A DNA stretch of 52,979 nt, from positions 1 to 52,979 of the IMG/VR virus record IMGVR_UViG_3300028490_000010. One strand, given 5' to 3'. Below are positions 1-52,979 of the stretch, in pieces. The notes under the pieces were generated by a model. It was not told where the DNA came from. It worked only from the letters and a program-made list of their open reading frames with translations, and ran no database searches. The DNA comes from a virus. The translations under genes were made by a program, and so were the position numbers. Numbering within the stretch: position 1 is the first letter of the stretch; each line of letters begins with the position of its first letter.

Positions 1-288
1 CTCGCTCTTCTTGTTGAAGGTGAGTCTTATTTTGTAAGAAAATAGCTCAGGCTTGCCGTCTACTATTTTTCTCTCAGCCGTCTCTTTATAATACACAAGC
101 CTGTCTTCATTATCAAACTCATACAGGTCGGCATCCATTGCATCTCTCGAAGAACACTGGTTGAATATATTCCCAAGACTCACTCCGCTATCTGGCTTTT
201 CGCTTCTTCTGATGTTAATCATCTTCCCGTCAGCATCGACAGAAACCATCGCATCAAGCCATAGTCCGTGATAGCTATAGCTATCCAT
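1..288 (-). CDS. Hypothetical protein, 3' end outside window
   Basis: The 96 visible codons are open from an ATG at 288 and run off the left edge, so the C-terminus is missing. The protein begins MDSYSYHGLWLDAMVSVDAD and is rich in Asp, Ser and Lys, with no recognisable motif. Its ATG lies 5 bases after the stop of the preceding gene, the usual spacing of this operon. Real coding is likely; function unknown. Confidence 0.7.
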   Translation of the reverse strand, partial: MDSYSYHGLWLDAMVSVDADGKMINIRRSEKPDSGVSLGNIFNQCSSRDAMDADLYEFDNEDRLVYYKETAERKIVDGKPELFSYKIRLTFNKKSE

Positions 289-293
289 TACAA

Positions 294-977
294 TTACGTA
301 CACATTACTGCCTTTTCTTGAACTGGCTCACATAGAAATGCCACTATGTCTCTTGCCTTAATTGCCGCACTCACAAACGACGCCTCTATTGATATACTGA
401 TCTTCTCATTACTCCCTGGTCTAAGGATTGCACACTCCCATTTGCCACCCACAACAACAGTAGGGGTTATCACTAGCCCGTATACATCGAGAACCTCTTG
501 AATTACAGCAACTCCTGTTGAAGCCTGACCAGCTCTAGCTTTGTCTGCAATGCCCTCTTTGTTGTCGGCAACCCTCATGGCAGCATCAACGTCTCCCTTG
601 TGCTTCACGAGTCTCCTGAAGCTTCCTAGCCCATACTTTGTTGAAGCATTTCTTTCTGCATCATATGTTGTGTACTCAATAACATTTGCTGTAAATATGT
701 ATTGCTGTCCCTCTTCAAAAATATCACTGACTAGCCACACATACTCCAAGTCTAGGATTTCTCCTTCAACAAACACTTTCACATCCACCAGTAGTGATGA
801 TGGCTTCTTGTATTTTCCTTTGGTCATTGAGTTCTTCTCTATAAGACCACCGACTCTAACCTCTTTCCCTAAGTAGGGCTTCAGCACCTCTCTGACATCC
901 ATTGGTTCATGCATAGCTGCCTGCATTAAATCTAATGCTGTCTGCTTGCCACTATCCATATCTTCTTGCTCATCCAT
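294..977 (-). CDS. Hypothetical protein (227 aa), possible OB-like fold
   Basis: The frame is open from 1010, but the ATG at 977 (MDEQEDMDSG) has an AGAGGT ribosome binding site and avoids overlapping the upstream gene, so it is preferred. Residues about 35-100 read as alternating beta strands (GKEVRVGGLI, SLLVDVKVFV, YIFTANVIEYTT), which could be an OB-type barrel. That is inference from pattern only. No catalytic motif is visible. It follows an ATP-dependent ligase and a small gene in the same operon. Confidence 0.8.
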   Translation of the reverse strand: MDEQEDMDSGKQTALDLMQAAMHEPMDVREVLKPYLGKEVRVGGLIEKNSMTKGKYKKPSSLLVDVKVFVEGEILDLEYVWLVSDIFEEGQQYIFTANVIEYTTYDAERNASTKYGLGSFRRLVKHKGDVDAAMRVADNKEGIADKARAGQASTGVAVIQEVLDVYGLVITPTVVVGGKWECAILRPGSNEKISISIEASFVSAAIKARDIVAFLCEPVQEKAVMCT

Positions 978-987
978 TCTGACCTCT

Positions 988-1293
988 TTATTTATTTTTT
1001 TCTTCAACATCCCATGTTGTCTCTAAGGGCTGTCCATCCAATAAGATATCGTATCCACTATTAAATACGACCATCTGTCCCCTTTTAGTGTCTTCGCAAT
1101 AAACACTATCGCCATCCACCTCTGTAAGCTTCGTGCACACATACTCTTCTTCCGCAGACAACCTCTTAAGGATATCTTTTCCGTGAACATCATACATTCT
1201 ATTAAGGGTATCCACAAGACGCTCTTTTGAAATATGCTCGTATGCAGGAGGAAGTGTTACTTCATACTCCTGCACTATTGTTATCTTCTTCAT
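988..1293 (-). CDS. Hypothetical protein (101 aa)
   Basis: A small acidic protein starting MKKITIVQEYEVTLPPAYEH, with ATG at 1293 preceded by GGAGTAAGGC. It sits 3 bases downstream of the ligase gene. The N-terminal strand-like segment followed by a short helix and a beta-rich second half resembles other small phage regulatory or inhibitor proteins, but no family is recognised. Confidence 0.8.
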   Translation of the reverse strand: MKKITIVQEYEVTLPPAYEHISKERLVDTLNRMYDVHGKDILKRLSAEEEYVCTKLTEVDGDSVYCEDTKRGQMVVFNSGYDILLDGQPLETTWDVEEKNK

Positions 1294-1296
1294 GCC

Positions 1297-2499
1297 TTAC
1301 TCCAACACTTTTCCGTCAGCATCGCAATCACGCCACACTATACCTACAGGCTTAGTTGGCTTATCATCCTTGCTTAGGGACTCAAACTCTATCTTAAGCC
1401 ACTGCCCTATCTTGTCGTCTGCAATAGCAGCTTCAGCCAGACGGACAGGAGCTGTACCTTTTCTTTTAACACTGAAGGTATGTAGCTTAGCAAACTTTTT
1501 ACCTTCAGTGCCACTCATCTCTCTGTGCTGATTATCGAAATCCTCTTGGGATATATTACACAAACACTCCCATACAGCATGTCCATACTTATCTATGTTG
1601 TATCCGATAACCTTGTACTCTCCGTCCAATGGAATTTTATACTTGAACACATCAGAGCTACGAACATTATATTCATACAGCCCATCTGCATTCCGGATAA
1701 TAATACCCTCATATCCTCTAGCGACACACTCTGTATGGTATGCCTCTATCTCCTCATGAGAATTTGCTTCTATTGAACCTATCATCTTCACATAGAATAG
1801 ATCTCCAACGGTAGCCATCTTCTCACGACGCACATCAAATGTATCGTCTGTCCCACAATAATCAAAAACATGGAATTCAAGATCACCCGTCATTCCATTC
1901 TCTTTTTTGGCTGCCGACTGTATGTCTTGTAAATGCTCTCCATGCAGATATAATTCTCCATTTATAGCTTCGACGTCTAGTTTTGTAAGAATGTGGTCAA
2001 GCTCTTGCTCCATTGAGTAGCTAGTTGTAACGAATTTCTCTTCGCTATCATAGTATCCTACCCTTCCCATTACGGTCACGGTTGGGTACTCATCCCCCCC
2101 TCTCTGAATGAGAGCCAGCCTATCTTCCCTAATTGCAAGTCCATTACCTCCATCTAGCTTAGGTGACATAAAACAAGGAAAGCGTACATTCTTCTTCTGG
2201 TCTTTGTAGCTTTTTACCTTCATGGCGAGCTTATGGCTAGACTCTCCGGTTTCGTTTAAGACATAACGCTCCTTGCACTTTTTAGCATGCTTAGCAAGAG
2301 CTTCTTTGTATGCCTGCTCTTCGTCTGTTGTAGCGTTAGCCTTGCCCTCATTCTTCCCTTGGCACGTGGTCTTATGGAAGGTTGGCCTATCTGTTCCTAC
2401 CTGACCTGTCTCAACAGTTATCTCGGCCCCCTCAACAGTAATGTTGCAATATACAATAGCATCGGTTTTAGTCTTTTTATATAGTCTTTCCAATCTCAT
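1297..2499 (-). CDS. ATP-dependent DNA ligase
   Basis: This 400-residue protein has the nucleotidyltransferase motifs of ATP-dependent polynucleotide ligases. Motif I is KLDGGN (residues 114-119, Lys114 the expected AMP-accepting lysine), motif III is GELY (181-184), motif IV is EGIIIRN (264-270), and motif V is KYK (286-288), followed by an OB-fold-like C-terminus. The N-terminal 80 residues (LYKKT, GQVGTDRP, GKNEGKANATT) resemble a WGR-like domain found ahead of some phage ligases. Such ligases seal nicks with ATP during phage replication and repair. The ATG at 2499 directly follows the upstream stop; a GTG nine bases earlier has no better binding site. Its isolation from the helicase/primase cluster is unremarkable. 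Confidence 0.93.
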   Translation of the reverse strand: MRLERLYKKTKTDAIVYCNITVEGAEITVETGQVGTDRPTFHKTTCQGKNEGKANATTDEEQAYKEALAKHAKKCKERYVLNETGESSHKLAMKVKSYKDQKKNVRFPCFMSPKLDGGNGLAIREDRLALIQRGGDEYPTVTVMGRVGYYDSEEKFVTTSYSMEQELDHILTKLDVEAINGELYLHGEHLQDIQSAAKKENGMTGDLEFHVFDYCGTDDTFDVRREKMATVGDLFYVKMIGSIEANSHEEIEAYHTECVARGYEGIIIRNADGLYEYNVRSSDVFKYKIPLDGEYKVIGYNIDKYGHAVWECLCNISQEDFDNQHREMSGTEGKKFAKLHTFSVKRKGTAPVRLAEAAIADDKIGQWLKIEFESLSKDDKPTKPVGIVWRDCDADGKVLE

Positions 2500-2500
2500 A

Positions 2501-3061
2501 CTACACACTCGCCATAACGCTTGCTGTCAAGTCTAGCTTTGAGGCAAACACTTCACTACTAGGTAGCCACTCTTCGCAGCTTGTTCTATCATAGCACACA
2601 TGATATTCAACAGAAGGCGTACCTTTTAATACAGTAAGTCTAAACCCTACAATTCTTGCTCTACCGGCACTTCCGTTCTTTGCCTTCTTGAAGTAGATAT
2701 GAGAACCGTCACTAAACACTGCTGCTGTAAAGTCTCTCATTGAATAGCCTCCTACATTAGCATCTTCTCTTCTTTGTGCCTCTGCTTCTTCTTCGGCACG
2801 TTCAGCTTCAACCATTTTAACGTACTCTGCTTCTCTAGCATCGTCATCTTCATTCCACGTGTGCCAGCCAGACAATAAACTTTCAAACCCAAACAGGTCT
2901 GCTGTAACATCACTCCCATCTGCATCTACAAAAATCTGCTGATGTGCATCGAACTCAAAGAACCCTCCCGGTCCAAAACTCTCATGTACTGCTTGTCCAC
3001 ACCCTGCTACCATAATCTCTATTGCATGTGCTCTTGTTCCGCTTTCTATTGTTCCTAACAT
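2501..3061 (-). CDS. Hypothetical protein (186 aa)
   Basis: The frame opens at 3100, but the ATG at 3061 (MLGTIESGTRAHAIEIMV) has AAGGGA at good spacing. The N-terminus (residues 1-50) is glycine-rich with QIFVDADGSDVTADLFGFESL. A highly charged Glu/Ala helix (about 75-97) links to a beta-rich C-terminal half. No known family is recognised. The stop abuts the ligase start, so the two are probably co-translated. Confidence 0.8.
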   Translation of the reverse strand: MLGTIESGTRAHAIEIMVAGCGQAVHESFGPGGFFEFDAHQQIFVDADGSDVTADLFGFESLLSGWHTWNEDDDAREAEYVKMVEAERAEEEAEAQRREDANVGGYSMRDFTAAVFSDGSHIYFKKAKNGSAGRARIVGFRLTVLKGTPSVEYHVCYDRTSCEEWLPSSEVFASKLDLTASVMASV

Positions 3062-3104
3062 TGTATTCCCTTTTTTGTGTTTTTTATTGTTTGGTGACAC
3101 GTAC

Positions 3105-3893
3105 TCACCTAACGCCTCTTCTTTGTCTTATATTAATCTTTAGTATCTTTTCGCATGCCAACCTTGGCCATGCCGTCTGGTCTCTACCATCAAGCATTAT
3201 TATTGTGGGCTCTAAAGTGTTTCTGCTAAATAAAAATGTGGATGTGCTTCCGCCTGGTGCACCGTCTTCCATAAGCTCATTTAGAGTAACGCAATCATTC
3301 ATATCCCTAATTATGCTTGAAGCTTCATCAAGTTTTTCATTGTAAGTATCCTCATCGTAGTGCTCTCGTCCAAGATGCCTAACTCCAGCAATCTTCTTGC
3401 ACTTATTACAATATACTTCTCCATACCACATAGACAATGTATTTATTAGTTCTTTTTCCTGCAAATTTTCTCCACAAAAACAGCACTCCAAGCCTGTCTC
3501 TTCTGTGCTCCAGTAGTGACCAATACCTCTATCCTCAAATGCAGCAATTATTACTTCAACATTGTATGTATCGCCTGCATAATATACAAATACACCATTT
3601 TGTTGATACTCATTTCCCCACCCCATAGAAAATGATGGTCTCTCTTTGTATTTATTCATCTTTAGGAAGCTACTGACTCTGTCTGCATACTTGTTTGCAT
3701 CGTCTTCCAATTCAAATGTCTTATATTGCCTATGCTCGTACTTGCCTGGGTTCTTGTTTATAAGCTCTTTTGTTATGTTCTGATGGCTCCTGCTTGCCTG
3801 GCACATGTAGTATATCTGCAAAGCAGTATACTTGTATTTTGTGTTCATTCTAAAGGCAGGGCGAACAGAATGCATTTGTCTACTAAACACCAT
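3105..3893 (-). CDS. Hypothetical zinc-ribbon protein (262 aa)
   Basis: The start at 3893 (MVFSRQMHSV) follows GGAGGAGG closely and overlaps the upstream stop by 11 bases; a longer frame to 3962 lacks such a site. The middle carries two paired cysteine motifs, ECCFCGEN and YCNKCKK, consistent with a CxxC-CxxC zinc ribbon. The N-terminal part is basic and tyrosine-rich (NTKYKYTALQIYYMCQAS). Function unknown; nucleic-acid or protein binding is possible. Confidence 0.8.
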   Translation of the reverse strand: MVFSRQMHSVRPAFRMNTKYKYTALQIYYMCQASRSHQNITKELINKNPGKYEHRQYKTFELEDDANKYADRVSSFLKMNKYKERPSFSMGWGNEYQQNGVFVYYAGDTYNVEVIIAAFEDRGIGHYWSTEETGLECCFCGENLQEKELINTLSMWYGEVYCNKCKKIAGVRHLGREHYDEDTYNEKLDEASSIIRDMNDCVTLNELMEDGAPGGSTSTFLFSRNTLEPTIIMLDGRDQTAWPRLACEKILKINIRQRRGVR

Positions 3894-4647
3894 ATACCTC
3901 CTCCATCTCATCGTATGGTAAAAATATTCTCCTATACATTTCAGATACGTGACTGTTTTCATCCCCAGACAAACTCCAGGTTCTGCCTTTCATTCTTGAT
4001 AGAACGGAACTTCTGTACACCTCTATAATGTCATCATTGTCTTTGTCAATATCGTGCAATTTAAAATACTTCTGTAGCATTGATGTGTTTGCTCCAGATA
4101 TGCGTGATAAAGCACTCCACGTTATACCCCTATTTGAATTTTTTGCTGCAAGCATCTCTGCCTCTATCCCATATCTTCGGATCAATACTTCTGGTGCAAT
4201 ATCAGAGATATACTTTGATGCATACATGTAACTATCTTCCTCTAACTTAACTAGGCCCCTGTTTATCTTAGCAAACATGCATATAATCTTATCTACATAC
4301 TCATCAGGAATGACATTCTCGCCATAAACAATATCCGGATCTAAAATTAACAATGGGTCCTCTGCAACAAATCTCAATTCAGAAAGCATTGTAGCTAGGT
4401 TATCAAAATCCATAGTTCTGAGTGCCTCCATCATTCCTTCAGTAATATTATCTCTAGTCTTCATGAAATCTAAAATCCTACCAAACCCAAACTCTGATAC
4501 CATTATCTGAGAGCACTCGTAACATACAGTTACTATGCCGTTGTCTCTTGTTATCTCGTATGTCTTGAAATTTCCAGGAGGCGACCATGAGTAATCATGG
4601 GCATCAGCACCACATATATCACATGTGCTATAAGTTGCATTAGCCAT
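3883..4647 (-). CDS. Hypothetical zinc-ribbon protein with possible HTH (254 aa)
   Basis: The ATG at 4647 (MANATYSTCDICG) is chosen because GGAGG stands nine bases upstream. CDICG near residue 8 and CYECS near residue 43 form a probable N-terminal zinc ribbon. The stretch GITWSALSRISGANTSMLQ in the C-terminal half has the spacing of a helix-turn-helix. Together these suggest a nucleic-acid-binding protein, but this is inference. It overlaps both neighbours by a few bases. Confidence 0.8.
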   Translation of the reverse strand: MANATYSTCDICGADAHDYSWSPPGNFKTYEITRDNGIVTVCYECSQIMVSEFGFGRILDFMKTRDNITEGMMEALRTMDFDNLATMLSELRFVAEDPLLILDPDIVYGENVIPDEYVDKIICMFAKINRGLVKLEEDSYMYASKYISDIAPEVLIRRYGIEAEMLAAKNSNRGITWSALSRISGANTSMLQKYFKLHDIDKDNDDIIEVYRSSVLSRMKGRTWSLSGDENSHVSEMYRRIFLPYDEMEEVYGV

Positions 4648-4942
4648 TATTACAATCCTCCAACAAGCTTGTGTCTGAAGTCGGAATAGCATGTAGATTG
4701 CCGATAAGTTTTACATTTCTGTCTTTGAGCCCATTAGCTGCTACAACTGCTGATATCTCAACCTTATAACTTTCAATAACCTGATGAGATAGCTTACTCA
4801 TAGCCATCGCTTGTGCTGGTTCAGTTTTTCCTGCTCTGAGATTAATCATCTCCTCAAACATAAACCTTCTTAGCGTTCCAAGTGTATTGTTTTGGACGCT
4901 TTGCTTATCCTGTAGTTCTTGATTTGTTATTTCATCTTGCAT
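4640..4942 (-). CDS. Conserved-type phage protein (100 aa)
   Basis: A helical protein whose centre (TLGTLRRFMFEEMINL, AQAMAMSKLSHQVIESYKVE) follows a pattern common in small phage proteins: a nested helix 'NTLF..LE.L..G....A.A.AKLA..II.S.KVE'. The function of that group is not known. ATG at 4942 has AAGGGA upstream. It is co-transcribed with neighbouring zinc-ribbon genes. Confidence 0.82.
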   Translation of the reverse strand: MQDEITNQELQDKQSVQNNTLGTLRRFMFEEMINLRAGKTEPAQAMAMSKLSHQVIESYKVEISAVVAANGLKDRNVKLIGNLHAIPTSDTSLLEDCNNG

Positions 4943-4953
4943 ATTTTTCCCTT

Positions 4954-5193
4954 CTATAATTCTATAAGTATATGATCTACTTCTTCCTCACTCATTCCTT
5001 CTTCTATCATGTAGAAGTCGTACTCTGCCTGTATTGCCAAGTTTACATTTTGCTGGTCTTCATGGAACTCTGTGCATGTGCAATCCACATTGCGACATTC
5101 CTCGTTCTCATACCAGTTCAGCCACTTACACTCATGGCATACTTTTAAGTCCGACGGCTTACCTACAGCCGTCTGTAGTTCCATCTCAATCAT
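4954..5193 (-). CDS. Small cysteine-rich protein (79 aa)
   Basis: It starts at 5193 (MIEMELQTAV) rather than at the longer frame at 5238, because the shorter start has AAGAGA upstream and overlaps the preceding stop by 8 bases. CHECKWLNWYENEECRNVDCTC contains five cysteines spaced for metal binding. The C-terminus is strongly acidic. No family assigned. Confidence 0.75.
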   Translation of the reverse strand: MIEMELQTAVGKPSDLKVCHECKWLNWYENEECRNVDCTCTEFHEDQQNVNLAIQAEYDFYMIEEGMSEEEVDHILIEL

Positions 5194-5359
5194 TTGATTT
5201 TTCTCTTGGTGTTCCTGACGAAATAAGAATATCCACATCAGCCATCGCCTCTGCCATTTCTTTTGCCATCTCTGGAGTTTCTGCCTCGACCTTGCTTGTG
5301 CGTGTTATCTTGTGCCCATTAAACGATACTGATACCGTTACTTCGTATTTTTTATCCAT
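5186..5359 (-). CDS. Small hypothetical protein (57 aa), DpnD/PcfM-like pattern
   Basis: A short gene with a very good ribosome binding site (AGAAGGAG) before ATG 5359. It reads MDKKYEVTVSVSFNGHKITR, then a VEAETPEMAKEMAEAMA helix. The beta-strand pair followed by an 'EEA' helix resembles other small proteins in this window (12419-12601, 40147-40323, 43660-43854). It overlaps both neighbours by 8 bases. Confidence 0.7.
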   Translation of the reverse strand: MDKKYEVTVSVSFNGHKITRTSKVEAETPEMAKEMAEAMADVDILISSGTPREKSND

Positions 5360-5558
5360 CTTTTTCTCCTTCTATGAGTTGTACCGAGTCCTTGTGAACA
5401 AGAACCGCCTCTGTATTTACTTGTCTTTTCATCATACCTACTGTATATCTGCCTCTAAGAATATAATGCATATCCTTATTGCTATCACAGAAGTAGAAAC
5501 CTTCTACCTTACAATCCATTTCAATAGATGTGCCAGTAAATAAAAACTTCCCATGCAT
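5352..5558 (-). CDS. Hypothetical protein (68 aa)
   Basis: ATG 5558 is preceded by AGGAGTTGAT. The protein is predicted to be all beta (KFLFTGTSIEMDCKVEGFYF, HYILRGRYTVGMM, EAVLVHKDSVQLIEG) and may be a small barrel. It overlaps the next gene by 8 bases. Function not recognised. Confidence 0.78.
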   Translation of the reverse strand: MHGKFLFTGTSIEMDCKVEGFYFCDSNKDMHYILRGRYTVGMMKRQVNTEAVLVHKDSVQLIEGEKDG

Positions 5559-5566
5559 ATCAACTC

Positions 5567-5746
5567 CTATTGTTTAAAACCATCTGCAGTTCTAGCACTA
5601 AAAGAGTTGTACACTCTCACCATTTCTTGACCACAAGCCTTGCAAAGCTCAATAGACGTACACTCGGACATAGGCTTGTCAATATCTATACCCTTTCCTG
5701 CTTCGTCACAATTCTCTTTTACACACTTGTATGTATATGTTGCCAT
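5567..5746 (-). CDS. FmdB-like zinc-ribbon protein (59 aa)
   Basis: The ATG at 5746 is preceded by GGAGCTTAAA. The protein begins MATYTYKCVKENCDEAG and has a second pair LCKACGQEMVRVYNSF. This Y-x-Y-x-C N-terminus, the CxxC pair and the 'VRVYNSF' end match the small FmdB-type zinc ribbons found in bacteria and phages, whose roles are mostly uncharacterised. The family assignment is by pattern only. Confidence 0.7.
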   Translation of the reverse strand: MATYTYKCVKENCDEAGKGIDIDKPMSECTSIELCKACGQEMVRVYNSFSARTADGFKQ

Positions 5747-5777
5747 TTTAAGCTCCTATTTTATTCTCATGCGTCAC

Positions 5778-5969
5778 TCACCAAGCCAACACTTGACCCT
5801 TGGGATGCACCTTCCCATCGCTTACTACAACTGTCGATATCTTCTCAAATCCCTCTATAGAATTATTCGCTTGCATCAACTCCTCTTTGCTTAACTTGCA
5901 GTCTTTCATTACAGTGGTGAAGTCTCCACCATCTGCAATCATTTGTGCTGCTTTACTTATCTTGCTCAT
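5778..5969 (-). CDS. Hypothetical protein (63 aa)
   Basis: A small helical protein (MSKISKAAQMIADGGDFTTV, then KLSKEELMQANNSI). Its ATG overlaps the preceding stop as ATGA, implying translational coupling to the 255-residue gene upstream. A helix-turn-helix could be imagined in the first 35 residues, but the evidence is weak. Confidence 0.72.
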   Translation of the reverse strand: MSKISKAAQMIADGGDFTTVMKDCKLSKEELMQANNSIEGFEKISTVVVSDGKVHPKGQVLAW

Positions 5970-6733
5970 CTTTCTATTACAGCAGAGGCAAGAGCATCAG
6001 CATGTTTTTCCATAAAGACAGTCTTGTCCTCTTTTGAGAAAGAGAAATCAAGCGGATCATCCATCCAAATAACAGATGTTACATCCCAATTCTTAATAGC
6101 TATATCTCTAATGACTTCAGCATTATCTTTAACCCATGCTTGGATCTCGTCAGTTACACCATCTTGACTAAAGTCATCAACACTAGCCGGGATCTTTGTC
6201 TTATAGACATCATCTCTACTATCATCGATAACCTTTACAAGGATACTATCCTCTCCATAATTGAAATCATCATTATTGAACGTAGGATATACCATGAAAT
6301 TCTTTTCTCTTCTACCTAATTCATTGAACGATACCATATGCTGATATGCTCTACCTACTGCCTCAAGAGTAGACTCATCCTCTGTCTTACTAAAGATAAA
6401 CAAGTCCTTCATATTTTTATATGCATCCGTAGCATATGCTTTAAGTTTAGCTTTGAACAATATCATCTCGTCGTCATACAACTCGAAGTCATCAACATGA
6501 ACATCACCCTCTTCCTTAAGAAGAAGCATCAGTTCATCTAACTCTCTTATGGTATAGTATGCCATCTCTCCATGCTCATATATTCCTCTACTTGCAGCAT
6601 AGAAGACACTCTCCAAAAAAGGGCCCTCTTGATTTTTCAAGTTTGTCTCAAAGATAACAACATTTCTTTGATTTATGACGTCCGACTTCTCTGTTCCTGT
6701 GACCTCTACTGGTCTTCCATATTCATTACTCAT
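5966..6733 (-). CDS. Hypothetical protein (255 aa)
   Basis: An acidic, soluble protein starting MSNEYGRPVEVTGTEKSDVI at ATG 6733, with AAAGGA nine bases upstream. No membrane segment, cysteine motif or catalytic signature is seen. It is the first sizeable gene after the 6.75-6.89 kb interval that holds a TATAAT box, so it may head a transcription unit that continues leftwards. Confidence 0.82.
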   Translation of the reverse strand: MSNEYGRPVEVTGTEKSDVINQRNVVIFETNLKNQEGPFLESVFYAASRGIYEHGEMAYYTIRELDELMLLLKEEGDVHVDDFELYDDEMILFKAKLKAYATDAYKNMKDLFIFSKTEDESTLEAVGRAYQHMVSFNELGRREKNFMVYPTFNNDDFNYGEDSILVKVIDDSRDDVYKTKIPASVDDFSQDGVTDEIQAWVKDNAEVIRDIAIKNWDVTSVIWMDDPLDFSFSKEDKTVFMEKHADALASAVIER

Positions 6734-6750
6734 TATTAAATCCTTTCGTG

Positions 6751-6891
6751 TTAAACACTCCCTATTATAGCCGTATTACAGGCACAATCCAATAGTAATT
6801 TTGACCCATCTAATAGTGTATAATTAGACATGTTTAGATCCAGTTGGACCCTTAAATCACATATTAAGCTTAAATACACTCGGTTACTCAT
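6751..6891 (-). CDS. Possible small protein (46 aa)
   Basis: An open frame of 46 codons starts with an ATG at 6891 that overlaps the previous gene's TGA (ATGA), the junction type used throughout this operon. It reads MSNRVYLSLICDLRVQLDLN and ends TAIIGSV. The overlap is the main support. The same bases also carry a candidate promoter, so the frame could be fortuitous. Confidence 0.35.
   Translation of the reverse strand: MSNRVYLSLICDLRVQLDLNMSNYTLLDGSKLLLDCACNTAIIGSV
6764..6792 (-). promoter_or_regulatory. Candidate promoter upstream of the 255-aa gene
   Basis: On the minus strand a perfect TATAAT (6764-6769) lies 17 bases from TTGGAT (6787-6792), about 30 bases upstream of the ATG at 6733. 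The -35 box matches the consensus at only three positions. The location in one of the few gaps between long genes supports a role as an internal promoter; experimental support is absent. Confidence 0.4.
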
Positions 6892-7112
6892 TTTAGATCA
6901 TATGCTGTTACAGTGTCCGGCTTCTTTCGTCTGTCCACGAGAGCGGAAGGAGGTGTTGGGATTATAGTTCTAATATCTATCACACCTCGCTGTCTAACCT
7001 TTTTGGCGACCTCTCCTCTGCGTCTCTCGGCATCTCCAAGATCCTCATAAAATCCAAACTCAGCAACTTCCTTACCTAGTTCATCCAAGAACCTTACTTT
7101 GTATATCTCCAT
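6888..7112 (-). CDS. Hypothetical protein (74 aa)
   Basis: The protein starts MEIYKVRFLDELGKEVAEFG with a beta hairpin, then a charged helix (DAERRRGEVAKKVRQRG). Its layout is like the other small strand-strand-helix proteins of the window. GGAAGG lies upstream of ATG 7112. Function unknown. Confidence 0.78.
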   Translation of the reverse strand: MEIYKVRFLDELGKEVAEFGFYEDLGDAERRRGEVAKKVRQRGVIDIRTIIPTPPSALVDRRKKPDTVTAYDLK

Positions 7113-7115
7113 GTA

Positions 7116-7511
7116 TTATGCCTTCCACTTAGTGTCATCTGTAACTTCGGATCTCTTAACCACATCCCAACTAACAGAACCTGTCCCATTGCCTCTCCAC
7201 GCATACTGATCCTTGCTGCACTCTTTATCAGCAAGAACCTTGCTTGTAAATATAGCAATCACTTCTCGTGTGTAATTACTATTCATTGACATGGGGTTAC
7301 ATTTACTCTCATGTGTATGCACAATCACATAGTCTTCACTCCCATCCACTATGGTTCCGTCAAGTACGTGATCTACAAACATGGTAGAAACAAAACCTTT
7401 TGCATCTTCAAGCGATACGACCTTAGCATCTTCATTAAAGCAGTCTGCTGTCTGAGCCATCTTTGTTATTTCCTCAAGTCTCTCTTCTCTTGTTTTAATA
7501 CCTTTTGCCAT
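7116..7511 (-). CDS. Hypothetical protein (131 aa)
   Basis: It starts at ATG 7511 after GGAGGTATAAG. A basic N-terminal helix (KTREERLEEITKMAQ) leads to a beta-rich body (SEDYVIVHTHES, REVIAIFTSKVL). No motif recognised. It is separated from both neighbours by only 3 bases. Confidence 0.8.
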   Translation of the reverse strand: MAKGIKTREERLEEITKMAQTADCFNEDAKVVSLEDAKGFVSTMFVDHVLDGTIVDGSEDYVIVHTHESKCNPMSMNSNYTREVIAIFTSKVLADKECSKDQYAWRGNGTGSVSWDVVKRSEVTDDTKWKA

Positions 7512-7514
7512 CTC

Positions 7515-7715
7515 TTATACCTCCGCCTTTGCTGTGCCTATAGTTGTATGGATACGGATATTATCATCTGCACTTTCCTCTGCCATGCGTCTAGCAACTC
7601 TCCCGGACACAGGCTTCTTCCCTTCTACTGTAATAGGAACTACAATTTTTCTTCCTTGAACCTCTACGGTCACATCTACTTTCCATTTCTTACTTACTTC
7701 TGCTTCTGTACTCAT
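7515..7715 (-). CDS. Hypothetical protein (66 aa)
   Basis: The ATG at 7715 overlaps the preceding stop (TAATG) and AAAGG precedes it. The sequence contains a strongly beta segment (WKVDVTVEVQGRKIVVPITV) then a basic helix. No family identified. Confidence 0.75.
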   Translation of the reverse strand: MSTEAEVSKKWKVDVTVEVQGRKIVVPITVEGKKPVSGRVARRMAEESADDNIRIHTTIGTAKAEV

Positions 7716-9334
7716 TACGCAACCTTTGTGTTTATTGCTGCCATTACAGCTCGTCTTGTAAACGCACTATAATCCAACTCTAGTAGGGCATCACCTCTGA
7801 TACCACCAATCTTCTTTGTGTCTATATGGAACCGGTCACAGAAAGCCTGTGTACCAGACGTACAATTTCCACTATCTATACTGTCATTAAAGCTAACAAA
7901 TACTCTCTCTGCCTTAGATACAATCACATCTTTCTCATGCATTTCTGTGAGCCTCATTGTTAAGCTCGTAGATATACTATTGTAGAACTTCTTAGGAGTA
8001 GTCTCAAACAAGTCTGCCAAAGAGAAGTGGTACTCCTCGTTTCGGTACTTGACCGCCCATGCCTTAGCATAAGTGAAGTCTCCAATCCTACTATACACAA
8101 GCTCTTTGCCTTCTCTTTCTACTATCTCTCGAAGCATAGGTAGATGCTTGTATGTCCCGAACAAGTATTCTCTCTCGTCCATATTTTTGGTGAGGAACTT
8201 CTCGTAAGCAGTCATGACTATAGCTGCCTCTCTATCCCCATCACCGTAATCAACGTACTCTCTTATCTCATTTCTTATATCAAACATATCCATAGGAGAG
8301 TCTGCATATTCCTGTTTTCTAAGGATTGGAAGATTGAAAAGCCCGTCATTGTATTCCCAGTTCGCATTGCTTTCCCAAGATCCTATTTCAAGTTCGTTCA
8401 TGATAAGCCCATCTATTTCAAGGGACTTCTTCATTTCCTCCACTGACTGAACAACCTCGTCAACCTCCCTATCCTCTGCCATGTTTGCATACACCCAGAG
8501 TTCTTCCTCTTCGACAAGCTCTCCGTCTTCATCTATATATGTGATGTATTCGTCTCTCTGTTCAATACCACTTGTTACATACCAGTCTTTCCCTTTTCTG
8601 GCATATACAGACACTCTTCCACTCGGATCAAGGTAGTTGAACGGGTCTTCATCTGCCATTGTAAAGTTCCAAAAATCATCAACCACACTATCATTATAGT
8701 TTGACATCTTTCCGTCGATACGTGGAACCTCGCTATCATCAAGACATAAGGCAGGACCATGAAACAAAGTATAGTCCCCATTATAATCCCACGACGAGCC
8801 ATTTCTGGACTCGCTAAAACTAATAAGGTCTTCAGGCTCATCCCAAGAAGAGTCAAAAGACTCCTGTTGTATTTCTACCTTGTCTATAGCCCATACCAAT
8901 TCTTTATACAAGTCAAGTTGTGACTCTTTATACGAGTGATACTTAGTAATAGGCCAGTAAGCTTTCACCTCTGGCTTTGTATACACAGATATAAACTCTA
9001 CGTTTTTAAAGTCATTGGCAATGAGCTTCTCTATTGAGAACCGATCAAGAGAACCAACATGGTTATTGTCATAGTTAAACGACTTTGTTCCAAACCCCTC
9101 AACATAAATGCGTATTTCCTTTGCGTATACTCTATCTATACCCTTGGCTTCTATCGCTTTCACTAGAGACACTCTCTCTTTTTTATACTCTTCTTTATCT
9201 TCGGCATTGAGATACCACGAAGAAGTAACCCAGCTTGGTCTCGTAATTATCTCTGTACCTTTACCTTGGATGGAACGTCCTATCTCCCACCCCCACACTC
9301 GAATGTTCGTTTTTGTTATCTCTAAAGCATTCAT
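7715..9334 (-). CDS. Large hypothetical protein (539 aa)
   Basis: The longest unknown gene of the left half. The start at ATG 9334 (MNALEITKTNIRVWGWEIGR) has AAGGAA upstream and leaves no overlap; the open frame itself begins at 9436. The protein is acidic and tryptophan-rich, with long low-similarity stretches (EEEELWVYANMAEDREVDEV). No ATP-binding, nuclease or membrane motif is visible. Its size suggests a multi-domain or structural-type cytoplasmic protein. Confidence 0.83.
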   Translation of the reverse strand: MNALEITKTNIRVWGWEIGRSIQGKGTEIITRPSWVTSSWYLNAEDKEEYKKERVSLVKAIEAKGIDRVYAKEIRIYVEGFGTKSFNYDNNHVGSLDRFSIEKLIANDFKNVEFISVYTKPEVKAYWPITKYHSYKESQLDLYKELVWAIDKVEIQQESFDSSWDEPEDLISFSESRNGSSWDYNGDYTLFHGPALCLDDSEVPRIDGKMSNYNDSVVDDFWNFTMADEDPFNYLDPSGRVSVYARKGKDWYVTSGIEQRDEYITYIDEDGELVEEEELWVYANMAEDREVDEVVQSVEEMKKSLEIDGLIMNELEIGSWESNANWEYNDGLFNLPILRKQEYADSPMDMFDIRNEIREYVDYGDGDREAAIVMTAYEKFLTKNMDEREYLFGTYKHLPMLREIVEREGKELVYSRIGDFTYAKAWAVKYRNEEYHFSLADLFETTPKKFYNSISTSLTMRLTEMHEKDVIVSKAERVFVSFNDSIDSGNCTSGTQAFCDRFHIDTKKIGGIRGDALLELDYSAFTRRAVMAAINTKVA

Positions 9335-9336
9335 AT

Positions 9337-9750
9337 CTATTCCTTTTCTGACTCTAATCTGTCCTCTATTTCTGAAGAAAGTTTCCATGTTGCATCTGAC
9401 TCTGCTTCCCACATAGCTGACACGATCTCGCTGCAATCATCGTCCGTCAACACGGTCAAAATGACTTCTTCTTCTACCTCTAGTTGCTCAGACAAGCTCT
9501 CTACGATAGAGTCCTTTAATAGGTTGTCATCAATGATATATTGACTCTTGCAACCACAGGCATATGTATCCCATGACGCATCAACTATCTCTTGACACAT
9601 ATCAAGACTCATGTTCCCAGGCTCTGTTTCAACTACCTCATCTCCAAGCAAGATAACAGTTTCATTTGCACCCTTGTCATAATGACAAACCCACTCATCA
9701 ACCATATTACTTGCCACTACTCTTCCCGTAAACTTATTAATTAATACCAT
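9337..9750 (-). CDS. Hypothetical protein (137 aa)
   Basis: An acidic protein from ATG 9750 (AAGGAG upstream). The first 45 residues are beta-rich (MVLINKFTGRVVASNMVDEW). A long Glu/Asp-rich helical C-terminus follows (EQLEVEEEVILTVL). CGC near residue 65 is the only cysteine cluster. No recognised function. Confidence 0.8.
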   Translation of the reverse strand: MVLINKFTGRVVASNMVDEWVCHYDKGANETVILLGDEVVETEPGNMSLDMCQEIVDASWDTYACGCKSQYIIDDNLLKDSIVESLSEQLEVEEEVILTVLTDDDCSEIVSAMWEAESDATWKLSSEIEDRLESEKE

Positions 9751-9759
9751 CTCTACTCC

Positions 9760-10005
9760 TTAGAAATTATCATTACTTGCTACAAATATGTCAATATCAC
9801 ACATCGAACAAACAGCTTCAATCTTATACCCTTTTCTCTCCACAAACCATATAAACTCATCCTCTGCGGTAAAGCCTTCTTCTCGCTCAGCAACATATGT
9901 AGTCGCCATATTTAATATATCCACAGGGGCATCTGTTGTAAACAGATCCTTCCCTGCAAGACTATCTTCATCTGCAGACTTTATATCTATGATTATGAAC
10001 CTCAT
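9760..10005 (-). CDS. Hypothetical protein (81 aa)
   Basis: The ATG at 10005 overlaps the stop of the upstream gene (ATGA) and no strong binding site is present, so translation is probably coupled. It begins MRFIIIDIKSADEDSLAGKD. The middle resembles a helix followed by a beta hairpin with CSMC. Function unknown. Confidence 0.75.
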   Translation of the reverse strand: MRFIIIDIKSADEDSLAGKDLFTTDAPVDILNMATTYVAEREEGFTAEDEFIWFVERKGYKIEAVCSMCDIDIFVASNDNF

Positions 10006-10424
10006 AGTAAGTTCAATTCTTTCAGTAGATATTCCGTAAACACTTTAGGGAACCACCCGTACACTTCTTCGTCTGTCATGCAAGCCATAGCTTCATTAAG
10101 TTCCATGCTCTGCCCCTCAAACTCAGTCCCGTACAGGTAATCCCAAATCTCACTACGGCTCCTAGCCTCGAATGCAGTTGTCATTAAGCTCATAACTCCA
10201 TTCATGTCTAGCTCTGGTCTTTTTTGGTCTCCGGTTAAACCTACGATCATTTCTTTTGCATCAGAAAAGGTCAGGTCGCCTTCTCTGTACCCATTCAAAA
10301 TAGAGCCTGGATTATGGGATACTCCAAGCTTACTCTCTGGATTTTCATCCTTTAATCTTCGCAGGTCTTCCATTACGGTTTTTATTTTGCTTACTTTTTT
10401 GTCTATCTCTTTTTCTATATTCAT
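10002..10424 (-). CDS. Hypothetical protein (140 aa)
   Basis: ATG 10424 follows GAGGAGTAGTCG. The N-terminus is a charged helix (EKEIDKKVSKIKTVMEDLRR), possibly a short coiled coil. The remainder is helical and acidic. No motif recognised. Confidence 0.8.
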   Translation of the reverse strand: MNIEKEIDKKVSKIKTVMEDLRRLKDENPESKLGVSHNPGSILNGYREGDLTFSDAKEMIVGLTGDQKRPELDMNGVMSLMTTAFEARSRSEIWDYLYGTEFEGQSMELNEAMACMTDEEVYGWFPKVFTEYLLKELNLL

Positions 10425-10427
10425 CGA

Positions 10428-10733
10428 CTACTCCTCATCTCGTAAATCTTCTTCTGAAACATAGTATCCCATGTTCCGAATAACTGTTCTTGCTGCCGCT
10501 TTTTTTGTTTTGTAAACATTATCTTCTAGGACGCCACTCAAATCTTCTTCCATTCCTGAGTGTGGATACATATCGTATCTCACAACAGTATCCAAGGAGA
10601 TACTTCCGTCCACTTCTTTGTTGCCATTTGATGTTACTTGTATTGATATCTTTCTGACTCTAACACAGTCAACTCTTGAAAGTCCTGGAACGAATACATC
10701 TGCACCTATTTCATGTTTTGCTTCTAATTTCAT
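10428..10733 (-). CDS. Hypothetical protein (101 aa)
   Basis: The start at 10733 (MKLEAKHEIGADVFVPGL) is preferred because GAGGTAATT precedes it, although the frame is open to 10775. Residues 1-60 look like a beta barrel (DCVRVRKISIQVTSNG, DTVVRYDMYP). The C-terminus is a basic helix followed by an acidic tail. Function unknown. Confidence 0.78.
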   Translation of the reverse strand: MKLEAKHEIGADVFVPGLSRVDCVRVRKISIQVTSNGNKEVDGSISLDTVVRYDMYPHSGMEEDLSGVLEDNVYKTKKAAARTVIRNMGYYVSEEDLRDEE

Positions 10734-10735
10734 AA

Positions 10736-11071
10736 TTACCTCACTTCTATATAGTCTATTCCGTACGTTGCACAAAGTTGTGCGTGTACAGCTACATCTC
10801 TAGCCACGGCTTCGAGAGCAGTATCGTATCTTTTAACGGCGTCAATGAAATGATCCACTTCACTATCGTTAAAGAAAAGCTGTGCGTTGATAGATATCAT
10901 ATTGAAATCACCCTCAACATCTAAGAACTCATCACAAAACACCATTGCTGCATGCCACAAGTTTTCCTCTCCAAAAGAACGGAGACTCATGCTTTGCACG
11001 ACTCTAATATTCAATAGCTCTGCATTGTTACATACAGTTTTGCCCTCATCAAAAAACTCACTTGCTCTCAT
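10736..11071 (-). CDS. Hypothetical protein (111 aa)
   Basis: ATG 11071 (MRASEFFDEGKTV) is chosen over a longer frame to 11131 because GGAGAG lies just upstream; it overlaps the previous gene by 14 bases. The protein is mixed alpha/beta without recognised motifs. Confidence 0.78.
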   Translation of the reverse strand: MRASEFFDEGKTVCNNAELLNIRVVQSMSLRSFGEENLWHAAMVFCDEFLDVEGDFNMISINAQLFFNDSEVDHFIDAVKRYDTALEAVARDVAVHAQLCATYGIDYIEVR

Positions 11072-11378
11072 CTTCTCTCTCCTCTGTTTGGACAAACATA
11101 CTTCTAGGCATAGCTCTTTGTTCTGCATCAATGAGGCTTGTCATTATAGAGTCAATAGACTCATCCTGTGTCAACATCACTCTTATGACTATATTTAAAA
11201 CTTCGTTCAGATCTCTCGCCACACGTATATAGTCCACTGCCATTCGTATCATAGGTCTCGTCTGTGCTTTTTCACACAAGTCTTCTATGAACTGTTGCTT
11301 TACATTGTGCAGAACTTCATCGGATACAGTTTGAGACATTGTTCTTTTCCTAACCCTTAACAATTCGTCATTGGTCAT
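11058..11378 (-). CDS. Hypothetical helical protein (106 aa)
   Basis: It begins MTNDELLRVRKRTMSQTVSD at ATG 11378, with GGAGG seven bases upstream, overlapping the preceding gene by 11 bases. The sequence is almost entirely predicted helix (QQFIEDLCEKAQTRPMIRMA, NEVLNIVIRVMLTQDESID). Function unknown. Confidence 0.8.
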   Translation of the reverse strand: MTNDELLRVRKRTMSQTVSDEVLHNVKQQFIEDLCEKAQTRPMIRMAVDYIRVARDLNEVLNIVIRVMLTQDESIDSIMTSLIDAEQRAMPRSMFVQTEEREDESK

Positions 11379-12417
11379 TTGTGCCCTCCATTGTCTTACC
11401 CATAGCCACTGCTTTATTTACACATGTATCACAACCATATCCACCTCCAAAACTATCCTCCATAATAAGATATTGTTCCTCTCCGTCGGCACTCTGTGCA
11501 GGATCTTGATAGTGAGCTTCATGCTCTTTGTCTGCATCATAGCATTCATCACACATGCCGTCACCACATGACTCACATATAAAATGCGTTGGCCCGTTTC
11601 CGCTATTGCAGTATAGACATCTGGGAGTCTTCCCGGCTTCCGTCAAATCGTCTACTACCTCTAGGTTTTCATACCCGATTGACTCCAGTTCCTTAAGAAG
11701 GCATCCGTGGGTGTCGCACCCTGATTTTGTCGATATTGTGTCACCAATCACGAACTCCCTGCAAGCGTCAGAATGCTGACCTGTGTGCATATACGAGCCG
11801 ATGGTATTGTTATGAAAAGTAAACTCTTGGTCTAGGAAAAAAGCTATTACATCTCCTGCTTGTGGGTTGCTGATGATCTTTCTAAACATTACACGCACCG
11901 GCTGCTTTTCTCTAAAGAAGTCAAGTATACACTCGTACAGTGGTTCATCAGGGTCATCAAATCCACTTGCTGTAAACTCTTTCCATGCATCAATAATCAT
12001 TTCGTACGATAAGTCATATTCAAGCCTACTGTGCTTAGGATACTCGTTGTGCCATAGCATAACAAACAAATACAGTGGGTAGTTTCTATCCTCGTCTGTC
12101 CATTCACCTTTAGTCTTGCCCTCTTTTTCTTTAGTCTCAGTGTCAGGGATCATTCTCTCTGAAGACATATGTAAGAACACAGTATACTTGTCTTCATTAC
12201 CCTTGATTGTTCTGACAAACTTCACATCGACAACCTCAATCTGAGGGTCAACAATATCAAACTCATGCAAGACATGCTCTGCCGTATCTGGGTTGTCAAA
12301 CAGGGTAGCCTTATTAAACCCTACCGTCTCAAGTATTGACGGTGCCCCAAGTGTTGTCTTTAGTCTAACAAATACTCTCTCTGTGCCATCCATGCACGTT
12401 ATCGCTAATTTAGTCAT
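11368..12417 (-). CDS. Hypothetical protein with C-terminal B-box/ZZ-like zinc finger (349 aa)
   Basis: The start at ATG 12417 (MTKLAITCMDGTE) follows GGAGAGGATAA. The body is acidic and unrecognised. The C-terminus has cysteines at 267, 270, 281, 284, 289 and 292, then histidines at 299 and 302: the order and spacing of a B-box or ZZ-type cross-brace zinc finger. In other organisms such domains mediate protein-protein contacts. A further CxxC (YGCDTC) follows near residue 330. Presence in a phage is unusual; the fold assignment is by spacing only. Confidence 0.8.
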   Translation of the reverse strand: MTKLAITCMDGTERVFVRLKTTLGAPSILETVGFNKATLFDNPDTAEHVLHEFDIVDPQIEVVDVKFVRTIKGNEDKYTVFLHMSSERMIPDTETKEKEGKTKGEWTDEDRNYPLYLFVMLWHNEYPKHSRLEYDLSYEMIIDAWKEFTASGFDDPDEPLYECILDFFREKQPVRVMFRKIISNPQAGDVIAFFLDQEFTFHNNTIGSYMHTGQHSDACREFVIGDTISTKSGCDTHGCLLKELESIGYENLEVVDDLTEAGKTPRCLYCNSGNGPTHFICESCGDGMCDECYDADKEHEAHYQDPAQSADGEEQYLIMEDSFGGGYGCDTCVNKAVAMGKTMEGTNDQ

Positions 12418-12418
12418 T

Positions 12419-12601
12419 TTATCCTCTCCAAATTTCATCAAGTTCTTCAAACTTTGTTTCATGTATATGTTCACTCAAGCTTAAGTCATGCATGCCTCTT
12501 TCGTATTCATCTTTAACTTTAGCTTTTGCTGCCTCTGGTGTCTCTGTATCTACCTCAATCATTCTGGTTCTCACTTCTGTTATTAATACCTCGTGCTTCA
12601 A
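12419..12601 (-). CDS. DpnD/PcfM-like small protein, TTG start
   Basis: A 60-residue protein in the frame beginning with TTG at 12601 (LKHEVLITEVRTRMIEVDTE), preceded by AGGAGGAA at ideal spacing. The TTG overlaps the upstream TGA. The pattern 'I.EV....IEV.TE.PEAAK..V...Y..G...LS' fits the DpnD/PcfM C-terminal-like family of small phage and plasmid proteins of unknown role. No in-frame ATG exists near the start. Confidence 0.72.
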   Translation of the reverse strand: MKHEVLITEVRTRMIEVDTETPEAAKAKVKDEYERGMHDLSLSEHIHETKFEELDEIWRG

Positions 12602-13233
12602 GTATTCCTCCTGGTTAATCTTATATCTTCTGCGTACCTACGTGTCGTCTCTAAGACATGCTCGTAGTTCTCAGGGTCAATGCCTATGTCTTGGATCATT
12701 GCAGTAAACACATCACTGTGTCTATGTCTATGACCATCTTCAGTTCCTAGCCACTCAGCAAACATAATCGCCGAGTCCACCAGAAGTGTACCCATCCCTT
12801 TTTGCTCTATGAAATCGTTCACACTGCTTCCGCCGTGATGTATCTCATAGTGCTCTGCAGGAGGAAGACAACACACAAAAAAGTCATTGTGCTTAATCCT
12901 ACTCTTAGGCATCCAATGGTGGACTTCCATTTGTGTTCCTACCCCACCACCATATCTCATATGCAGATAAGCCATATAGTCTTTTACTATCAGTACACCA
13001 CGCTTATCTTCTTTGGTTTTCTTCTTTCTCTCTCGTATTTTGTTTAACCTATCGGCAACTTTCTTTTTTTGTTCCCAGTCCCTATTGTTAAACTTGTTTA
13101 CAGTTTTCTGTTTGTGCTCTACAACTGTTCTATTTACTGGTGGATATATCTGAATGTTATCGTTTGGCTCATCCATATCTATAGGCTTATACGGAGCTGG
13201 CTTCTTTTTGTTCCATTGGCTTTTCTTTTCCAT
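12598..13233 (-). CDS. HNH-like (His-Me finger) protein (211 aa)
   Basis: A basic protein with VHHWMPKSRIKHNDFFVCC and EHYEIHHG: His105/His106, Asn116/Asp117 and His128/His132/His133 are placed like the metal and catalytic residues of HNH-type endonuclease domains used in phage recombination or DNA processing. The usual two CxxC zinc clamps are absent, so the assignment is tentative. The N-terminal 85 residues are strongly basic (QKKKVADRLNKIRERKKKTK), compatible with DNA binding. The start ATG 13233 has AAAGGAAT and overlaps the previous gene by 47 bases. Confidence 0.72.
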   Translation of the reverse strand: MEKKSQWNKKKPAPYKPIDMDEPNDNIQIYPPVNRTVVEHKQKTVNKFNNRDWEQKKKVADRLNKIRERKKKTKEDKRGVLIVKDYMAYLHMRYGGGVGTQMEVHHWMPKSRIKHNDFFVCCLPPAEHYEIHHGGSSVNDFIEQKGMGTLLVDSAIMFAEWLGTEDGHRHRHSDVFTAMIQDIGIDPENYEHVLETTRRYAEDIRLTRRNT

Positions 13234-13828
13234 CGTTATATTCCTTTATGAAATTACTAACCTCAATGGGTGATACTCTCCCAAATTCTTTGGCATAGCT
13301 TCTAAAGTGGTGTAGCATTGCTTCTGCTTCTGTACTTAATGACATGATTTGGCTGGCTCTTACTGGACTCTCCCCATCGGTAAGGTAGTATGCCATTTCG
13401 ATATTGTCACTGAGATCCATTCCACATCCAGTTAAAGCCAACACACAAGTATCGCAACTGTCTATCTCCACGACCACCACATTGCCGACATACTTATCTA
13501 CAAGCAAAATCTCTTCTGATGTAGGCTCACTCATTAACACATGGACATAGTTGTATATAGGTGTGTACCCATCTTGAATTTCATAGTAGGAGTCGCTGTT
13601 TCTGAAGTGTTCCATTAGTTCCGATACATCAAAATCCTCATTACTGCAGAGACCTTGTGCTATTTCGGAAGCATCAAGACCTTCGTCCTCATAGTTTTCA
13701 TTCAGCCAATACTCAAAAGCTTCCGTCTCAGCCAGTGCTGCATCATCACTGCATACCTCTTCCCACGTCAAGTTACGATACTCTTCGTCCGGATATCCCC
13801 ATTTATCAAAATGTATTACATACGACAT
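13187..13828 (-). CDS. Hypothetical acidic protein (213 aa)
   Basis: It starts MSYVIHFDKWGYPDEEYRNL at ATG 13828 with GAGGTGAGTA upstream and a TAATG junction. It is very acidic in its first 90 residues. Its stop codon lies 47 bases inside the following HNH-like gene, the longest overlap between confident genes here. Function unknown. Confidence 0.8.
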   Translation of the reverse strand: MSYVIHFDKWGYPDEEYRNLTWEEVCSDDAALAETEAFEYWLNENYEDEGLDASEIAQGLCSNEDFDVSELMEHFRNSDSYYEIQDGYTPIYNYVHVLMSEPTSEEILLVDKYVGNVVVVEIDSCDTCVLALTGCGMDLSDNIEMAYYLTDGESPVRASQIMSLSTEAEAMLHHFRSYAKEFGRVSPIEVSNFIKEYNDGKEKPMEQKEASSV

Positions 13829-14088
13829 TACTCACCTCTCTTTTTTACTATAGGAGCCAACAGTGCTGCAAACAACATATATGCTGATGTTGGGTCCATA
13901 TACTCTTCTGCTTTTTTCATAGCCTCATGCGGTCTGTCTTTTTCAAGTGACTCTGCAACTGCCTGTATACATGTAAATCTATCTGCACTACCTTTTACTC
14001 CAATATGATTTTTAAGCATGTCGTTACCTGCTTCTCTATGCAAGTGGTCTATCGGCTTGCCAATATTATCTAGTCCTGTTCCGTCCAT
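13828..14088 (-). CDS. DUF-type helical protein (86 aa)
   Basis: The ATG at 14088 follows GGAGAGAAG. The first half contains a His/Asp segment (GKPIDHLHREAGNDML); the second half is helical (DPTSAYMLFAALLAPIVKKR). No family is assigned with confidence. Confidence 0.78.
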   Translation of the reverse strand: MDGTGLDNIGKPIDHLHREAGNDMLKNHIGVKGSADRFTCIQAVAESLEKDRPHEAMKKAEEYMDPTSAYMLFAALLAPIVKKRGE

Positions 14089-14096
14089 CTTCTCTC

Positions 14097-14294
14097 CTAG
14101 TTGAACCCATATGGGTTTGGTTTCTTTTTTACTTTGTTTGATTTTGGCTCTACTTTTGGAGCAGACACAAATCTTCGTATCTCTCCATGTGCAGACAACG
14201 CATCATCTCTCATTTTTTTTTCGTCTCCCTCATGCTTTACGAAGAAATAGTTCTTGTTTTTTTCGTAAAAGTCCTCAAAGCCTTTAGCTATCAT
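14097..14294 (-). CDS. Small basic protein (65 aa)
   Basis: Begins MIAKGFEDFYEKNKNYFFVK with a TAATG junction at 14294. The C-terminus is lysine- and proline-rich (KSNKVKKKPNPYGFN), suggesting a disordered basic tail. Function unknown. Confidence 0.72.
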   Translation of the reverse strand: MIAKGFEDFYEKNKNYFFVKHEGDEKKMRDDALSAHGEIRRFVSAPKVEPKSNKVKKKPNPYGFN

Positions 14295-14527
14295 TAGAGA
14301 GGGACCTTATGAGTAAAGTCCTCATTGTCTGTATCTGCCCATACTTTCACAGACAGCTCTCCATCAAATAGATCCAGCATCACACCTCTTCCATCCTCAC
14401 TATCTGGAAATTCTATCCATAGCCCGTACACTCCCTTCCTGACAGTAACCTCAACCTTGTCACCTGTACCCATCTCATCCATAAGAGTGACTCCTATAAT
14501 CTCACCTTCTCCCATTTGCCTAATCAT
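14294..14527 (-). CDS. Hypothetical beta-rich protein (77 aa)
   Basis: The frame is open from a GTG at 14557, but AAGGAGAT stands at good distance from the second of two ATGs (14527), giving MIRQMGEGEIIGVTLMDEMG. The sequence looks like a small beta barrel (DKVEVTVRKGVYGLWIEF). It overlaps the previous gene by 8 bases. Confidence 0.75.
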   Translation of the reverse strand: MIRQMGEGEIIGVTLMDEMGTGDKVEVTVRKGVYGLWIEFPDSEDGRGVMLDLFDGELSVKVWADTDNEDFTHKVPL

Positions 14528-14786
14528 CATATCTCCTTGTTGCTTTGTATTTTCCACAATGAAATTTTTGGCGACCCAGAACCTTTAGTGCAACAGAAAA
14601 TCTCTGTACAGTGATAATCCCTCCACCAATATATATGAAATAAAATGCGTACATAGGAAACCCTGCTTCACCAAAAAGTGTTATAGCTATAAACATAATT
14701 AGCAAAATCAACACTACCTCTAGCCCGTAAAATATAACAGGCACAATAGAATTGCAAAACCTTCTCCTCTCTCTAAACTTACTCAT
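14520..14786 (-). CDS. Small membrane protein, two predicted TM segments (88 aa)
   Basis: From ATG 14786 (MSKFRERRRFCNSIVPVIFY, GGGAGATT upstream) the protein has two hydrophobic stretches (VPVIFYGLEVVLILLIMFIA, and MYAFYFIYIGGGIITV) flanked by basic ends. An inner-membrane hairpin is likely. The role is unknown; phage proteins of this shape include superinfection-exclusion and lysis-control proteins. Confidence 0.78.
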   Translation of the reverse strand: MSKFRERRRFCNSIVPVIFYGLEVVLILLIMFIAITLFGEAGFPMYAFYFIYIGGGIITVQRFSVALKVLGRQKFHCGKYKATRRYDD

Positions 14787-15312
14787 CTGAAATCTCCCAC
14801 ATGTCGTAATGATGGTTCCACTCGCAAACCATATCAAATGCATCAGACGGATCATCTGCAAAAACTGTTTCCTCTATCTCTCCACCTCGATAGGTCATCT
14901 CATACTTAATCTTTAGTCCTTCTACTGACTGCCTCATGCATCCTGTGTCCTGGTCAGTCATGTCGTCCTTGAGCCAATCACGCAAATCTATGGCGTTCTC
15001 AGGCACAACAAAACCTTTCTCTCGAATAAGGGGGAGTAACTCATCTGCTGTTACATACTTGCCGAAATATTCATAATCATATCCTGCATATGTCGAGCCT
15101 TCCTCTTTTGAAAAATACGGACCGTGTTCTATGACAACTTCTATTCCATGTCTCTGCTCTAGTGCTGCCTCTTCTATTTCTTCGTATGTATCCACAACGA
15201 TGCCGTTATCTGAAGCTATGCTTAGTGCCTCATCTTCTGCATCTTTCAACAACTCCCATCCAGATGCTTGTCTGATCCTTCCATCATCCAGTTCTATTAC
15301 AAAAAATACCAT
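14779..15312 (-). CDS. Hypothetical protein (177 aa)
   Basis: An acidic protein from ATG 15312 (MVFFVIELDDGRIRQASGWE). Helical and strand segments alternate, and the C-terminal part contains a beta pair (LKIKYEMTYRGGEIEETVFA) followed by DDPSDAFDMVCEW, similar in layout to the small strand-helix proteins elsewhere in the window. Function unknown. Confidence 0.8.
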   Translation of the reverse strand: MVFFVIELDDGRIRQASGWELLKDAEDEALSIASDNGIVVDTYEEIEEAALEQRHGIEVVIEHGPYFSKEEGSTYAGYDYEYFGKYVTADELLPLIREKGFVVPENAIDLRDWLKDDMTDQDTGCMRQSVEGLKIKYEMTYRGGEIEETVFADDPSDAFDMVCEWNHHYDMWEISDE

Positions 15313-15732
15313 CTACTTTTTCTCCTTTAAATACTCATCTATTGAGTCCATTATCCTGTTTGCAATCTGAATAGATCTGAACCCAGCTCTGCTGTGAGCA
15401 TAGGCATCTTTAAGATTTGCTATATGATCTGCAGTCAACCCGAATGGCTCAACGCACTCCTCATACTTAAACACCATTGTAGAAATTATGGCACCAGGAT
15501 TAATCAGAAAGTTATCTTTGGACATCTGCTCTCTTGCCGACTCCATAACAACATCCGCATCAGCAACCATGGCTAGATAATTGTCTCTATCCTTTTTCCC
15601 ATGTATAGCTAGTTGCTTCTTCACTTTCTGCATAATTGCTTTACGTCCACGCTTTCCGTGTGGTTCTGTTCTGTCTATTGAGGACAGTATTAGGTATATA
15701 ATAATACCCGTCATCATCTGTTTATCATTCAT
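15313..15732 (-). CDS. Hypothetical helical protein (139 aa)
   Basis: The start at ATG 15732 (MNDKQMMTGIIIYLILSS) lies one base past the upstream stop and follows GGAGATTAGG. The first 20 residues are moderately hydrophobic. The remainder is basic then amphipathic helices (RKAIMQKVKKQLAIHGKK). No motif recognised. Confidence 0.78.
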   Translation of the reverse strand: MNDKQMMTGIIIYLILSSIDRTEPHGKRGRKAIMQKVKKQLAIHGKKDRDNYLAMVADADVVMESAREQMSKDNFLINPGAIISTMVFKYEECVEPFGLTADHIANLKDAYAHSRAGFRSIQIANRIMDSIDEYLKEKK

Positions 15733-15733
15733 C

Positions 15734-16096
15734 CTAATCTCCTGACTGATGCATTTCATTCCATAAGCTCTTTGCGTCATCTGTTATCTTCGCATTAGCC
15801 TCCTCTTTTACTCTCCCTGTGAAGTCTGACAGCACAGTAGGTCCCTTGCAATAACATACCCCACATACACCGCTCGCTTCTGCAAATAAGCTATCGTTTC
15901 TCATGTAAGTCTTTACTTCCACTTTTATATAGTCGTTCTCGCAAAAAGGACATCTTCTCATTCCCGTCTCTTCAACCGGAGCTAAAAACTTGTCCCTGCA
16001 GACTCTGTATCCATAGACAAATGCTCTATGAACAGGTCCTGCTTCCATAGACTTTTTGTACGGTCTGGGAATATCTTCTTCTTTAAGGCTAAACAT
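15734..16096 (-). CDS. Lar-like restriction-alleviation-type zinc-ribbon protein (120 aa)
   Basis: RRCPFCENDYIKVEV, then CGVCYCKGPTVLSDF, and a C-terminal 'A...WNEM' end match the Lar-type small zinc ribbon (CPFCG ... C..C ... A...WN). Lar of Rac-type prophages alleviates type I restriction, but most family members are untested. An N-terminal extension of 45 residues precedes the ribbon. ATG 16096 follows AAGGAGAG and overlaps the upstream gene by 8 bases. Confidence 0.75.
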   Translation of the reverse strand: MFSLKEEDIPRPYKKSMEAGPVHRAFVYGYRVCRDKFLAPVEETGMRRCPFCENDYIKVEVKTYMRNDSLFAEASGVCGVCYCKGPTVLSDFTGRVKEEANAKITDDAKSLWNEMHQSGD

Positions 16097-16724
16097 TATT
16101 TCTCTCCTTTAGATCTTGTTCTATCCATCCCATCATTTCTTCTTCAATAAACTCATCTACAAACTTTCTCACCGTATACTCATCAACATCAATAGTGAAG
16201 GTCATGCTGTATACACCGTCACCTTTGTTACTGTGCACATTGTATGAATAGTCACAATGCTCAGGTGTCTGGCAGAATACATTTCCATACAGCCAGTTTT
16301 CAAATATATCAACAGCGTTAAGCTCTACTGCACTTTTGTATGACGGGTTCAGGCTTAAGTCAAAATCTATAGTGATTATCTCTGCAAACTTTTGGTACTG
16401 CTCTTCCATAGCCGCATATATCTCTGCGATTTTATCTTCCGTCAATAAGCCTTCTGACGTTACAGTCATTACACTTTCACCACCCCACACTACCTTTTCT
16501 AAAGTAAAAGCAATAGAAGGAAATATTCTTTCTAGCTCTTCCACCCAATAGTCGTCCGAAACATACTCATGGTTAGTACACCGTGCCTGATACCTCTTGC
16601 TGTCTTTTTCTCTTCTGTAGTCATCCGTAAAATATCTTGATCGCCCATCCTCTATTGCACGAATATCTGCAAACCGTGGGAAATCCTCTTCTCTAATTGC
16701 ATATGTTACTTCATGTATTTCCAT
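16089..16724 (-). CDS. Hypothetical protein (211 aa)
   Basis: An acidic alpha/beta protein (MEIHEVTYAIREEDFPRFAD) with a good AGGAGGGTG site before ATG 16724. The C-terminal half includes beta segments (GDGVYSMTFTIDVDEY) and an acidic amphipathic helix. No family recognised. Confidence 0.8.
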   Translation of the reverse strand: MEIHEVTYAIREEDFPRFADIRAIEDGRSRYFTDDYRREKDSKRYQARCTNHEYVSDDYWVEELERIFPSIAFTLEKVVWGGESVMTVTSEGLLTEDKIAEIYAAMEEQYQKFAEIITIDFDLSLNPSYKSAVELNAVDIFENWLYGNVFCQTPEHCDYSYNVHSNKGDGVYSMTFTIDVDEYTVRKFVDEFIEEEMMGWIEQDLKERNNV

Positions 16725-16748
16725 ATCACCCTCCTATTGGTGTGTTGC

Positions 16749-17300
16749 TCATTTACAACATTTCTTGTATTTCTTTCCACTACCACAAGGGCATGGACTG
16801 TTTCTACCTACCTTGTCATCTTCTCTGACATACGGTTCTCTGTGCATAGGCCAAGACATTTCATCATACACACTCTTGTCCAGAGTTTTTGATCCAACGA
16901 ACTCCTGCTTTAGGTCTGCCCAACTATTATCTGGCTTAAGGTCTATCTTGTCTAGTATTGTTATGTCAAACTCTTCAGGCATATGGTTGTAGGCTCTCCA
17001 TAGAGGGTGAAATGTAAACACATTCTTCTCATCCCCTTGTAGTTGCTCTCCCATAATAATCTCTACCTCTGTTGCCTTCTCTTTTGGAAATTCACCATGC
17101 CATGTGCCAGTATTACACTCTGAGCACAAAAGCACAACAGGAGAACGAACTCCGGTTTTATCATATTCTACATCAAATCCGTGCATTGCCATTGAAGACA
17201 TATTCGGAAAGCCATCTTCTTTTTCATCAACACTATACGCAGGTGTACATAAATTTGAATTCTCTACACACCCACAATCACTACATATAAACAAGCTCAT
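16749..17300 (-). CDS. SEC-C motif protein with N-terminal zinc ribbon (183 aa)
   Basis: The last residues, [17 protein letters not shown] (Cys170, Cys172, Cys181, Cys182), are a textbook SEC-C zinc motif, the same module that ends SecA and binds SecB or ribosomes. The N-terminus has CSDCGC (about 6-11) and LCSECN, suggesting a second zinc site. The middle is unrecognised. SEC-C tails are found on diverse bacterial and phage proteins, so a role in targeting to the translation or secretion machinery is inference. ATG 17300 has GGGAGCG upstream. Confidence 0.85.
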
Positions 17301-17301
17301 A

Positions 17302-17832
17302 TTACGCTCCCCATAACATTTTTATCTGAGACAAAGATGCCTCTTCTCTTTTTTTCTTAACACCAAGCACTGATGCATCTCTTCTCTCCTGCATTTCCCG
17401 TACGGTCAACGGCTCTTTAAGCAGTAGCACATAACTATATGTTCCACCTTTGCCTGAATTGTTGGTAAGCTTGAGAGCTATGATTATCTCATCCTGGTCG
17501 CAACCAAACTTATATCCCTCACTTTCTCTCCTGAAGGCATCCGGCTCTGAAAGCCTATTGTAGCTTGATGGAGGAACCTGACAAACTACATCCCCCTTTT
17601 CATTTATGAGTCCTACACTTTTTGTTTCTCTGTGAGTATGTCTATAATTAGACACCAACGAGTAAGGTATGTGCTGAAAATTCTTCCCCACACTATGCAC
17701 ACTAAAAGTGAGCACATCTAAAAACATTGTGTGCTCTGTTGCCGGGACGTCCTTGTTGTGATCGTCCATAATTATGCGAAACGGTTGTTTCTCTACAAGT
17801 TTTTTACCTGCTTCTTTCATATCTATTTTCAT
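17302..17832 (-). CDS. Hypothetical protein (176 aa)
   Basis: The start [20 protein letters not shown] at ATG 17832 follows AAGGAG. The body is beta-rich and ends with a basic helical tail ([17 protein letters not shown]). No motif is recognised. It is separated by a single base from the SEC-C gene. Confidence 0.8.
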
Positions 17833-17841
17833 ATTTTCTCC

Positions 17842-18399
17842 TTATTCTATGTTTCCAAACTCTTCAATGAGTTCTTCATTAGTGTATTTAAACACATTGT
17901 AAACACCCCTTATGGATGGTCTATCTAGGTCACTGACATCACAGTACCCTCCTGTTGCGTTATCATCTTTTAGATTATCTTCCTCTATCTCTATCCCCTC
18001 TAGCTCAAGATATGCATCGTCTATTGCTCTTCTTACTTTTTTAATACGAACAAAATCAGTAATATTACGCATTATCTTCTCTAGCAGCATTTTTGCAGTT
18101 CCTAGTGTCTTTAGGGCACTAATAATTTCATCATACTTTTCATGCTCTTCATCTACTTTGCCAGAGAAATTTAAAGCTCTTGATATATTGGTGTGCATCT
18201 TTGCCAAAAATAGTAAAGACGCACGGTCAAATTCAATATTCTTATTCCTAGCTATCTCATGTAGGGTGTCTAGCTGATACTGATTGCGATATCTCCATTT
18301 AAGATGTCTCTCAATCACCACAGATATCATATGTTTTGGTTCGGTATATACAAAGTAGTCATAACTACTAAGATATCTATATAGGTTTAGTGCAAACAT
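17842..18399 (-). CDS. Hypothetical helical protein (185 aa)
   Basis: ATG 18399 follows AAAGGAAAG. The sequence is mainly helical, with a basic N-terminal half (IERHLKWRYRNQYQLDTLHE) and acidic C-terminal half. No signature motif identified. The ninety-nine-residue gene upstream ends 13 bases away. Confidence 0.8.
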   Translation of the reverse strand: MFALNLYRYLSSYDYFVYTEPKHMISVVIERHLKWRYRNQYQLDTLHEIARNKNIEFDRASLLFLAKMHTNISRALNFSGKVDEEHEKYDEIISALKTLGTAKMLLEKIMRNITDFVRIKKVRRAIDDAYLELEGIEIEEDNLKDDNATGGYCDVSDLDRPSIRGVYNVFKYTNEELIEEFGNIE

Positions 18400-18412
18400 T
18401 ATCTTTCCTTTA

Positions 18413-18712
18413 CTACTCGTGCATTCTGTCTAAATGTGCTTCCTCTTGTATGTGGCTATACCCCTGCTCTGTTAAGTCTTTGCGAAATCTAAGCTCAGGA
18501 TTATTCTCTCTTACCTTTTGCATAGATCTTCGTATTGTCTCGAACGAGGGTATCTCTTTCTTGTCAATCTTATCCATAACGTCCCCAAAATAAGTAGACA
18601 CATACACACCGTGGTACTTTGCGTACAGTTCTTTTATCATTCTGGTTGCAGTAAACACACTAGGGTCATTTGACGATCTAAGAATTTCCAAAACCTTATC
18701 ATATGTCTTCAT
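18413..18712 (-). CDS. Conserved phage-type protein (99 aa)
   Basis: The segment EIPSFETIRRSMQKVRENNPELR is a pattern seen in many small phage proteins ('PSFETI.R..RKIQE..PELR') of unknown role, often located in replication or early regions. ATG 18712 follows AAGGACAA. A helix-turn-helix-like fold is plausible given the basic helices, but unproven. Confidence 0.78.
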   Translation of the reverse strand: MKTYDKVLEILRSSNDPSVFTATRMIKELYAKYHGVYVSTYFGDVMDKIDKKEIPSFETIRRSMQKVRENNPELRFRKDLTEQGYSHIQEEAHLDRMHE

Positions 18713-18728
18713 TTAATTGTCCTTCAAT

Positions 18729-19703
18729 TTATGTTGGTCCGCTTGCATCTCCAAACGCACCTTTCGGTAAGTCCCACCCACCACTCAAGATAATTTCTTG
18801 GTCGTATGTTTTGGACATAGCTAATCTATAGACGTCCGGCTCAACATTATATGCTGTTCCTTTATCTGCTTGTTCAACAATACTCATAGTGCGATGAATG
18901 GTTACATCAAACTCTGCCTCGTATGCAGCCACCTTGTTGAAGTGGTCTGGCATATACTTCGCTACGGTTGCCCATTGGTTAGGGCTGCCGAATATACACG
19001 TAAGACAAGATGTTCTACCCCACCCTGCTTGATAAGCTGGATGTGGGTTCACTCCGTATTGTTTTAATAAGTCCCATACTTGAGCCTCAGTAGCTTCTTT
19101 TGCTATTCTGGCATGGTAGATCAATCTCTTGGTCCTTTTGCCGTCTATGAAGCTCCTGTGTGTCTCAAACGACTTGTATTTTGCTCGTGCTGCAGACTCC
19201 TCTGCTCTCTCGCCAGTTATTACGAGATACTTCCTGTTGCCACTAAATCTAAATTGACGCTTTATTAATCTATCACCTACGTCTATTTTAAGGGCACTCG
19301 AACACCATCTGGTTGCCAGGTTTGCAGTGACCTGTGGAAACTTACGCCTTGTTCCTAATGGAGGGTTCTTTAATCCACCTGGGGCATAAACAATCTCATG
19401 GTTCTCATCCTCAAACATTATTGCTTCGGTTGCATCTTCCTCTCTTAACATCTCTCTTTCAAACCCACCAACACGCCAAGACATATACACCTTTGAGCCA
19501 AATGCTTTGCCGAATGCACGACAATAGCTTTCAGTAATAGGCCAATCCATAAGGGAGCTTCCCTCATTTCCGTCAATTAAGTGATGATGTAGTTCGATTT
19601 TATCCGGGCTAACGCCGGCTTCAAGTAGTTTAAGGTAGCAGAAAACTGAGTCTTTGCCACCAGAGAAGAAGAGTATAACCTTGTCATACTCCTCATATTT
19701 CAT
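18729..19703 (-). CDS. PAPS reductase-family (PP-loop) protein
   Basis: A 324-residue N-type ATP pyrophosphatase. SGGKDS (14-19) is the PP-loop, RWCSSALK (132-139) includes the family cysteine, and GERAEES (164-170) and the CLTC pair (233-236) follow. These features match phosphoadenosine phosphosulfate reductase-like proteins common in phages, which include relatives of the DNA phosphorothioation enzyme DndC. The natural substrate here is not known: sulfur activation, tRNA or DNA thiolation are possibilities. The three cysteines could bind a metal or Fe-S cluster. ATG 19703 has AGGGATTG. No other dnd gene is seen. Confidence 0.88.
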   Translation of the reverse strand: MKYEEYDKVILFFSGGKDSVFCYLKLLEAGVSPDKIELHHHLIDGNEGSSLMDWPITESYCRAFGKAFGSKVYMSWRVGGFEREMLREEDATEAIMFEDENHEIVYAPGGLKNPPLGTRRKFPQVTANLATRWCSSALKIDVGDRLIKRQFRFSGNRKYLVITGERAEESAARAKYKSFETHRSFIDGKRTKRLIYHARIAKEATEAQVWDLLKQYGVNPHPAYQAGWGRTSCLTCIFGSPNQWATVAKYMPDHFNKVAAYEAEFDVTIHRTMSIVEQADKGTAYNVEPDVYRLAMSKTYDQEIILSGGWDLPKGAFGDASGPT

Positions 19704-19704
19704 A

Positions 19705-19899
19705 TCAATCCCTGTCTATGTCTATCTTTAGCCCATTCACCATGATAACAAGCTCATCCGTATACTCATATCTCATTTGGGCATGTGTGTCAATAGATAC
19801 ATCATCAACAGGCCAGTTGTCATTTCCGTCCCATATAATAATATCTATCTCATCCCCATGTGCCTCATTTATAAGGTCTATCAAATCTTGCTTTTTCAT
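19705..19899 (-). CDS. Hypothetical protein (64 aa)
   Basis: Begins MKKQDLIDLINEAHGDEIDI at a TAATG junction (ATG 19899). A short helix is followed by a beta sheet (IIIWDGNDNWPVDDVSID, ELVIMVNGLKIDI). The pattern resembles small phage proteins of unknown function. Located directly upstream of the PAPS-reductase-like gene. Confidence 0.75.
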   Translation of the reverse strand: MKKQDLIDLINEAHGDEIDIIIWDGNDNWPVDDVSIDTHAQMRYEYTDELVIMVNGLKIDIDRD

Positions 19900-20189
19900 T
19901 ACGCTCTCCTTAACATTTCTAGCGATACTATCTCATTTTCTAATAGCTTTATCTTATTCGACAATGCCATATCGTATGTCGTTGCCCAGTCTCTAGTTGT
20001 ATTCATATCCATAGCGTCAAACACCTTAGCCTCTTTATGCACACCTTCAATAGAATGAAGCACATATGAGGTATTGGTATATGTGATACCTATGGGCCTA
20101 ACCGTCTCAGTTCCAACAACTTTATAAGCAGTAAGATCAGATGTCCTATAATAAACATTACCCTCTTTCATTTCCGGGCCCTTCGTCAT
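19899..20189 (-). CDS. Hypothetical protein (96 aa), start uncertain
   Basis: Three possible starts exist (20225, 20189, 20171); 20189 is preferred for a GGA seven bases upstream and a modest overlap with the previous gene. The sequence KEGNVYYRTSDLTAYKVVG begins the conserved-looking body. The C-terminal 25 residues are a helix (KIKLLENEIVSLEML). Function unknown. Confidence 0.68.
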   Translation of the reverse strand: MTKGPEMKEGNVYYRTSDLTAYKVVGTETVRPIGITYTNTSYVLHSIEGVHKEAKVFDAMDMNTTRDWATTYDMALSNKIKLLENEIVSLEMLRRA

Positions 20190-20352
20190 AGTTAAATCCA
20201 ACCACTCTCCCAAGGCTAGTCTCATTCACCCATACGCCTCTTTCTACCATGCCGGTCAATCTTACAACAGCTTTTTGTGCTTCACTTTCAAGCTCGCAGT
20301 CCATAACTGTCTCTGTACCCTCATCACTTATTGCAAATACTTCAAACGCCAT
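20158..20352 (-). CDS. Hypothetical protein (64 aa)
   Basis: ATG 20352 follows AAGGAGAG. Layout is beta hairpin then helix (MAFEVFAISDEGTETVMDCE, SEAQKAVVRLTGMVERG), as in several other small proteins of this window. Function unknown. Confidence 0.75.
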   Translation of the reverse strand: MAFEVFAISDEGTETVMDCELESEAQKAVVRLTGMVERGVWVNETSLGRVVGFNYDEGPGNERG

Positions 20353-20362
20353 ATAACTCTCC

Positions 20363-20863
20363 TTATATTTTAGCGAACGTCATGGTGCGATCTTTGACTC
20401 CTTCTACAACAAACCCTTTTATGTTTTTCTCATAATATTCAAAAAGGCTATCGTCGCTATATTCCACAGTCAAAAATATGATATTGGTATTTTCCTCTCT
20501 ATTAGAGATCCAGTCCAACATCATCTTACCATACCCATCGCCTCTTTTTTTGTCACATACTAGAAGTTCTTCTATGTACACATCTCCATCATCAAAACTA
20601 TGCACGACGCAGTTGTTTATTGCCTCTACTGCACTCTCGCAATAAGAACAAGCCATATCGAGAAGGTCTTCTTTGAAAGTAAATTCCTTCTCAAACCTGT
20701 ATCGTATGTAACCAATCTTTTCAAAGCTGCTACCTATCTTTCTAAAGAAGGTCGCCTCTTCCGTATCAAACTCAAACTCTCTCGTATCAGCTCCCAAAAC
20801 TGAAACATACACATCGGGAACGTAGTCTATACGCTCAAACTCAAAATTATAATTATCTGGCAC
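20363..20863 (-). CDS. GNAT-family acetyltransferase-like protein, GTG start
   Basis: The middle holds VYIEELLVCDKKRGDGYGKM; RGDGYG at 107-112 is the acetyl-CoA pyrophosphate-binding loop (R/Q-x-x-G-x-G/A) of GNAT enzymes, followed by the expected helix and a beta strand (IIFLTVEYSDDS). The N-terminal 90 residues are unusual. Phage GNATs can modify host proteins, but the target is unknown. Translation begins at GTG 20863 with AGGA eight bases upstream, and a candidate promoter lies 30-60 bases upstream. Confidence 0.8.
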   Translation of the reverse strand: MPDNYNFEFERIDYVPDVYVSVLGADTREFEFDTEEATFFRKIGSSFEKIGYIRYRFEKEFTFKEDLLDMACSYCESAVEAINNCVVHSFDDGDVYIEELLVCDKKRGDGYGKMMLDWISNREENTNIIFLTVEYSDDSLFEYYEKNIKGFVVEGVKDRTMTFAKI

Positions 20864-20891
20864 TTTAGTATCCTGTTGTTTTTTAAACTAC

Positions 20892-20920
20892 ATTATACTT
20901 AAAAGTACCGTCAAAGTTAA
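20892..20920 (-). promoter_or_regulatory. Candidate promoter upstream of the GNAT-like gene
   Basis: On the minus strand TATAAT (20892-20897) is separated by 17 bases from TTAACT (20915-20920), matching the -35 consensus at four of six positions. It lies in the 53-base gap between the 226-residue gene and the GNAT-like gene, so it probably starts a new transcript for the left part of the array. Confidence 0.5.
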
Positions 20921-21597
20921 TAGCCAAGAAACTTCTTCACACGTGCTCCGTATTCGCTTTGAATATCAAACAGTACATTCTCGTCAATTCTCCACTTGTC
21001 ATCAACCTTGTTGGCAGGCACAAGCACTTGCCCTCCAGATAAAAGGTCGATCCTAATCTCCATAGAGTCATTACTTGAGGGGAGTGGTGCACAGTCTTTG
21101 TTTCTTTCGGTAACATATCCCGTCAGAGGATCTATGGTTACTCCAATTTGACTCTCTGCCCATGGTCCAACGGAGAATACCTCTCCGTTTAAGTAGTGAT
21201 ACATGTCAGGATAGAAGAAGCCGATTATAGGCCACCAACTAAAACTGTGAGAGAAAGCTGACGCACCTGAATGTTTCTCGAACCCATTCACGTAACCATC
21301 CCCTCCTGCAAACACCACGACCTGTCCACCATCCATTCTATGCTCGCTATCTGTTAGGTTTGAGATATTAGGATAGCACCCTTCTTCTTCCCCATAGTCA
21401 AACCACTCATGATCCATAAACCTGCTTACCTTGTCCCACTTGCTCTCTCTCAGGTATTTTACACCATCCAGAATATGCTTAACGTCCGTCTTATCTACCT
21501 GGAAGGAAACATATGCAATGCTCGTCAGATATTCATCTTCAAAACTAGCCTCTTCAACGATAGTCAATACATCCTTTGTTATGCCGACTACTATCAT
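20917..21597 (-). CDS. Hypothetical protein (226 aa)
   Basis: Starts MIVVGITKDVLTIVEEASFE at an ATGA junction with the upstream gene. It contains an aromatic segment (SFSWWPIIGFFYPDMYHYLN) and no recognised motif. It is the last gene before the 53-base gap that carries a promoter candidate. Confidence 0.8.
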   Translation of the reverse strand: MIVVGITKDVLTIVEEASFEDEYLTSIAYVSFQVDKTDVKHILDGVKYLRESKWDKVSRFMDHEWFDYGEEEGCYPNISNLTDSEHRMDGGQVVVFAGGDGYVNGFEKHSGASAFSHSFSWWPIIGFFYPDMYHYLNGEVFSVGPWAESQIGVTIDPLTGYVTERNKDCAPLPSSNDSMEIRIDLLSGGQVLVPANKVDDKWRIDENVLFDIQSEYGARVKKFLGY

Positions 21598-22172
21598 GAC
21601 GCAACCAAGTCTACATAGTCTTCATCATTGTCGTATGCTTCTTCAATCTTTTCACACACGGCTTCTACTGCATCCATATCTTCGGTCTCGTCAACCTTAT
21701 AGAACACATATGCTTTCAGTTCTGCAACGAAGCCTTCCATGTCTATAGCCACATCAGTATCAACACCAACACGACTCTCGTTTACGTAGTCAACGTACAT
21801 AGACAAGTCAACAGAAATACCACTTGACGCCTCAGAGAATGCAACTATCACAGGCCAAGGAACTTTAATCTCTGTCCTTACCGACTGTAAAGCTTCTTCT
21901 GATATCTCATGTATCATCGCTGACCACGCTATCCATACTAAGTCGTTCAGAGATGGGCACTTATCCATTTCGCCAAAGTTATCCTTGACCACTTGCATAA
22001 GCTCACTATGATACTTTGCACCGATTTCTTCTGTCTCTGCATACATAATCAATCCGGACACGCTACCTGACTCAGGAATTGCATCGTTATCAATATAGTA
22101 TTTTGCCTCTTCTTTGCTCATACCTTCAATGTTGTCTTCCAGTATGTCTAAAAATGTTTGTCTTAAGCTCAT
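21594..22172 (-). CDS. Hypothetical acidic protein (192 aa)
   Basis: ATG 22172 follows AGGAGAG. It is rich in Glu, Asp and Val (MSLRQTFLDILEDNIEGMSK) and ends with a highly acidic helix (EAVCEKIEEAYDNDEDYVDL). No family recognised. It is coupled to the next gene by ATGA. Confidence 0.8.
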   Translation of the reverse strand: MSLRQTFLDILEDNIEGMSKEEAKYYIDNDAIPESGSVSGLIMYAETEEIGAKYHSELMQVVKDNFGEMDKCPSLNDLVWIAWSAMIHEISEEALQSVRTEIKVPWPVIVAFSEASSGISVDLSMYVDYVNESRVGVDTDVAIDMEGFVAELKAYVFYKVDETEDMDAVEAVCEKIEEAYDNDEDYVDLVAS

Positions 22173-22193
22173 GCTTCTCTCCTGTATTTTATT

Positions 22194-22538
22194 TTACTCA
22201 AACTCACTATTGAAATCTTTAGCATCACCCAGGTAATCAACATAGATATCAACATCTTTGAAGTTGTCTGGTGTTCCCCAAGGTACTTCAGTTACAATGT
22301 AATCCATTCTGTTTACCATATGCCATCCGTTGCAAATACACATATCTCCATTGTCATCAGTCATTAAAGTCCAGACATGTAGAAATCTATTATCTTTATC
22401 CAGCTTGTCTAGTTCTGCGTACAGGTCTTTCTCGTCTTTACCTGCCCAATGGAAGTGTCTCTCTTGCTCTGTATCCTCGTCAATGATAGGTATGTATTTC
22501 TTTTCCCATTCATAAATATCAAGTTCTTCTAAATTCAT
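22194..22538 (-). CDS. Hypothetical acidic protein (114 aa)
   Basis: Begins MNLEELDIYEWEKKYIPIID; its ATG overlaps the preceding TGA. Acidic with two CxC-like residues (DMCICNGWH). The pattern 'HVWTLMTDDNGDMCICNGWHMVNRMDY' suggests a beta sheet core; function unknown. Confidence 0.78.
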   Translation of the reverse strand: MNLEELDIYEWEKKYIPIIDEDTEQERHFHWAGKDEKDLYAELDKLDKDNRFLHVWTLMTDDNGDMCICNGWHMVNRMDYIVTEVPWGTPDNFKDVDIYVDYLGDAKDFNSEFE

Positions 22539-22972
22539 TTTTTGTCCTTAAATTTTCCAGGGTTATTTCTTTTCATTGCGTCCATGCTGTTCTTGGCACC
22601 TTCGCTATCAATCAATCCCTTTAATGTGTATCCCTGCTCTTGATGTATCCCTGAGAAAACCCTCTGGAAGAGAGGCTTGCCATCCTTGTCTATGACCCCA
22701 TGGATGTCACCCAGATTGAAAACCTTTGAGTTCTCATTGTCCCCAAAAGCTATTTTAATATAAATGCCGTATGCACCACTCATGGAGGCTTGCTCTAGCG
22801 ACCATCCATTAAGAGCAAGCATCATCATCTTCTGGCTTGCTATTTCTGTATCTAGTGGGAATTCCCAATCATCTGCTGTTGGGACAACGATACTGAACGG
22901 AGTCTGATCTGAAATTAACACAGTAAGCAGCTCTTTCAAAGCCTCTTCCATAATAATCCTGTATTTATTCAT
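22535..22972 (-). CDS. Hypothetical protein (145 aa), start uncertain
   Basis: The start at 22972 (MNKYRIIMEEALKELLTVLI) overlaps the upstream stop (ATGAATAA). An alternative ATG at 22951 has an AGGA at good distance. The body mixes helices and strands. The C-terminus is basic (DAMKRNNPGKFKDKK). No motif recognised. Confidence 0.75.
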   Translation of the reverse strand: MNKYRIIMEEALKELLTVLISDQTPFSIVVPTADDWEFPLDTEIASQKMMMLALNGWSLEQASMSGAYGIYIKIAFGDNENSKVFNLGDIHGVIDKDGKPLFQRVFSGIHQEQGYTLKGLIDSEGAKNSMDAMKRNNPGKFKDKK

Positions 22973-23438
22973 CTCTGTACACCTTTTCAACACCATCAGG
23001 ATAGATATCAAACTCTTCGTTTGCAATACTAATCTCTCCTTTTTCATTCAAGATCATACCAACGGCACGTTCACAATATGGTGCGTCAATAGCGTAAGTA
23101 AATTCTTCATCTCCATTAGCAACAGAGAAGTAAGTCTTCTTCTTTCGGTCTCTGCGAACCTTTTTAACAAACACATACTGATCTACCATAGACCCAAGCA
23201 GTATTGCATCTGCCTCTACATATTCATCTCCCTGAAGGAGGTGTGCAAGAGACATAAAATCAGACTCTGCATCATCATCCAAGTAGTCTATTTCCATCGG
23301 ACCACCAAGACCACGCTCTGTAAATGTAGCCACCTTTCTAGCACCTCTATATAAATTTCCTGAAAAGAAATGCCCTCTATCGTGTTCTTCCGCCTTCACT
23401 GCTTTCACAGTCCAATCTTCTACGTCTAACTTTCTCAT
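22965..23438 (-). CDS. Hypothetical protein (157 aa)
   Basis: ATG 23438 (MRKLDVEDWTVKAVKAEEHD) has GGAGAG upstream. It is a mixed alpha/beta protein with a charged middle (VKKVRRDRKKKTYFSV). No recognised family. Confidence 0.8.
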   Translation of the reverse strand: MRKLDVEDWTVKAVKAEEHDRGHFFSGNLYRGARKVATFTERGLGGPMEIDYLDDDAESDFMSLAHLLQGDEYVEADAILLGSMVDQYVFVKKVRRDRKKKTYFSVANGDEEFTYAIDAPYCERAVGMILNEKGEISIANEEFDIYPDGVEKVYRDE

Positions 23439-23446
23439 ACACTCTC

Positions 23447-23665
23447 CTATTTATTGTTTTCTAAAATTGCCCAGTGAGCACCGATATTCACCACCTCTTG
23501 TTTTCCGTTTTTCCAATACACCATAACCATCATGGATGCATCTATCCCCAAGTCGTGCAGTGCTTTTGACACACCTAGTGGTATAGCAGAGTCCATCTCT
23601 TTAATGCGACTATCCATGTCTTTTACTGCTGACATATAATCGCCCTTGCTTCTTAATGGAGTCAT
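23447..23665 (-). CDS. Hypothetical protein (72 aa)
   Basis: The ATG at 23665 has a near-perfect GGAGGTG site. An internal ATG at 23635 is a weaker alternative. The C-terminal half forms a beta segment (ASMMVMVYWKNGKQEVVNIG). Function unknown. Confidence 0.75.
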   Translation of the reverse strand: MTPLRSKGDYMSAVKDMDSRIKEMDSAIPLGVSKALHDLGIDASMMVMVYWKNGKQEVVNIGAHWAILENNK

Positions 23666-23666
23666 A

Positions 23667-24242
23667 CTACACCTCCATCAAAGGAAGAGCATGCCCTTCA
23701 GAAGAAGAGATGATAATGACTTCCTTGTAGAAGCTTTTCGTCTTTCCTACGAATGGTTTATCCAGAGACGGAGCGTATGCCACGATCTCATCCTTGAACC
23801 AACCATTGTCTCTTTTACACATACATACAAGGTCAAGATTATAGCCATCGGCAAGTAGCATACCTATTTGATACCAATCATACTCGCCTACAACCTTCCA
23901 TTGTTTGCCCTCATCAAAAATATCTCTATGACCATTAGTGGAACATAATGTCCCCTTGTGGTTTATCCACACGAAGTCACCTCTATCACTCTTTAATTTG
24001 CACCCTTGGCTTAAAGCCATAAATACATACTTGTCCGTAACAAGATCATCTTCTAGGTAAATCTTCACAGGACTAACAGTACAGGTAGACCCTGCTTTAA
24101 TCGCTGCCTCTGCAAGGTTCTTTATCAGTGGTCGATAAGCAGCAGGTATTCTTCCGTCACCTGTTCCGCTCTCGACAAAGTTAATCACATCCATAACCTC
24201 TGCTCCGTATTTCGTTAGCGTTCTAGCGTCTATTTGTGTCAT
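23667..24242 (-). CDS. Hypothetical protein (191 aa)
   Basis: ATG 24242 (MTQIDARTLTKYGAEVMDVI) follows GGAGAACAAAAACG. It includes cysteine-containing strands (DLVCMCKRDNGWFKDEIV). Nothing diagnostic is seen. The tiny membrane gene upstream overlaps its start by 20 bases. Confidence 0.8.
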   Translation of the reverse strand: MTQIDARTLTKYGAEVMDVINFVESGTGDGRIPAAYRPLIKNLAEAAIKAGSTCTVSPVKIYLEDDLVTDKYVFMALSQGCKLKSDRGDFVWINHKGTLCSTNGHRDIFDEGKQWKVVGEYDWYQIGMLLADGYNLDLVCMCKRDNGWFKDEIVAYAPSLDKPFVGKTKSFYKEVIIISSSEGHALPLMEV

Positions 24243-24315
24243 CGTTTTTGTTCTCCTTTTTCATAAAAATTAGGGATATACCCAAGCCGATCAGAATATA
24301 TGCGAGCCATTTCAT
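24223..24315 (-). CDS. Tiny single-pass membrane protein (30 aa)
   Basis: Starting at an ATG that overlaps the previous stop (ATGA at 24312-24315), the frame reads MKWLAYILIGLGISLIFMKK followed by a charged tail, ENKNDDTNRR. One hydrophobic segment with a basic/polar end is typical of small phage membrane peptides. It sits between two coding genes in a gap too long for this operon otherwise. The overlap and composition support it; function unknown. Confidence 0.5.
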   Translation of the reverse strand: MKWLAYILIGLGISLIFMKKENKNDDTNRR

Positions 24316-25265
24316 TCTACTTTTCCCCTTCCGTATAGCTTCCATCTTGTTGCAAACGGATTTGCACTACACAGAACGTACACAATTCTTTCATATTCAT
24401 GTTTAAATTTATCATATGCTTTTCTAGGGTCTTCCCATATTCCGTACATGCCTGTTTCGTGACATGACTGTTCAATATCTTCGCACCCATACTCTTCATA
24501 ATCTATCCAGCTTACACCGAGCCTTACAGAGTCAATAGAGACTTGTCTTTCTATAGAAACATATTCTATATATGCTTCTTCATTTCCTTCGATGGCTGCT
24601 ATCTCGCACTCACTTATCCAAAAATAGCTAAGCTCGCCTTGCTCATCCCCATCGCTCCTGAATATCTCATGTGTCTCATGATCCATTATCCATTGGTCAT
24701 GCCACTCCATCTCGTATCCGTTTTCCTCAATGATATCGTATATTGATCCGGCAAGAGAATTCCAGTCTCCTGTAATTATCATATTGCTGTCTTTATCTTT
24801 GAAATACCCTCTCTCTCCATATTCCGTTGCAAAATCACACACAATACCATCATCATTCAGAAGCCTTACAAACTCATCAACGTAATCATTAATTGATAGT
24901 GTTGAGCCCTTAGTGTATTTCAGGAACATCTCGTAATCAGGGTCGTTGTCTTCATCTACATGCTCATTTATGAAACTGTCAATATATGACATGTCAATCC
25001 TCATAAACTCCATACATTGAGTAATAAGACTCAATGAGTCAGAGATTTGTCTACTCTCGTATGATGGAACATCAATATTGGACATGTCAAGGTCAAAAGG
25101 AATTTCTTTTGTCATCTTTTCCTCATCACTCCATCCATACGTCTTCGCTAGAACACCGCTCTTTACCTTACTCATACTTATAGCAAGATCATCCATGCCT
25201 CGGAATATATCCAGGACATTGTCCTCGGTAAGAGGACTCTCTTTTAGTTTTTCAGTGTTTTTCAT
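24312..25265 (-). CDS. Hypothetical acidic protein (317 aa)
   Basis: The ATG at 25265 (MKNTEKLKESPLTEDNVLDI) follows AAAGGAGACG, so it is preferred over the frame start at 25283. The protein is acidic and aspartate-rich, helical in the N-terminal half, with aromatic clusters in the centre (YEMEWHDQWIMDHETHEIF). No recognised domain. One of the larger unknown genes. Confidence 0.82.
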   Translation of the reverse strand: MKNTEKLKESPLTEDNVLDIFRGMDDLAISMSKVKSGVLAKTYGWSDEEKMTKEIPFDLDMSNIDVPSYESRQISDSLSLITQCMEFMRIDMSYIDSFINEHVDEDNDPDYEMFLKYTKGSTLSINDYVDEFVRLLNDDGIVCDFATEYGERGYFKDKDSNMIITGDWNSLAGSIYDIIEENGYEMEWHDQWIMDHETHEIFRSDGDEQGELSYFWISECEIAAIEGNEEAYIEYVSIERQVSIDSVRLGVSWIDYEEYGCEDIEQSCHETGMYGIWEDPRKAYDKFKHEYERIVYVLCSANPFATRWKLYGRGKVE

Positions 25266-25276
25266 ATCGTCTCCTT

Positions 25277-25570
25277 TTACCAATCAAATACTGGAAAATC
25301 AGGGAAGGTTTCTCCGTCCATATCTACCATAAGGTACGTTACCTTTAGTGTGAAAAATGCATACTCAAATAGTCTTGCTGCATATGTACTCACCCCTGCC
25401 TCCTTAAGCTCGGAAAGCATTTCTTTTTTATCTGAGCACCCATAAAACATCCATCCACCATCATATTTAGTGAACATAGGTATACCATCTAAAGCCTTGC
25501 TTTCCTCAAACAAAGTGTTGTCACTTAGTGTTACGTGTGCCGTAGACACCATGAGTATCGTCTCTATCAT
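25277..25570 (-). CDS. Hypothetical protein (97 aa)
   Basis: ATG overlaps the upstream stop (ATGA). It begins MIETILMVSTAHVTLSDNTL and appears as a beta-alpha-beta fold (GGWMFYGCSDKKEMLSELKE, LKVTYLMVDMDGE). Function unknown. Confidence 0.78.
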   Translation of the reverse strand: MIETILMVSTAHVTLSDNTLFEESKALDGIPMFTKYDGGWMFYGCSDKKEMLSELKEAGVSTYAARLFEYAFFTLKVTYLMVDMDGETFPDFPVFDW

Positions 25571-25797
25571 CGCACTTCCTTAACAATCTCTTGCTCTGCG
25601 AGATAGTCTCTTATTTTATAGGACTCTCCGTTTCTTGCAAAATTACAAACGTCCATAACGATATCCATTACCTCACCATCTGAATATTCTTCAGGCTCCG
25701 TATGCAAACATAGCGATATTACCAAGTTCGCCAAATTCACTTCACATGTTACTCTCTCGTATGCACACAGTGCCTCTTCTGGTTGTCTAGCTTCCAT
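25567..25797 (-). CDS. Hypothetical helical protein (76 aa)
   Basis: Starts MEARQPEEALCAYERVTCEV at a TAATG junction with AGGAGGAT upstream. Mostly helical, cysteine-containing without paired spacing. Function unknown. Confidence 0.76.
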   Translation of the reverse strand: MEARQPEEALCAYERVTCEVNLANLVISLCLHTEPEEYSDGEVMDIVMDVCNFARNGESYKIRDYLAEQEIVKEVR

Positions 25798-26129
25798 TAT
25801 AAATCCTCCTTACAGTATCCATAAAATATACATATCGACCCATCATCCTCGTGCCAATCAATGTGATAATTATCGTCACCCATAGCATCCCCAAGTTGGG
25901 CACTTGCTTTTTCAATCACTTCTGCTACAGCAGCGTCGATCATCTCTTGGTCGTTATCAGAAACAAGCTCTCCCATCATCTCTAAAAAGTGCATAGACAC
26001 ATGACTTCCTCTGTGCCCATCAACCAATGTTGACAGTACGGCACAGCCATGGAGATCAATATAGTCCTGTTGCACAGATTTCTCTTCCTCAAGAGTGTTC
26101 AAAAATAGAACTTCATGTATCTGCATCAT
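25797..26129 (-). CDS. Hypothetical protein (110 aa)
   Basis: The ATG at 26129 (MMQIHEVLFLNTLEEEKSVQ) overlaps the upstream TGA; CGGAG precedes it. Histidine-rich in the centre (GHRGSHVSMHF) but without a metal-site pattern that can be named. Function unknown. Confidence 0.78.
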   Translation of the reverse strand: MMQIHEVLFLNTLEEEKSVQQDYIDLHGCAVLSTLVDGHRGSHVSMHFLEMMGELVSDNDQEMIDAAVAEVIEKASAQLGDAMGDDNYHIDWHEDDGSICIFYGYCKEDL

Positions 26130-26509
26130 CCGAACTCCGTCCATACTTCAAGACCTGCTCCTAATTTAGATAGCTTCTCTGACAGTTCAAAGTTTGATCC
26201 CCATAAAACCTGCCCTGCGTTTTCAGAAGGAGCATCTGATGCAATCTCAAAAGGGAAGATGTTAACTCCTGTCGCTTTATAAAAAGCAGTTCGGAACGAC
26301 TCAATTAGGTCCCCCAGAGTAATCCACGCTTCCTCTGTAATCTCACAATAGGTATCCGAGTTGTCAGCCCAGTACCGCTGCATATCGCTATCCTCGATCT
26401 CTTTCTCTCTCATGAATTCCTGGAGGGCAGCATATTCGCTACCTCCAAATTCAATAACTGAACTGTCTGGGATAGTAACCTCATACATAGGGTATTCTCG
26501 CATACTCAT
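26126..26509 (-). CDS. Hypothetical protein (127 aa)
   Basis: Begins MSMREYPMYEVTIPDSSVIE, with AAGGAGCTG upstream and a TAATG junction. Acidic alpha/beta protein. No domain recognised. Confidence 0.79.
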   Translation of the reverse strand: MSMREYPMYEVTIPDSSVIEFGGSEYAALQEFMREKEIEDSDMQRYWADNSDTYCEITEEAWITLGDLIESFRTAFYKATGVNIFPFEIASDAPSENAGQVLWGSNFELSEKLSKLGAGLEVWTEFG

Positions 26510-27450
26510 TACAGCTCCTTGTCAACTCTATAAACAGCAACGAGATACTCGCTACCATCATCTGTGATTAGGTTGTCCCCTATATTAACGAGCACGTCTT
26601 TCTTCCCTTCCACTGACACCAGTTTCCCATTAAAGTAAGATGCATTATGTAGAGCCATTAGAGACGCACTCTTTGCCTGCTTTGGCTCTTTAATCCAAAT
26701 CTTAAGTAGTGGGTTCGTATTACGCATGGTCGCACCATCACTAAACCCGATGACTTTACATGTGCGGTCAAACAGGACTGTTCTTCTTATCGGCTTACTT
26801 GCATCAACAAGATGTTCTCCTGGGTTTGTAGTAACGTAATCCATTGCCTCAATAAGATTGAATACCTTGATGCCGCTTGCTGACTTAATGCCTTCCGTTA
26901 CATGAATATTCAGATCTAGCCATTCTACTCGTGTTTCTTTTCTAGTGTCAACACCCTGATACACCTGCACCGAGAACATGTCTCTCTGTCTTGCCGGTGT
27001 CACCACAACCGTGTACTCCTTGTGCTCTTGAGGCATCTCTACTCTTGTTGCAATAGATGATACGACACAACCTATATCAAGGTCCAAAATACCCCTTAAC
27101 GCTTCTACTTTTAATGCTTCTACCGACTTCTTTTCTACTGCAAATTTCTTCATACCTAACATACATTCCTCCTGGAATTCTTCTCTTGTTGGAACAGAAA
27201 ATACAAACACCAACTCATCTGTTGGCACTGCAAATCCGTCATCTCCTGCTGGGTCAAGTTGATACACGACTGCTCTGAAAGGTTCACCTTCAGCATCATG
27301 AAAAATATTGACATCGTATCCGTTTGGTGTTTCAAAATACGGGTTTGTTATGCCCCACCACCAATCACCATCTCTTTCCCACTCTTCTCTATATTGCTCT
27401 ATCTCACCCATTATGATTTTGGATGTTAGAGACTCAAGCTCCTTTGCCAT
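26509..27450 (-). CDS. Hypothetical protein (313 aa)
   Basis: ATG 27450 (MAKELESLTSKIIMGEIEQY) follows AAGGAGGTCAGC, stronger than an upstream ATG at 27468. The N-terminal third has a Trp-rich segment (EEWERDGDWWWGITNPYFET). The central and C-terminal parts are beta-rich. No motif identifies a function. Confidence 0.82.
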   Translation of the reverse strand: MAKELESLTSKIIMGEIEQYREEWERDGDWWWGITNPYFETPNGYDVNIFHDAEGEPFRAVVYQLDPAGDDGFAVPTDELVFVFSVPTREEFQEECMLGMKKFAVEKKSVEALKVEALRGILDLDIGCVVSSIATRVEMPQEHKEYTVVVTPARQRDMFSVQVYQGVDTRKETRVEWLDLNIHVTEGIKSASGIKVFNLIEAMDYVTTNPGEHLVDASKPIRRTVLFDRTCKVIGFSDGATMRNTNPLLKIWIKEPKQAKSASLMALHNASYFNGKLVSVEGKKDVLVNIGDNLITDDGSEYLVAVYRVDKEL

Positions 27451-27640
27451 TGCTGACCTCCTTGCCATATACTTCTATAGGCACAAAGTTGTTGTGTCTA
27501 TGTCTCACGCATAGTGTTGACTCAACATACGAGAGCTTGCGTGTGTCAGACTTTTTGACTAGCAACTCCAAGTGTCTCTTGTTTCTAAGACAGTCACCTT
27601 TTTTACCGCATCTGTATCCGTTACAATATGTAAAAGCCAT
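27434..27640 (-). CDS. Small basic cysteine-containing protein (68 aa)
   Basis: Starts MAFTYCNGYRCGKKGDCLRN after GGAGGTAAAGA. Three cysteines in the first 17 residues plus a Cys-His pair later (TLCVRHRH) could bind zinc. The sequence is strongly basic, so RNA or DNA binding is possible. Function unknown. Confidence 0.75.
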   Translation of the reverse strand: MAFTYCNGYRCGKKGDCLRNKRHLELLVKKSDTRKLSYVESTLCVRHRHNNFVPIEVYGKEVSNGKGA

Positions 27641-27643
27641 TCT

Positions 27644-28006
27644 TTACCTCCAAATTTTTTTATACCATGGTAGTCTATAGTATCTCTCAAGCAAATCTAT
27701 TTTTGCTCTATTTTCTTCATCCATCCGCTTATACCAAGCAATCAACTCTTCTTTTCTGACCATCTCCAAATTTTGAACATAAGGAAGATAAACCTTTGCC
27801 TTAATTAAAAACCCTCGTCCAGCTCTCTTGCTACTGATATCAACAAGTTTCGCCAGCCTATTGGACATCAGCCCTCTCATATGGTCAGCGAAGTCAAGCT
27901 CATTATCTTTTTCGGGGTCGCAGTAGGCTTCCTCTTGCATAGTTAAAATATCGTAAGCAATTCTCTTAACCTCTTCGTCCCCTGTCTTTTCATATACTTC
28001 CATCAT
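27644..28006 (-). CDS. Hypothetical helical protein (120 aa)
   Basis: Starts with one of two adjacent ATGs at an ATGA junction (28003-28006). Almost entirely helical and basic towards the end (NRAKIDLLERYYRLPWYKKI). No known family. Confidence 0.77.
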   Translation of the reverse strand: MMEVYEKTGDEEVKRIAYDILTMQEEAYCDPEKDNELDFADHMRGLMSNRLAKLVDISSKRAGRGFLIKAKVYLPYVQNLEMVRKEELIAWYKRMDEENRAKIDLLERYYRLPWYKKIWR

Positions 28007-28329
28007 GACTTGTCACTATATTCAGACAGAATAGTTAAGCATGCCTCGCTCATTTTGTCCCACATCTCTTCTGCTTTTTCTATCCCCATATTAGAGATTA
28101 CCACATCCATTTCTGAGCGTAGAGAGCTATTGAAATTCATTGCCTTATACTCGGTATTGGTAACACCTCCATCTTGATCCATGTAGTGCTTCTCAAGTTC
28201 TCGACCAAGCACAGCTTTTGCAAACTGCTCCTTGTCCCTTATTGCTACATAGTATGGTTTGAACATCCACGATGCAGGTGTTGCATCATATAAGTCTTCA
28301 CTTGACTTTATAGCATAAGGCTTACCCAT
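28003..28329 (-). CDS. Hypothetical protein (108 aa)
   Basis: The start at ATG 28329 (MGKPYAIKSSEDLYDATPAS) has GAGG upstream and overlaps the dUTPase gene by 8 bases. Helical C-terminal half (EKAEEMWDKMSEACLTILSE). Function unknown. Confidence 0.78.
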   Translation of the reverse strand: MGKPYAIKSSEDLYDATPASWMFKPYYVAIRDKEQFAKAVLGRELEKHYMDQDGGVTNTEYKAMNFNSSLRSEMDVVISNMGIEKAEEMWDKMSEACLTILSEYSDKS

Positions 28330-28990
28330 TTCGTGCCTCATCCACTACAGATACATACTCTTTTGAAAGCAACTTGTACAGATCGTCATCAAAATGGTCT
28401 GAAATTCCAATCTCTGCAACATTACTTTGCATAAACACATTGTCTTCTTCACCGCCCCAAATCTTCAAGTATGTACCCTCTTTATACCCGTTGGCTTGTC
28501 GGAATTCATTTAGTACATTCTTGGCGAAGTACATCTTGAACATATCATCTCTTGACATACCAAGAAGCCACATGTATCTTGCAATATCAATTATAATTCC
28601 ACTAGCATCAGAAGAGGCTCTTGGGATATCAAACGACATAAGGATGATGTTATCAATAACCTTTTGGATTTCATCTGCGAGTTTCTCTTCTGGGATATTT
28701 CTCTGCTTAGAGAATACTGCTTCAACTTCTGCATCAAGCCACTTCCACCCAGAATACCCGTCAGCAAGAGCTACAGATAAACCAAAGTGCATCATGTCAA
28801 CACCTTCCACAATTAAGTTATTCACATCCATTTCTCTAACCTTCCACCATGGCCAAGGAGTAGAGTCCATTGCCTCTGCTGCTTCAAGTCTAAGTGCTCT
28901 TCTGAAATTTAAACCTTTAGTTATCCACCCTTTAATTGTACGTTCATTTAAGCTGTCTTGTCTCTGTCCCATTTTAAGTAAGTAGTTCAT
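28322..28990 (-). CDS. dut: Dimeric (all-alpha) dUTP diphosphatase
   Basis: A 222-residue all-helical protein matching dimeric dUTPases. Metal-ligand pairs are E36xxE39 and E62xxD65, followed by HFGLS. The signature DSTPWPWWK (42-50) and the later segments AKNVLNEFRQANGYKEG (156-172) and Y-x-KIWGGEEDN (174-184) are conserved in the family. It hydrolyses dUTP to dUMP, keeping uracil out of phage DNA and feeding ThyX. The start ATG 28990 has AAAGGAAC. Family length is near the usual 200-230 residues. Confidence 0.92.
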   Translation of the reverse strand: MNYLLKMGQRQDSLNERTIKGWITKGLNFRRALRLEAAEAMDSTPWPWWKVREMDVNNLIVEGVDMMHFGLSVALADGYSGWKWLDAEVEAVFSKQRNIPEEKLADEIQKVIDNIILMSFDIPRASSDASGIIIDIARYMWLLGMSRDDMFKMYFAKNVLNEFRQANGYKEGTYLKIWGGEEDNVFMQSNVAEIGISDHFDDDLYKLLSKEYVSVVDEARNG

Positions 28991-29001
28991 ATTTTGTTCC
29001 T

Positions 29002-29313
29002 TTATTTTAAATCATATATAGCAGAAGAGTCACAATGCTCTTCATCTTCTTTTCCGTCTACCCACGACACGTCCGTATCGTATCCCTTATAGATGCCACC
29101 ATCACAAGGAACGCTGTCGTTTATTCTTATGGCAACATAATATTCTTCCTCCTCATAATCTACTGTCCCTGGTTCTCCGCCAAAATAGTCTGTTACGACA
29201 ACGGCAAGATCACCAAGGAAGCGTTTATACGTTTCTCTATCGTCAATTTGTTCGCCTGTAATGGCCGCCTTTATAATGCTTAGTAGCTCCTCATCCGTTA
29301 GTATTTTTGACAT
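29002..29313 (-). CDS. Hypothetical acidic protein (103 aa)
   Basis: ATG 29313 (MSKILTDEELLSIIKAAITG) follows GGAGATTGAGC and overlaps the preceding gene by 23 bases. Acidic with a beta-rich centre (EEEYYVAIRINDSVPCDGG). No recognised motif. Confidence 0.78.
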   Translation of the reverse strand: MSKILTDEELLSIIKAAITGEQIDDRETYKRFLGDLAVVVTDYFGGEPGTVDYEEEEYYVAIRINDSVPCDGGIYKGYDTDVSWVDGKEDEEHCDSSAIYDLK

Positions 29314-29608
29314 GCTCAATCTCCAATTCATAGATCTTCACCATCTCATCTTTTGCGTCACGTAGAGAGTCCATTAAATCTCTCAATCCATTTCTGGCAT
29401 TGCCTAGCTCATTTCTGATAAGCCTAGTCTCTTTGTATACTCCCTTCACTGTTGGCGTTTGATACACAAGCATTCCCTCAATGGCACCATATGCTGTCTG
29501 GGCAGGGTGCATCTCGTTTATTGCTGCTTGCATAAAACCTTCCACTTTAGCGAAAGAGCAAACCACTTTCGTGATCTCGTCTCTAATTATCTTCTCGGTT
29601 GCGTCCAT
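29291..29608 (-). CDS. Hypothetical helical protein (105 aa)
   Basis: Starts MDATEKIIRDEITKVVCSFA at a TAATG junction. Long helices and a probable coiled coil near the end (LRDLMDSLRDAKDEMVKIYE). Function unknown. Confidence 0.77.
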   Translation of the reverse strand: MDATEKIIRDEITKVVCSFAKVEGFMQAAINEMHPAQTAYGAIEGMLVYQTPTVKGVYKETRLIRNELGNARNGLRDLMDSLRDAKDEMVKIYELEIEHVKNTNG

Positions 29609-29919
29609 TAAAACTTTCCTTTCAGTACCAGGTCTTCAGCCAAAGCCACAATAGCTTCAAACTCATCTTTGTTGTGTCCGTATGGAATGACACCAATCCC
29701 TGCTGCACACCCACCTTTAAAGGTACTCACGACAATATTCAAGTTAAGTTTATTAACCAAGTGCATCTTTAAATCATTCGTCAACTTTGTCGTCTCTGCA
29801 AAACTAGGTATTGTATCTCCTACACCATAGTAAACCAATTTACCTCTCGAAATAGAAACCTCTCCTGTTATACTTTTTCCGTATAAGACCTTAAAAATCT
29901 TTGGGCTAATCTTTGTCAC
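29608..29919 (-). CDS. Hypothetical protein (103 aa), GTG start
   Basis: Translation begins at GTG 29919 with AAAGGATG upstream. Positive charge and glycine-rich beta segments (KSITGEVSISRGKLVYYGVG, STFKGGCAAGIGVIPYGHN). The composition suggests a small beta-alpha fold. Function unknown. Confidence 0.76.
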   Translation of the reverse strand: MTKISPKIFKVLYGKSITGEVSISRGKLVYYGVGDTIPSFAETTKLTNDLKMHLVNKLNLNIVVSTFKGGCAAGIGVIPYGHNKDEFEAIVALAEDLVLKGKF

Positions 29920-29920
29920 A

Positions 29921-30127
29921 TTACATCCTTTCTACATTTACATACAGTTGTCTATTCTCGTTAAAGAACCATTCCGCATCTTCATAAGTATCCCAAGGGC
30001 TTACCGCAGTAAACCCATCCTCTCGTGTTATCTCTACGTCCCAACTACAAACAACCTCCCCCTCTTCTGTAGTTCCGTACTCTACATAGTACATCTCTAT
30101 CTCTGTTTCGGGAGTGTATTGTCGCAT
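29921..30127 (-). CDS. Hypothetical protein (68 aa)
   Basis: ATG 30127 (MRQYTPETEIEMYYVEYGTT) is preceded by AGAGAGAT; the frame extends to 30148 without a site. A beta-rich N-terminus with a short C-terminal helix (TYEDAEWFFNENRQLYV). Function unknown. Confidence 0.74.
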   Translation of the reverse strand: MRQYTPETEIEMYYVEYGTTEEGEVVCSWDVEITREDGFTAVSPWDTYEDAEWFFNENRQLYVNVERM

Positions 30128-30137
30128 ACATATCTCT

Positions 30138-30524
30138 CTAGTTGACATCTACAATTTCAACTCTTACATCAAACCTATCAGGATACAACACCCCTACAAG
30201 AAGACCTGTGTATTCTGGGTTTCTTCTGTAGTCAGTCTCCCCATTCTTCTTGATATCGTAATGCTTTGCATACAAGCCCTTTACTGCGGTCTTCTCTTCA
30301 TAAGGAGCATCACTCAAGTACAATTTCTGTACTCTTACGTTTCTTTGGGGGTGAACAATGTCTGTACCGATACCTATTCCAGACAACTCAGTCAGGGCAT
30401 AAACAGCCATCTTATTAGACGCCACCATATCCTGCTTTGCATCAATCATATGTACTTCATGGCCGTATGCCTCATCAATTTTTTGCCCAGCAAGTAAAAG
30501 CAACTCTTCTTTAGTCATGCTCAT
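30138..30524 (-). CDS. Hypothetical protein (128 aa)
   Basis: It starts MSMTKEELLLLAGQKIDEAY at an ATGA junction with the ATPase gene, implying coupled translation and perhaps a joint role. Helical first half, beta-rich second half (NVRVQKLYLSDAPYEEK). No family recognised. Confidence 0.8.
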   Translation of the reverse strand: MSMTKEELLLLAGQKIDEAYGHEVHMIDAKQDMVASNKMAVYALTELSGIGIGTDIVHPQRNVRVQKLYLSDAPYEEKTAVKGLYAKHYDIKKNGETDYRRNPEYTGLLVGVLYPDRFDVRVEIVDVN

Positions 30525-31831
30525 GACAACTCTTCTCTGTCGTCGGTAGCACCATCCCCAAGGATGCCTCCCTCTCTCATGATAATAGATCCCTCAACCT
30601 CTTCTACGATTTCCACCAAGAATTGATAGTCTTTAAGTTCACTCATTCCAGATATCTGTGCAAGAGTATCTGGGTCAAGTAAGCTTCCATCCTTAATGTA
30701 AATGACCTGTAGCTGTGGGTTAGACTCGATATAGATACGTGACATAATCTTTATCTGTTGAGCTGTTGACATGTCGTTGAACGGAATTCCTGCAATAATG
30801 AGACCTAGCTCTTTATCAAATTCTACATTCTTGAATGGAAGCTTGCTCTCAGATATAATCTTCTCTCTGTCTGTCAGTGCTTTGTCCATCTTTTTATTAA
30901 TGGAGACGACTGCATTCTCTGCGTCTGCTGCACCCTCTCTCGCCTTGACAAACATATCATAAGCTTGAGCTTTTTGGTTTATTGTTTCGGCATCATTTAC
31001 CTGCTCACGCAATGTTGTAACACTCTTCTCTTTAGATATCTTCTTCTCACGATTGGCAGCTTCTGTATTTCTTTTTTCTATCTGTGCGTCTTTGATTTCA
31101 ATCTCTTTCTTCAAGGACTTTATCGCCTCTGTGTAGTGGTCGATTGTAGCCTGGGCCTTCTCTATGGCTGACTCGTCTTCTGCCTCGGAAGCACGTAGAG
31201 CATCAATAGCAGCACGTTCTCTTCTGATGTCTCTGTTGTCTTTTTCTATAACCTCTATCTGAGACAGAAGATCGGACAAGCTCACAGACTTGACCTCATC
31301 CAAATCTCCATATCCCTTTACAGAACTTTTTGCTTCTTTTGCAACACGGTTCAAGACAGTACGCTCAGCAAATAACTCTTTGTATTTCTCTTCTACCTCA
31401 GACGTGTCTATGCCTGCCACTTTCTTCACGAAGTCAATTTGCCCTTTTGGGTCAAGATGCAACAGCTTCGTAATGTTTATCGTTGAACTGTCTAAGAGTT
31501 TATCTAGGTCAGTCTGAGATACAGGCTTTCCATCTGCTCTTTCAGCCTTGAGGTATACATCTTTCTGGGTTATTGTACGCTTGATTTTTAACGCCTCATC
31601 TCCCTCACCTAGAGTTACCTCAATTATCGCTTTCTCTTTTCCTCTTTGTATCTTACGCTGTGGGCGTTTGCCCATCTCTGTCTTGCCTTTTATAGCATCT
31701 ATCATCGCCTCAATAAGGGATGACTTTCCTGCACCATTTTTGCCTGATACTAAATTCATATGGCTATCAGGAACAAGTTCCACGAAGCTAATATTTTTGT
31801 ATCCCTCTATTTTCATTCCTGTCAATATCAC
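30521..31831 (-). CDS. RecF/SMC/Rad50-like ATPase
   Basis: A 436-residue AAA-family ATPase. The Walker A is GKNGAGKSS (30-38). A central coiled coil spans about 160-300, and a C-terminal domain carries an ABC-signature-like MSTAQQIKIM and a degenerate Walker B near IYIKDGSLLD. The architecture is that of a short RecF/Rad50-like protein, as found in phage recombination modules. The lack of an obvious second catalytic glutamate could mean a weak ATPase. Translation starts at GTG 31831 after AAGGACAGAAT. A partner nuclease (SbcD/gp47-like) was not seen beside it. Confidence 0.85.
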   Translation of the reverse strand: MILTGMKIEGYKNISFVELVPDSHMNLVSGKNGAGKSSLIEAMIDAIKGKTEMGKRPQRKIQRGKEKAIIEVTLGEGDEALKIKRTITQKDVYLKAERADGKPVSQTDLDKLLDSSTINITKLLHLDPKGQIDFVKKVAGIDTSEVEEKYKELFAERTVLNRVAKEAKSSVKGYGDLDEVKSVSLSDLLSQIEVIEKDNRDIRRERAAIDALRASEAEDESAIEKAQATIDHYTEAIKSLKKEIEIKDAQIEKRNTEAANREKKISKEKSVTTLREQVNDAETINQKAQAYDMFVKAREGAADAENAVVSINKKMDKALTDREKIISESKLPFKNVEFDKELGLIIAGIPFNDMSTAQQIKIMSRIYIESNPQLQVIYIKDGSLLDPDTLAQISGMSELKDYQFLVEIVEEVEGSIIMREGGILGDGATDDREELS

Positions 31832-31989
31832 ATTCTGTCCTTATAGTTTTTTGCGAAAGCTACTCTTCCACCTTTTTCCTTGAACTCACTTAGTGGTATC
31901 TTCCCCCACTTCTTAGAGTCAACATAAACCTCTCCTACACTTATTCCAATCCATTTCCCTGTCTTAGGGAGAGGTATTGCTTTTGCCAT
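31828..31989 (-). CDS. Small hypothetical protein (53 aa)
   Basis: The frame MAKAIPLPKTGKWIGISVGE from ATG 31989 (CAAAGGAG upstream) stops in a GTGA junction with the ATPase gene. Basic and beta-rich. It fills a stretch that would otherwise be an atypically long gap, and its codon use resembles the neighbours. Function unknown. Confidence 0.62.
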   Translation of the reverse strand: MAKAIPLPKTGKWIGISVGEVYVDSKKWGKIPLSEFKEKGGRVAFAKNYKDRM

Positions 31990-32215
31990 TAGCTACTCCT
32001 TTGAGCATTGGGTACTTTTCTACAGATGCGATTACCCATCCATACATAAGTGCCGTTTCCATACCTACGACTCTTTGTTCCCCACACATCTCGCATGGGT
32101 ATGATATTGCATCTGGTTCAATACCACCATAAGATATTTCGCCGCACTCTATGCATAGCCCGTTGGACTCACTTGTGTGATCTTTTATTTTATCTTCATT
32201 CATTAAGACTTGCAT
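31964..32215 (-). CDS. Zinc-ribbon protein (83 aa)
   Basis: The pair CIECG and CEMCGEQ surrounding ISYGGIEPDAISYP form a probable zinc ribbon, and GMETALMYGW follows. Its ATG overlaps the upstream stop (TAATG). The end overlaps the next small gene by 26 bases. Function unknown; small zinc ribbons of this type occur widely in phages. Confidence 0.78.
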   Translation of the reverse strand: MQVLMNEDKIKDHTSESNGLCIECGEISYGGIEPDAISYPCEMCGEQRVVGMETALMYGWVIASVEKYPMLKGVANGKSNTSP

Positions 32216-32511
32216 TACAAGCCCATCCGTCTGTCTCTTTCCTCTTCATATTTCTGGTCTGCACAATCATCTATTGCACTCTCATATTCTGAGTCAAGCC
32301 ACTCGTAATCAAGAGAAAACTCAAACTCTTCCTCCATCTCCTCTGCGAAATCAACAACAGAAGGAGTCTTATCCCCCTCGACATTCTCAAGATATGACTC
32401 AGCCATTTTCACGATCAACGCAATAAACTCTTCATTACGCTCTTCAAAGAACCTGTCGATATTATCATCGTAATAGTCGTTTGCTCCCTGCTTTGTTCTT
32501 CTGCATGCCAT
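32215..32511 (-). CDS. Hypothetical acidic protein (98 aa)
   Basis: ATG 32511 (MACRRTKQGANDYYDDNIDR) follows AAGGATAAC. Extremely rich in Glu/Asp (FAEEMEEEFEFSLDYEW), possibly a DNA-mimic-like or disordered acidic protein, although that is speculation. Function unknown. Confidence 0.78.
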   Translation of the reverse strand: MACRRTKQGANDYYDDNIDRFFEERNEEFIALIVKMAESYLENVEGDKTPSVVDFAEEMEEEFEFSLDYEWLDSEYESAIDDCADQKYEEERDRRMGL

Positions 32512-32520
32512 GTGTTATCC

Positions 32521-32697
32521 TTATAAGTTTAATTCTCCGCTGTTAAGCGTATTTAGGAGTTTCATTACTGACTCCCACTCGTTCTTCTTTACAGCCCTAC
32601 AGTATTTATGCTCAGCAATAAACACTGGGTTTGTAGCAGAGTTCCACTCGCCAAGACTGTCTTTGTAGACAAAATAATACTCATCAAAGTTATTCAT
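32521..32697 (-). CDS. Hypothetical protein (58 aa)
   Basis: ATG 32697 (MNNFDEYYFVYKDSLGEWNS) overlaps the upstream stop as ATGAATAA; a GTG at 32706 is a weaker choice. Mixed alpha/beta. Function unknown. Confidence 0.68.
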   Translation of the reverse strand: MNNFDEYYFVYKDSLGEWNSATNPVFIAEHKYCRAVKKNEWESVMKLLNTLNSGELNL

Positions 32698-33055
32698 CTT
32701 CTTCACTTTCCTCTTCTGCGTTTACCGAGTATACTCCTATATCCACAGAGGTTGCATCAGTAGATATAGACAACTGTTGACACACAGCACTCCAGTCGTG
32801 TGTCTTATGAAAGTCCTCTGGGTATAAGGTTAAGACACCTACGTCAGCAATAGTTTTTTCAAGTTCTGTATTTGCATTTTTTAAGTCAATCACTTCCCTC
32901 CATTGAGCTGTCGTAAGCTCCTCTATCTTTGAAAAATGTGCCTCCATTTCTCGTGTAAACTTATGGTACTCTTCAGGGTAAAAACCTTTGTCTAGCATAT
33001 CGTGCAACGCACTAATCTCTACGTCTATATCTTGCATATTTTTTGCATTACTCAT
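32690..33055 (-). CDS. Hypothetical protein (121 aa)
   Basis: ATG 33055 (MSNAKNMQDIDVEISALHDM) follows AAGGAAAAC. Helical N-terminal two thirds, acidic C-terminal tail (NAEEESEEDE). No family recognised. Confidence 0.78.
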   Translation of the reverse strand: MSNAKNMQDIDVEISALHDMLDKGFYPEEYHKFTREMEAHFSKIEELTTAQWREVIDLKNANTELEKTIADVGVLTLYPEDFHKTHDWSAVCQQLSISTDATSVDIGVYSVNAEEESEEDE

Positions 33056-33064
33056 GTGTTTTCC

Positions 33065-33358
33065 TTATAGTTTAAATTCATGTCTCTTGTCTCCATAGGC
33101 ATCATATACATACTCGTACCCACAAAGAACACCAGTGATGTCACCCATAAGACCTCCATCAGCCTCTATGTTGCCTGTAAACATTGTATCGTTTGAAAGG
33201 AGTAGATTTCCCTGCTTCTTTTCAATAGGCTTTCCGTTTACACCTTTTAGCCCGATCCAATACGTACCATTTTTGATGCTCACCTCAACAGATATTGAGT
33301 CATTAAGAACATCAGATAGCATTTCCAACATTGTTAGTAGCCTAATATAGTTTTCCAT
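33065..33358 (-). CDS. Hypothetical protein (97 aa)
   Basis: The start at ATG 33358 (MENYIRLLTMLEMLSDVLND) has GGAGG nine bases upstream, while the open frame reaches 33418. A helix is followed by beta-rich segments (NGTYWIGLKGVNGKPIEK). Function unknown. Confidence 0.76.
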   Translation of the reverse strand: MENYIRLLTMLEMLSDVLNDSISVEVSIKNGTYWIGLKGVNGKPIEKKQGNLLLSNDTMFTGNIEADGGLMGDITGVLCGYEYVYDAYGDKRHEFKL

Positions 33359-33359
33359 A

Positions 33360-33650
33360 TTACGCATCCTCCCCATTAACTTTTCTAATCTCGTAGTATC
33401 CTGGCTCACCTTCTGCAACAGGTCTATCGTCTGTCTCTACCTCAAAGATAGGCTTAAGAATGGACACCATCGAGATATGCACCTGTGACAACGGCATCTC
33501 ATCAAACACTTCGCTGTCATAACACAACTCTCCAGCCTCATCAGGCATAATCGAATGCACCTCTGAGTCAACAAACCCTTGTGCATCTATCTTCACCATG
33601 TATCCTGCCTCGAAATAAGTCTCAACCATATTGGCTTCTTCTTTTGTCAT
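33360..33650 (-). CDS. Hypothetical acidic protein (96 aa)
   Basis: ATG 33650 (MTKEEANMVETYFEAGYMVK) follows AGGAGAGATAG. Acidic with a conserved-looking EPGYYEI near the end. Function unknown. Confidence 0.78.
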   Translation of the reverse strand: MTKEEANMVETYFEAGYMVKIDAQGFVDSEVHSIMPDEAGELCYDSEVFDEMPLSQVHISMVSILKPIFEVETDDRPVAEGEPGYYEIRKVNGEDA

Positions 33651-33908
33651 CTATCTCTCCTGTCCTGAATTTTGTTCAATAATATCAATAGTTCTCTCCA
33701 TTGATTTACGTGTTGTAATACCGAGACTAAGCATCGCACCTATAACTGTAATTGCTTTACTGTACTCATTATTATCATATATTAGATCCTCTATTTTAGA
33801 TACAAACCTTCCTGCTATATCAGAGTCCTTTGCATTATCTGCATCCTCTTTTGTTTCGTATATCTTGCCATTATATTTGAATGCTTCTACTTTCTCATAC
33901 TTATGCAA
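33651..33908 (-). CDS. Hypothetical protein (85 aa), probable TTG start
   Basis: AAGGAGAAAAAG stands at ideal spacing from a TTG at 33908 (reading LHKYEKVEAFKYNGKIYETK); the ATG at 33923 lacks a site. The 'KYE...AF..NGKIYETKEDAD' N-terminus is a pattern common among small phage proteins. The TTG overlaps the methyltransferase stop. Function unknown. Confidence 0.72.
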   Translation of the reverse strand: MHKYEKVEAFKYNGKIYETKEDADNAKDSDIAGRFVSKIEDLIYDNNEYSKAITVIGAMLSLGITTRKSMERTIDIIEQNSGQER

Positions 33909-35457
33909 CTTTTTCTCCTTCATTAATTTTCACATTACTCTCAACCAGTGCTTTTGCAAGCATAGGAACAACGCTGTTTCCACACATTCTAACCTGTGCC
34001 GTTTTAGGCAACTGCTTACCCTCATACATGATATTAATCTTGTAATCCTCTGGGAAGCCTTGTGCTCTGTACAGTTCCCTGGGAGTGAACATTCTCATTG
34101 CAATATCTACAATCTCGTACTCCTGTCCCATGACCTCCACTATTGCAAATCTCTCTTTAGTGGTAACTGTATGGGCAGGGTCACTCAGTAATTGACCTTC
34201 ACCCTGTCCGTAATATTTCATCATGTAGGCACGTACTTCTGCAAAGTGTCCTCCGCCTGCCGTGACAGTATGTAGAGGAGTATCTGTCTTCAGTCCAGTA
34301 TTCCCATTACGCATCTTCATAACATGAGATGTAACGAGTTGCTGTTGAGAACCTGTTGCCGTAACTGTAGACATAGGATTGTCCGCCTTTCTACCAACGG
34401 CACCAAGGTTATGCTGAGCGATAAACGCATTCACTAAAGCGAATGTCCCACCCTTTGTCTGAGCAGTGATTGTTCTCAAAGGCTCATCTATCTTAAAGTT
34501 ACGCTGAGATGATCCATTTGCATGCTCTGTAATAATAGGAGTTACAAGGGAGTGTCTGCTTCCTCCTGCAGTTATCGTACCTACTGGTGCATCAATCTTG
34601 TTGCCACGAGCTGTGGCTCCTATAGCTCCCCCGTAAAATGTAGACACAAAAGGAGCTTTGTCCCCAACGATATACGGCTTCGGGTTATCTAAAACAAATT
34701 TCTTTAACCCTCTTGCTATTCGTTTCATCGTATTCTCTGCGAGTGGTCTACGCACTTTAACCACCTTTGCCTCCTCTTTTGAAAGAAATATTGAGTGAGT
34801 AGGGATAGACCAATCTATACATTCTGCAGCAGTTCTCCATGGAATTCTTTCAGGAAACTTATCCGGGTCTCCATGTGTAGCTTCTGGCCACGACACAGCA
34901 CTTCCATCTTTCTTTGCCACAATAAACAGTCTCTTCCGTATCGTAGGTGCTCCGTAGTCACTAGCTCTAAGCTCACGCCACTCCACATTGTAGCCCATGT
35001 CTCTAAATGCCTGTACAAAGATTTCAAAGGTTAACCCCTTGTCCTCTTTTATTGGCATGTTATCGTCATCTAGTGGACCCCAATCTTTAAACTCCTCAAC
35101 ATTCTCAAGCATGATAACGTCAGGGCTAACTGCTTTTGCCCACTTTACACCAACCCAAGCAAGACTTCTCACATTGCAACTTACAGGCTTTGAGCCTTTT
35201 GCTTTAGAGAAATGCTTACAGTCTGGACTTAGCCACAACATTGCAACCTCTTTGCCACCACATACTTCATCAGGGTCAACATCAAAAACATCTTCTATGT
35301 AATGCTTTGTGCTTGGATGATTTGCCTGATGTAGTGCTATAGCCTGTGGGTCATGGTTAACTGCCACATCAGGACTAACACCCAATGCCATTTCAATACC
35401 CGTACTTGCTCCACCGCCACCGGCGAACAAGTCTATAATCATTTTTCCATTATACAT
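33901..35457 (-). CDS. DNA (cytosine-5) methyltransferase
   Basis: A 518-residue C5-cytosine methyltransferase. Motif I is DLFAGGGGAS (9-18), the catalytic cysteine is C80 in SPDCKHFSKA, ENV is at 118-120, RKRLFIV is at 174-180 and the motif X region is RMCGNSVVPM (490-499). The residue before the catalytic cysteine is Asp instead of the usual Pro. Between motifs VIII and IX the target-recognition region holds five similar segments, each containing P-x-x-T-(I/V)-T, at residues 291, 326, 361, 394 and 427 (periods 33-35). No cognate endonuclease is adjacent, so self-protection or anti-restriction is the likely role. ATG 35457 has AGGATAGGTG upstream. Confidence 0.95.
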   Translation of the reverse strand: MYNGKMIIDLFAGGGGASTGIEMALGVSPDVAVNHDPQAIALHQANHPSTKHYIEDVFDVDPDEVCGGKEVAMLWLSPDCKHFSKAKGSKPVSCNVRSLAWVGVKWAKAVSPDVIMLENVEEFKDWGPLDDDNMPIKEDKGLTFEIFVQAFRDMGYNVEWRELRASDYGAPTIRKRLFIVAKKDGSAVSWPEATHGDPDKFPERIPWRTAAECIDWSIPTHSIFLSKEEAKVVKVRRPLAENTMKRIARGLKKFVLDNPKPYIVGDKAPFVSTFYGGAIGATARGNKIDAPVGTITAGGSRHSLVTPIITEHANGSSQRNFKIDEPLRTITAQTKGGTFALVNAFIAQHNLGAVGRKADNPMSTVTATGSQQQLVTSHVMKMRNGNTGLKTDTPLHTVTAGGGHFAEVRAYMMKYYGQGEGQLLSDPAHTVTTKERFAIVEVMGQEYEIVDIAMRMFTPRELYRAQGFPEDYKINIMYEGKQLPKTAQVRMCGNSVVPMLAKALVESNVKINEGEKVA

Positions 35458-35464
35458 ATTACAC

Positions 35465-35692
35465 CTATCCTTTGTAATCTTCTGACTCTATCATTTCAAC
35501 AATGAGGTCAAACATCTTTTCTTCTCCTCGTGAAACAATAAACATCACAGGAGAGTCTCTAAAAGCCGGCCATTTGTCTTCTACATATCCTTCGCTACCT
35601 GGATACAAGTCCATCATAATACGCTTAAACATGTCATAGTTTATTCTATTAACGCAATACTTGTAGAATACATTTAGGTCACTAAACTGCAT
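35465..35692 (-). CDS. Hypothetical protein (75 aa)
   Basis: Upstream of the methyltransferase by 7 bases. ATG 35692 (MQFSDLNVFYKYCVNRINYD) is preferred over a GTG at 35698 since AGGAG lies eight bases before it. It overlaps the next gene by 11 bases. Function unknown. Confidence 0.74.
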   Translation of the reverse strand: MQFSDLNVFYKYCVNRINYDMFKRIMMDLYPGSEGYVEDKWPAFRDSPVMFIVSRGEEKMFDLIVEMIESEDYKG

Positions 35693-35936
35693 CTTCACAC
35701 TCCTCTAAGATATAAAAATCTTCTTCCTTCCCATTCATAGTCACTCCGTCTGTCCATGTAAGCCCTATGGTATGCTGATTACTCGTGCACACTATATTGT
35801 ATTCTTCATCTGGAATATACTGTAGACTAATTGGGTCAAGTGTTTCGCTTGTAGTCTTTTTAACTACGTAGTTGGGCTGTTTCCAACATACGGTTTTTCC
35901 GCAATCAACAGCCTCTAGTATTTCATCTAATTTCAT
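35682..35936 (-). CDS. Hypothetical protein (84 aa)
   Basis: Starts MKLDEILEAVDCGKTVCWKQ; the pattern of a helix followed by a beta strand with 'V.WK...Y.V' is common in small phage proteins. The 2-base gap to the upstream gene contains AAAGGCG as a weak site. Function unknown. Confidence 0.77.
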   Translation of the reverse strand: MKLDEILEAVDCGKTVCWKQPNYVVKKTTSETLDPISLQYIPDEEYNIVCTSNQHTIGLTWTDGVTMNGKEEDFYILEECEDAV

Positions 35937-35937
35937 A

Positions 35938-36210
35938 TTACGCCTTTATGTCTGTGTTTCTTAAATCTAATGCATGCTTCAGTGCATCCTCTAGCCACTC
36001 CATCATATATGGTCTAAGCTCCTGTATCTCGCATTCTGTACGATCTGCCATTTCTTCGTCAAAAGACAACTCAAAAGGAATTGTTGACGAGTCCATATGC
36101 TCATGTATTCCATCGTCCCAGCAATCATTGTCGTACGCCAAGCCAATCATGTCATCATTCTGAACATATGTAATAGCTCTTTCTATCGCCTTAATCTCTT
36201 CTTCTAGCAT
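35938..36210 (-). CDS. Hypothetical acidic protein (90 aa)
   Basis: ATG 36210 (MLEEEIKAIERAITYVQNDD) follows AAGGAGCG and overlaps the preceding gene by 7 bases. Acidic, mostly helical. Function unknown. Confidence 0.78.
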   Translation of the reverse strand: MLEEEIKAIERAITYVQNDDMIGLAYDNDCWDDGIHEHMDSSTIPFELSFDEEMADRTECEIQELRPYMMEWLEDALKHALDLRNTDIKA

Positions 36211-36938
36211 TTAACGCTCCTTTCTAGTCCGTCTTTATCAGACAGTCTCGCAAGTATCTTTTCGGGTGTATCCCTAGAATGATTTCTGGCAAGGTTTGTA
36301 CTGTCACCACTATGGAAAGCAAAGTTTCCAAATATCTTATGGTTCAAGCATCTCAGCATATGCACTTTCACCAAGGGCACTCCGTCTTTATCACTAAGTA
36401 AACTCATCGCTGTGCTTACTTTTTTATTCCATTTCTCAGTACCTAAAGTGCTAAACTCTCCTGCACTTCCAAATGCTATGTATGGATAGTCTGAAGCAAG
36501 TCTGCCCAAACGCTCAAAGCTCTCATTCACATGCCACACAGGTATCCCATTCATAAGGTTACACTCTGTCAGCAATGCGTCATTATCCTCTTCACTACCA
36601 TCTATAACATCAGGCAGAATAAACTCTGTTATGTCTGCATATATGCTATCTATCCACGTGTAGTAGGGGTCCCAAGAGATTGTCTTTTTTTTACCCCGCT
36701 TTTTATTCTGCATCCATATGGAGAATGCACCATTGTCAATCATTATCTCTTTTGCATGTATCTTGGCTAACTCAAACTGGTCTGGTCTGGCAAAGCTAAC
36801 AAGTGCATTTCTGAAGTTTATATGCTCCTTAAATACCTTGTTCGGCGTGATGGGAGTACCGTGATAAACCGTAAAGTTTTTACCGCTTCGTATCCGCTCT
36901 AATACATCTCTACTGAGACAGTTTTTAGGATACTTCAT
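36204..36938 (-). CDS. TGT/DpdA-like TIM-barrel protein
   Basis: A 244-residue protein whose ordered motifs DNGAFSIW (68-75), LPDVIDG (108-114), PVWHVNES (133-140), AFGSAGEF (155-162), HMLRC (193-197) and HSGDST (209-214) resemble tRNA-guanine transglycosylase-type barrels, including the DpdA-like DNA transglycosylases found in phages. DpdA swaps guanine for a 7-deazaguanine in DNA. The candidate active-site acids would be Asp68 and Asp212. No queuosine-pathway genes are seen in this window. The start at ATG 36938 is weak (GGGCAGG adjacent), with an alternative TTG at 36947. The family call is by motif pattern only. Confidence 0.6.
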   Translation of the reverse strand: MKYPKNCLSRDVLERIRSGKNFTVYHGTPITPNKVFKEHINFRNALVSFARPDQFELAKIHAKEIMIDNGAFSIWMQNKKRGKKKTISWDPYYTWIDSIYADITEFILPDVIDGSEEDNDALLTECNLMNGIPVWHVNESFERLGRLASDYPYIAFGSAGEFSTLGTEKWNKKVSTAMSLLSDKDGVPLVKVHMLRCLNHKIFGNFAFHSGDSTNLARNHSRDTPEKILARLSDKDGLERSVKC

Positions 36939-38103
36939 CCTGCCCAATCAAATGAGAAGGAACTCCCATGGCTCCAGAGATTTCCGACACTGCGTTATCA
37001 ATACCACTCATCAGATCTTTCAGTTCACCAAATAATTCGTCTAGCCCAACATCCATCTCCTCTGCGTACGCCTTGTCTCTGTCTCTCTTGTCATCCTCTG
37101 CATATGCTGCTCTCTCTGCAATCACAGTCGCTACCATCTTATCTATATCTGCAAGAGGAATTGTATGACATCCAATATGTGCATTCTTGTCCTCATCTAT
37201 ACCTCCGTAGGTATAGGCTCCTATGTGCATGCCTTTATTGAGCTTACCTTTACTGAAGCGGATATATGCACGAATGGCATCTCCCATTCCAATAGAGGCA
37301 TTCTCTGTTGTCTCAATAGTATTGTCTACAATTCTAAGGTATACCTTGTCAAGATAACCCCTGTTGACATAAACCTCTTCTCCCTTAAGCCACAGTGCCA
37401 ACTGAGATTGAGCCTTCTCGTACTCTTTTTTCTTTTGCTTTTCAAGGTCACGTACCTTTTTAGATCTAGCCCTTTGCTCAGCCATCATTCTATCTTTTAC
37501 TGACTGTTCTATTTTGCTCTCAAAATCGACATCATCAGGCATAGGGAATTTTACAATCTGCTTGTATGGAGATGTCTTCTTTAGTTTAAAATATGAGGCA
37601 TATCTGTTTGCCACACTCACATTTTCAGCCATGGCATTAGCCACAGCCTTTCTCGTACTGTCCCTTCTCTTCTTGGGATATTCTTCCGCAAGGTGATCTA
37701 GGTTGGACAAGAGCACATTAAGGTTTGATTGATGATCGTCCATATAGCATGGGTCTGGGTTTGCTATATACAGGTAGTCCATATGGGAAGCTGCAGATAA
37801 TATAGCTCCCATGTGGGTTTGTGTTGTGGGACTGTAGTTATTGCTTGTGAGAAGTATAAGTGGTTGACCACCTTTTTTAACTGGGTCAAACATTCTTCCG
37901 ATAACCGTACTGTACGATTTTATTCTCGTCCCCTCTGCAGACATCCTGTAAACACCACCACGTCTATCAAACGCTGTAGATGCGTGTCCATTATTGTACA
38001 CCCACCAGTGAGCCAAACCAAGATAGTCATAGCTCCCAGGTGATCTTGGGTTTTCAGACTTTCTCTTCCGTACCTTCTTATCCAATAAGGGCATGACAGA
38101 CAT
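36925..38103 (-). CDS. Large conserved-type phage protein of unknown function (392 aa)
   Basis: ATG 38103 (MSVMPLLDKKVRKRKSENPR) follows AAGGAGGAAT. The N-terminal region has LGLAHWWVYNNGHASTAFD and NNYSPTTQTHMG, a pattern of invariant polar residues that suggests an enzyme. A lysine-rich coiled coil spans residues about 205-240. The C-terminal region is acidic. It overlaps the upstream gene by 26 bases and the TGT-like gene by 14 bases, so the two are co-translated. The family has no assigned function. Confidence 0.8.
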   Translation of the reverse strand: MSVMPLLDKKVRKRKSENPRSPGSYDYLGLAHWWVYNNGHASTAFDRRGGVYRMSAEGTRIKSYSTVIGRMFDPVKKGGQPLILLTSNNYSPTTQTHMGAILSAASHMDYLYIANPDPCYMDDHQSNLNVLLSNLDHLAEEYPKKRRDSTRKAVANAMAENVSVANRYASYFKLKKTSPYKQIVKFPMPDDVDFESKIEQSVKDRMMAEQRARSKKVRDLEKQKKKEYEKAQSQLALWLKGEEVYVNRGYLDKVYLRIVDNTIETTENASIGMGDAIRAYIRFSKGKLNKGMHIGAYTYGGIDEDKNAHIGCHTIPLADIDKMVATVIAERAAYAEDDKRDRDKAYAEEMDVGLDELFGELKDLMSGIDNAVSEISGAMGVPSHLIGQDEVS

Positions 38104-38602
38104 CGTATTCCTCCTTAGTTATTGTTTTATAGGTTACATAACCTACTGAGTAGTTATTAAATTCAATACTGTACTCACCATAATCCGTAGTCGGAGTCCC
38201 GTTTCCTTCTCCATAATAATAGAGAAGGTAGCTTTCAGACTCTTCCTTTATGTCCTTGCCTGGATACAATACCCATGGTACATATGTCTGAAACTCCAGT
38301 TCGCTAACCTTCTCGTGAATACACATGAGAAAGTATTGTCTCAGCGTTCCTGCATATTGTTGAACCGTTTCAAAGTTCGACCCATACACAACAACATCAT
38401 TGTCTTCATTTCTGTATGTGTCCAGAGCTGAAGTCAAACTGCTTGTCTTCACAAACAATGTTTCATAGTCAACCCCCTCAACTTCTGGAGCTTCTGGAGG
38501 AGTGCCGGAAGGAAACGTCACCACTCCTGTAATACAGTCCAGGGAAACACGATGTCTTTCTCCTTCGCTGCTTTCGTAAGTTGCGTCCAAGTATCTAGTC
38601 AT
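38078..38602 (-). CDS. Hypothetical protein (174 aa)
   Basis: ATG 38602 (MTRYLDATYESSEGERHRVS) is selected for an AGGA eight bases upstream. Tyrosine-rich and acidic (YLLYYYGEGNGTPTTDYGEY). No motif recognised. Confidence 0.78.
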   Translation of the reverse strand: MTRYLDATYESSEGERHRVSLDCITGVVTFPSGTPPEAPEVEGVDYETLFVKTSSLTSALDTYRNEDNDVVVYGSNFETVQQYAGTLRQYFLMCIHEKVSELEFQTYVPWVLYPGKDIKEESESYLLYYYGEGNGTPTTDYGEYSIEFNNYSVGYVTYKTITKEEYDVCHALIG

Positions 38603-38801
38603 AATCTTCATCCTTTATGTCTTCACTACCGCACACCTCACAGGCATACGGCTCTTCAAAGTCTCCCATTGTTGGGTTCTTATCCATTTCAATCCACTCA
38701 ACAAACCTTCCATCACCATCTATTTTGGCAACAGCATCAATCTGACCAAGGGAAGTAAAAGACTCATTATTCCCACAGTCATTACATGTATACCTAGCCA
38801 C
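38595..38801 (-). CDS. Zinc-ribbon protein (68 aa), GTG start
   Basis: From GTG 38801 the protein reads VARYTCNDCGNNESFTSLGQ and ends with ACEVCGSEDI, a two-CxxC zinc ribbon enclosing an acidic insert. No in-frame ATG precedes the first CxxC. Function unknown. Confidence 0.75.
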   Translation of the reverse strand: MARYTCNDCGNNESFTSLGQIDAVAKIDGDGRFVEWIEMDKNPTMGDFEEPYACEVCGSEDIKDEDYD

Positions 38802-39159
38802 GAGCTAAACTTTCATCGACCACAATATCACTCATGTTCGTTTTTGGCATTGCATTGTCTGCAATAATTTTAAAGTCAGGAGCGATATCAACTCCTAATC
38901 TTCTTCGACACACAAGTCTCGAATAGTTAGCCAAGTCAACCCATGAGTCTTTTGCTGACTCTCCTCTGGCTGTAACACTTCTACTCATCTTCAGTGCGAG
39001 CAAGGTGTAGTCTACATTCTCTTCTGCTGTAAGCCCTTTACTTCCAACACTTACTGTTCGTCTAAGCTCATCCATCGCTGCCACGACTTTTGCAACTGCT
39101 GTTGCCTGATCTTCGTATTTTCCGTACTGCTCTTCTTTATTATTTAGTGTATCTTCCAT
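38794..39159 (-). CDS. DUF6378-like protein (121 aa)
   Basis: The segment QYGKYEDQATAVAKVVAAMD, then LLALKMSRS and KDSWVDLANYS, matches the DUF6378 pattern (a small helical, MazG-like domain seen in phages). Its biochemical role is not established; a nucleotide pyrophosphatase link is only by fold resemblance. ATG 39159 has AAGGAAAAT upstream. Confidence 0.78.
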   Translation of the reverse strand: MEDTLNNKEEQYGKYEDQATAVAKVVAAMDELRRTVSVGSKGLTAEENVDYTLLALKMSRSVTARGESAKDSWVDLANYSRLVCRRRLGVDIAPDFKIIADNAMPKTNMSDIVVDESLARG

Positions 39160-39161
39160 CT

Positions 39162-39362
39162 TTATTTTCCTTCTGCTTTTTTCTTTGCTAACTCAATGCT
39201 GTTAAGCATAACCTCGAATGCATCTTGGAAAAATATCCAATTTGCGATCTTCCCTGTTTCATTCAGATAATCTTCAACATAGTCGAAGTCTTCAAACTCA
39301 CCTATATATTCGATCTCTCCCTCGAAATTTAATATAAACACTTTATCTTTTGTATTTTCCAT
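39162..39362 (-). CDS. Hypothetical protein (66 aa)
   Basis: Starts MENTKDKVFILNFEGEIEYI after AGGGATAGC. Acidic with a beta hairpin followed by a long helix. Function unknown. Confidence 0.76.
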   Translation of the reverse strand: MENTKDKVFILNFEGEIEYIGEFEDFDYVEDYLNETGKIANWIFFQDAFEVMLNSIELAKKKAEGK

Positions 39363-39363
39363 G

Positions 39364-39642
39364 CTATCCCTTCCTTTTCTTTACTTCAAGCACTCCATCT
39401 TCATATCTAAATGAATACCTAAGTAAAGTATCTTCCCCACAATGTCTACACACATATACACTTGCATTTAAACCTCCCTGACTATACACCATTTTACAGT
39501 CCTTGCAATATGTACATTTCGTCCATTGTGTTGTTCCGTTATTTCTATATTTTGTATACCATTTCCATACAATAAAAATTACAGCCATGATAATTACCCA
39601 TAGATTAAACGCACCTATCCCAAGAAGTTGATTATCTTGCAT
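39364..39642 (-). CDS. Membrane-anchored zinc-ribbon protein (92 aa)
   Basis: The start at 39642 (MQDNQLLGIGAFNLWVIIMA) is favoured because AGGAGG lies six bases upstream; another ATG is six bases earlier. One hydrophobic segment (LWVIIMAVIFIVWKW) precedes CTYCKDCKMVY and YVCRHCGEDTLL, a probable zinc ribbon in the cytoplasm. Function unknown. Confidence 0.78.
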   Translation of the reverse strand: MQDNQLLGIGAFNLWVIIMAVIFIVWKWYTKYRNNGTTQWTKCTYCKDCKMVYSQGGLNASVYVCRHCGEDTLLRYSFRYEDGVLEVKKRKG

Positions 39643-40150
39643 CTGCATCCTCCTTAAGTTTAATATTTATACAATTAACACACAGGAAAGACTCTGACAG
39701 AGGCGTGAAGCTCTCTTTTTTGTCTCCTAGTGCAATCGCCTTAGCTTCCTCGTATCTATCGTCTGTAAGCCCTCGTATGGTCTCACAACCGCAATTAGAA
39801 CAAACCACACCAACGATAATCTTATCATCCAACTCTTCTGCCTGGTTACTAACCTCTACTGAAAAGGTGGCCTCTTTAGCACACACGACATCTGCCTCAG
39901 TAAAATAGTCCATTCTGATGCCTTGTCTAATACACATTGTTTTAACAAAAGACAAGTGGTCGTCAAACTCTTCTTGTGTGATGTCTCTCATGCTTATCTT
40001 ATCTGTACCATTCTCTGCTAACGGAAAGTTCGGATCAAGATCCTTTATATCTTTACGAAAAGATTTACCATCTGATGTTGGTGAAACCATAGCTCTTATG
40101 TCTCCTAGAAGCCCGTTAAATTTACGGTTGTCATCTACTGATATAATCAT
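39632..40150 (-). CDS. Hypothetical zinc-ribbon protein (172 aa)
   Basis: ATG 40150 overlaps the preceding stop (ATGA). The N-terminal 100 residues are unrecognised. The C-terminal VVCSNCGCETIRGLT and FLCVNCIN form a two-CxxC zinc site. Function unknown. Confidence 0.79.
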   Translation of the reverse strand: MIISVDDNRKFNGLLGDIRAMVSPTSDGKSFRKDIKDLDPNFPLAENGTDKISMRDITQEEFDDHLSFVKTMCIRQGIRMDYFTEADVVCAKEATFSVEVSNQAEELDDKIIVGVVCSNCGCETIRGLTDDRYEEAKAIALGDKKESFTPLSESFLCVNCINIKLKEDADAR

Positions 40151-40323
40151 GACTCTTCCATTTCGATTAGGTCTGCATTAATTCCTGCAATCATAATGTT
40201 GTTACGGACGTATTCTTCTGCATCTGACTTTGCATCCTCTTCACTCATGCCTTCTGCATCCATTGTGACATGAAAGGCTTGGGCAAGCACTGATATTTCT
40301 ACTTCTACAGTATATGTGTTCAT
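40147..40323 (-). CDS. Small hypothetical protein (58 aa)
   Basis: MNTYTVEVEISVLAQAFHVT from ATG 40323 with AAGGAAAT upstream, then an acidic helix (SEEDAKSDAEEYVRNN). A beta hairpin followed by an EDA helix resembles the DpnD-like small proteins elsewhere in this window. The stop overlaps the start of the next gene (ATGA). Function unknown. Confidence 0.7.
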   Translation of the reverse strand: MNTYTVEVEISVLAQAFHVTMDAEGMSEEDAKSDAEEYVRNNIMIAGINADLIEMEES

Positions 40324-40505
40324 TTTATTTCCTTATTTTTTAGCACAGCTCTACTCCTACATAAAAGTTTATCCTCTAGTAAAGCTGTTGTATTTGGGTA
40401 TTCATAGAGAGGGAACCCCTCTATTTTAGTCTTAGTTCGATGTACGATATAACGATCTTCCCCAGTAGGATGAGGAATACTTGTACTGTGTTTACATGGT
40501 CTAAC
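40320..40505 (-). other. Open frame continuing in phase after the thyX stop
   Basis: In phase with thyX, directly after its TAA, 61 codons remain open to a TGA that overlaps the next gene's ATG (ATGA), the normal junction of this operon. The frame reads VRPCKHSTSIPHPTGEDRYI, then HRTKTKIEGFPLYEY. No ATG, GTG or TTG stands near its beginning. It could be a broken gene, an extension reached by read-through, or chance. A 6-bp-stem hairpin (40404-40424) lies within it. Confidence 0.3.
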
Positions 40506-41468
40506 TTATCGAGTACGTTCGACCAGTCCACGCATCGACTTTGCAAGAGTTCTTACTTCCCACTGAGCCTTTCCAGCACTTCGCAGTTCTACCATATCAT
40601 CGAATTGTGGCTTAAACCAAGCTGACCAGATCTTAGTAATTGCACCTTGAGGAATAATCCTCCTTGCGTCTTGAGGTTTCACTCCATTCTCTATTGCTTT
40701 ATCATAGAGCTGTAATGCAAGCATCACTAGAGAAGTAGCATCAATATGTCTATGCTCGCTTATTGGAACAGAGATTTTATCGCTTAACATATCCTCTGTG
40801 AGGTAAACCTCAAACGGAACTTTCTTCCCGGACACATATCTTCGTGACAACTCCTGCCATGATGTTCTATGTCTCATGAACTGCCTAGCCGTAACGATAT
40901 CTATCTCTGTGTGAAAGACATAGAAGTTTTCGTGGATCAAGGCTATCTCGGTAGGGTCTGTGTTAAAAAACCTTTCTGAGGGATCAATCCTTTCATCTTC
41001 CGCAAGAAACTTATTAATAATTTCAATATCATACAGTAAAGCTCTTAGGTTAGTAAGCCTGTACACATCTCTGCCATAGACAACAGTCATACCATACTTT
41101 TCAATATGAGGGCCTTGAGTAAAATTACCCATGCCGCTAATAAGATGTCTCATGTATTCATTATTGATAAACTCTGCATCAAACGAGTTAAGCAGTACCG
41201 GCACAAATTCAAATGATGATGACGGCAGCCCTAGCGACTCAGCGTGTAGCTTGTCATACAAGGCAGATGTGCCAACCTTGACATTGCTCTGGAAGCATAT
41301 AGAGGCTACCTTTTGTACCGCATCAATTCTAGCCTGCTGATTTGAATTCGCATAACTAAAATCCCATTTCTCTGCCGAACCAGCAGAACCAAATAGACCG
41401 GTATCCTTCGCCATAGGGATAACTTGATCTACATCAACTACCCCTTCTTCTGTCATCTTCTTTTCCAT
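40506..41468 (-). CDS. thyX: Flavin-dependent thymidylate synthase ThyX
   Basis: A ThyX-type enzyme making dTMP from dUMP with FAD and folate. The flavin/dUMP signature reads FMRHRTSWQELSRRY (RHR at 199-201), one residue shorter than the classical RHR-x7-S form. The downstream KPQDARRIIP, ELRSAGKAQWEVRTLA region matches the usual ThyX C-terminal core. The N-terminal 120 residues are longer than in typical ThyX (220-250 aa). ATG 41468 follows AAGGAAATAG. Together with the dUTPase and ribonucleotide reductase it completes a dTTP route. The stop is followed in phase by 61 open codons. Confidence 0.93.
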   Translation of the reverse strand: MEKKMTEEGVVDVDQVIPMAKDTGLFGSAGSAEKWDFSYANSNQQARIDAVQKVASICFQSNVKVGTSALYDKLHAESLGLPSSSFEFVPVLLNSFDAEFINNEYMRHLISGMGNFTQGPHIEKYGMTVVYGRDVYRLTNLRALLYDIEIINKFLAEDERIDPSERFFNTDPTEIALIHENFYVFHTEIDIVTARQFMRHRTSWQELSRRYVSGKKVPFEVYLTEDMLSDKISVPISEHRHIDATSLVMLALQLYDKAIENGVKPQDARRIIPQGAITKIWSAWFKPQFDDMVELRSAGKAQWEVRTLAKSMRGLVERTR

Positions 41469-41659
41469 ACTATTTCCTTATATTTCTCGTACATGTTTAA
41501 AACAAACATCCCGACTGCCATTGCTGGCCACATAACTACTGCCGTTTTATAGAACGACTTTTCCTCTTCTTTTAGCATCTGGTTTGAGTGCAACCAAAAT
41601 AAGAATACGACAGTGCTACCTCCGAGGTAGAATGTTAATAATATCTGTAATGTCTGCAT
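41453..41659 (-). CDS. Small membrane protein, two TM segments (68 aa)
   Basis: MQTLQILLTFYLGGSTVVFL from ATG 41659 (AAGGACTATATAG). Two hydrophobic segments (QILLTFYLGGSTVVFLFWL and AVVMWPAMAVGMFVLNMY) and a basic C-terminus (YKEIVWKRR). Its role is unknown. It overlaps thyX by 16 bases and the preceding small gene by 44 bases. Confidence 0.72.
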   Translation of the reverse strand: MQTLQILLTFYLGGSTVVFLFWLHSNQMLKEEEKSFYKTAVVMWPAMAVGMFVLNMYEKYKEIVWKRR

Positions 41660-41780
41660 CTATATAGTCCTTCTTCTTTTTCTTTTTCTTTTTCTTACCA
41701 CAATCACAATGATTGGCAATCGCTGCAGTAACTGCTGTTGTCACAACTGTTGCTGCAAGTTCTAAGACAAATCTTTTCAT
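41616..41780 (-). CDS. Small protein with TM segment and polylysine run (54 aa)
   Basis: From ATG 41780 with GAGGTGAGGC upstream: MKRFVLELAATVVTTAVTAA, then CDC and nine consecutive lysines, then an acidic/hydrophobic tail (DYIDADITDIINIL). The hydrophobic first 22 residues could be a membrane anchor or signal. The lysine run suggests nucleic-acid or membrane-surface binding. Function unknown; overlaps the next gene by 44 bases. Confidence 0.6.
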   Translation of the reverse strand: MKRFVLELAATVVTTAVTAAIANHCDCGKKKKKKKKKDYIDADITDIINILPRR

Positions 41781-41789
41781 GCCTCACCT

Positions 41790-42029
41790 CTACTGTTCTG
41801 GCCAACCGGCATCAACCTTCTCAACAAAACTATTGAGGGCAGACCCTGGGATTAGCTTCTTCTCTGACCCTGTACCTATTGTCTTATCCATAACATACCC
41901 TACTTCCATATTGTCTCTTGTTACAGATATGACCATAGTGGCTGTATCTTCTATCTCTTTAAAGTGAACTTCCAGTCCAAGCTTAATCAGCTTTTGTATT
42001 GCGTTCACTCTATCGTTTCCTGTAGCCAT
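41790..42029 (-). CDS. Hypothetical protein (79 aa)
   Basis: MATGNDRVNAIQKLIKLGLE from ATG 42029, with AGGAAATAGT upstream, immediately after the primase stop (1 base). A helix is followed by beta segments (DTATMVISVTRDNMEVGYVM). Function unknown. Confidence 0.77.
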   Translation of the reverse strand: MATGNDRVNAIQKLIKLGLEVHFKEIEDTATMVISVTRDNMEVGYVMDKTIGTGSEKKLIPGSALNSFVEKVDAGWPEQ

Positions 42030-42030
42030 A

Positions 42031-43641
42031 CTATTTCCTCGCTTCTTCTTCTAATTGGAGTATCTTTACCTGTGCCTCACGTATCTGCATAAGCTTTTTT
42101 TCTGTGGACATTGAACTGCTTGACCTAATGCGTGACACAAATGTCTTCATGCACCAAATCTTGAACAGTCTTATATCTGCATGTAGATTACCTGACGTGA
42201 TTGTATTCTCGTCCAAGAATATATCGGTGAGTAACTGATTGTCGAACTCCATATTCTTTAGAGCTTCAAGCTCCGCCTTTAGTGAGAAGCATTTCTTTAC
42301 CTCCATAATCTGAGATATATCCTCTTCACTGCCTGACAATATTGCAGCCTTGATGAGTTCACGTTCACGCATTTCAACGACACCTACGTCTCGTCTACCT
42401 ACGGCAACTTCCCTCGAAATCTCTGGCTCTATTGTCCCAAGTATCGATGACGCTTCTTCAAGAATTGCCTTTGTCACGAGTGGTGACATCTGGCTTGCAA
42501 ACTTTTGTACCTCATTGAACGCTTTTGTTTTGTCAAAAGGATTGTTTAAATCATGCCCAATAAGTAGTCTGTCTATACAGAAGCGTATAGATGGTATTCC
42601 ATTTTTCATCATCTTCACGATATCCTGCCCTCTCCCTTGGGAGATTAGATCAGCAGGATCTTCACCATCGTCAAAAATTACCACCTTTGTATCTATCATA
42701 TTTCGTATGAATAGTTCTGCAGCTTTAAATGCTGCTTCTATCCCTGCTCTATCTCCATCATAGGCTATAATCCCCTTATCGGCGAACCTTCCTATTATCT
42801 TAACATGAGCTGGAGTGAGTGCTGTGCCCATTGAAGCAAAAGAATATTTAAGTCCAACCTGATGCTGCATAACAACATCCATTTGTCCTTCACTAAGTAT
42901 GAAAAACTTCTTCTTAGATATTACTTCTTTTGCTCTATCAAATCCATACATCAATGACGATTTATGAAATAGCGGAGTATCTTTGGTATTCACGTATTTA
43001 GCAGGATGACTGCCTATTGTTCTACCACTATACCCACAGAGCTTTCCCGTATGGTCTCTAATAGGGAACATTATTCGTTCAATAAATCTACCATACAGGC
43101 CGTTTTCGCCTAAGTCTATTATCCCAAGTGCTATTGCTTCGTTCTCCGTCATAACGCTACGTCTTACGAAATCAACAACCTCACGAGATGATGTGCTGTA
43201 ACCTATTTCAAAATCAGAAATGGTTGAGTCTGACACCCCTCTATCTCTGAGATATTTGAGTGCTACTTCGTTGGTTTGCAACTTTTTCATACACCAGTCT
43301 TTGTACATTTCAAGAGGAGCAGAGCTGAGTCTCGGTTGCCCGTCATCATTCTCTTGCTCTACTGTTATGTTGTACATATCACAAAGCTTTTCTACGGCCT
43401 CTGGGAAGTTAAGATTTTCTATTAGTTGCACAAGCTTTATGGCGTCGCCACCTTGTCCAGAGCTAAAGTCGTGCCATATTCCCTTACTTGGTGTTACTGT
43501 GAAGCTTGGAGTTTTCTCGGAGTTAAATGGTGATAACCCCTTGAACGCTCCTCCTGCCTTTCGCAACTCAACATAGAGTTCAGCGACTTCAACAACGTCA
43601 ACGGTATTCTTAAGAGTATCAATAGTTGTACTCTTTATCAT
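42031..43641 (-). CDS. dnaG: DnaG-type DNA primase with degenerate zinc site
   Basis: A 536-residue DnaG-like primase that synthesises RNA primers at the replication fork. The N-terminal domain retains the family's SPFNSEKTPSFTV (37-49) but the zinc ligands are changed: the usual CPFH reads SPFN and the usual HCFGC reads HDFSS (57-61). The TOPRIM domain has EGQMD (251-255) and DGDRAG (295-300). The remaining C-terminal region probably binds the helicase. The start ATG 43641 follows AGGAGGGATGCG. It is in the same operon as the ribonucleotide reductase and lies 6 kb from the helicase. Confidence 0.93.
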   Translation of the reverse strand: MIKSTTIDTLKNTVDVVEVAELYVELRKAGGAFKGLSPFNSEKTPSFTVTPSKGIWHDFSSGQGGDAIKLVQLIENLNFPEAVEKLCDMYNITVEQENDDGQPRLSSAPLEMYKDWCMKKLQTNEVALKYLRDRGVSDSTISDFEIGYSTSSREVVDFVRRSVMTENEAIALGIIDLGENGLYGRFIERIMFPIRDHTGKLCGYSGRTIGSHPAKYVNTKDTPLFHKSSLMYGFDRAKEVISKKKFFILSEGQMDVVMQHQVGLKYSFASMGTALTPAHVKIIGRFADKGIIAYDGDRAGIEAAFKAAELFIRNMIDTKVVIFDDGEDPADLISQGRGQDIVKMMKNGIPSIRFCIDRLLIGHDLNNPFDKTKAFNEVQKFASQMSPLVTKAILEEASSILGTIEPEISREVAVGRRDVGVVEMRERELIKAAILSGSEEDISQIMEVKKCFSLKAELEALKNMEFDNQLLTDIFLDENTITSGNLHADIRLFKIWCMKTFVSRIRSSSSMSTEKKLMQIREAQVKILQLEEEARK

Positions 43642-43659
43642 CGCATCCCTCCTTTCATG

Positions 43660-43854
43660 TTAGTCTTCTATTTTATCAACAGATACAATCTCGCTAGACA
43701 ATTCTGCTATGTCTGAGCACTCAACTATATCCACTTCTAAACAGTCACCTGTCTTTAGTTTATGCTTAGCCTCTTCTTCAGAAGATGCCTCAACAATAAC
43801 TTCTTCGACTGTCATGGAAAGTGAGTTGCGATTTACTACAATCTTATACTTCAC
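43660..43854 (-). CDS. Small hypothetical protein (64 aa), GTG start
   Basis: GTG 43854 lies in a GTGA junction with the upstream gene and gives VKYKIVVNRNSLSMTVEEVI, a beta hairpin followed by ASSEEEAKHKL. The longer frame to TTG 43869 lacks a binding site. Resembles the DpnD/PcfM-like small proteins. Function unknown. Confidence 0.7.
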   Translation of the reverse strand: MKYKIVVNRNSLSMTVEEVIVEASSEEEAKHKLKTGDCLEVDIVECSDIAELSSEIVSVDKIED

Positions 43855-44021
43855 AATAGACTCGCACAAACAAATGCTGCTGCGAAAGCCAGTCCTGGAG
43901 CAAGAATAAACCCAATGAATACATCAAATTTATTTGCTCTTTTCTCTTTGTATATACCTATTAGGGTTGCCATCGTAACGACAACAAACCAAAAGCACAT
44001 AGCCCCTGATACATATATCAT
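43851..44021 (-). CDS. Small membrane protein, two TM segments (56 aa)
   Basis: MIYVSGAMCFWFVVVTMATL from ATG 44021 with AGGAGGGAAT upstream, then a polar loop (YKEKRANKF) and a second hydrophobic segment (FIGFILAPGLAFAAAFVCAS). A membrane hairpin is likely. Position between nucleotide-metabolism genes gives no clue to its role. Confidence 0.72.
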   Translation of the reverse strand: MIYVSGAMCFWFVVVTMATLIGIYKEKRANKFDVFIGFILAPGLAFAAAFVCASLL

Positions 44022-44029
44022 ATTCCCTC

Positions 44030-44416
44030 CTAATACTGTCTTCTAAAATCTGTTGCGAAAAGGGTATCTCCTCCGCCATTTCTGACTTGCTTACCTAGTG
44101 CAACAACATCACTTCTTGAGTCATTAAGTAAGTTCACTACTTGACCAGACACAACATACATTGTGCCATCAACCTCATCTGGTAATCCAGATATCCCACC
44201 ATAGACATCTCTTACAACAGGAAACCCTGCATGCTTTTCAATGTCTGGAGGCTTCCTATCTATTCTTGCGACCACTCCACTCTGAGGTATCTCAATAAGG
44301 GCACCTCCGTCTAGTGGTGAAAGAATTTTGATATCATGATTGGTCAAGTTTACGATGCACTGACCATCTTGGACCACAGCCTTTAAGCCATCTGGTCTAC
44401 TGAACACCTTGTGCAT
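44030..44416 (-). CDS. Hypothetical protein of the NLT(N/P)H-type family (128 aa)
   Basis: CIVNLTNHDIKILSPLDGG, then IPQSGVVARI and later DVYGGISGLPDEVDGTMYVV match a pattern seen in many bacterial and phage small proteins ('NLTPH.I......G....IP.SG..AR'). The function of that group is unknown. ATG 44416 has AGGTGTTGACAA. It sits between the NrdB-side gene and the small membrane gene. Confidence 0.78.
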   Translation of the reverse strand: MHKVFSRPDGLKAVVQDGQCIVNLTNHDIKILSPLDGGALIEIPQSGVVARIDRKPPDIEKHAGFPVVRDVYGGISGLPDEVDGTMYVVSGQVVNLLNDSRSDVVALGKQVRNGGGDTLFATDFRRQY

Positions 44417-44882
44417 TTGTCAACACCTCTTTAACCCCATCAATACTGAGGATATTGTCGATGTTTTCCTGTGTTGCAGGCCCTTTGTAAATCCTGCCCT
44501 CTCCACTATCTAATAGTGTAGCGATATTCCCCAACTCTTCTGCCTTTGCAATCAAGGATGCTCTCCAAGACGCTAAGATTTCTTCATCCGTCTGCTCTTT
44601 AAGTTCAGGCTCAATCACTACCTCTTCTTCAGTTGGAGTTTCTGCTTCTACAGTAGGCTCTTCTCTTACAGGAGGCTCTGGTTGCTCCCCAAGTTCAAGA
44701 AATGTTTTAATTTTCTCTTGGTCGTCGCCAAATTCATCTGACCAGTTCTGTCTACGAGCAGGTTGAGCCAAGTCAACCACAATACCACCGTCTTCTGCAA
44801 TCGTATAAATACCAACCTTGCGGCTCTTGTAACGGATAATTCCGCCCTTATCATTTTCTCTGCTGTGTGTAAATTCACTCAT
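44397..44882 (-). CDS. Hypothetical protein with acidic proline-rich linker (161 aa)
   Basis: MSEFTHSRENDKGGIIRYKS from ATG 44882 (AAGGAGAAG). A basic N-terminal region, then a Glu/Pro-rich linker (QPEPPVREEPTVEAE), then a helical C-terminal segment. It overlaps the NrdB gene by 8 bases. No family recognised. Confidence 0.79.
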   Translation of the reverse strand: MSEFTHSRENDKGGIIRYKSRKVGIYTIAEDGGIVVDLAQPARRQNWSDEFGDDQEKIKTFLELGEQPEPPVREEPTVEAETPTEEEVVIEPELKEQTDEEILASWRASLIAKAEELGNIATLLDSGEGRIYKGPATQENIDNILSIDGVKEVLTNAQGVQ

Positions 44883-45984
44883 TTTCTTCTCCTTGATTTG
44901 TTAAATACCCTTCTACACTAAGTTTTGTAGAGGTATACGTTTTTGGACTTGACTCGAAAAAGTTTGACTTAATCTTGTTTGGGTCATCATACATTTTTTC
45001 ATAGACAGATAGTGGACTTACAGGATCACCATATAGTTTTCCAAAGCCCATTCCTGTCATAAGCATGTCTGCTTTTCCATGGATATATCTTGAGATAGTA
45101 GCTTCGTTAAACTCAGCAATCTCACCTTGTGTTAAATAGTGCAACCATTTAATCTCTATCTCAACTGTTGCAGTAACAGCCTCTCTAGCCATGTCCTCAA
45201 CCTCTACCCTTGAAATTCCTGGATAGGATTTTAGAGTGCTCGTCAAGATCTGTCTGAACAGCAAGACGTGAGTTCTTTCGTCTCTGGCAATAAAAGATAT
45301 CATTGACGCAGAGCCTTTCATTGTTGTACCTAAATACCAAAACCACACAAACCCAGCATAGAACATTAATGCTTCAAGAATGTTGTTTGCTATCATCGCC
45401 TTTAGCAAGCTTCTCATAGAGACACCCTCTCCCTTTGAATAAGCCAGATCAGAATACATATTCTCAAGAAATTCATTTCTCTCTCTTAGGACAGCATCTG
45501 TGTTGTACATCTTGTATATCTCGTCACGGTTAGGACTCACATCCTTAAGCATGACATCATACGAGTCAGAGTGTAGTGCCTCATCAAAGATTTGCCTAGC
45601 CATACACTTTGCAATATTTCCATCTGTAATAAATGGCATCATGCTACCGGCTAAGTTTCTTGTCTGTACACTATCGTTAAAAATCAGTGCAGAAATAGCA
45701 AGGTCGTAACCTCTTTTCTTTACATCAGAAAGCTTCATATACGCAATTCCATCAGAAGTCATATCAACCTCTTCTGGCCCCCAGTCATTTCCCCTCATGA
45801 TTGGGAATAGGTTTTGAGCCCATTGGAACGGACTGTTTGTTGGGTCTATCATCCCGTCAACATTTGATCCAACAGGGGCTGCTTCAGAAGCATCCTGTGT
45901 TGGGTTTGGGTTGAACAGGACAGCTTCATAGACTATAGAGTCAAGCGTCATATCTTCAGGTTTAACAGTATTGTATGTTTTCAT
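44875..45984 (-). CDS. nrdB: Ribonucleotide reductase class I beta subunit
   Basis: Contains the six metal ligands expected of NrdB: D104, E135, H138, E204, E236 and H239, within FNDSVQTR, DEALHSDSY and RDERTH, and the tyrosine that carries the radical (Y142, positioned as Tyr122 of the E. coli enzyme). It provides the radical for reduction by the adjacent alpha subunit. Length 369 aa is usual. ATG 45984 has AGGAGAATAA. It starts 8 bases after NrdA ends, as in other phage nrdAB pairs. Confidence 0.95.
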   Translation of the reverse strand: MKTYNTVKPEDMTLDSIVYEAVLFNPNPTQDASEAAPVGSNVDGMIDPTNSPFQWAQNLFPIMRGNDWGPEEVDMTSDGIAYMKLSDVKKRGYDLAISALIFNDSVQTRNLAGSMMPFITDGNIAKCMARQIFDEALHSDSYDVMLKDVSPNRDEIYKMYNTDAVLRERNEFLENMYSDLAYSKGEGVSMRSLLKAMIANNILEALMFYAGFVWFWYLGTTMKGSASMISFIARDERTHVLLFRQILTSTLKSYPGISRVEVEDMAREAVTATVEIEIKWLHYLTQGEIAEFNEATISRYIHGKADMLMTGMGFGKLYGDPVSPLSVYEKMYDDPNKIKSNFFESSPKTYTSTKLSVEGYLTNQGEENE

Positions 45985-45992
45985 TTATTCTC

Positions 45993-48602
45993 CTATTGGC
46001 ACCCAGAACATTCCATGCTTCGGTCTAAAACCTCAAGCCTGTCTTGTGCTGGTGCAGTTGATCGTACATAGTACACAGATTTTAATCCAGAAAGCCAAGC
46101 TAGTCTGTAAAGACTTGCCATATATTTAACATCCACTTTTGCAGACGGCTTTATGAAAATATTGAATGATGTCCCTTGGTCAAATTTCTTTGTTCGGACT
46201 CCGTTCATTTCTATCGACAGTTCTTGACTTACATCATATGCCGACGGATAGTACGCATAATTTTCAACATTTAACCCAGGAGCTGTGACAGGAGTCATAC
46301 CCGAAAGGTTTTCCTCATACCATGATCTATCAAATACAGGTTCAAAACATGACGTTGTCCCTGTAAGTATAGATATAGAGCTTGTGGGAGCAATCGCATT
46401 AAGGTATCCGTTTCTCATAGGGTTTGGCCACTCTGAGCCTTTCCACTCTGGATAAGTACCTTTCTCTATAGCCAACTTCTCGGAAGCCTCAATACTTGCT
46501 TCTTGCAGCCAACCATAATACTTCTCTATGTATTCCACATGCTCTTCACTACCAAATGTAATCTTTCTATTTGCAATATCTTCAGCCTCGCCCATTGCAC
46601 CTAGTCCGATAGCTCTTGACGCCATAGCTGTATTTCTAATCTTCTCAGACGGATACAGGTTTACATCAATAACATTGTCCAACATACGTATTGCAACATA
46701 CACCTTCTTAAAGAACTCTTCTTTTGACAAATGAGTCATTTTTGAAAAGTTTGCCGACGCTAGGTTACAGATAGCTGTCTTACCTTTTGATCTGTACTCC
46801 TCAACAGCCATCACTTCCATGCCATCAATAAAGTCACCTTTCTCTATATACTTAGCTCTCTTCTCTCCGTCACCAGTAACAACTGTTTCAAACGCAGACA
46901 GCTCAATAACTTTAGTGCCATTCGGACTACTTTCATTTTCAAGAGCAAAAGAGTACATGTCTCTCTCAGGCTCTGTCACTTGAAATATCTCAGTACATAG
47001 ATTTGTTGAACGTATCATTCCAACATGCTTATTTTTGTTCTCTTTATTCGCAGTATCCTTATACCCTGCAAAAGGAACACCGTGTTTGTATGCAGACTGC
47101 ATAACTTCAGCCTGTAATTCTCTAGCTCTAATCTTAACTTTTCGGATGTTAGGATTTTCTTCAGCTTCTCTATAGAGACGCTCAAATTCCTCTCCATACA
47201 CTTCGTTAAGGAACGGAACATCATATGGATCAAATAGTGTCCACATCTCGTCATTGGCTTCTCTACGCATGAATTCATCAGAGTACCAAATACCTGGGAA
47301 GATATCTTGAGCACGATGTCTTTCTTCACCACCACTGTCTCGCATCTTAATAAATAAGAATACGTCCATGTGCCAATCTGGTACATAGTTAGCAAAAGCT
47401 CCCTTTCTAGTACCGAGCTGATCCACAGCAAGAGCAACATCATTGTCAATCTTAAGGAATGGTCTAAGCCCTTTAGCTACACCTTCATACGATGCAATCG
47501 TACTATCGTGACCTCTAACCTGAGACCAATCCCAACCAACACCACCACCAAGTTTAGACAAGAAAGCCTTCTCTTTATAACCATCAAAAATACCCTCAAG
47601 ACTGTCATCATTTGATCCAATAAAACAACTGGATAACTGGTGATGGATAAGTCTTGCATTTGATAATGTTGGAGTAGCAGTCATAACATCAAATAAACTA
47701 ATGATGTCATAGAACTTCTTTGCCCAATACTCTTTGTCTTTTTCTTTTTGTGCTAGGAACATTGCAATAGCCATAAACGCATGCTGTGGTAACTCTAATT
47801 GTTTACCATCCCCTGTAGTAATAGCATATCTATCAGCAAATGTAATGATGCCTAGATAAGTAAACTGAAGGTCACGCTCAGGCTTGATGTATGCACTCAT
47901 AACATCAAGGTCATACCCTTTATAGAATTCCTTGTGGAACTTACCTGTACTTAGTGCAAAATCAATATACTTAGACATATGCACATAAGGTGATCCCTTC
48001 TTCGTACCATACAGTTTTCCAACCTTGTGATACATACTGTCTAAAGTAAGTCTTGCTGCAACATACGTCCAGTTTGATGATGGTTCAGATATCTTTCCTA
48101 CGGCTGTCTTAATTATCGCACTCTGTAGCTCATCTGTGGTGATGCCCTCTTTCCATGTGATATGACTATCAATGATTAATTCAGCAGCACTAACTCCAGA
48201 TATTCCATCTGTAGCATTTTCCGCTTTCTCTGTCATTTTAGATAGATCCATAGGAGCTTTATAGCCACCTCTTTTTGTAACAGTATTTACCTGAGCGACT
48301 TTCTCAAATGGTCTATTACTAAGATGATGTAGGTCATTCATAATTAACTGATTTGATACTTCGAGAAGTTGATTATCTCCCATTGCAAGACCACGCTTCT
48401 TCGCATAGTCAATCAACAGAATATGTATTTCCTCAGTAGGAATTCCATCATACACACCATCAAGAACATGCTGTAATAACAACTCGTGCTCTTTATCTGG
48501 AAGACAAACACCATCAGGAGTGGAGTTGTCTATGGTCCTAGAAAGTTTTTCTAAGGAGAAAAGTTCAACCTCTCCACTCTTTTTAGTTACATCATGGTTC
48601 AC
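45993..48602 (-). CDS. nrdA: Ribonucleotide reductase class I alpha subunit, GTG start
   Basis: An 869-residue class I NrdA. An N-terminal ATP-cone-like region precedes the ten-stranded barrel. Redox cysteines C326 (LSSC) and C612 (AICNLAS) and the catalytic NLCTE (N534-C536-E538) are present, with Tyr844/Tyr845 for radical transfer and a C-terminal CSGC. Between C536 and C612 there are 76 residues, compared with 23 between C439 and C462 in E. coli, so about 50 residues are inserted. Translation starts at GTG 48602 after AGGAGGTAAAAA. It converts NDPs to dNDPs for phage DNA. Confidence 0.96.
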   Translation of the reverse strand: MNHDVTKKSGEVELFSLEKLSRTIDNSTPDGVCLPDKEHELLLQHVLDGVYDGIPTEEIHILLIDYAKKRGLAMGDNQLLEVSNQLIMNDLHHLSNRPFEKVAQVNTVTKRGGYKAPMDLSKMTEKAENATDGISGVSAAELIIDSHITWKEGITTDELQSAIIKTAVGKISEPSSNWTYVAARLTLDSMYHKVGKLYGTKKGSPYVHMSKYIDFALSTGKFHKEFYKGYDLDVMSAYIKPERDLQFTYLGIITFADRYAITTGDGKQLELPQHAFMAIAMFLAQKEKDKEYWAKKFYDIISLFDVMTATPTLSNARLIHHQLSSCFIGSNDDSLEGIFDGYKEKAFLSKLGGGVGWDWSQVRGHDSTIASYEGVAKGLRPFLKIDNDVALAVDQLGTRKGAFANYVPDWHMDVFLFIKMRDSGGEERHRAQDIFPGIWYSDEFMRREANDEMWTLFDPYDVPFLNEVYGEEFERLYREAEENPNIRKVKIRARELQAEVMQSAYKHGVPFAGYKDTANKENKNKHVGMIRSTNLCTEIFQVTEPERDMYSFALENESSPNGTKVIELSAFETVVTGDGEKRAKYIEKGDFIDGMEVMAVEEYRSKGKTAICNLASANFSKMTHLSKEEFFKKVYVAIRMLDNVIDVNLYPSEKIRNTAMASRAIGLGAMGEAEDIANRKITFGSEEHVEYIEKYYGWLQEASIEASEKLAIEKGTYPEWKGSEWPNPMRNGYLNAIAPTSSISILTGTTSCFEPVFDRSWYEENLSGMTPVTAPGLNVENYAYYPSAYDVSQELSIEMNGVRTKKFDQGTSFNIFIKPSAKVDVKYMASLYRLAWLSGLKSVYYVRSTAPAQDRLEVLDRSMECSGCQ

Positions 48603-49057
48603 TTTTTACCTCCTGTTTTATTGCGTGTCTCTTTTCTTGGAGATGGCATTAGCGACTTTGCATGCTTCTTAATTTTCTTCTTGGTTAAGTTGTCTACCTC
48701 GGAAGCATAAGTTGCTATCTGCTGTAGAGCCTTTTCCGGAAGAAGATTTCCAAACTTATCAGAGAGCATCGCACCAACAATGGTTGACCCCTCTTTAAGT
48801 GTTTCAATATAGAACTCATGTGCATCAGCATAATCTCTAGCTTCTTCAATATTTCCGGGGAAACTATTCTTTACAGTATGCACCAACTGTGCATAGTTAG
48901 CAAGATAATAGAATGTCGTTACTGCTGCATTCATATCATCGTCTGATACTGCTTTCAATATGTCTGTCATGTAGTCGGACGTAGCTGCAACAACACTATC
49001 TGCATTGATATGTTTGTCGTCAATCTTGTTCTTTCTAATTTTATATAAATAACTCAT
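48599..49057 (-). CDS. Hypothetical protein (152 aa)
   Basis: The first gene of the nrd operon. The ATG at 49057 (MSYLYKIRKNKIDDKHINAD) has AAGGAAAC upstream, although the frame is open to 49096. A helical body and a basic C-terminal tail (KKKIKKHAKSLMPSPRKETR). Its stop overlaps the nrdA GTG (GTGA). Function unknown; its position suggests a role in or alongside nucleotide metabolism. Confidence 0.78.
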   Translation of the reverse strand: MSYLYKIRKNKIDDKHINADSVVAATSDYMTDILKAVSDDDMNAAVTTFYYLANYAQLVHTVKNSFPGNIEEARDYADAHEFYIETLKEGSTIVGAMLSDKFGNLLPEKALQQIATYASEVDNLTKKKIKKHAKSLMPSPRKETRNKTGGKK

Positions 49058-49084
49058 GGGTTTCCTTACTTTAGGGTTTTCTGC

Positions 49085-49090
49085 TATAAT
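49085..49090 (+). promoter_or_regulatory. Candidate -10 box for the HU-like gene
   Basis: A perfect TATAAT lies 33 bases upstream of the HU-like start codon on the plus strand. No good -35 box is found 17 bases upstream (TTCCTT at 49062-49067), though the region is T-rich. The 65-base gap between divergent genes is one of the largest non-coding gaps in the window and should hold promoters for both directions. Confidence 0.5.
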
Positions 49091-49122
49091 GTCCACTGTA
49101 ATACAAATACAAAGGACATCCT

Positions 49123-49380
49123 ATGAGCAAGATACTCACAGAAACAGTTGCCAAAAATCTTGGCATTTCTAAGACAGAAGCTGCTAAAATTGTCAAAGCT
49201 GTAACGACTTCTATTGAAGAAGTAACAGCAGCCAATGGTAGCTTAACTCTTATCAATTTTGGTTCATTCACAGTGAAACCATTCAAGCGTACAAGTACAC
49301 TACACAAGAAGACGTATCATATTGATAAAAATATCATTCGCTTCAAGCCGGGTCTTGGTTTCTCTCGTAAAGTAAACTAA
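49123..49380 (+). CDS. HU/IHF-family DNA-binding protein
   Basis: An 85-residue protein with the full HU/IHF pattern: two helices (KILTETVAKNLGISKTEAAK), INFGSFTVKPF, the DNA-wrapping arm residues (RTSTLHKKTYHI) and FKPGLGF near the end. HU-like proteins bend and compact DNA and support initiation at origins. The gene is the only plus-strand gene in the window. AAAGGACATCCT precedes ATG 49123. It converges with the next gene across a hairpin. Confidence 0.95.
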   Translation: MSKILTETVAKNLGISKTEAAKIVKAVTTSIEEVTAANGSLTLINFGSFTVKPFKRTSTLHKKTYHIDKNIIRFKPGLGFSRKVN

Positions 49381-49383
49381 CTC

Positions 49384-49599
49384 CTAGAGCGTCACTACGA
49401 CGCTCAATCCTTTATACTTCAACACTCTTCCCTGCTTAATCTTTATGTTTCCGTCCATGACAAGCATACTGTCGTGCTGTTCTTTATCTACAACGATATA
49501 GTCTGGTTTTTGACCAGTAGCTTCAATCACTGCAGAGACCTTTTCCCCAACTGTATCAAAGCTATTACCTCTGATACTAATTGCATTAATCTGTTTCAT
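49384..49599 (-). CDS. Hypothetical protein (71 aa)
   Basis: MKQINAISIRGNSFDTVGEK from ATG 49599, overlapping the preceding gene by 14 bases. Mixed alpha/beta, beta-rich at the end (KIKQGRVLKYKGLSVVVTL). Its last codons form part of a hairpin. Function unknown. Confidence 0.76.
   Translation of the reverse strand: MKQINAISIRGNSFDTVGEKVSAVIEATGQKPDYIVVDKEQHDSMLVMDGNIKIKQGRVLKYKGLSVVVTL
49387..49405. terminator. Hairpin between convergent HU and 71-aa genes
   Basis: GAGCGTC and GACGCTC form a perfect 7-bp stem around ACTAC. It begins 6 bases after the HU stop codon and lies within the last codons of the minus-strand gene. Neither side has a long T-run, so it may act as a weak bidirectional terminator or protect 3' ends. 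Confidence 0.5.
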
Positions 49600-50026
49600 T
49601 CAAAGCCTTAGTAAATTTTAAATTTAAGTGCGATAAGAAAGCCAATGATTTTGACTTGTCCCTCATTACTATTTTCTTATAAGCAACCTTTCCGGCCACA
49701 ACCTCTATTGAATATACACTGTCTGCTGTATCTTTCGTTACTGCAGGCATCCATATAATCTCTGTTACTTTGTCCCATTCTACGCTTGGGAACCTTTTTT
49801 CTACTACTTCATTGAAGATCTCCTTCTCTGTTTTTTCAATTTTAGGGATTACAACTTTAGCAACTTCAACCTTTGGTTTAGTTTTCCGACTAAGTATAAA
49901 CTCATTTACATACTTCGCTAGAACATCCTCCTCAAGGGTATCAGCATCTACATCGTATCTCACTTTTGCGAAATCTTTAAATGCCTGTATATCTGGTATA
50001 GGCACATACCTATTTATCAAACTCAT
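49586..50026 (-). CDS. Hypothetical protein (146 aa)
   Basis: MSLINRYVPIPDIQAFKDFA from ATG 50026, overlapping the helicase stop (ATGA). Lysine-rich and mixed alpha/beta (KPKVEVAKVVIPKIEKTEKE). Its position directly after the helicase suggests a replication link, such as loader or inhibitor, but no motif supports this. Confidence 0.78.
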   Translation of the reverse strand: MSLINRYVPIPDIQAFKDFAKVRYDVDADTLEEDVLAKYVNEFILSRKTKPKVEVAKVVIPKIEKTEKEIFNEVVEKRFPSVEWDKVTEIIWMPAVTKDTADSVYSIEVVAGKVAYKKIVMRDKSKSLAFLSHLNLKFTKALNETD

Positions 50027-51411
50027 ATTGGAGGCATGTCTACATTAATATTCCCCGTATTCATAAGCGTCGTCTCTACGATTTCACCTGTTTCTTCGTG
50101 GTATACATCTATATCATCCTCGGCATAGTCATATTCTACAACATGAACAGCTCCAAAGTTTCCATCTGCATTATCTGTAAATTTAACCTTTGGACCAACG
50201 AACATTGTCTTAGCTCCACCAACCTCACCATCTCTGTTTTTCAACACGAGTATTTCTACTTCATTTACTGGCTCTTCTCTTTTTGCTTCCTCTCTTGATG
50301 TATAATAAGACTCACGGTAGATACCAAGTATTACATCAGCATCTTCTTCAATAGATCCCGACTCACGCATGTCTGATAATTGAGGTCTTTTGTTTGGTCT
50401 GCTCTCTATTCCTCTGTTTAGCTGAGACAATAACCACACCTTACATCCTGAGTCTTTAGCCAAGCGTTTAAGTGTCTTTGTAACATCACCAATCCTCAAG
50501 TGGTTATTTGCATATCCACCTGGGTCTTTGATGTACGTTAAGTGGTCAATGAATATATTCTTGATAGACGGGTCTCTACGAATTAGGGCCATTCCCATGT
50601 TGTATATTTGTATGTGGTCCACTACTTTGTCAAGTAGGATAAAGTTATCTGCATCTTCAAGTAGTTTCTTCATCCTGTTATAATTGCCGAGATCTCTAAG
50701 CTTGTTATGTCGTATGTCGTTCAAGGCTTCACCTGAACCACAAGACAACGTCCTTAGCATAATGTTCTCTGCAGGCATCTCAAGAGAGAAGAAGGCACTA
50801 CCCTCATTACTATCAAGTAAGTGGAGTATTATCGATACCACAAGCCCAGTTTTACCCATACTTGGTCTAGCTGCAACCACAATAAGATTTCCTGGCTCAA
50901 GGTTCAAGTACCTGTCAACTTCAGACAGTCCTGTTCCATGATCCTTTATAGGGTTTGCTATACGGTCTTCCATTACAGCAATGATATCCTTATTTGTTCT
51001 CTGGACAGATGAGTCAAAAGAACTTGTGTGTTTAAGGTCATCGATAGAGTAATCTCTACCTTCTAGTATTGCTGCCTTTACTTCTTCTAATTTTGCAAGC
51101 ATAGACCTATTCTCATACGCAGCTTTAATGTTATCTGCCTGCATGATTACAGTGTCTATACTAACGGGTGTAGTCAGTGCAATGGAAACAATTTCTTTTT
51201 CTTTGTCTGGGAATTTTTGTGTTACTAAGTAATCCGTCACAGGGCTATTTGTAAGATAGTTCACCATGGCGAAGTCAAATATGTCACGACAAACCTGGTC
51301 AAAGAAATGCTCAGGTTGTAATCGGTCTATAAGGTGTTCCATTATCGAGGAGTTAAACATCAAAGTAGAGCATATCGACTTTTCAGCCGGTATGGTATTC
51401 ATACTTATCAT
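50023..51411 (-). CDS. dnaB: DnaB-type replicative DNA helicase
   Basis: A 462-residue RecA-like replicative helicase. The N-terminal domain (1-100) is typical of DnaB, with a linker helix. Walker A is ARPSMGKT (181-188), SLEMP follows at 209-213, Walker B is IFIDHLTYI (D289), LSQLNR is at 328-333, and the DMRESGSIEEDADVI segment (347-361) carries an arginine-finger region. Unwinds DNA at the fork, with the primase at 42-43.6 kb. The ATG 51411 follows AAGGAGTAGATA (TAATG). Confidence 0.96.
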   Translation of the reverse strand: MISMNTIPAEKSICSTLMFNSSIMEHLIDRLQPEHFFDQVCRDIFDFAMVNYLTNSPVTDYLVTQKFPDKEKEIVSIALTTPVSIDTVIMQADNIKAAYENRSMLAKLEEVKAAILEGRDYSIDDLKHTSSFDSSVQRTNKDIIAVMEDRIANPIKDHGTGLSEVDRYLNLEPGNLIVVAARPSMGKTGLVVSIILHLLDSNEGSAFFSLEMPAENIMLRTLSCGSGEALNDIRHNKLRDLGNYNRMKKLLEDADNFILLDKVVDHIQIYNMGMALIRRDPSIKNIFIDHLTYIKDPGGYANNHLRIGDVTKTLKRLAKDSGCKVWLLSQLNRGIESRPNKRPQLSDMRESGSIEEDADVILGIYRESYYTSREEAKREEPVNEVEILVLKNRDGEVGGAKTMFVGPKVKFTDNADGNFGAVHVVEYDYAEDDIDVYHEETGEIVETTLMNTGNINVDMPPI

Positions 51412-51911
51412 TATCTACTCCTTGTGAACATGGCGTTCATTTTCATCCTAAGCATTCCTGCTTCTACGTTGGCTACCGTTACTTTAAGTAGCTCTGCAAA
51501 TCCTCTCAACATGTTATTGTTAAGTGGAGCAAAAGCCTCATTGCCACCAATAGTTATCAGTAGACCAGGTCCTTTTGCAGTAATTCCTGCCCTAAGAATG
51601 TTTGTTCCGCCTCTACCGGTAAGAGCTTCATAGTTCTCTCCTTGTGTTCCATCTAACTGGCAAAGCATATGTGATGCTAGAGAGAGTGTAGTCTCAGGTG
51701 TAAGATATACTTTAAAGTCTTCCCCACCTTTTTGTGCGTGGTTATGCACTTTTATGTAGAAGCCTGTAGAATAGTTCACGAAAGGTGAAGTTCCATTTGG
51801 GTTAGGTGTAGTCTTTACTTTGATAGTAGAGTCTATCCTAATTGTATGCTCTTTATCTGTACAAAAAATTGTATGATTTAGAACAGTGTGCGTTATTGTT
51901 TTGGGTTCCAT
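51411..51911 (-). CDS. Hypothetical protein between initiator and helicase (166 aa)
   Basis: MEPKTITHTVLNHTIFCTDK from ATG 51911 (AGGAGGAAAC). The protein is beta-rich in the first 75 residues, then helical and glycine-rich (GRGGTNILRAGITAKGPG). Its place between initiator and helicase genes suggests a role in replication, such as loader or single-strand-binding protein, but there is no diagnostic motif. It overlaps the initiator by 19 bases. Confidence 0.8.
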   Translation of the reverse strand: MEPKTITHTVLNHTIFCTDKEHTIRIDSTIKVKTTPNPNGTSPFVNYSTGFYIKVHNHAQKGGEDFKVYLTPETTLSLASHMLCQLDGTQGENYEALTGRGGTNILRAGITAKGPGLLITIGGNEAFAPLNNNMLRGFAELLKVTVANVEAGMLRMKMNAMFTRSR

Positions 51912-52927
51912 AGTTTGTTTCCTCCTTTATAGTTTTGAACGATAGCATCAAAGTTGCTTTCAATGAATGGCCACATCTTGTCAGCCTTTTCTTTTTCGAG
52001 ATACTTGTTTGCTCTATAGTCGTATAGTGCTTTGTATTCTCCGAAGATACACAAGTGTGTTTCTCTCGTTTCTCCTTGCGGAATAAACTTGAAGAACACT
52101 TTACTATCTCCGAATGCCTCTAGTACACGGTCACGTATAGGCTTTACAGGCTCATGCTTTGTCTGCTGAGCTGTTAGTGTATCAAACTGATCTCTAAGCT
52201 TTTTACCTGACTTTATGTTGCCTATCCAGAATGATCCGCCGCCATTGTGTATCCAGTTGATTTTTTCAATCAGTTGTTGCTTCGTACGATTGTCTAAGCG
52301 GATAGCTCTGTCAATGTCTTTTGCCCATGCACTGATCGTTGGATTTGTAGGTGCTTTATAGTTATCTATAGAGCTGAGTAGTTTAGTTGCTAGATACTCT
52401 GATATCTCTATAGCCTCTTTCATACTTTCACTAATCTCTACAGAAGCAACGTCGTCAACTTTTGTTGCGACAGGAGCAGTAGCGACATTAAGGTTAGTGT
52501 TTATATTAGTATTACTAAGGGGTGTCAAATCTGTCACCCCCGTCCCGGTGTCACCAGTGTCACCCTCCCCGGTGTCACCAGTGTCACCCCCTATCTCTCG
52601 GATGTTCGTACCTTTTATCTTCTCTGCATAGGCTTTCCTATCACCTCTCTTGTCAAACATATAGTAGTCCATACCTGTCATAGCACCAGTTTCACCTACT
52701 CTTTGTTGCACTAAAATATATCCTGCTTCCACAAGCTCAAGACGTCTCCTTTGAAGCGTTCTCTTTATTAGTCCCGTCTCTTTCATGATATTCCTATCAT
52801 AAAATTTCCAAGTATCAGATTTAGACTCTATATAGATCCACAATATCTTTGCACCATCTGATAATTCTTTGTCTAAGATTAGTGCGTTTGGAACTTGAGT
52901 AAAGTTACCATGCAATCTTGTTTTCAT
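51893..52927 (-). CDS. Putative replication initiator, winged-helix protein
   Basis: A 344-residue protein with an N-terminal winged-helix/helix-turn-helix domain (FTQVPNALILDKELSDGAKI, YDRNIMKETGLIKRTLQRRR, residues 9-75), followed by a low-complexity GDTG-rich linker (113-136) and a longer C-terminal domain. The layout resembles phage replication-initiator proteins with DNA-binding N-terminus and helicase-interacting C-terminus. The linker is encoded by an iteron array, as in the O-type initiators of lambdoid phages. ATG 52927 follows AAGGAGAGATAA. It is upstream of the helicase gene. Confidence 0.83.
   Translation of the reverse strand: MKTRLHGNFTQVPNALILDKELSDGAKILWIYIESKSDTWKFYDRNIMKETGLIKRTLQRRRLELVEAGYILVQQRVGETGAMTGMDYYMFDKRGDRKAYAEKIKGTNIREIGGDTGDTGEGDTGDTGTGVTDLTPLSNTNINTNLNVATAPVATKVDDVASVEISESMKEAIEISEYLATKLLSSIDNYKAPTNPTISAWAKDIDRAIRLDNRTKQQLIEKINWIHNGGGSFWIGNIKSGKKLRDQFDTLTAQQTKHEPVKPIRDRVLEAFGDSKVFFKFIPQGETRETHLCIFGEYKALYDYRANKYLEKEKADKMWPFIESNFDAIVQNYKGGNKLWNPKQ
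52490..52520. other. AT-rich segment beside the iterons (possible unwinding element)
   Basis: The bases between the iteron array and the N-terminal side of the linker coding region are strongly A/T (TTTATATTAGTATTACTAA). Origin-unwinding segments often lie beside initiator binding sites. It is within the coding region of the initiator. The role is inference. Confidence 0.4.
52521..52589. repeat. GTGTCA iteron array inside the initiator gene (candidate origin)
   Basis: Three 19-bp units at 52521-52539, 52547-52565 and 52571-52589 each hold two GTGTCA sites nine bases apart (GGTGTCACCAGTGTCACCC; the first unit has one CTGTCA variant). The second and third are part of 22-bp identical repeats 24 bases apart. 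The first starts 26 bases before the second, which is not a whole number of codons, so the conservation is at DNA level. An AT-rich stretch (about 52490-52520) lies alongside. This is the arrangement of a phage origin. Confidence 0.7.
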
Positions 52928-52937
52928 TTATCTCTCC

Positions 52938-52979
52938 TTAGTCTTTCACCTCCGTAATCATTACTGATAACGCAGTCAT
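52938..52979 (-). CDS. End of a gene running in from the right edge
   Basis: Thirteen codons ending TVKD-like (MTALSVMITEVKD) are open to the right edge and stop 10 bases before the initiator ATG, the normal spacing of this operon. The start lies beyond the window or could be the ATG at 52979 itself. Too short to identify. Confidence 0.45.
   Translation of the reverse strand: MTALSVMITEVKD

Follow-up and report, generated by a model that had tools for sequence, protein, structure and literature searches.

Multispecific cytosine-C5 DNA methyltransferases, in which several target-recognition domains (TRDs) share one polypeptide, have to our knowledge been described chiefly in a small number of Bacillus phages. 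In these phage-borne enzymes (SPR, SPbeta, phi3T and H2), several tandem TRDs, each bearing a TL motif, are placed between motifs VIII and IX of a single catalytic domain. M.SPR, for instance, has three TRDs for three sites, and its translation, read by eye, contains the TL-type sites SPTITT, SHTLSA and PAFTVN. The TL motif of cytosine-C5 TRDs, (YFW)X(RK)X5P(STCA)PT(ILV)(TASV)X5-16H(PFYWL), sits 10-50 residues before motif IX and is flanked on either side by DNA-contacting loops (PMC2413257). According to the same source, Trautner and colleagues were the first to note the motif, on which they relied in defining and altering the specificities of multispecific enzymes, and single-TRD enzymes contain one TL motif each, T250-L251 in HhaI and T237-V238 in HaeIII (PMC2413257). 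The phage enzyme described here has the same catalytic motifs as HhaI and HaeIII but five TRD cores rather than one. It also resembles the Type I protein HsdS, in which, as stated in PMC12707154, variable recognition domains set the specificity; HsdS, however, is a separate subunit, and its two TRDs jointly read one bipartite site.

The gene is located in a stretch of 52,979 bases that makes up an entire viral record (hereafter, the window) and encodes a protein of 518 amino acids (Table 1), which the initial annotation took for a cytosine methyltransferase. Profile searches support this identity and specify the C5 type: the protein matches PF00145 with 134.3 bits (cut-off 22), TIGR00675 with 115.9 bits (cut-off 100.65) and, as the top-scoring PHROG, phrog_116 with 327.5 bits (E=3.7e-97). 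The latter is the nearest phage family, and its entry is named only "DNA methyltransferase", with no description of multiple TRDs. Motifs I, VI (ENV), VIII, IX and X were found in the translation and aligned to solved enzymes, and many columns are invariant in the family alignment of 58 sequences. The canonical form of motif IV is Pro-Cys-Gln (P-P-C-Q or F-P-C-Q); in the window protein, the Cys is retained, whereas the Pro is replaced by Asp and the Gln by Lys (SPDCK in the window, SPDC[KRT] in the family), and S-P-D-C is found at this position in all 366 distinct family members among the matches listed. Given that the profile scores exceed the curated cut-offs, the protein belongs to the superfamily despite this non-canonical motif. 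Nevertheless, an Asp preceding the catalytic Cys is unusual, and the methyltransferase activity is putative; with this Asp beside the catalytic Cys, the SPDC family puts to the test how invariable motif IV is.

Table 1. Coordinates of the methyltransferase gene and of its features in the window
Feature	Residues	Coordinates	Strand	Basis
Cytosine-C5 DNA methyltransferase (putative), 518 aa	 	33901..35457	(-)	Pfam, NCBIfam, PHROGs profiles
Motif IV, S-P-D-C	76-79	35221..35232	(-)	Alignment with P-P-C-Q of 3g7u
Predicted TRD unit 1, PVGTIT at 291	269-305	34543..34653	(-)	23.9 bits, unit profile
Predicted TRD unit 2, PLRTIT at 326	306-342	34432..34542	(-)	23.7 bits, unit profile
Predicted TRD unit 3, PMSTVT at 361	343-375	34333..34431	(-)	31.7 bits, unit profile
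Predicted TRD unit 4, PLHTVT at 394	376-408	34234..34332	(-)	51.5 bits, unit profile
Predicted TRD unit 5 (terminal), PAHTVT at 427, then motif IX	409-440	34138..34233	(-)	9.9 bits, unit profile, half-match
Motif IX region RMFTPRELYRAQGFPEDY	454-471	34045..34098	(-)	Aligned to 3g7u and DNMT1 chains

Upstream of motif IX, the translation contains five copies of the motif P-x-x-T-(I/V)-T spaced 35, 35, 33 and 33 residues apart, at exactly the positions given in the initial annotation, which had placed a five-fold repeat in the recognition region (34138-34650, that is, residues 270-440). The repeat is real by two measures. When residues 258-445 were shuffled 20,000 times, no copy of the motif was present in 19,694 of the shuffles, one copy in 304 and two copies in 2, and never more than two. 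Furthermore, a unit profile from whose training set the window protein and its nearest relative were excluded detected all five units, plus a weak half-match of 1.1 bits at residue 268 as a sixth hit, and gave no match on the catalytic part of the window protein. The summed unit score is 141.8, compared to at most 12.0 in 2,000 shuffles; the top single unit score in these shuffles, 12.0 bits, is higher than that of unit 5 and lower than those of the other four units. Unit 5 alone is not significant, whereas the five-unit series is; unit 5 fits only the first half of the profile because it runs into motif IX. In each unit, a short hydrophobic stretch is followed by a variable loop, the P-x-x-T-(I/V)-T motif and a second loop.

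The periodicity had been considered foreign to target-recognition regions, an expectation at odds with two sources: Bacillus phages are reported to array several TRDs in one polypeptide (PMC12707154), and the repeated motif matches the core of the published TL motif (PMC2413257). The P-to-T spacing and the T-(I/V)-T core are the same in both, and the final copy in the window protein is located approximately 25 residues before motif IX. The complete published consensus also calls for aromatic and basic residues upstream, and no unit of the window protein fits it in full. Given the match to the TL core, the best reading of the region is a tandem row of five TRD cores, each 32-37 residues long. 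A continuous alignment to the SPbeta/phi3T enzyme, covering its last TRD and motif IX, was obtained with a profile of the last unit and motifs IX-X built from 22 sequences (11.6 bits and E 3e-5, search set of three sequences). No match to the SPbeta TRDs was found with the bare unit profile (-0.3 bits), and in profile searches of solved structures, the match extended up to motif VIII and resumed from motif IX, skipping the array. Prediction of the sites from the N-TL and C-TL trimers of PMC2413257 was considered and set aside because of differing loop lengths and a published spacing that seems not to suit the units.

Apart from the shared plan, the similarity to the SPbeta/phi3T enzyme is weak and fragmentary (33.9 bits, E=2e-5, in a blastp search of a three-sequence set), and close kinship with that enzyme was not found in this search. 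Motif IV is P-C-P or P-C-Q in the Bacillus phage enzymes as opposed to P-D-C in the window family, which also differs in its units, 32-37 residues long in the window protein and up to 9 per protein among the matches listed. Most likely, the window enzyme works in the manner of a multispecific methyltransferase, with a motif IV and an overall sequence that set it apart from the Bacillus lineage. In phi3T (L083:24156-26550), we observed two adjacent methyltransferase genes, one of which has a single short recognition region.

Relatives were collected in five scans of viral contigs and one scan of genome contigs. The best 80 matches of each yielded 479 loci, of which 472 contained a usable ORF (7 did not), for a total of 366 distinct proteins including that of the window; these are near relatives of the queries rather than a random sample. 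By record titles, the SPDC family is represented in viral contigs and in bacterial genomes from groups as far apart as Paenibacillus, Pseudomonas, Vibrio, Cupriavidus and Clostridia. The initial annotation had suggested checking whether the number of repeats varies within the family. It does: by the unit profile, the 366 distinct proteins among the matches listed contain from 2 to 9 units, namely 2 (5 proteins), 3 (20), 4 (74), 5 (90), 6 (90), 7 (52), 8 (27) or 9 (8). As a control, methyltransferase ORFs from 12 bacterial genomes were compared. Those of the P-C-Q/P type carry 0-1 strict motif (7/7; motif IV is canonical in six and P-P-C-P in the seventh), whereas those with S-P-D-C carry 3-6 (14/14, two of which look like repeat views of the same gene). 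This control comprises 21 readable ORFs; a further five loci yielded no ORF, and another four were duplicates. In a search limited to the open-licence literature, no listed paper described tandem TRDs in the SPDC family.

To compare the units across the family, 2,014 units from 358 proteins were sorted by average linkage (8 proteins were dropped for lack of anchors; single linkage chained most of the units together). The sorting produced 108 unit types, a number that depends on the cut-off, of which 24 have at least 10 occurrences. Several types are spread over many positions, such as the GYGER type with its 147 occurrences at positions 2-7 counted from the end. For 344 of the 348 units in 60 randomly drawn proteins, a unit of some other backbone cluster is more similar than any within the same protein (mean identity 74% against 38%). 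This pattern contradicts recent tandem duplication as the source of the units. Pairs of units at least 89% identical were found 700 times, in 574 protein pairs, between proteins with catalytic identity below 70%, and 251 of the 700 differ in position from the C-terminus. The sharing of near-identical units by diverged backbones points to movement of units from enzyme to enzyme or, alternatively, to very strong constraint.

The five units of the window protein are unequally represented among the 358 sorted proteins. The type of unit 1 is present in only 2, and its top match outside the nearest relative is 49%. Unit 2 belongs to a recurrent type, found 100 times in 11 backbone clusters, and is at most 73% identical to units elsewhere, and the type of unit 3 occurs 11 times in 4 backbone clusters. 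At the cut-off used, the type of unit 4 is limited to 2 proteins, yet in other proteins, units at or near the penultimate position share 68% identity with it. The type of unit 5 is found 150 times in 20 backbone clusters, in 147 cases at the last position.

Relatives in this family gain, lose and exchange whole units. The number of units differs in 229 of the 411 pairs whose catalytic parts are 92% identical or more, with the caveat that the pairs overlap and are not independent. Gains or losses of a complete unit among near-identical enzymes are also visible in the protein sequences. Five pairs were examined in DNA. In the clearest case (L178/L188), the genes are one clean, in-frame 96-bp unit apart, with DNA flanks that are 97% and 99% identical. 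Two other pairs differ by 105 bp (L224/L242) and 96 bp (L068/L078), with more diverged flanks, and in a fourth (L134/L161), the difference is less clean. The fifth pair (L229/L233) shows no DNA gap at all, so the unit sorting can miscount. The nearest relative of the window protein among the matches listed (L016, 65% identical) has counterparts of units 1, 3, 4 and 5, lacks unit 2 and contains a short extra stretch before unit 4.

From the sequence comparisons, we consider it probable that the window protein combines five independent TRD units with a shared catalytic domain, methylates several short sites and thereby protects the phage against several restriction enzymes. Each unit would present one short site to the common active site, such that up to five different sites would be methylated, or fewer if some of the units are scaffold. 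The methylation would shield the phage DNA against several restriction enzymes, and exchange of units would change the protection. Multispecificity is what we infer; what we observe directly is the units, the variation in their number, and that they are gained, lost and exchanged. The terminal unit may be structural and lack a specificity of its own because it is nearly fixed across the family.

Three other readings of the array have to be weighed. It is unlikely, although less so than the two readings that follow, that only one or two of the units, probably the fixed last ones, set the specificity and that the rest are retained as a stock for recombination, in the form of silent spares or decayed copies. 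Such an arrangement would fit the distribution of types, with the last and partly the penultimate position nearly fixed in type and the inner positions variable, and some TRDs of multispecific enzymes have been reported to be inactive. Conversely, the TL core is intact in all five units of the window protein, and cassettes of the same type are at least 89% identical between proteins with approximately 50% identical catalytic parts, which suggests selection or recent transfer rather than decay.

Somewhat less probable still, in our estimate, is a composite array akin to those of TALE or PUF, in which the units, each adding bases, would jointly read one long site. The regular period of 33-35 residues in the window protein is what such an array would display, and a variable number of units is typical of these arrays as well. 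However, units of the same protein belong to different types and share an average of only 38% identity, the spacing ranges from 32 to more than 40 residues, which would break a regular superhelix, and a TL motif is present in every single unit, as it is in complete TRDs. The proposal of the initial annotation that the repeats recognise an extended or short degenerate site is disfavoured: the units are distinct, their loops differ in length, and they are gained and lost singly, so that one extended or degenerate site appears less likely than several separate ones.

In AlphaFold models of the window protein (mixed-register alignment) and of a four-unit relative (L036; co-linear 30-row alignment), the catalytic part is good and the array has pLDDT <50. 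Although these values and the failure of the unit profile to match solved TRDs would agree with a single-specificity methyltransferase in which the repeats serve for oligomerisation or a non-specific grip on DNA, unrelated to TRDs, we regard this as highly improbable, given that the array occupies the necessary place of the TRD, between motifs VIII and IX, that residues ~195-265 preceding it are largely conserved between relatives and are therefore a poor candidate for variable specificity, and that the motif agrees with the TL core, and that a known TRD can be aligned with the last unit.

Five independent TRD units thus remain our preferred reading of the window protein, and with it the multi-TRD plan now extends to a different, common family whose members have as many as nine units and clearly exchange them singly. 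If the units are indeed independent TRDs, natural pairs of enzymes that differ by one unit would permit direct assignment of a site to each cassette, and the cassettes could be used for building enzymes of chosen specificity and for predicting the restriction systems that a phage escapes. A broader proposal, which we put forward tentatively and with somewhat less than even confidence, is that the SPDC methyltransferases of phages and prophages draw on a widespread common library of interchangeable TRD cassettes. Each recurrent type would read one fixed short site, the list of cassettes in an enzyme would give the sites it methylates and the restriction enzymes escaped, and retuning would proceed by gain, loss and swap of single units of 32-45 residues.

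The record contains no tRNA genes, a megablast search of bases 28000-52979 against 50,697 phage records gave no match, and no restriction gene was detected among ten window proteins scanned with Pfam. Nearly all long ORFs of the window are on the minus strand. The gene at 18729-19703 (minus strand) encodes a protein with a match to the PAPS reductase domain that is barely over the Pfam cut-off (23.4 vs 22.5 bits), and the region 40506-48602 on the same strand contains genes of nucleotide metabolism, namely those for ThyX and for the small and large subunits of ribonucleotide reductase.

Follow-up and report, generated by a model that had tools for sequence, protein, structure and literature searches.

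The window, by which we mean the whole stretch of 52,979 nucleotides of viral DNA analysed here, very probably carries a lambda-like replication origin at 52445-52591, inside the gene of its own initiator. Comparison with a related phage genome, L060, makes the array region appear a clean case of a coding stretch selected more strongly for DNA than for peptide. The gene and the parts of the proposed origin are:

51893-52927, minus strand: initiator gene, 344 aa, with an HTH_36 winged helix, a disordered linker and a lambda-O-like C-terminal domain (from the ORF, Pfam, PHROG and an AF2 model)
52715-52867, minus strand: HTH_36 DNA-binding domain, aa 21-71, with the recognition helix at about aa 55-68 (KRTLQRRR, R60)
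52151-52342, minus strand: lambda-O-like C-terminal domain, aa 196-259, the proposed helicase recruitment part (BLASTP, phrog_391/277)
52571-52588, unstranded: iteron unit GGTGTCACCAGTGTCACC, two TGTCA cores 9 bp apart
52547-52564, unstranded: iteron unit GGTGTCACCAGTGTCACC, 24 bp from the unit at 52571-52588
52521-52538, unstranded: diverged iteron unit 1, GGTGTCAAATCTGTCACC, 26 bp pitch, other reading frame
52489-52518, unstranded: AT-rich stretch, proposed DNA-unwinding element, 80% AT, nearly identical in L060
52451-52471, unstranded: imperfect inverted repeat GTCGCAAC-AAAA-GTTGACGAC, unchanged in L060
52445-52591, unstranded: block constrained at the DNA level, codons 113-161, proposed origin (codon identity and linker pLDDT)

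The array occupies about 52521-52589 and lies 340 bp into the initiator gene. Its three 18-bp units have pitches of 26 and 24 bp, and the 9-bp core spacing is present in all three. An earlier note on this DNA had described six GTGTCA sites; the second site of unit 1 reads CTGTCA, so the number of exact sites is five, not six. The remainder of its description was confirmed: a 22-bp stretch is identical in units 2 and 3 (period 24), unit 1, shifted by 26 bp, encodes GVTDLTP in another frame as opposed to GDTGDT, GGTGTCACC is an odd-centred palindrome, and an AT-rich stretch follows the array, with 80% AT over 30 bp in the gene direction compared with the gene mean of 60%. The hairpin at 52451-52471 sits 20-40 bp past the AT stretch and could be a priming or loading element.

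Paired GTGTCA sites are absent elsewhere in the 53-kb window (0.1 expected), and three such pairs were reached in 0 of 100 shuffles. The encoded peptide, GDTGDTGEGDTGDTG, is itself repetitive and accounts for part of the DNA repeat, so the window alone supports repetition at the DNA level only moderately. We permuted synonymous codons within the initiator gene, keeping the protein, and recorded an 8-mer repeat score and the TGACAC count. The score of the array was matched in 13 of 2000 shuffles and its TGACAC count in 52 of 5000 (p about 0.007-0.01), and the longest repeat in the array is 22 bp, compared with at most 20 in 1000 codon shuffles. Judged on the window alone, a DNA-level repeat is suggestive, not decisive; with the genome of L060 added, the case for it becomes strong.

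Single-protein searches of viral contigs, with the initiator or DnaB as the query, returned no close relatives. L060 was found by scanning viral contigs for three GGTGTCACC within a short distance and was later recovered with a two-sequence alignment. It is a viral contig of 187,664 bases with an ORF 71% identical in amino acids to the window initiator. The two ends of the contig share 31 bp within the initiator gene, and the contig therefore appears circular. GGTGACACC has exactly three copies in its 187.7 kb, all in the array and spaced 24 and 26, the same pitch as in the window. On the gene strand, two of the L060 units read GGTGCCACTGGTGACACC and one reads GGTACCACTGGTGACACC. Both phages have the third unit out of frame, and the L060 peptides are VPLVTP versus GATGDT, though 17 of 18 bases agree.

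The conservation comparison was made between two genomes, the window phage and L060, the single close relative found. Within codons 113-161, the same codon is used at 38 of 40 identical residues, compared with 70 of 154 in the rest of the initiator gene (Fisher p 2e-9). In the adjacent dnaB, the codon is shared at 126 of 287 identical residues, with at most 24 in any 40-site stretch. About ten amino-acid changes fall in the block, versus two silent ones. Synonymous conservation is confined to the array, the AT stretch and a 44-bp flank bearing the imperfect hairpin. The comparison with a related phage that the earlier note had proposed thus found synonymous conservation of the array, and its view that the repeat is held at the DNA rather than the protein level gains support from the codon identity with L060 and from the out-of-frame unit having been kept. 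In L060, the GC skew switches sign twice, once around 177-180 kb, which is 8-10 kb away from the array, and once between 130 and 140 kb; since it follows gene orientation, it speaks neither for nor against an origin at the array.

The identification of the 344-aa protein as an initiator was based on several matches, which bear out its earlier designation. Pfam HTH_36 scores 26.6 bits at aa 21-71 (cut-off 25), and the PHROG matches are to replisome organizer, O-like and DnaD-like loader families (phrog_391 at 40-258, phrog_4880 at 80-254 and phrog_2514 at 179-259; E 1e-13 to 1e-15). Residues 196-259 align with the C-terminal part of lambda O by BLASTP (30% over 64 aa, E 8e-7). The linker, aa 114-162, has pLDDT below 50 in the AF2 model and is predicted to be disordered, and the constrained block 52445-52591 encodes exactly this linker. 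Beyond the winged helix the model is of low quality (pLDDT 60), so the fold matches cover only aa 1-101; the best solved matches of the N-domain are the RepA initiator N-domains 4pt7/4pql, with Z 8.6 over 81 residues, and other winged helices reach 7-8. A sequence search for solved structures returned none for the protein. Neither Phage_rep_O (PF04492), which lambda O itself matches at 5.7e-36, nor RepA_N (PF06970, up to E 1) nor the Collagen profile matched it.

The neighbouring genes named below lie close to the initiator:

50023-51411, minus strand: DnaB-like replicative helicase (Pfam DnaB_C 3e-58; 68% identical in L060)
51411-51911, minus strand: 166-aa ORF between the initiator and dnaB, without family matches
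49123-49380, plus strand: HU-like gene, surrounded by minus-strand genes and 3 kb away from the array

The helicase gene is in the same cluster as the initiator, as the earlier note had it; it is one ORF downstream in the window and directly downstream in L060, where the 166-aa ORF between the two genes is absent. The HU-like gene exists as well, but its supposed part in a replication module gained no support: it is 3 kb off, on the opposite strand, and no finding connects it with the origin. No RNA families were found.

The proposed mechanism begins with the HTH_36 domain of the 344-aa protein, which would bind the three 18-bp units, probably as dimers. The initiator-array complex would melt the AT-rich stretch next to it; recruitment of the phage DnaB helicase to the opened strand would fall to the lambda-O-like C-terminal domain. 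As the array lies in the sequence coding for a flexible interdomain linker, the DNA could be preserved for binding while the peptide is free to change. We infer that binding, melting, helicase loading and the start of replication all occur at the array.

The layout itself is already known from lambda O and RepA_N plasmids. Lambda iterons are imperfect inverted repeats of 18-19 bp with a pitch of 20-24 bp; they are bound by O dimers, which open the AT-rich sequence beside them (PMC5043065, PMC7466680). The annotated lambda iterons, each 18 bp long, follow one another at 20, 24 and 23 bp, occupy three phases and sit at 0.39 of gene O; the sequence after them is 77% AT compared with 52%. The window array likewise has 18-bp units in mid-gene with a pitch of 24/26, followed by an AT-rich stretch, and the C-terminal domain of its initiator is homologous to that of lambda O. 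In contrast, the iteron sequences are unrelated, the N-domain is Phage_rep_O in lambda O and HTH_36 in the window protein, and the window phage encodes its own DnaB, with no lambda P seen next to it. The parallel to the origin in lambdoid gene O, proposed earlier with the proviso that the sequence differs, is thus upheld by the iteron geometry, the AT stretch and the C-terminal match. As its N-domain is not of the lambda O family, the window origin would work like a lambdoid origin without being one.

RepA_N plasmids such as pSK41 also have a winged-helix N-domain and an origin encoded by the central linker, as proposed for the window gene. In pSK41, the Rep boxes are central within rep, and the encoded linker is dispensable in the protein (PMC5703833). 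By the Z scores given above, a fold as in 4pt7/5kbj ranks first for the window N-domain, though many other winged helices come close. The C-terminal domain of the pSK41 protein is unlike that of the window protein, which lacks a RepA_N match. In pPR9, the N-domain and origin block of Rep are replaced by one with a pfam13730 HTH, and the mini-replicon replicates (PMC5703833). This hybrid Rep has an HTH_36-type N-domain as in the window protein, but it belongs to a plasmid and has a different iteron and a pSK41-type C-terminal domain. The rep of p18813-P03 (L414) has a pPR9-like make-up, with a weak HTH_36 plus Bac_RepA_C; its linker carries repeated short motifs followed by AATACTAATA-type AT-rich repeats, and its array does not exceed codon shuffles by the 8-mer score. 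Mycobacteriophage RepA (Miko, Rachaly, Jeeves) is likewise an HTH initiator but is used for prophage maintenance, unlike that of the window; its gene with little flank suffices for replication, and the origin is thought to be in or next to repA (PMC7157519). The literature searched, which covered few subscription papers, held no description of a shared 18-bp unit or of intragenic iterons in HTH_36 phage initiators.

The viral-contig scan for three GGTGTCACC within a short distance gave 83 stretches, 58 of which have the array in an HTH-like ORF. Among 73 array-ORF proteins scanned, 57 match HTH_36 and 59 match phrog_270 (replication initiation). A control 9-mer of the same composition, GGTCTGACC, gave 8 stretches compared with 83; two of these are HTH genes (L093 and L095), one of which has repeated QT motifs in its linker. 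This makes the control less than fully neutral, and the GGTCTGACC array in L093 is perhaps another iteron of the same class. Five other array ORFs match the Collagen profile. In the tail-fibre-like phage ORFs L107, L110, L112, L121, L126, L131 and L153, GDTGDT peptides give the same 18-mer DNA, and such ORFs are therefore false positives in pattern scans. A scan of cellular genome contigs returned mostly other repeats, with 5 of 118 in HTH genes. In L185 and L196, contigs of Bacteroidetes MAGs, GGTGTCACC repeats occur every 84 bp outside HTH genes.

A non-redundant set of 39 GGTGTCACC-array initiators, with domain identities below 60%, was compiled. The sites occupy at least two strand or frame phases in 37 of them. 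Over the 39, the AT excess in the 30 bp after the array is +0.16 above the gene mean (SE 0.012), and that before it is about 0. A distance of 9 bp separates the cores in 67 pairs, with 22-24 bp as the next spacings, which is the geometry of the window. AACC occurs 1.28 times in the 60 bp after the array compared with 0.33 at randomly chosen positions of these genes; the repeats are mostly 11-13 nt apart, with no excess on the opposite strand. Direct downstream neighbours of these initiators include DnaB helicases and IstB/DnaC-like loaders. After the array, GAACCGTC occurs four times in the Arthrobacter phages RedFox and Cupello, and AACCAGTC is found in ST64B. Vibrio phage D77 has three GTGACAAAATGTCAC-like sites and then AACC repeats, and Pontimonas phiPsal1 repO has four TCCACTGTGGA-like sites. 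The GTGTCA array is absent in the Staphylococcus, Flavobacterium, Croceibacter and LL-H phage relatives, and no convincing array was seen in the Gordonia and Lactobacillus relatives inspected.

DNA-level conservation of the array could also have other sources. If the array were an operator through which the protein controls its own gene or the dnaB operon, with the origin elsewhere, intragenic binding sites would yield the same conservation, and the origin activity of the array is so far a proposal. Operators, however, are usually found at promoters; this array sits 340 bp inside the gene, and promoters there are at chance level (3 found versus 2.9 expected). The AT peak is one-sided across 39 lineages, which an operator does not need, and the array layout equals that of the lambda origin, so we consider an operator unlikely. 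Recent recombination of the segment, rather than constraint, might explain the similarity to L060, as two close genomes were compared and phages exchange segments. A recent transfer would also lack amino-acid changes, of which the block has about ten beside two silent ones, and would leave the class-wide pattern unexplained; this explanation is very unlikely.

A collagen-like GDT linker, with the DNA repeat as a by-product of the peptide, would fit the tail-fibre peptides that give the same 18-mer, the Collagen matches of five array ORFs and the only moderate significance of the window-only codon shuffles. Such a protein-level repeat appears already contradicted by unit 1, which is in the other frame in both phages, by the changes D115A, D123A and TDL to PLV amid almost no silent ones, and by the use of at least two phases in 37 of 39 arrays; we give it hardly any credence. 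A partition (centromere-like) site is just as improbable. Short-repeat arrays beside replication genes can be parS, and some solved structures near the window winged helix are centromere binders; against this, no partition gene was seen among the ORFs neighbouring the initiator, and the array is inside the initiator gene with an AT-rich stretch after it.

An array inside the initiator gene is not peculiar to this phage but recurs in many unrelated ones. We hold with moderate confidence that the phage and prophage replicons with HTH_36 initiators make up one broad class. Each would have an origin of its own in the linker directly behind the DNA-binding domain, made up of an iteron array whose sequence tracks the recognition helix and then a strand-biased AT-rich element, with AACC every 11-13 nt in the GGTGTCACC class. 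To our knowledge, most phage origins are unmapped. If the broad-class reading is true, origins and initiator specificity would be readable from sequence alone in many phages, and if the HTH_36 linker is the origin, origins would become predictable for many uncultured phages and prophages. The lambda-type layout would also extend to a relative of nearly 190 kb, and pairs of recognition helix and iteron would be raw material for a DNA-recognition code of the HTH_36 winged-helix family.

For a sample based on the domain, we drew HTH_36 genes with 200 aa or more from prokaryote genomes without regard to the array (n=53), and an array was called when at least four copies of an 8-mer within 220 bp exceeded codon shuffles. 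Arrays were found in 21 of 53 HTH_36 genes compared with 6 of 132 other ORFs from these loci (p 1e-8). By the 8-mer measure, more than half of the sampled genes are without an array; with roughly half lacking one, the class statement covers a large part, not all. The arrays are close to the end of the HTH domain, with one exception, and nearly all the iterons differ from GGTGTCACC, for example GGACACGG, GGTGCGCC and GGTGAACC. In 18 non-GGTGTCACC arrays, AT is also higher after the array, less one-sidedly than in the GGTGTCACC class. Helices were aligned to a profile built from the array genes for counting residues. With kinship ignored, R stands at helix position 9 in 37 of 39 GGTGTCACC genes versus 9 of 18 genes with other iterons (p 2e-4), and QR at positions 8-9 in 21 of 39 versus 2 of 18.
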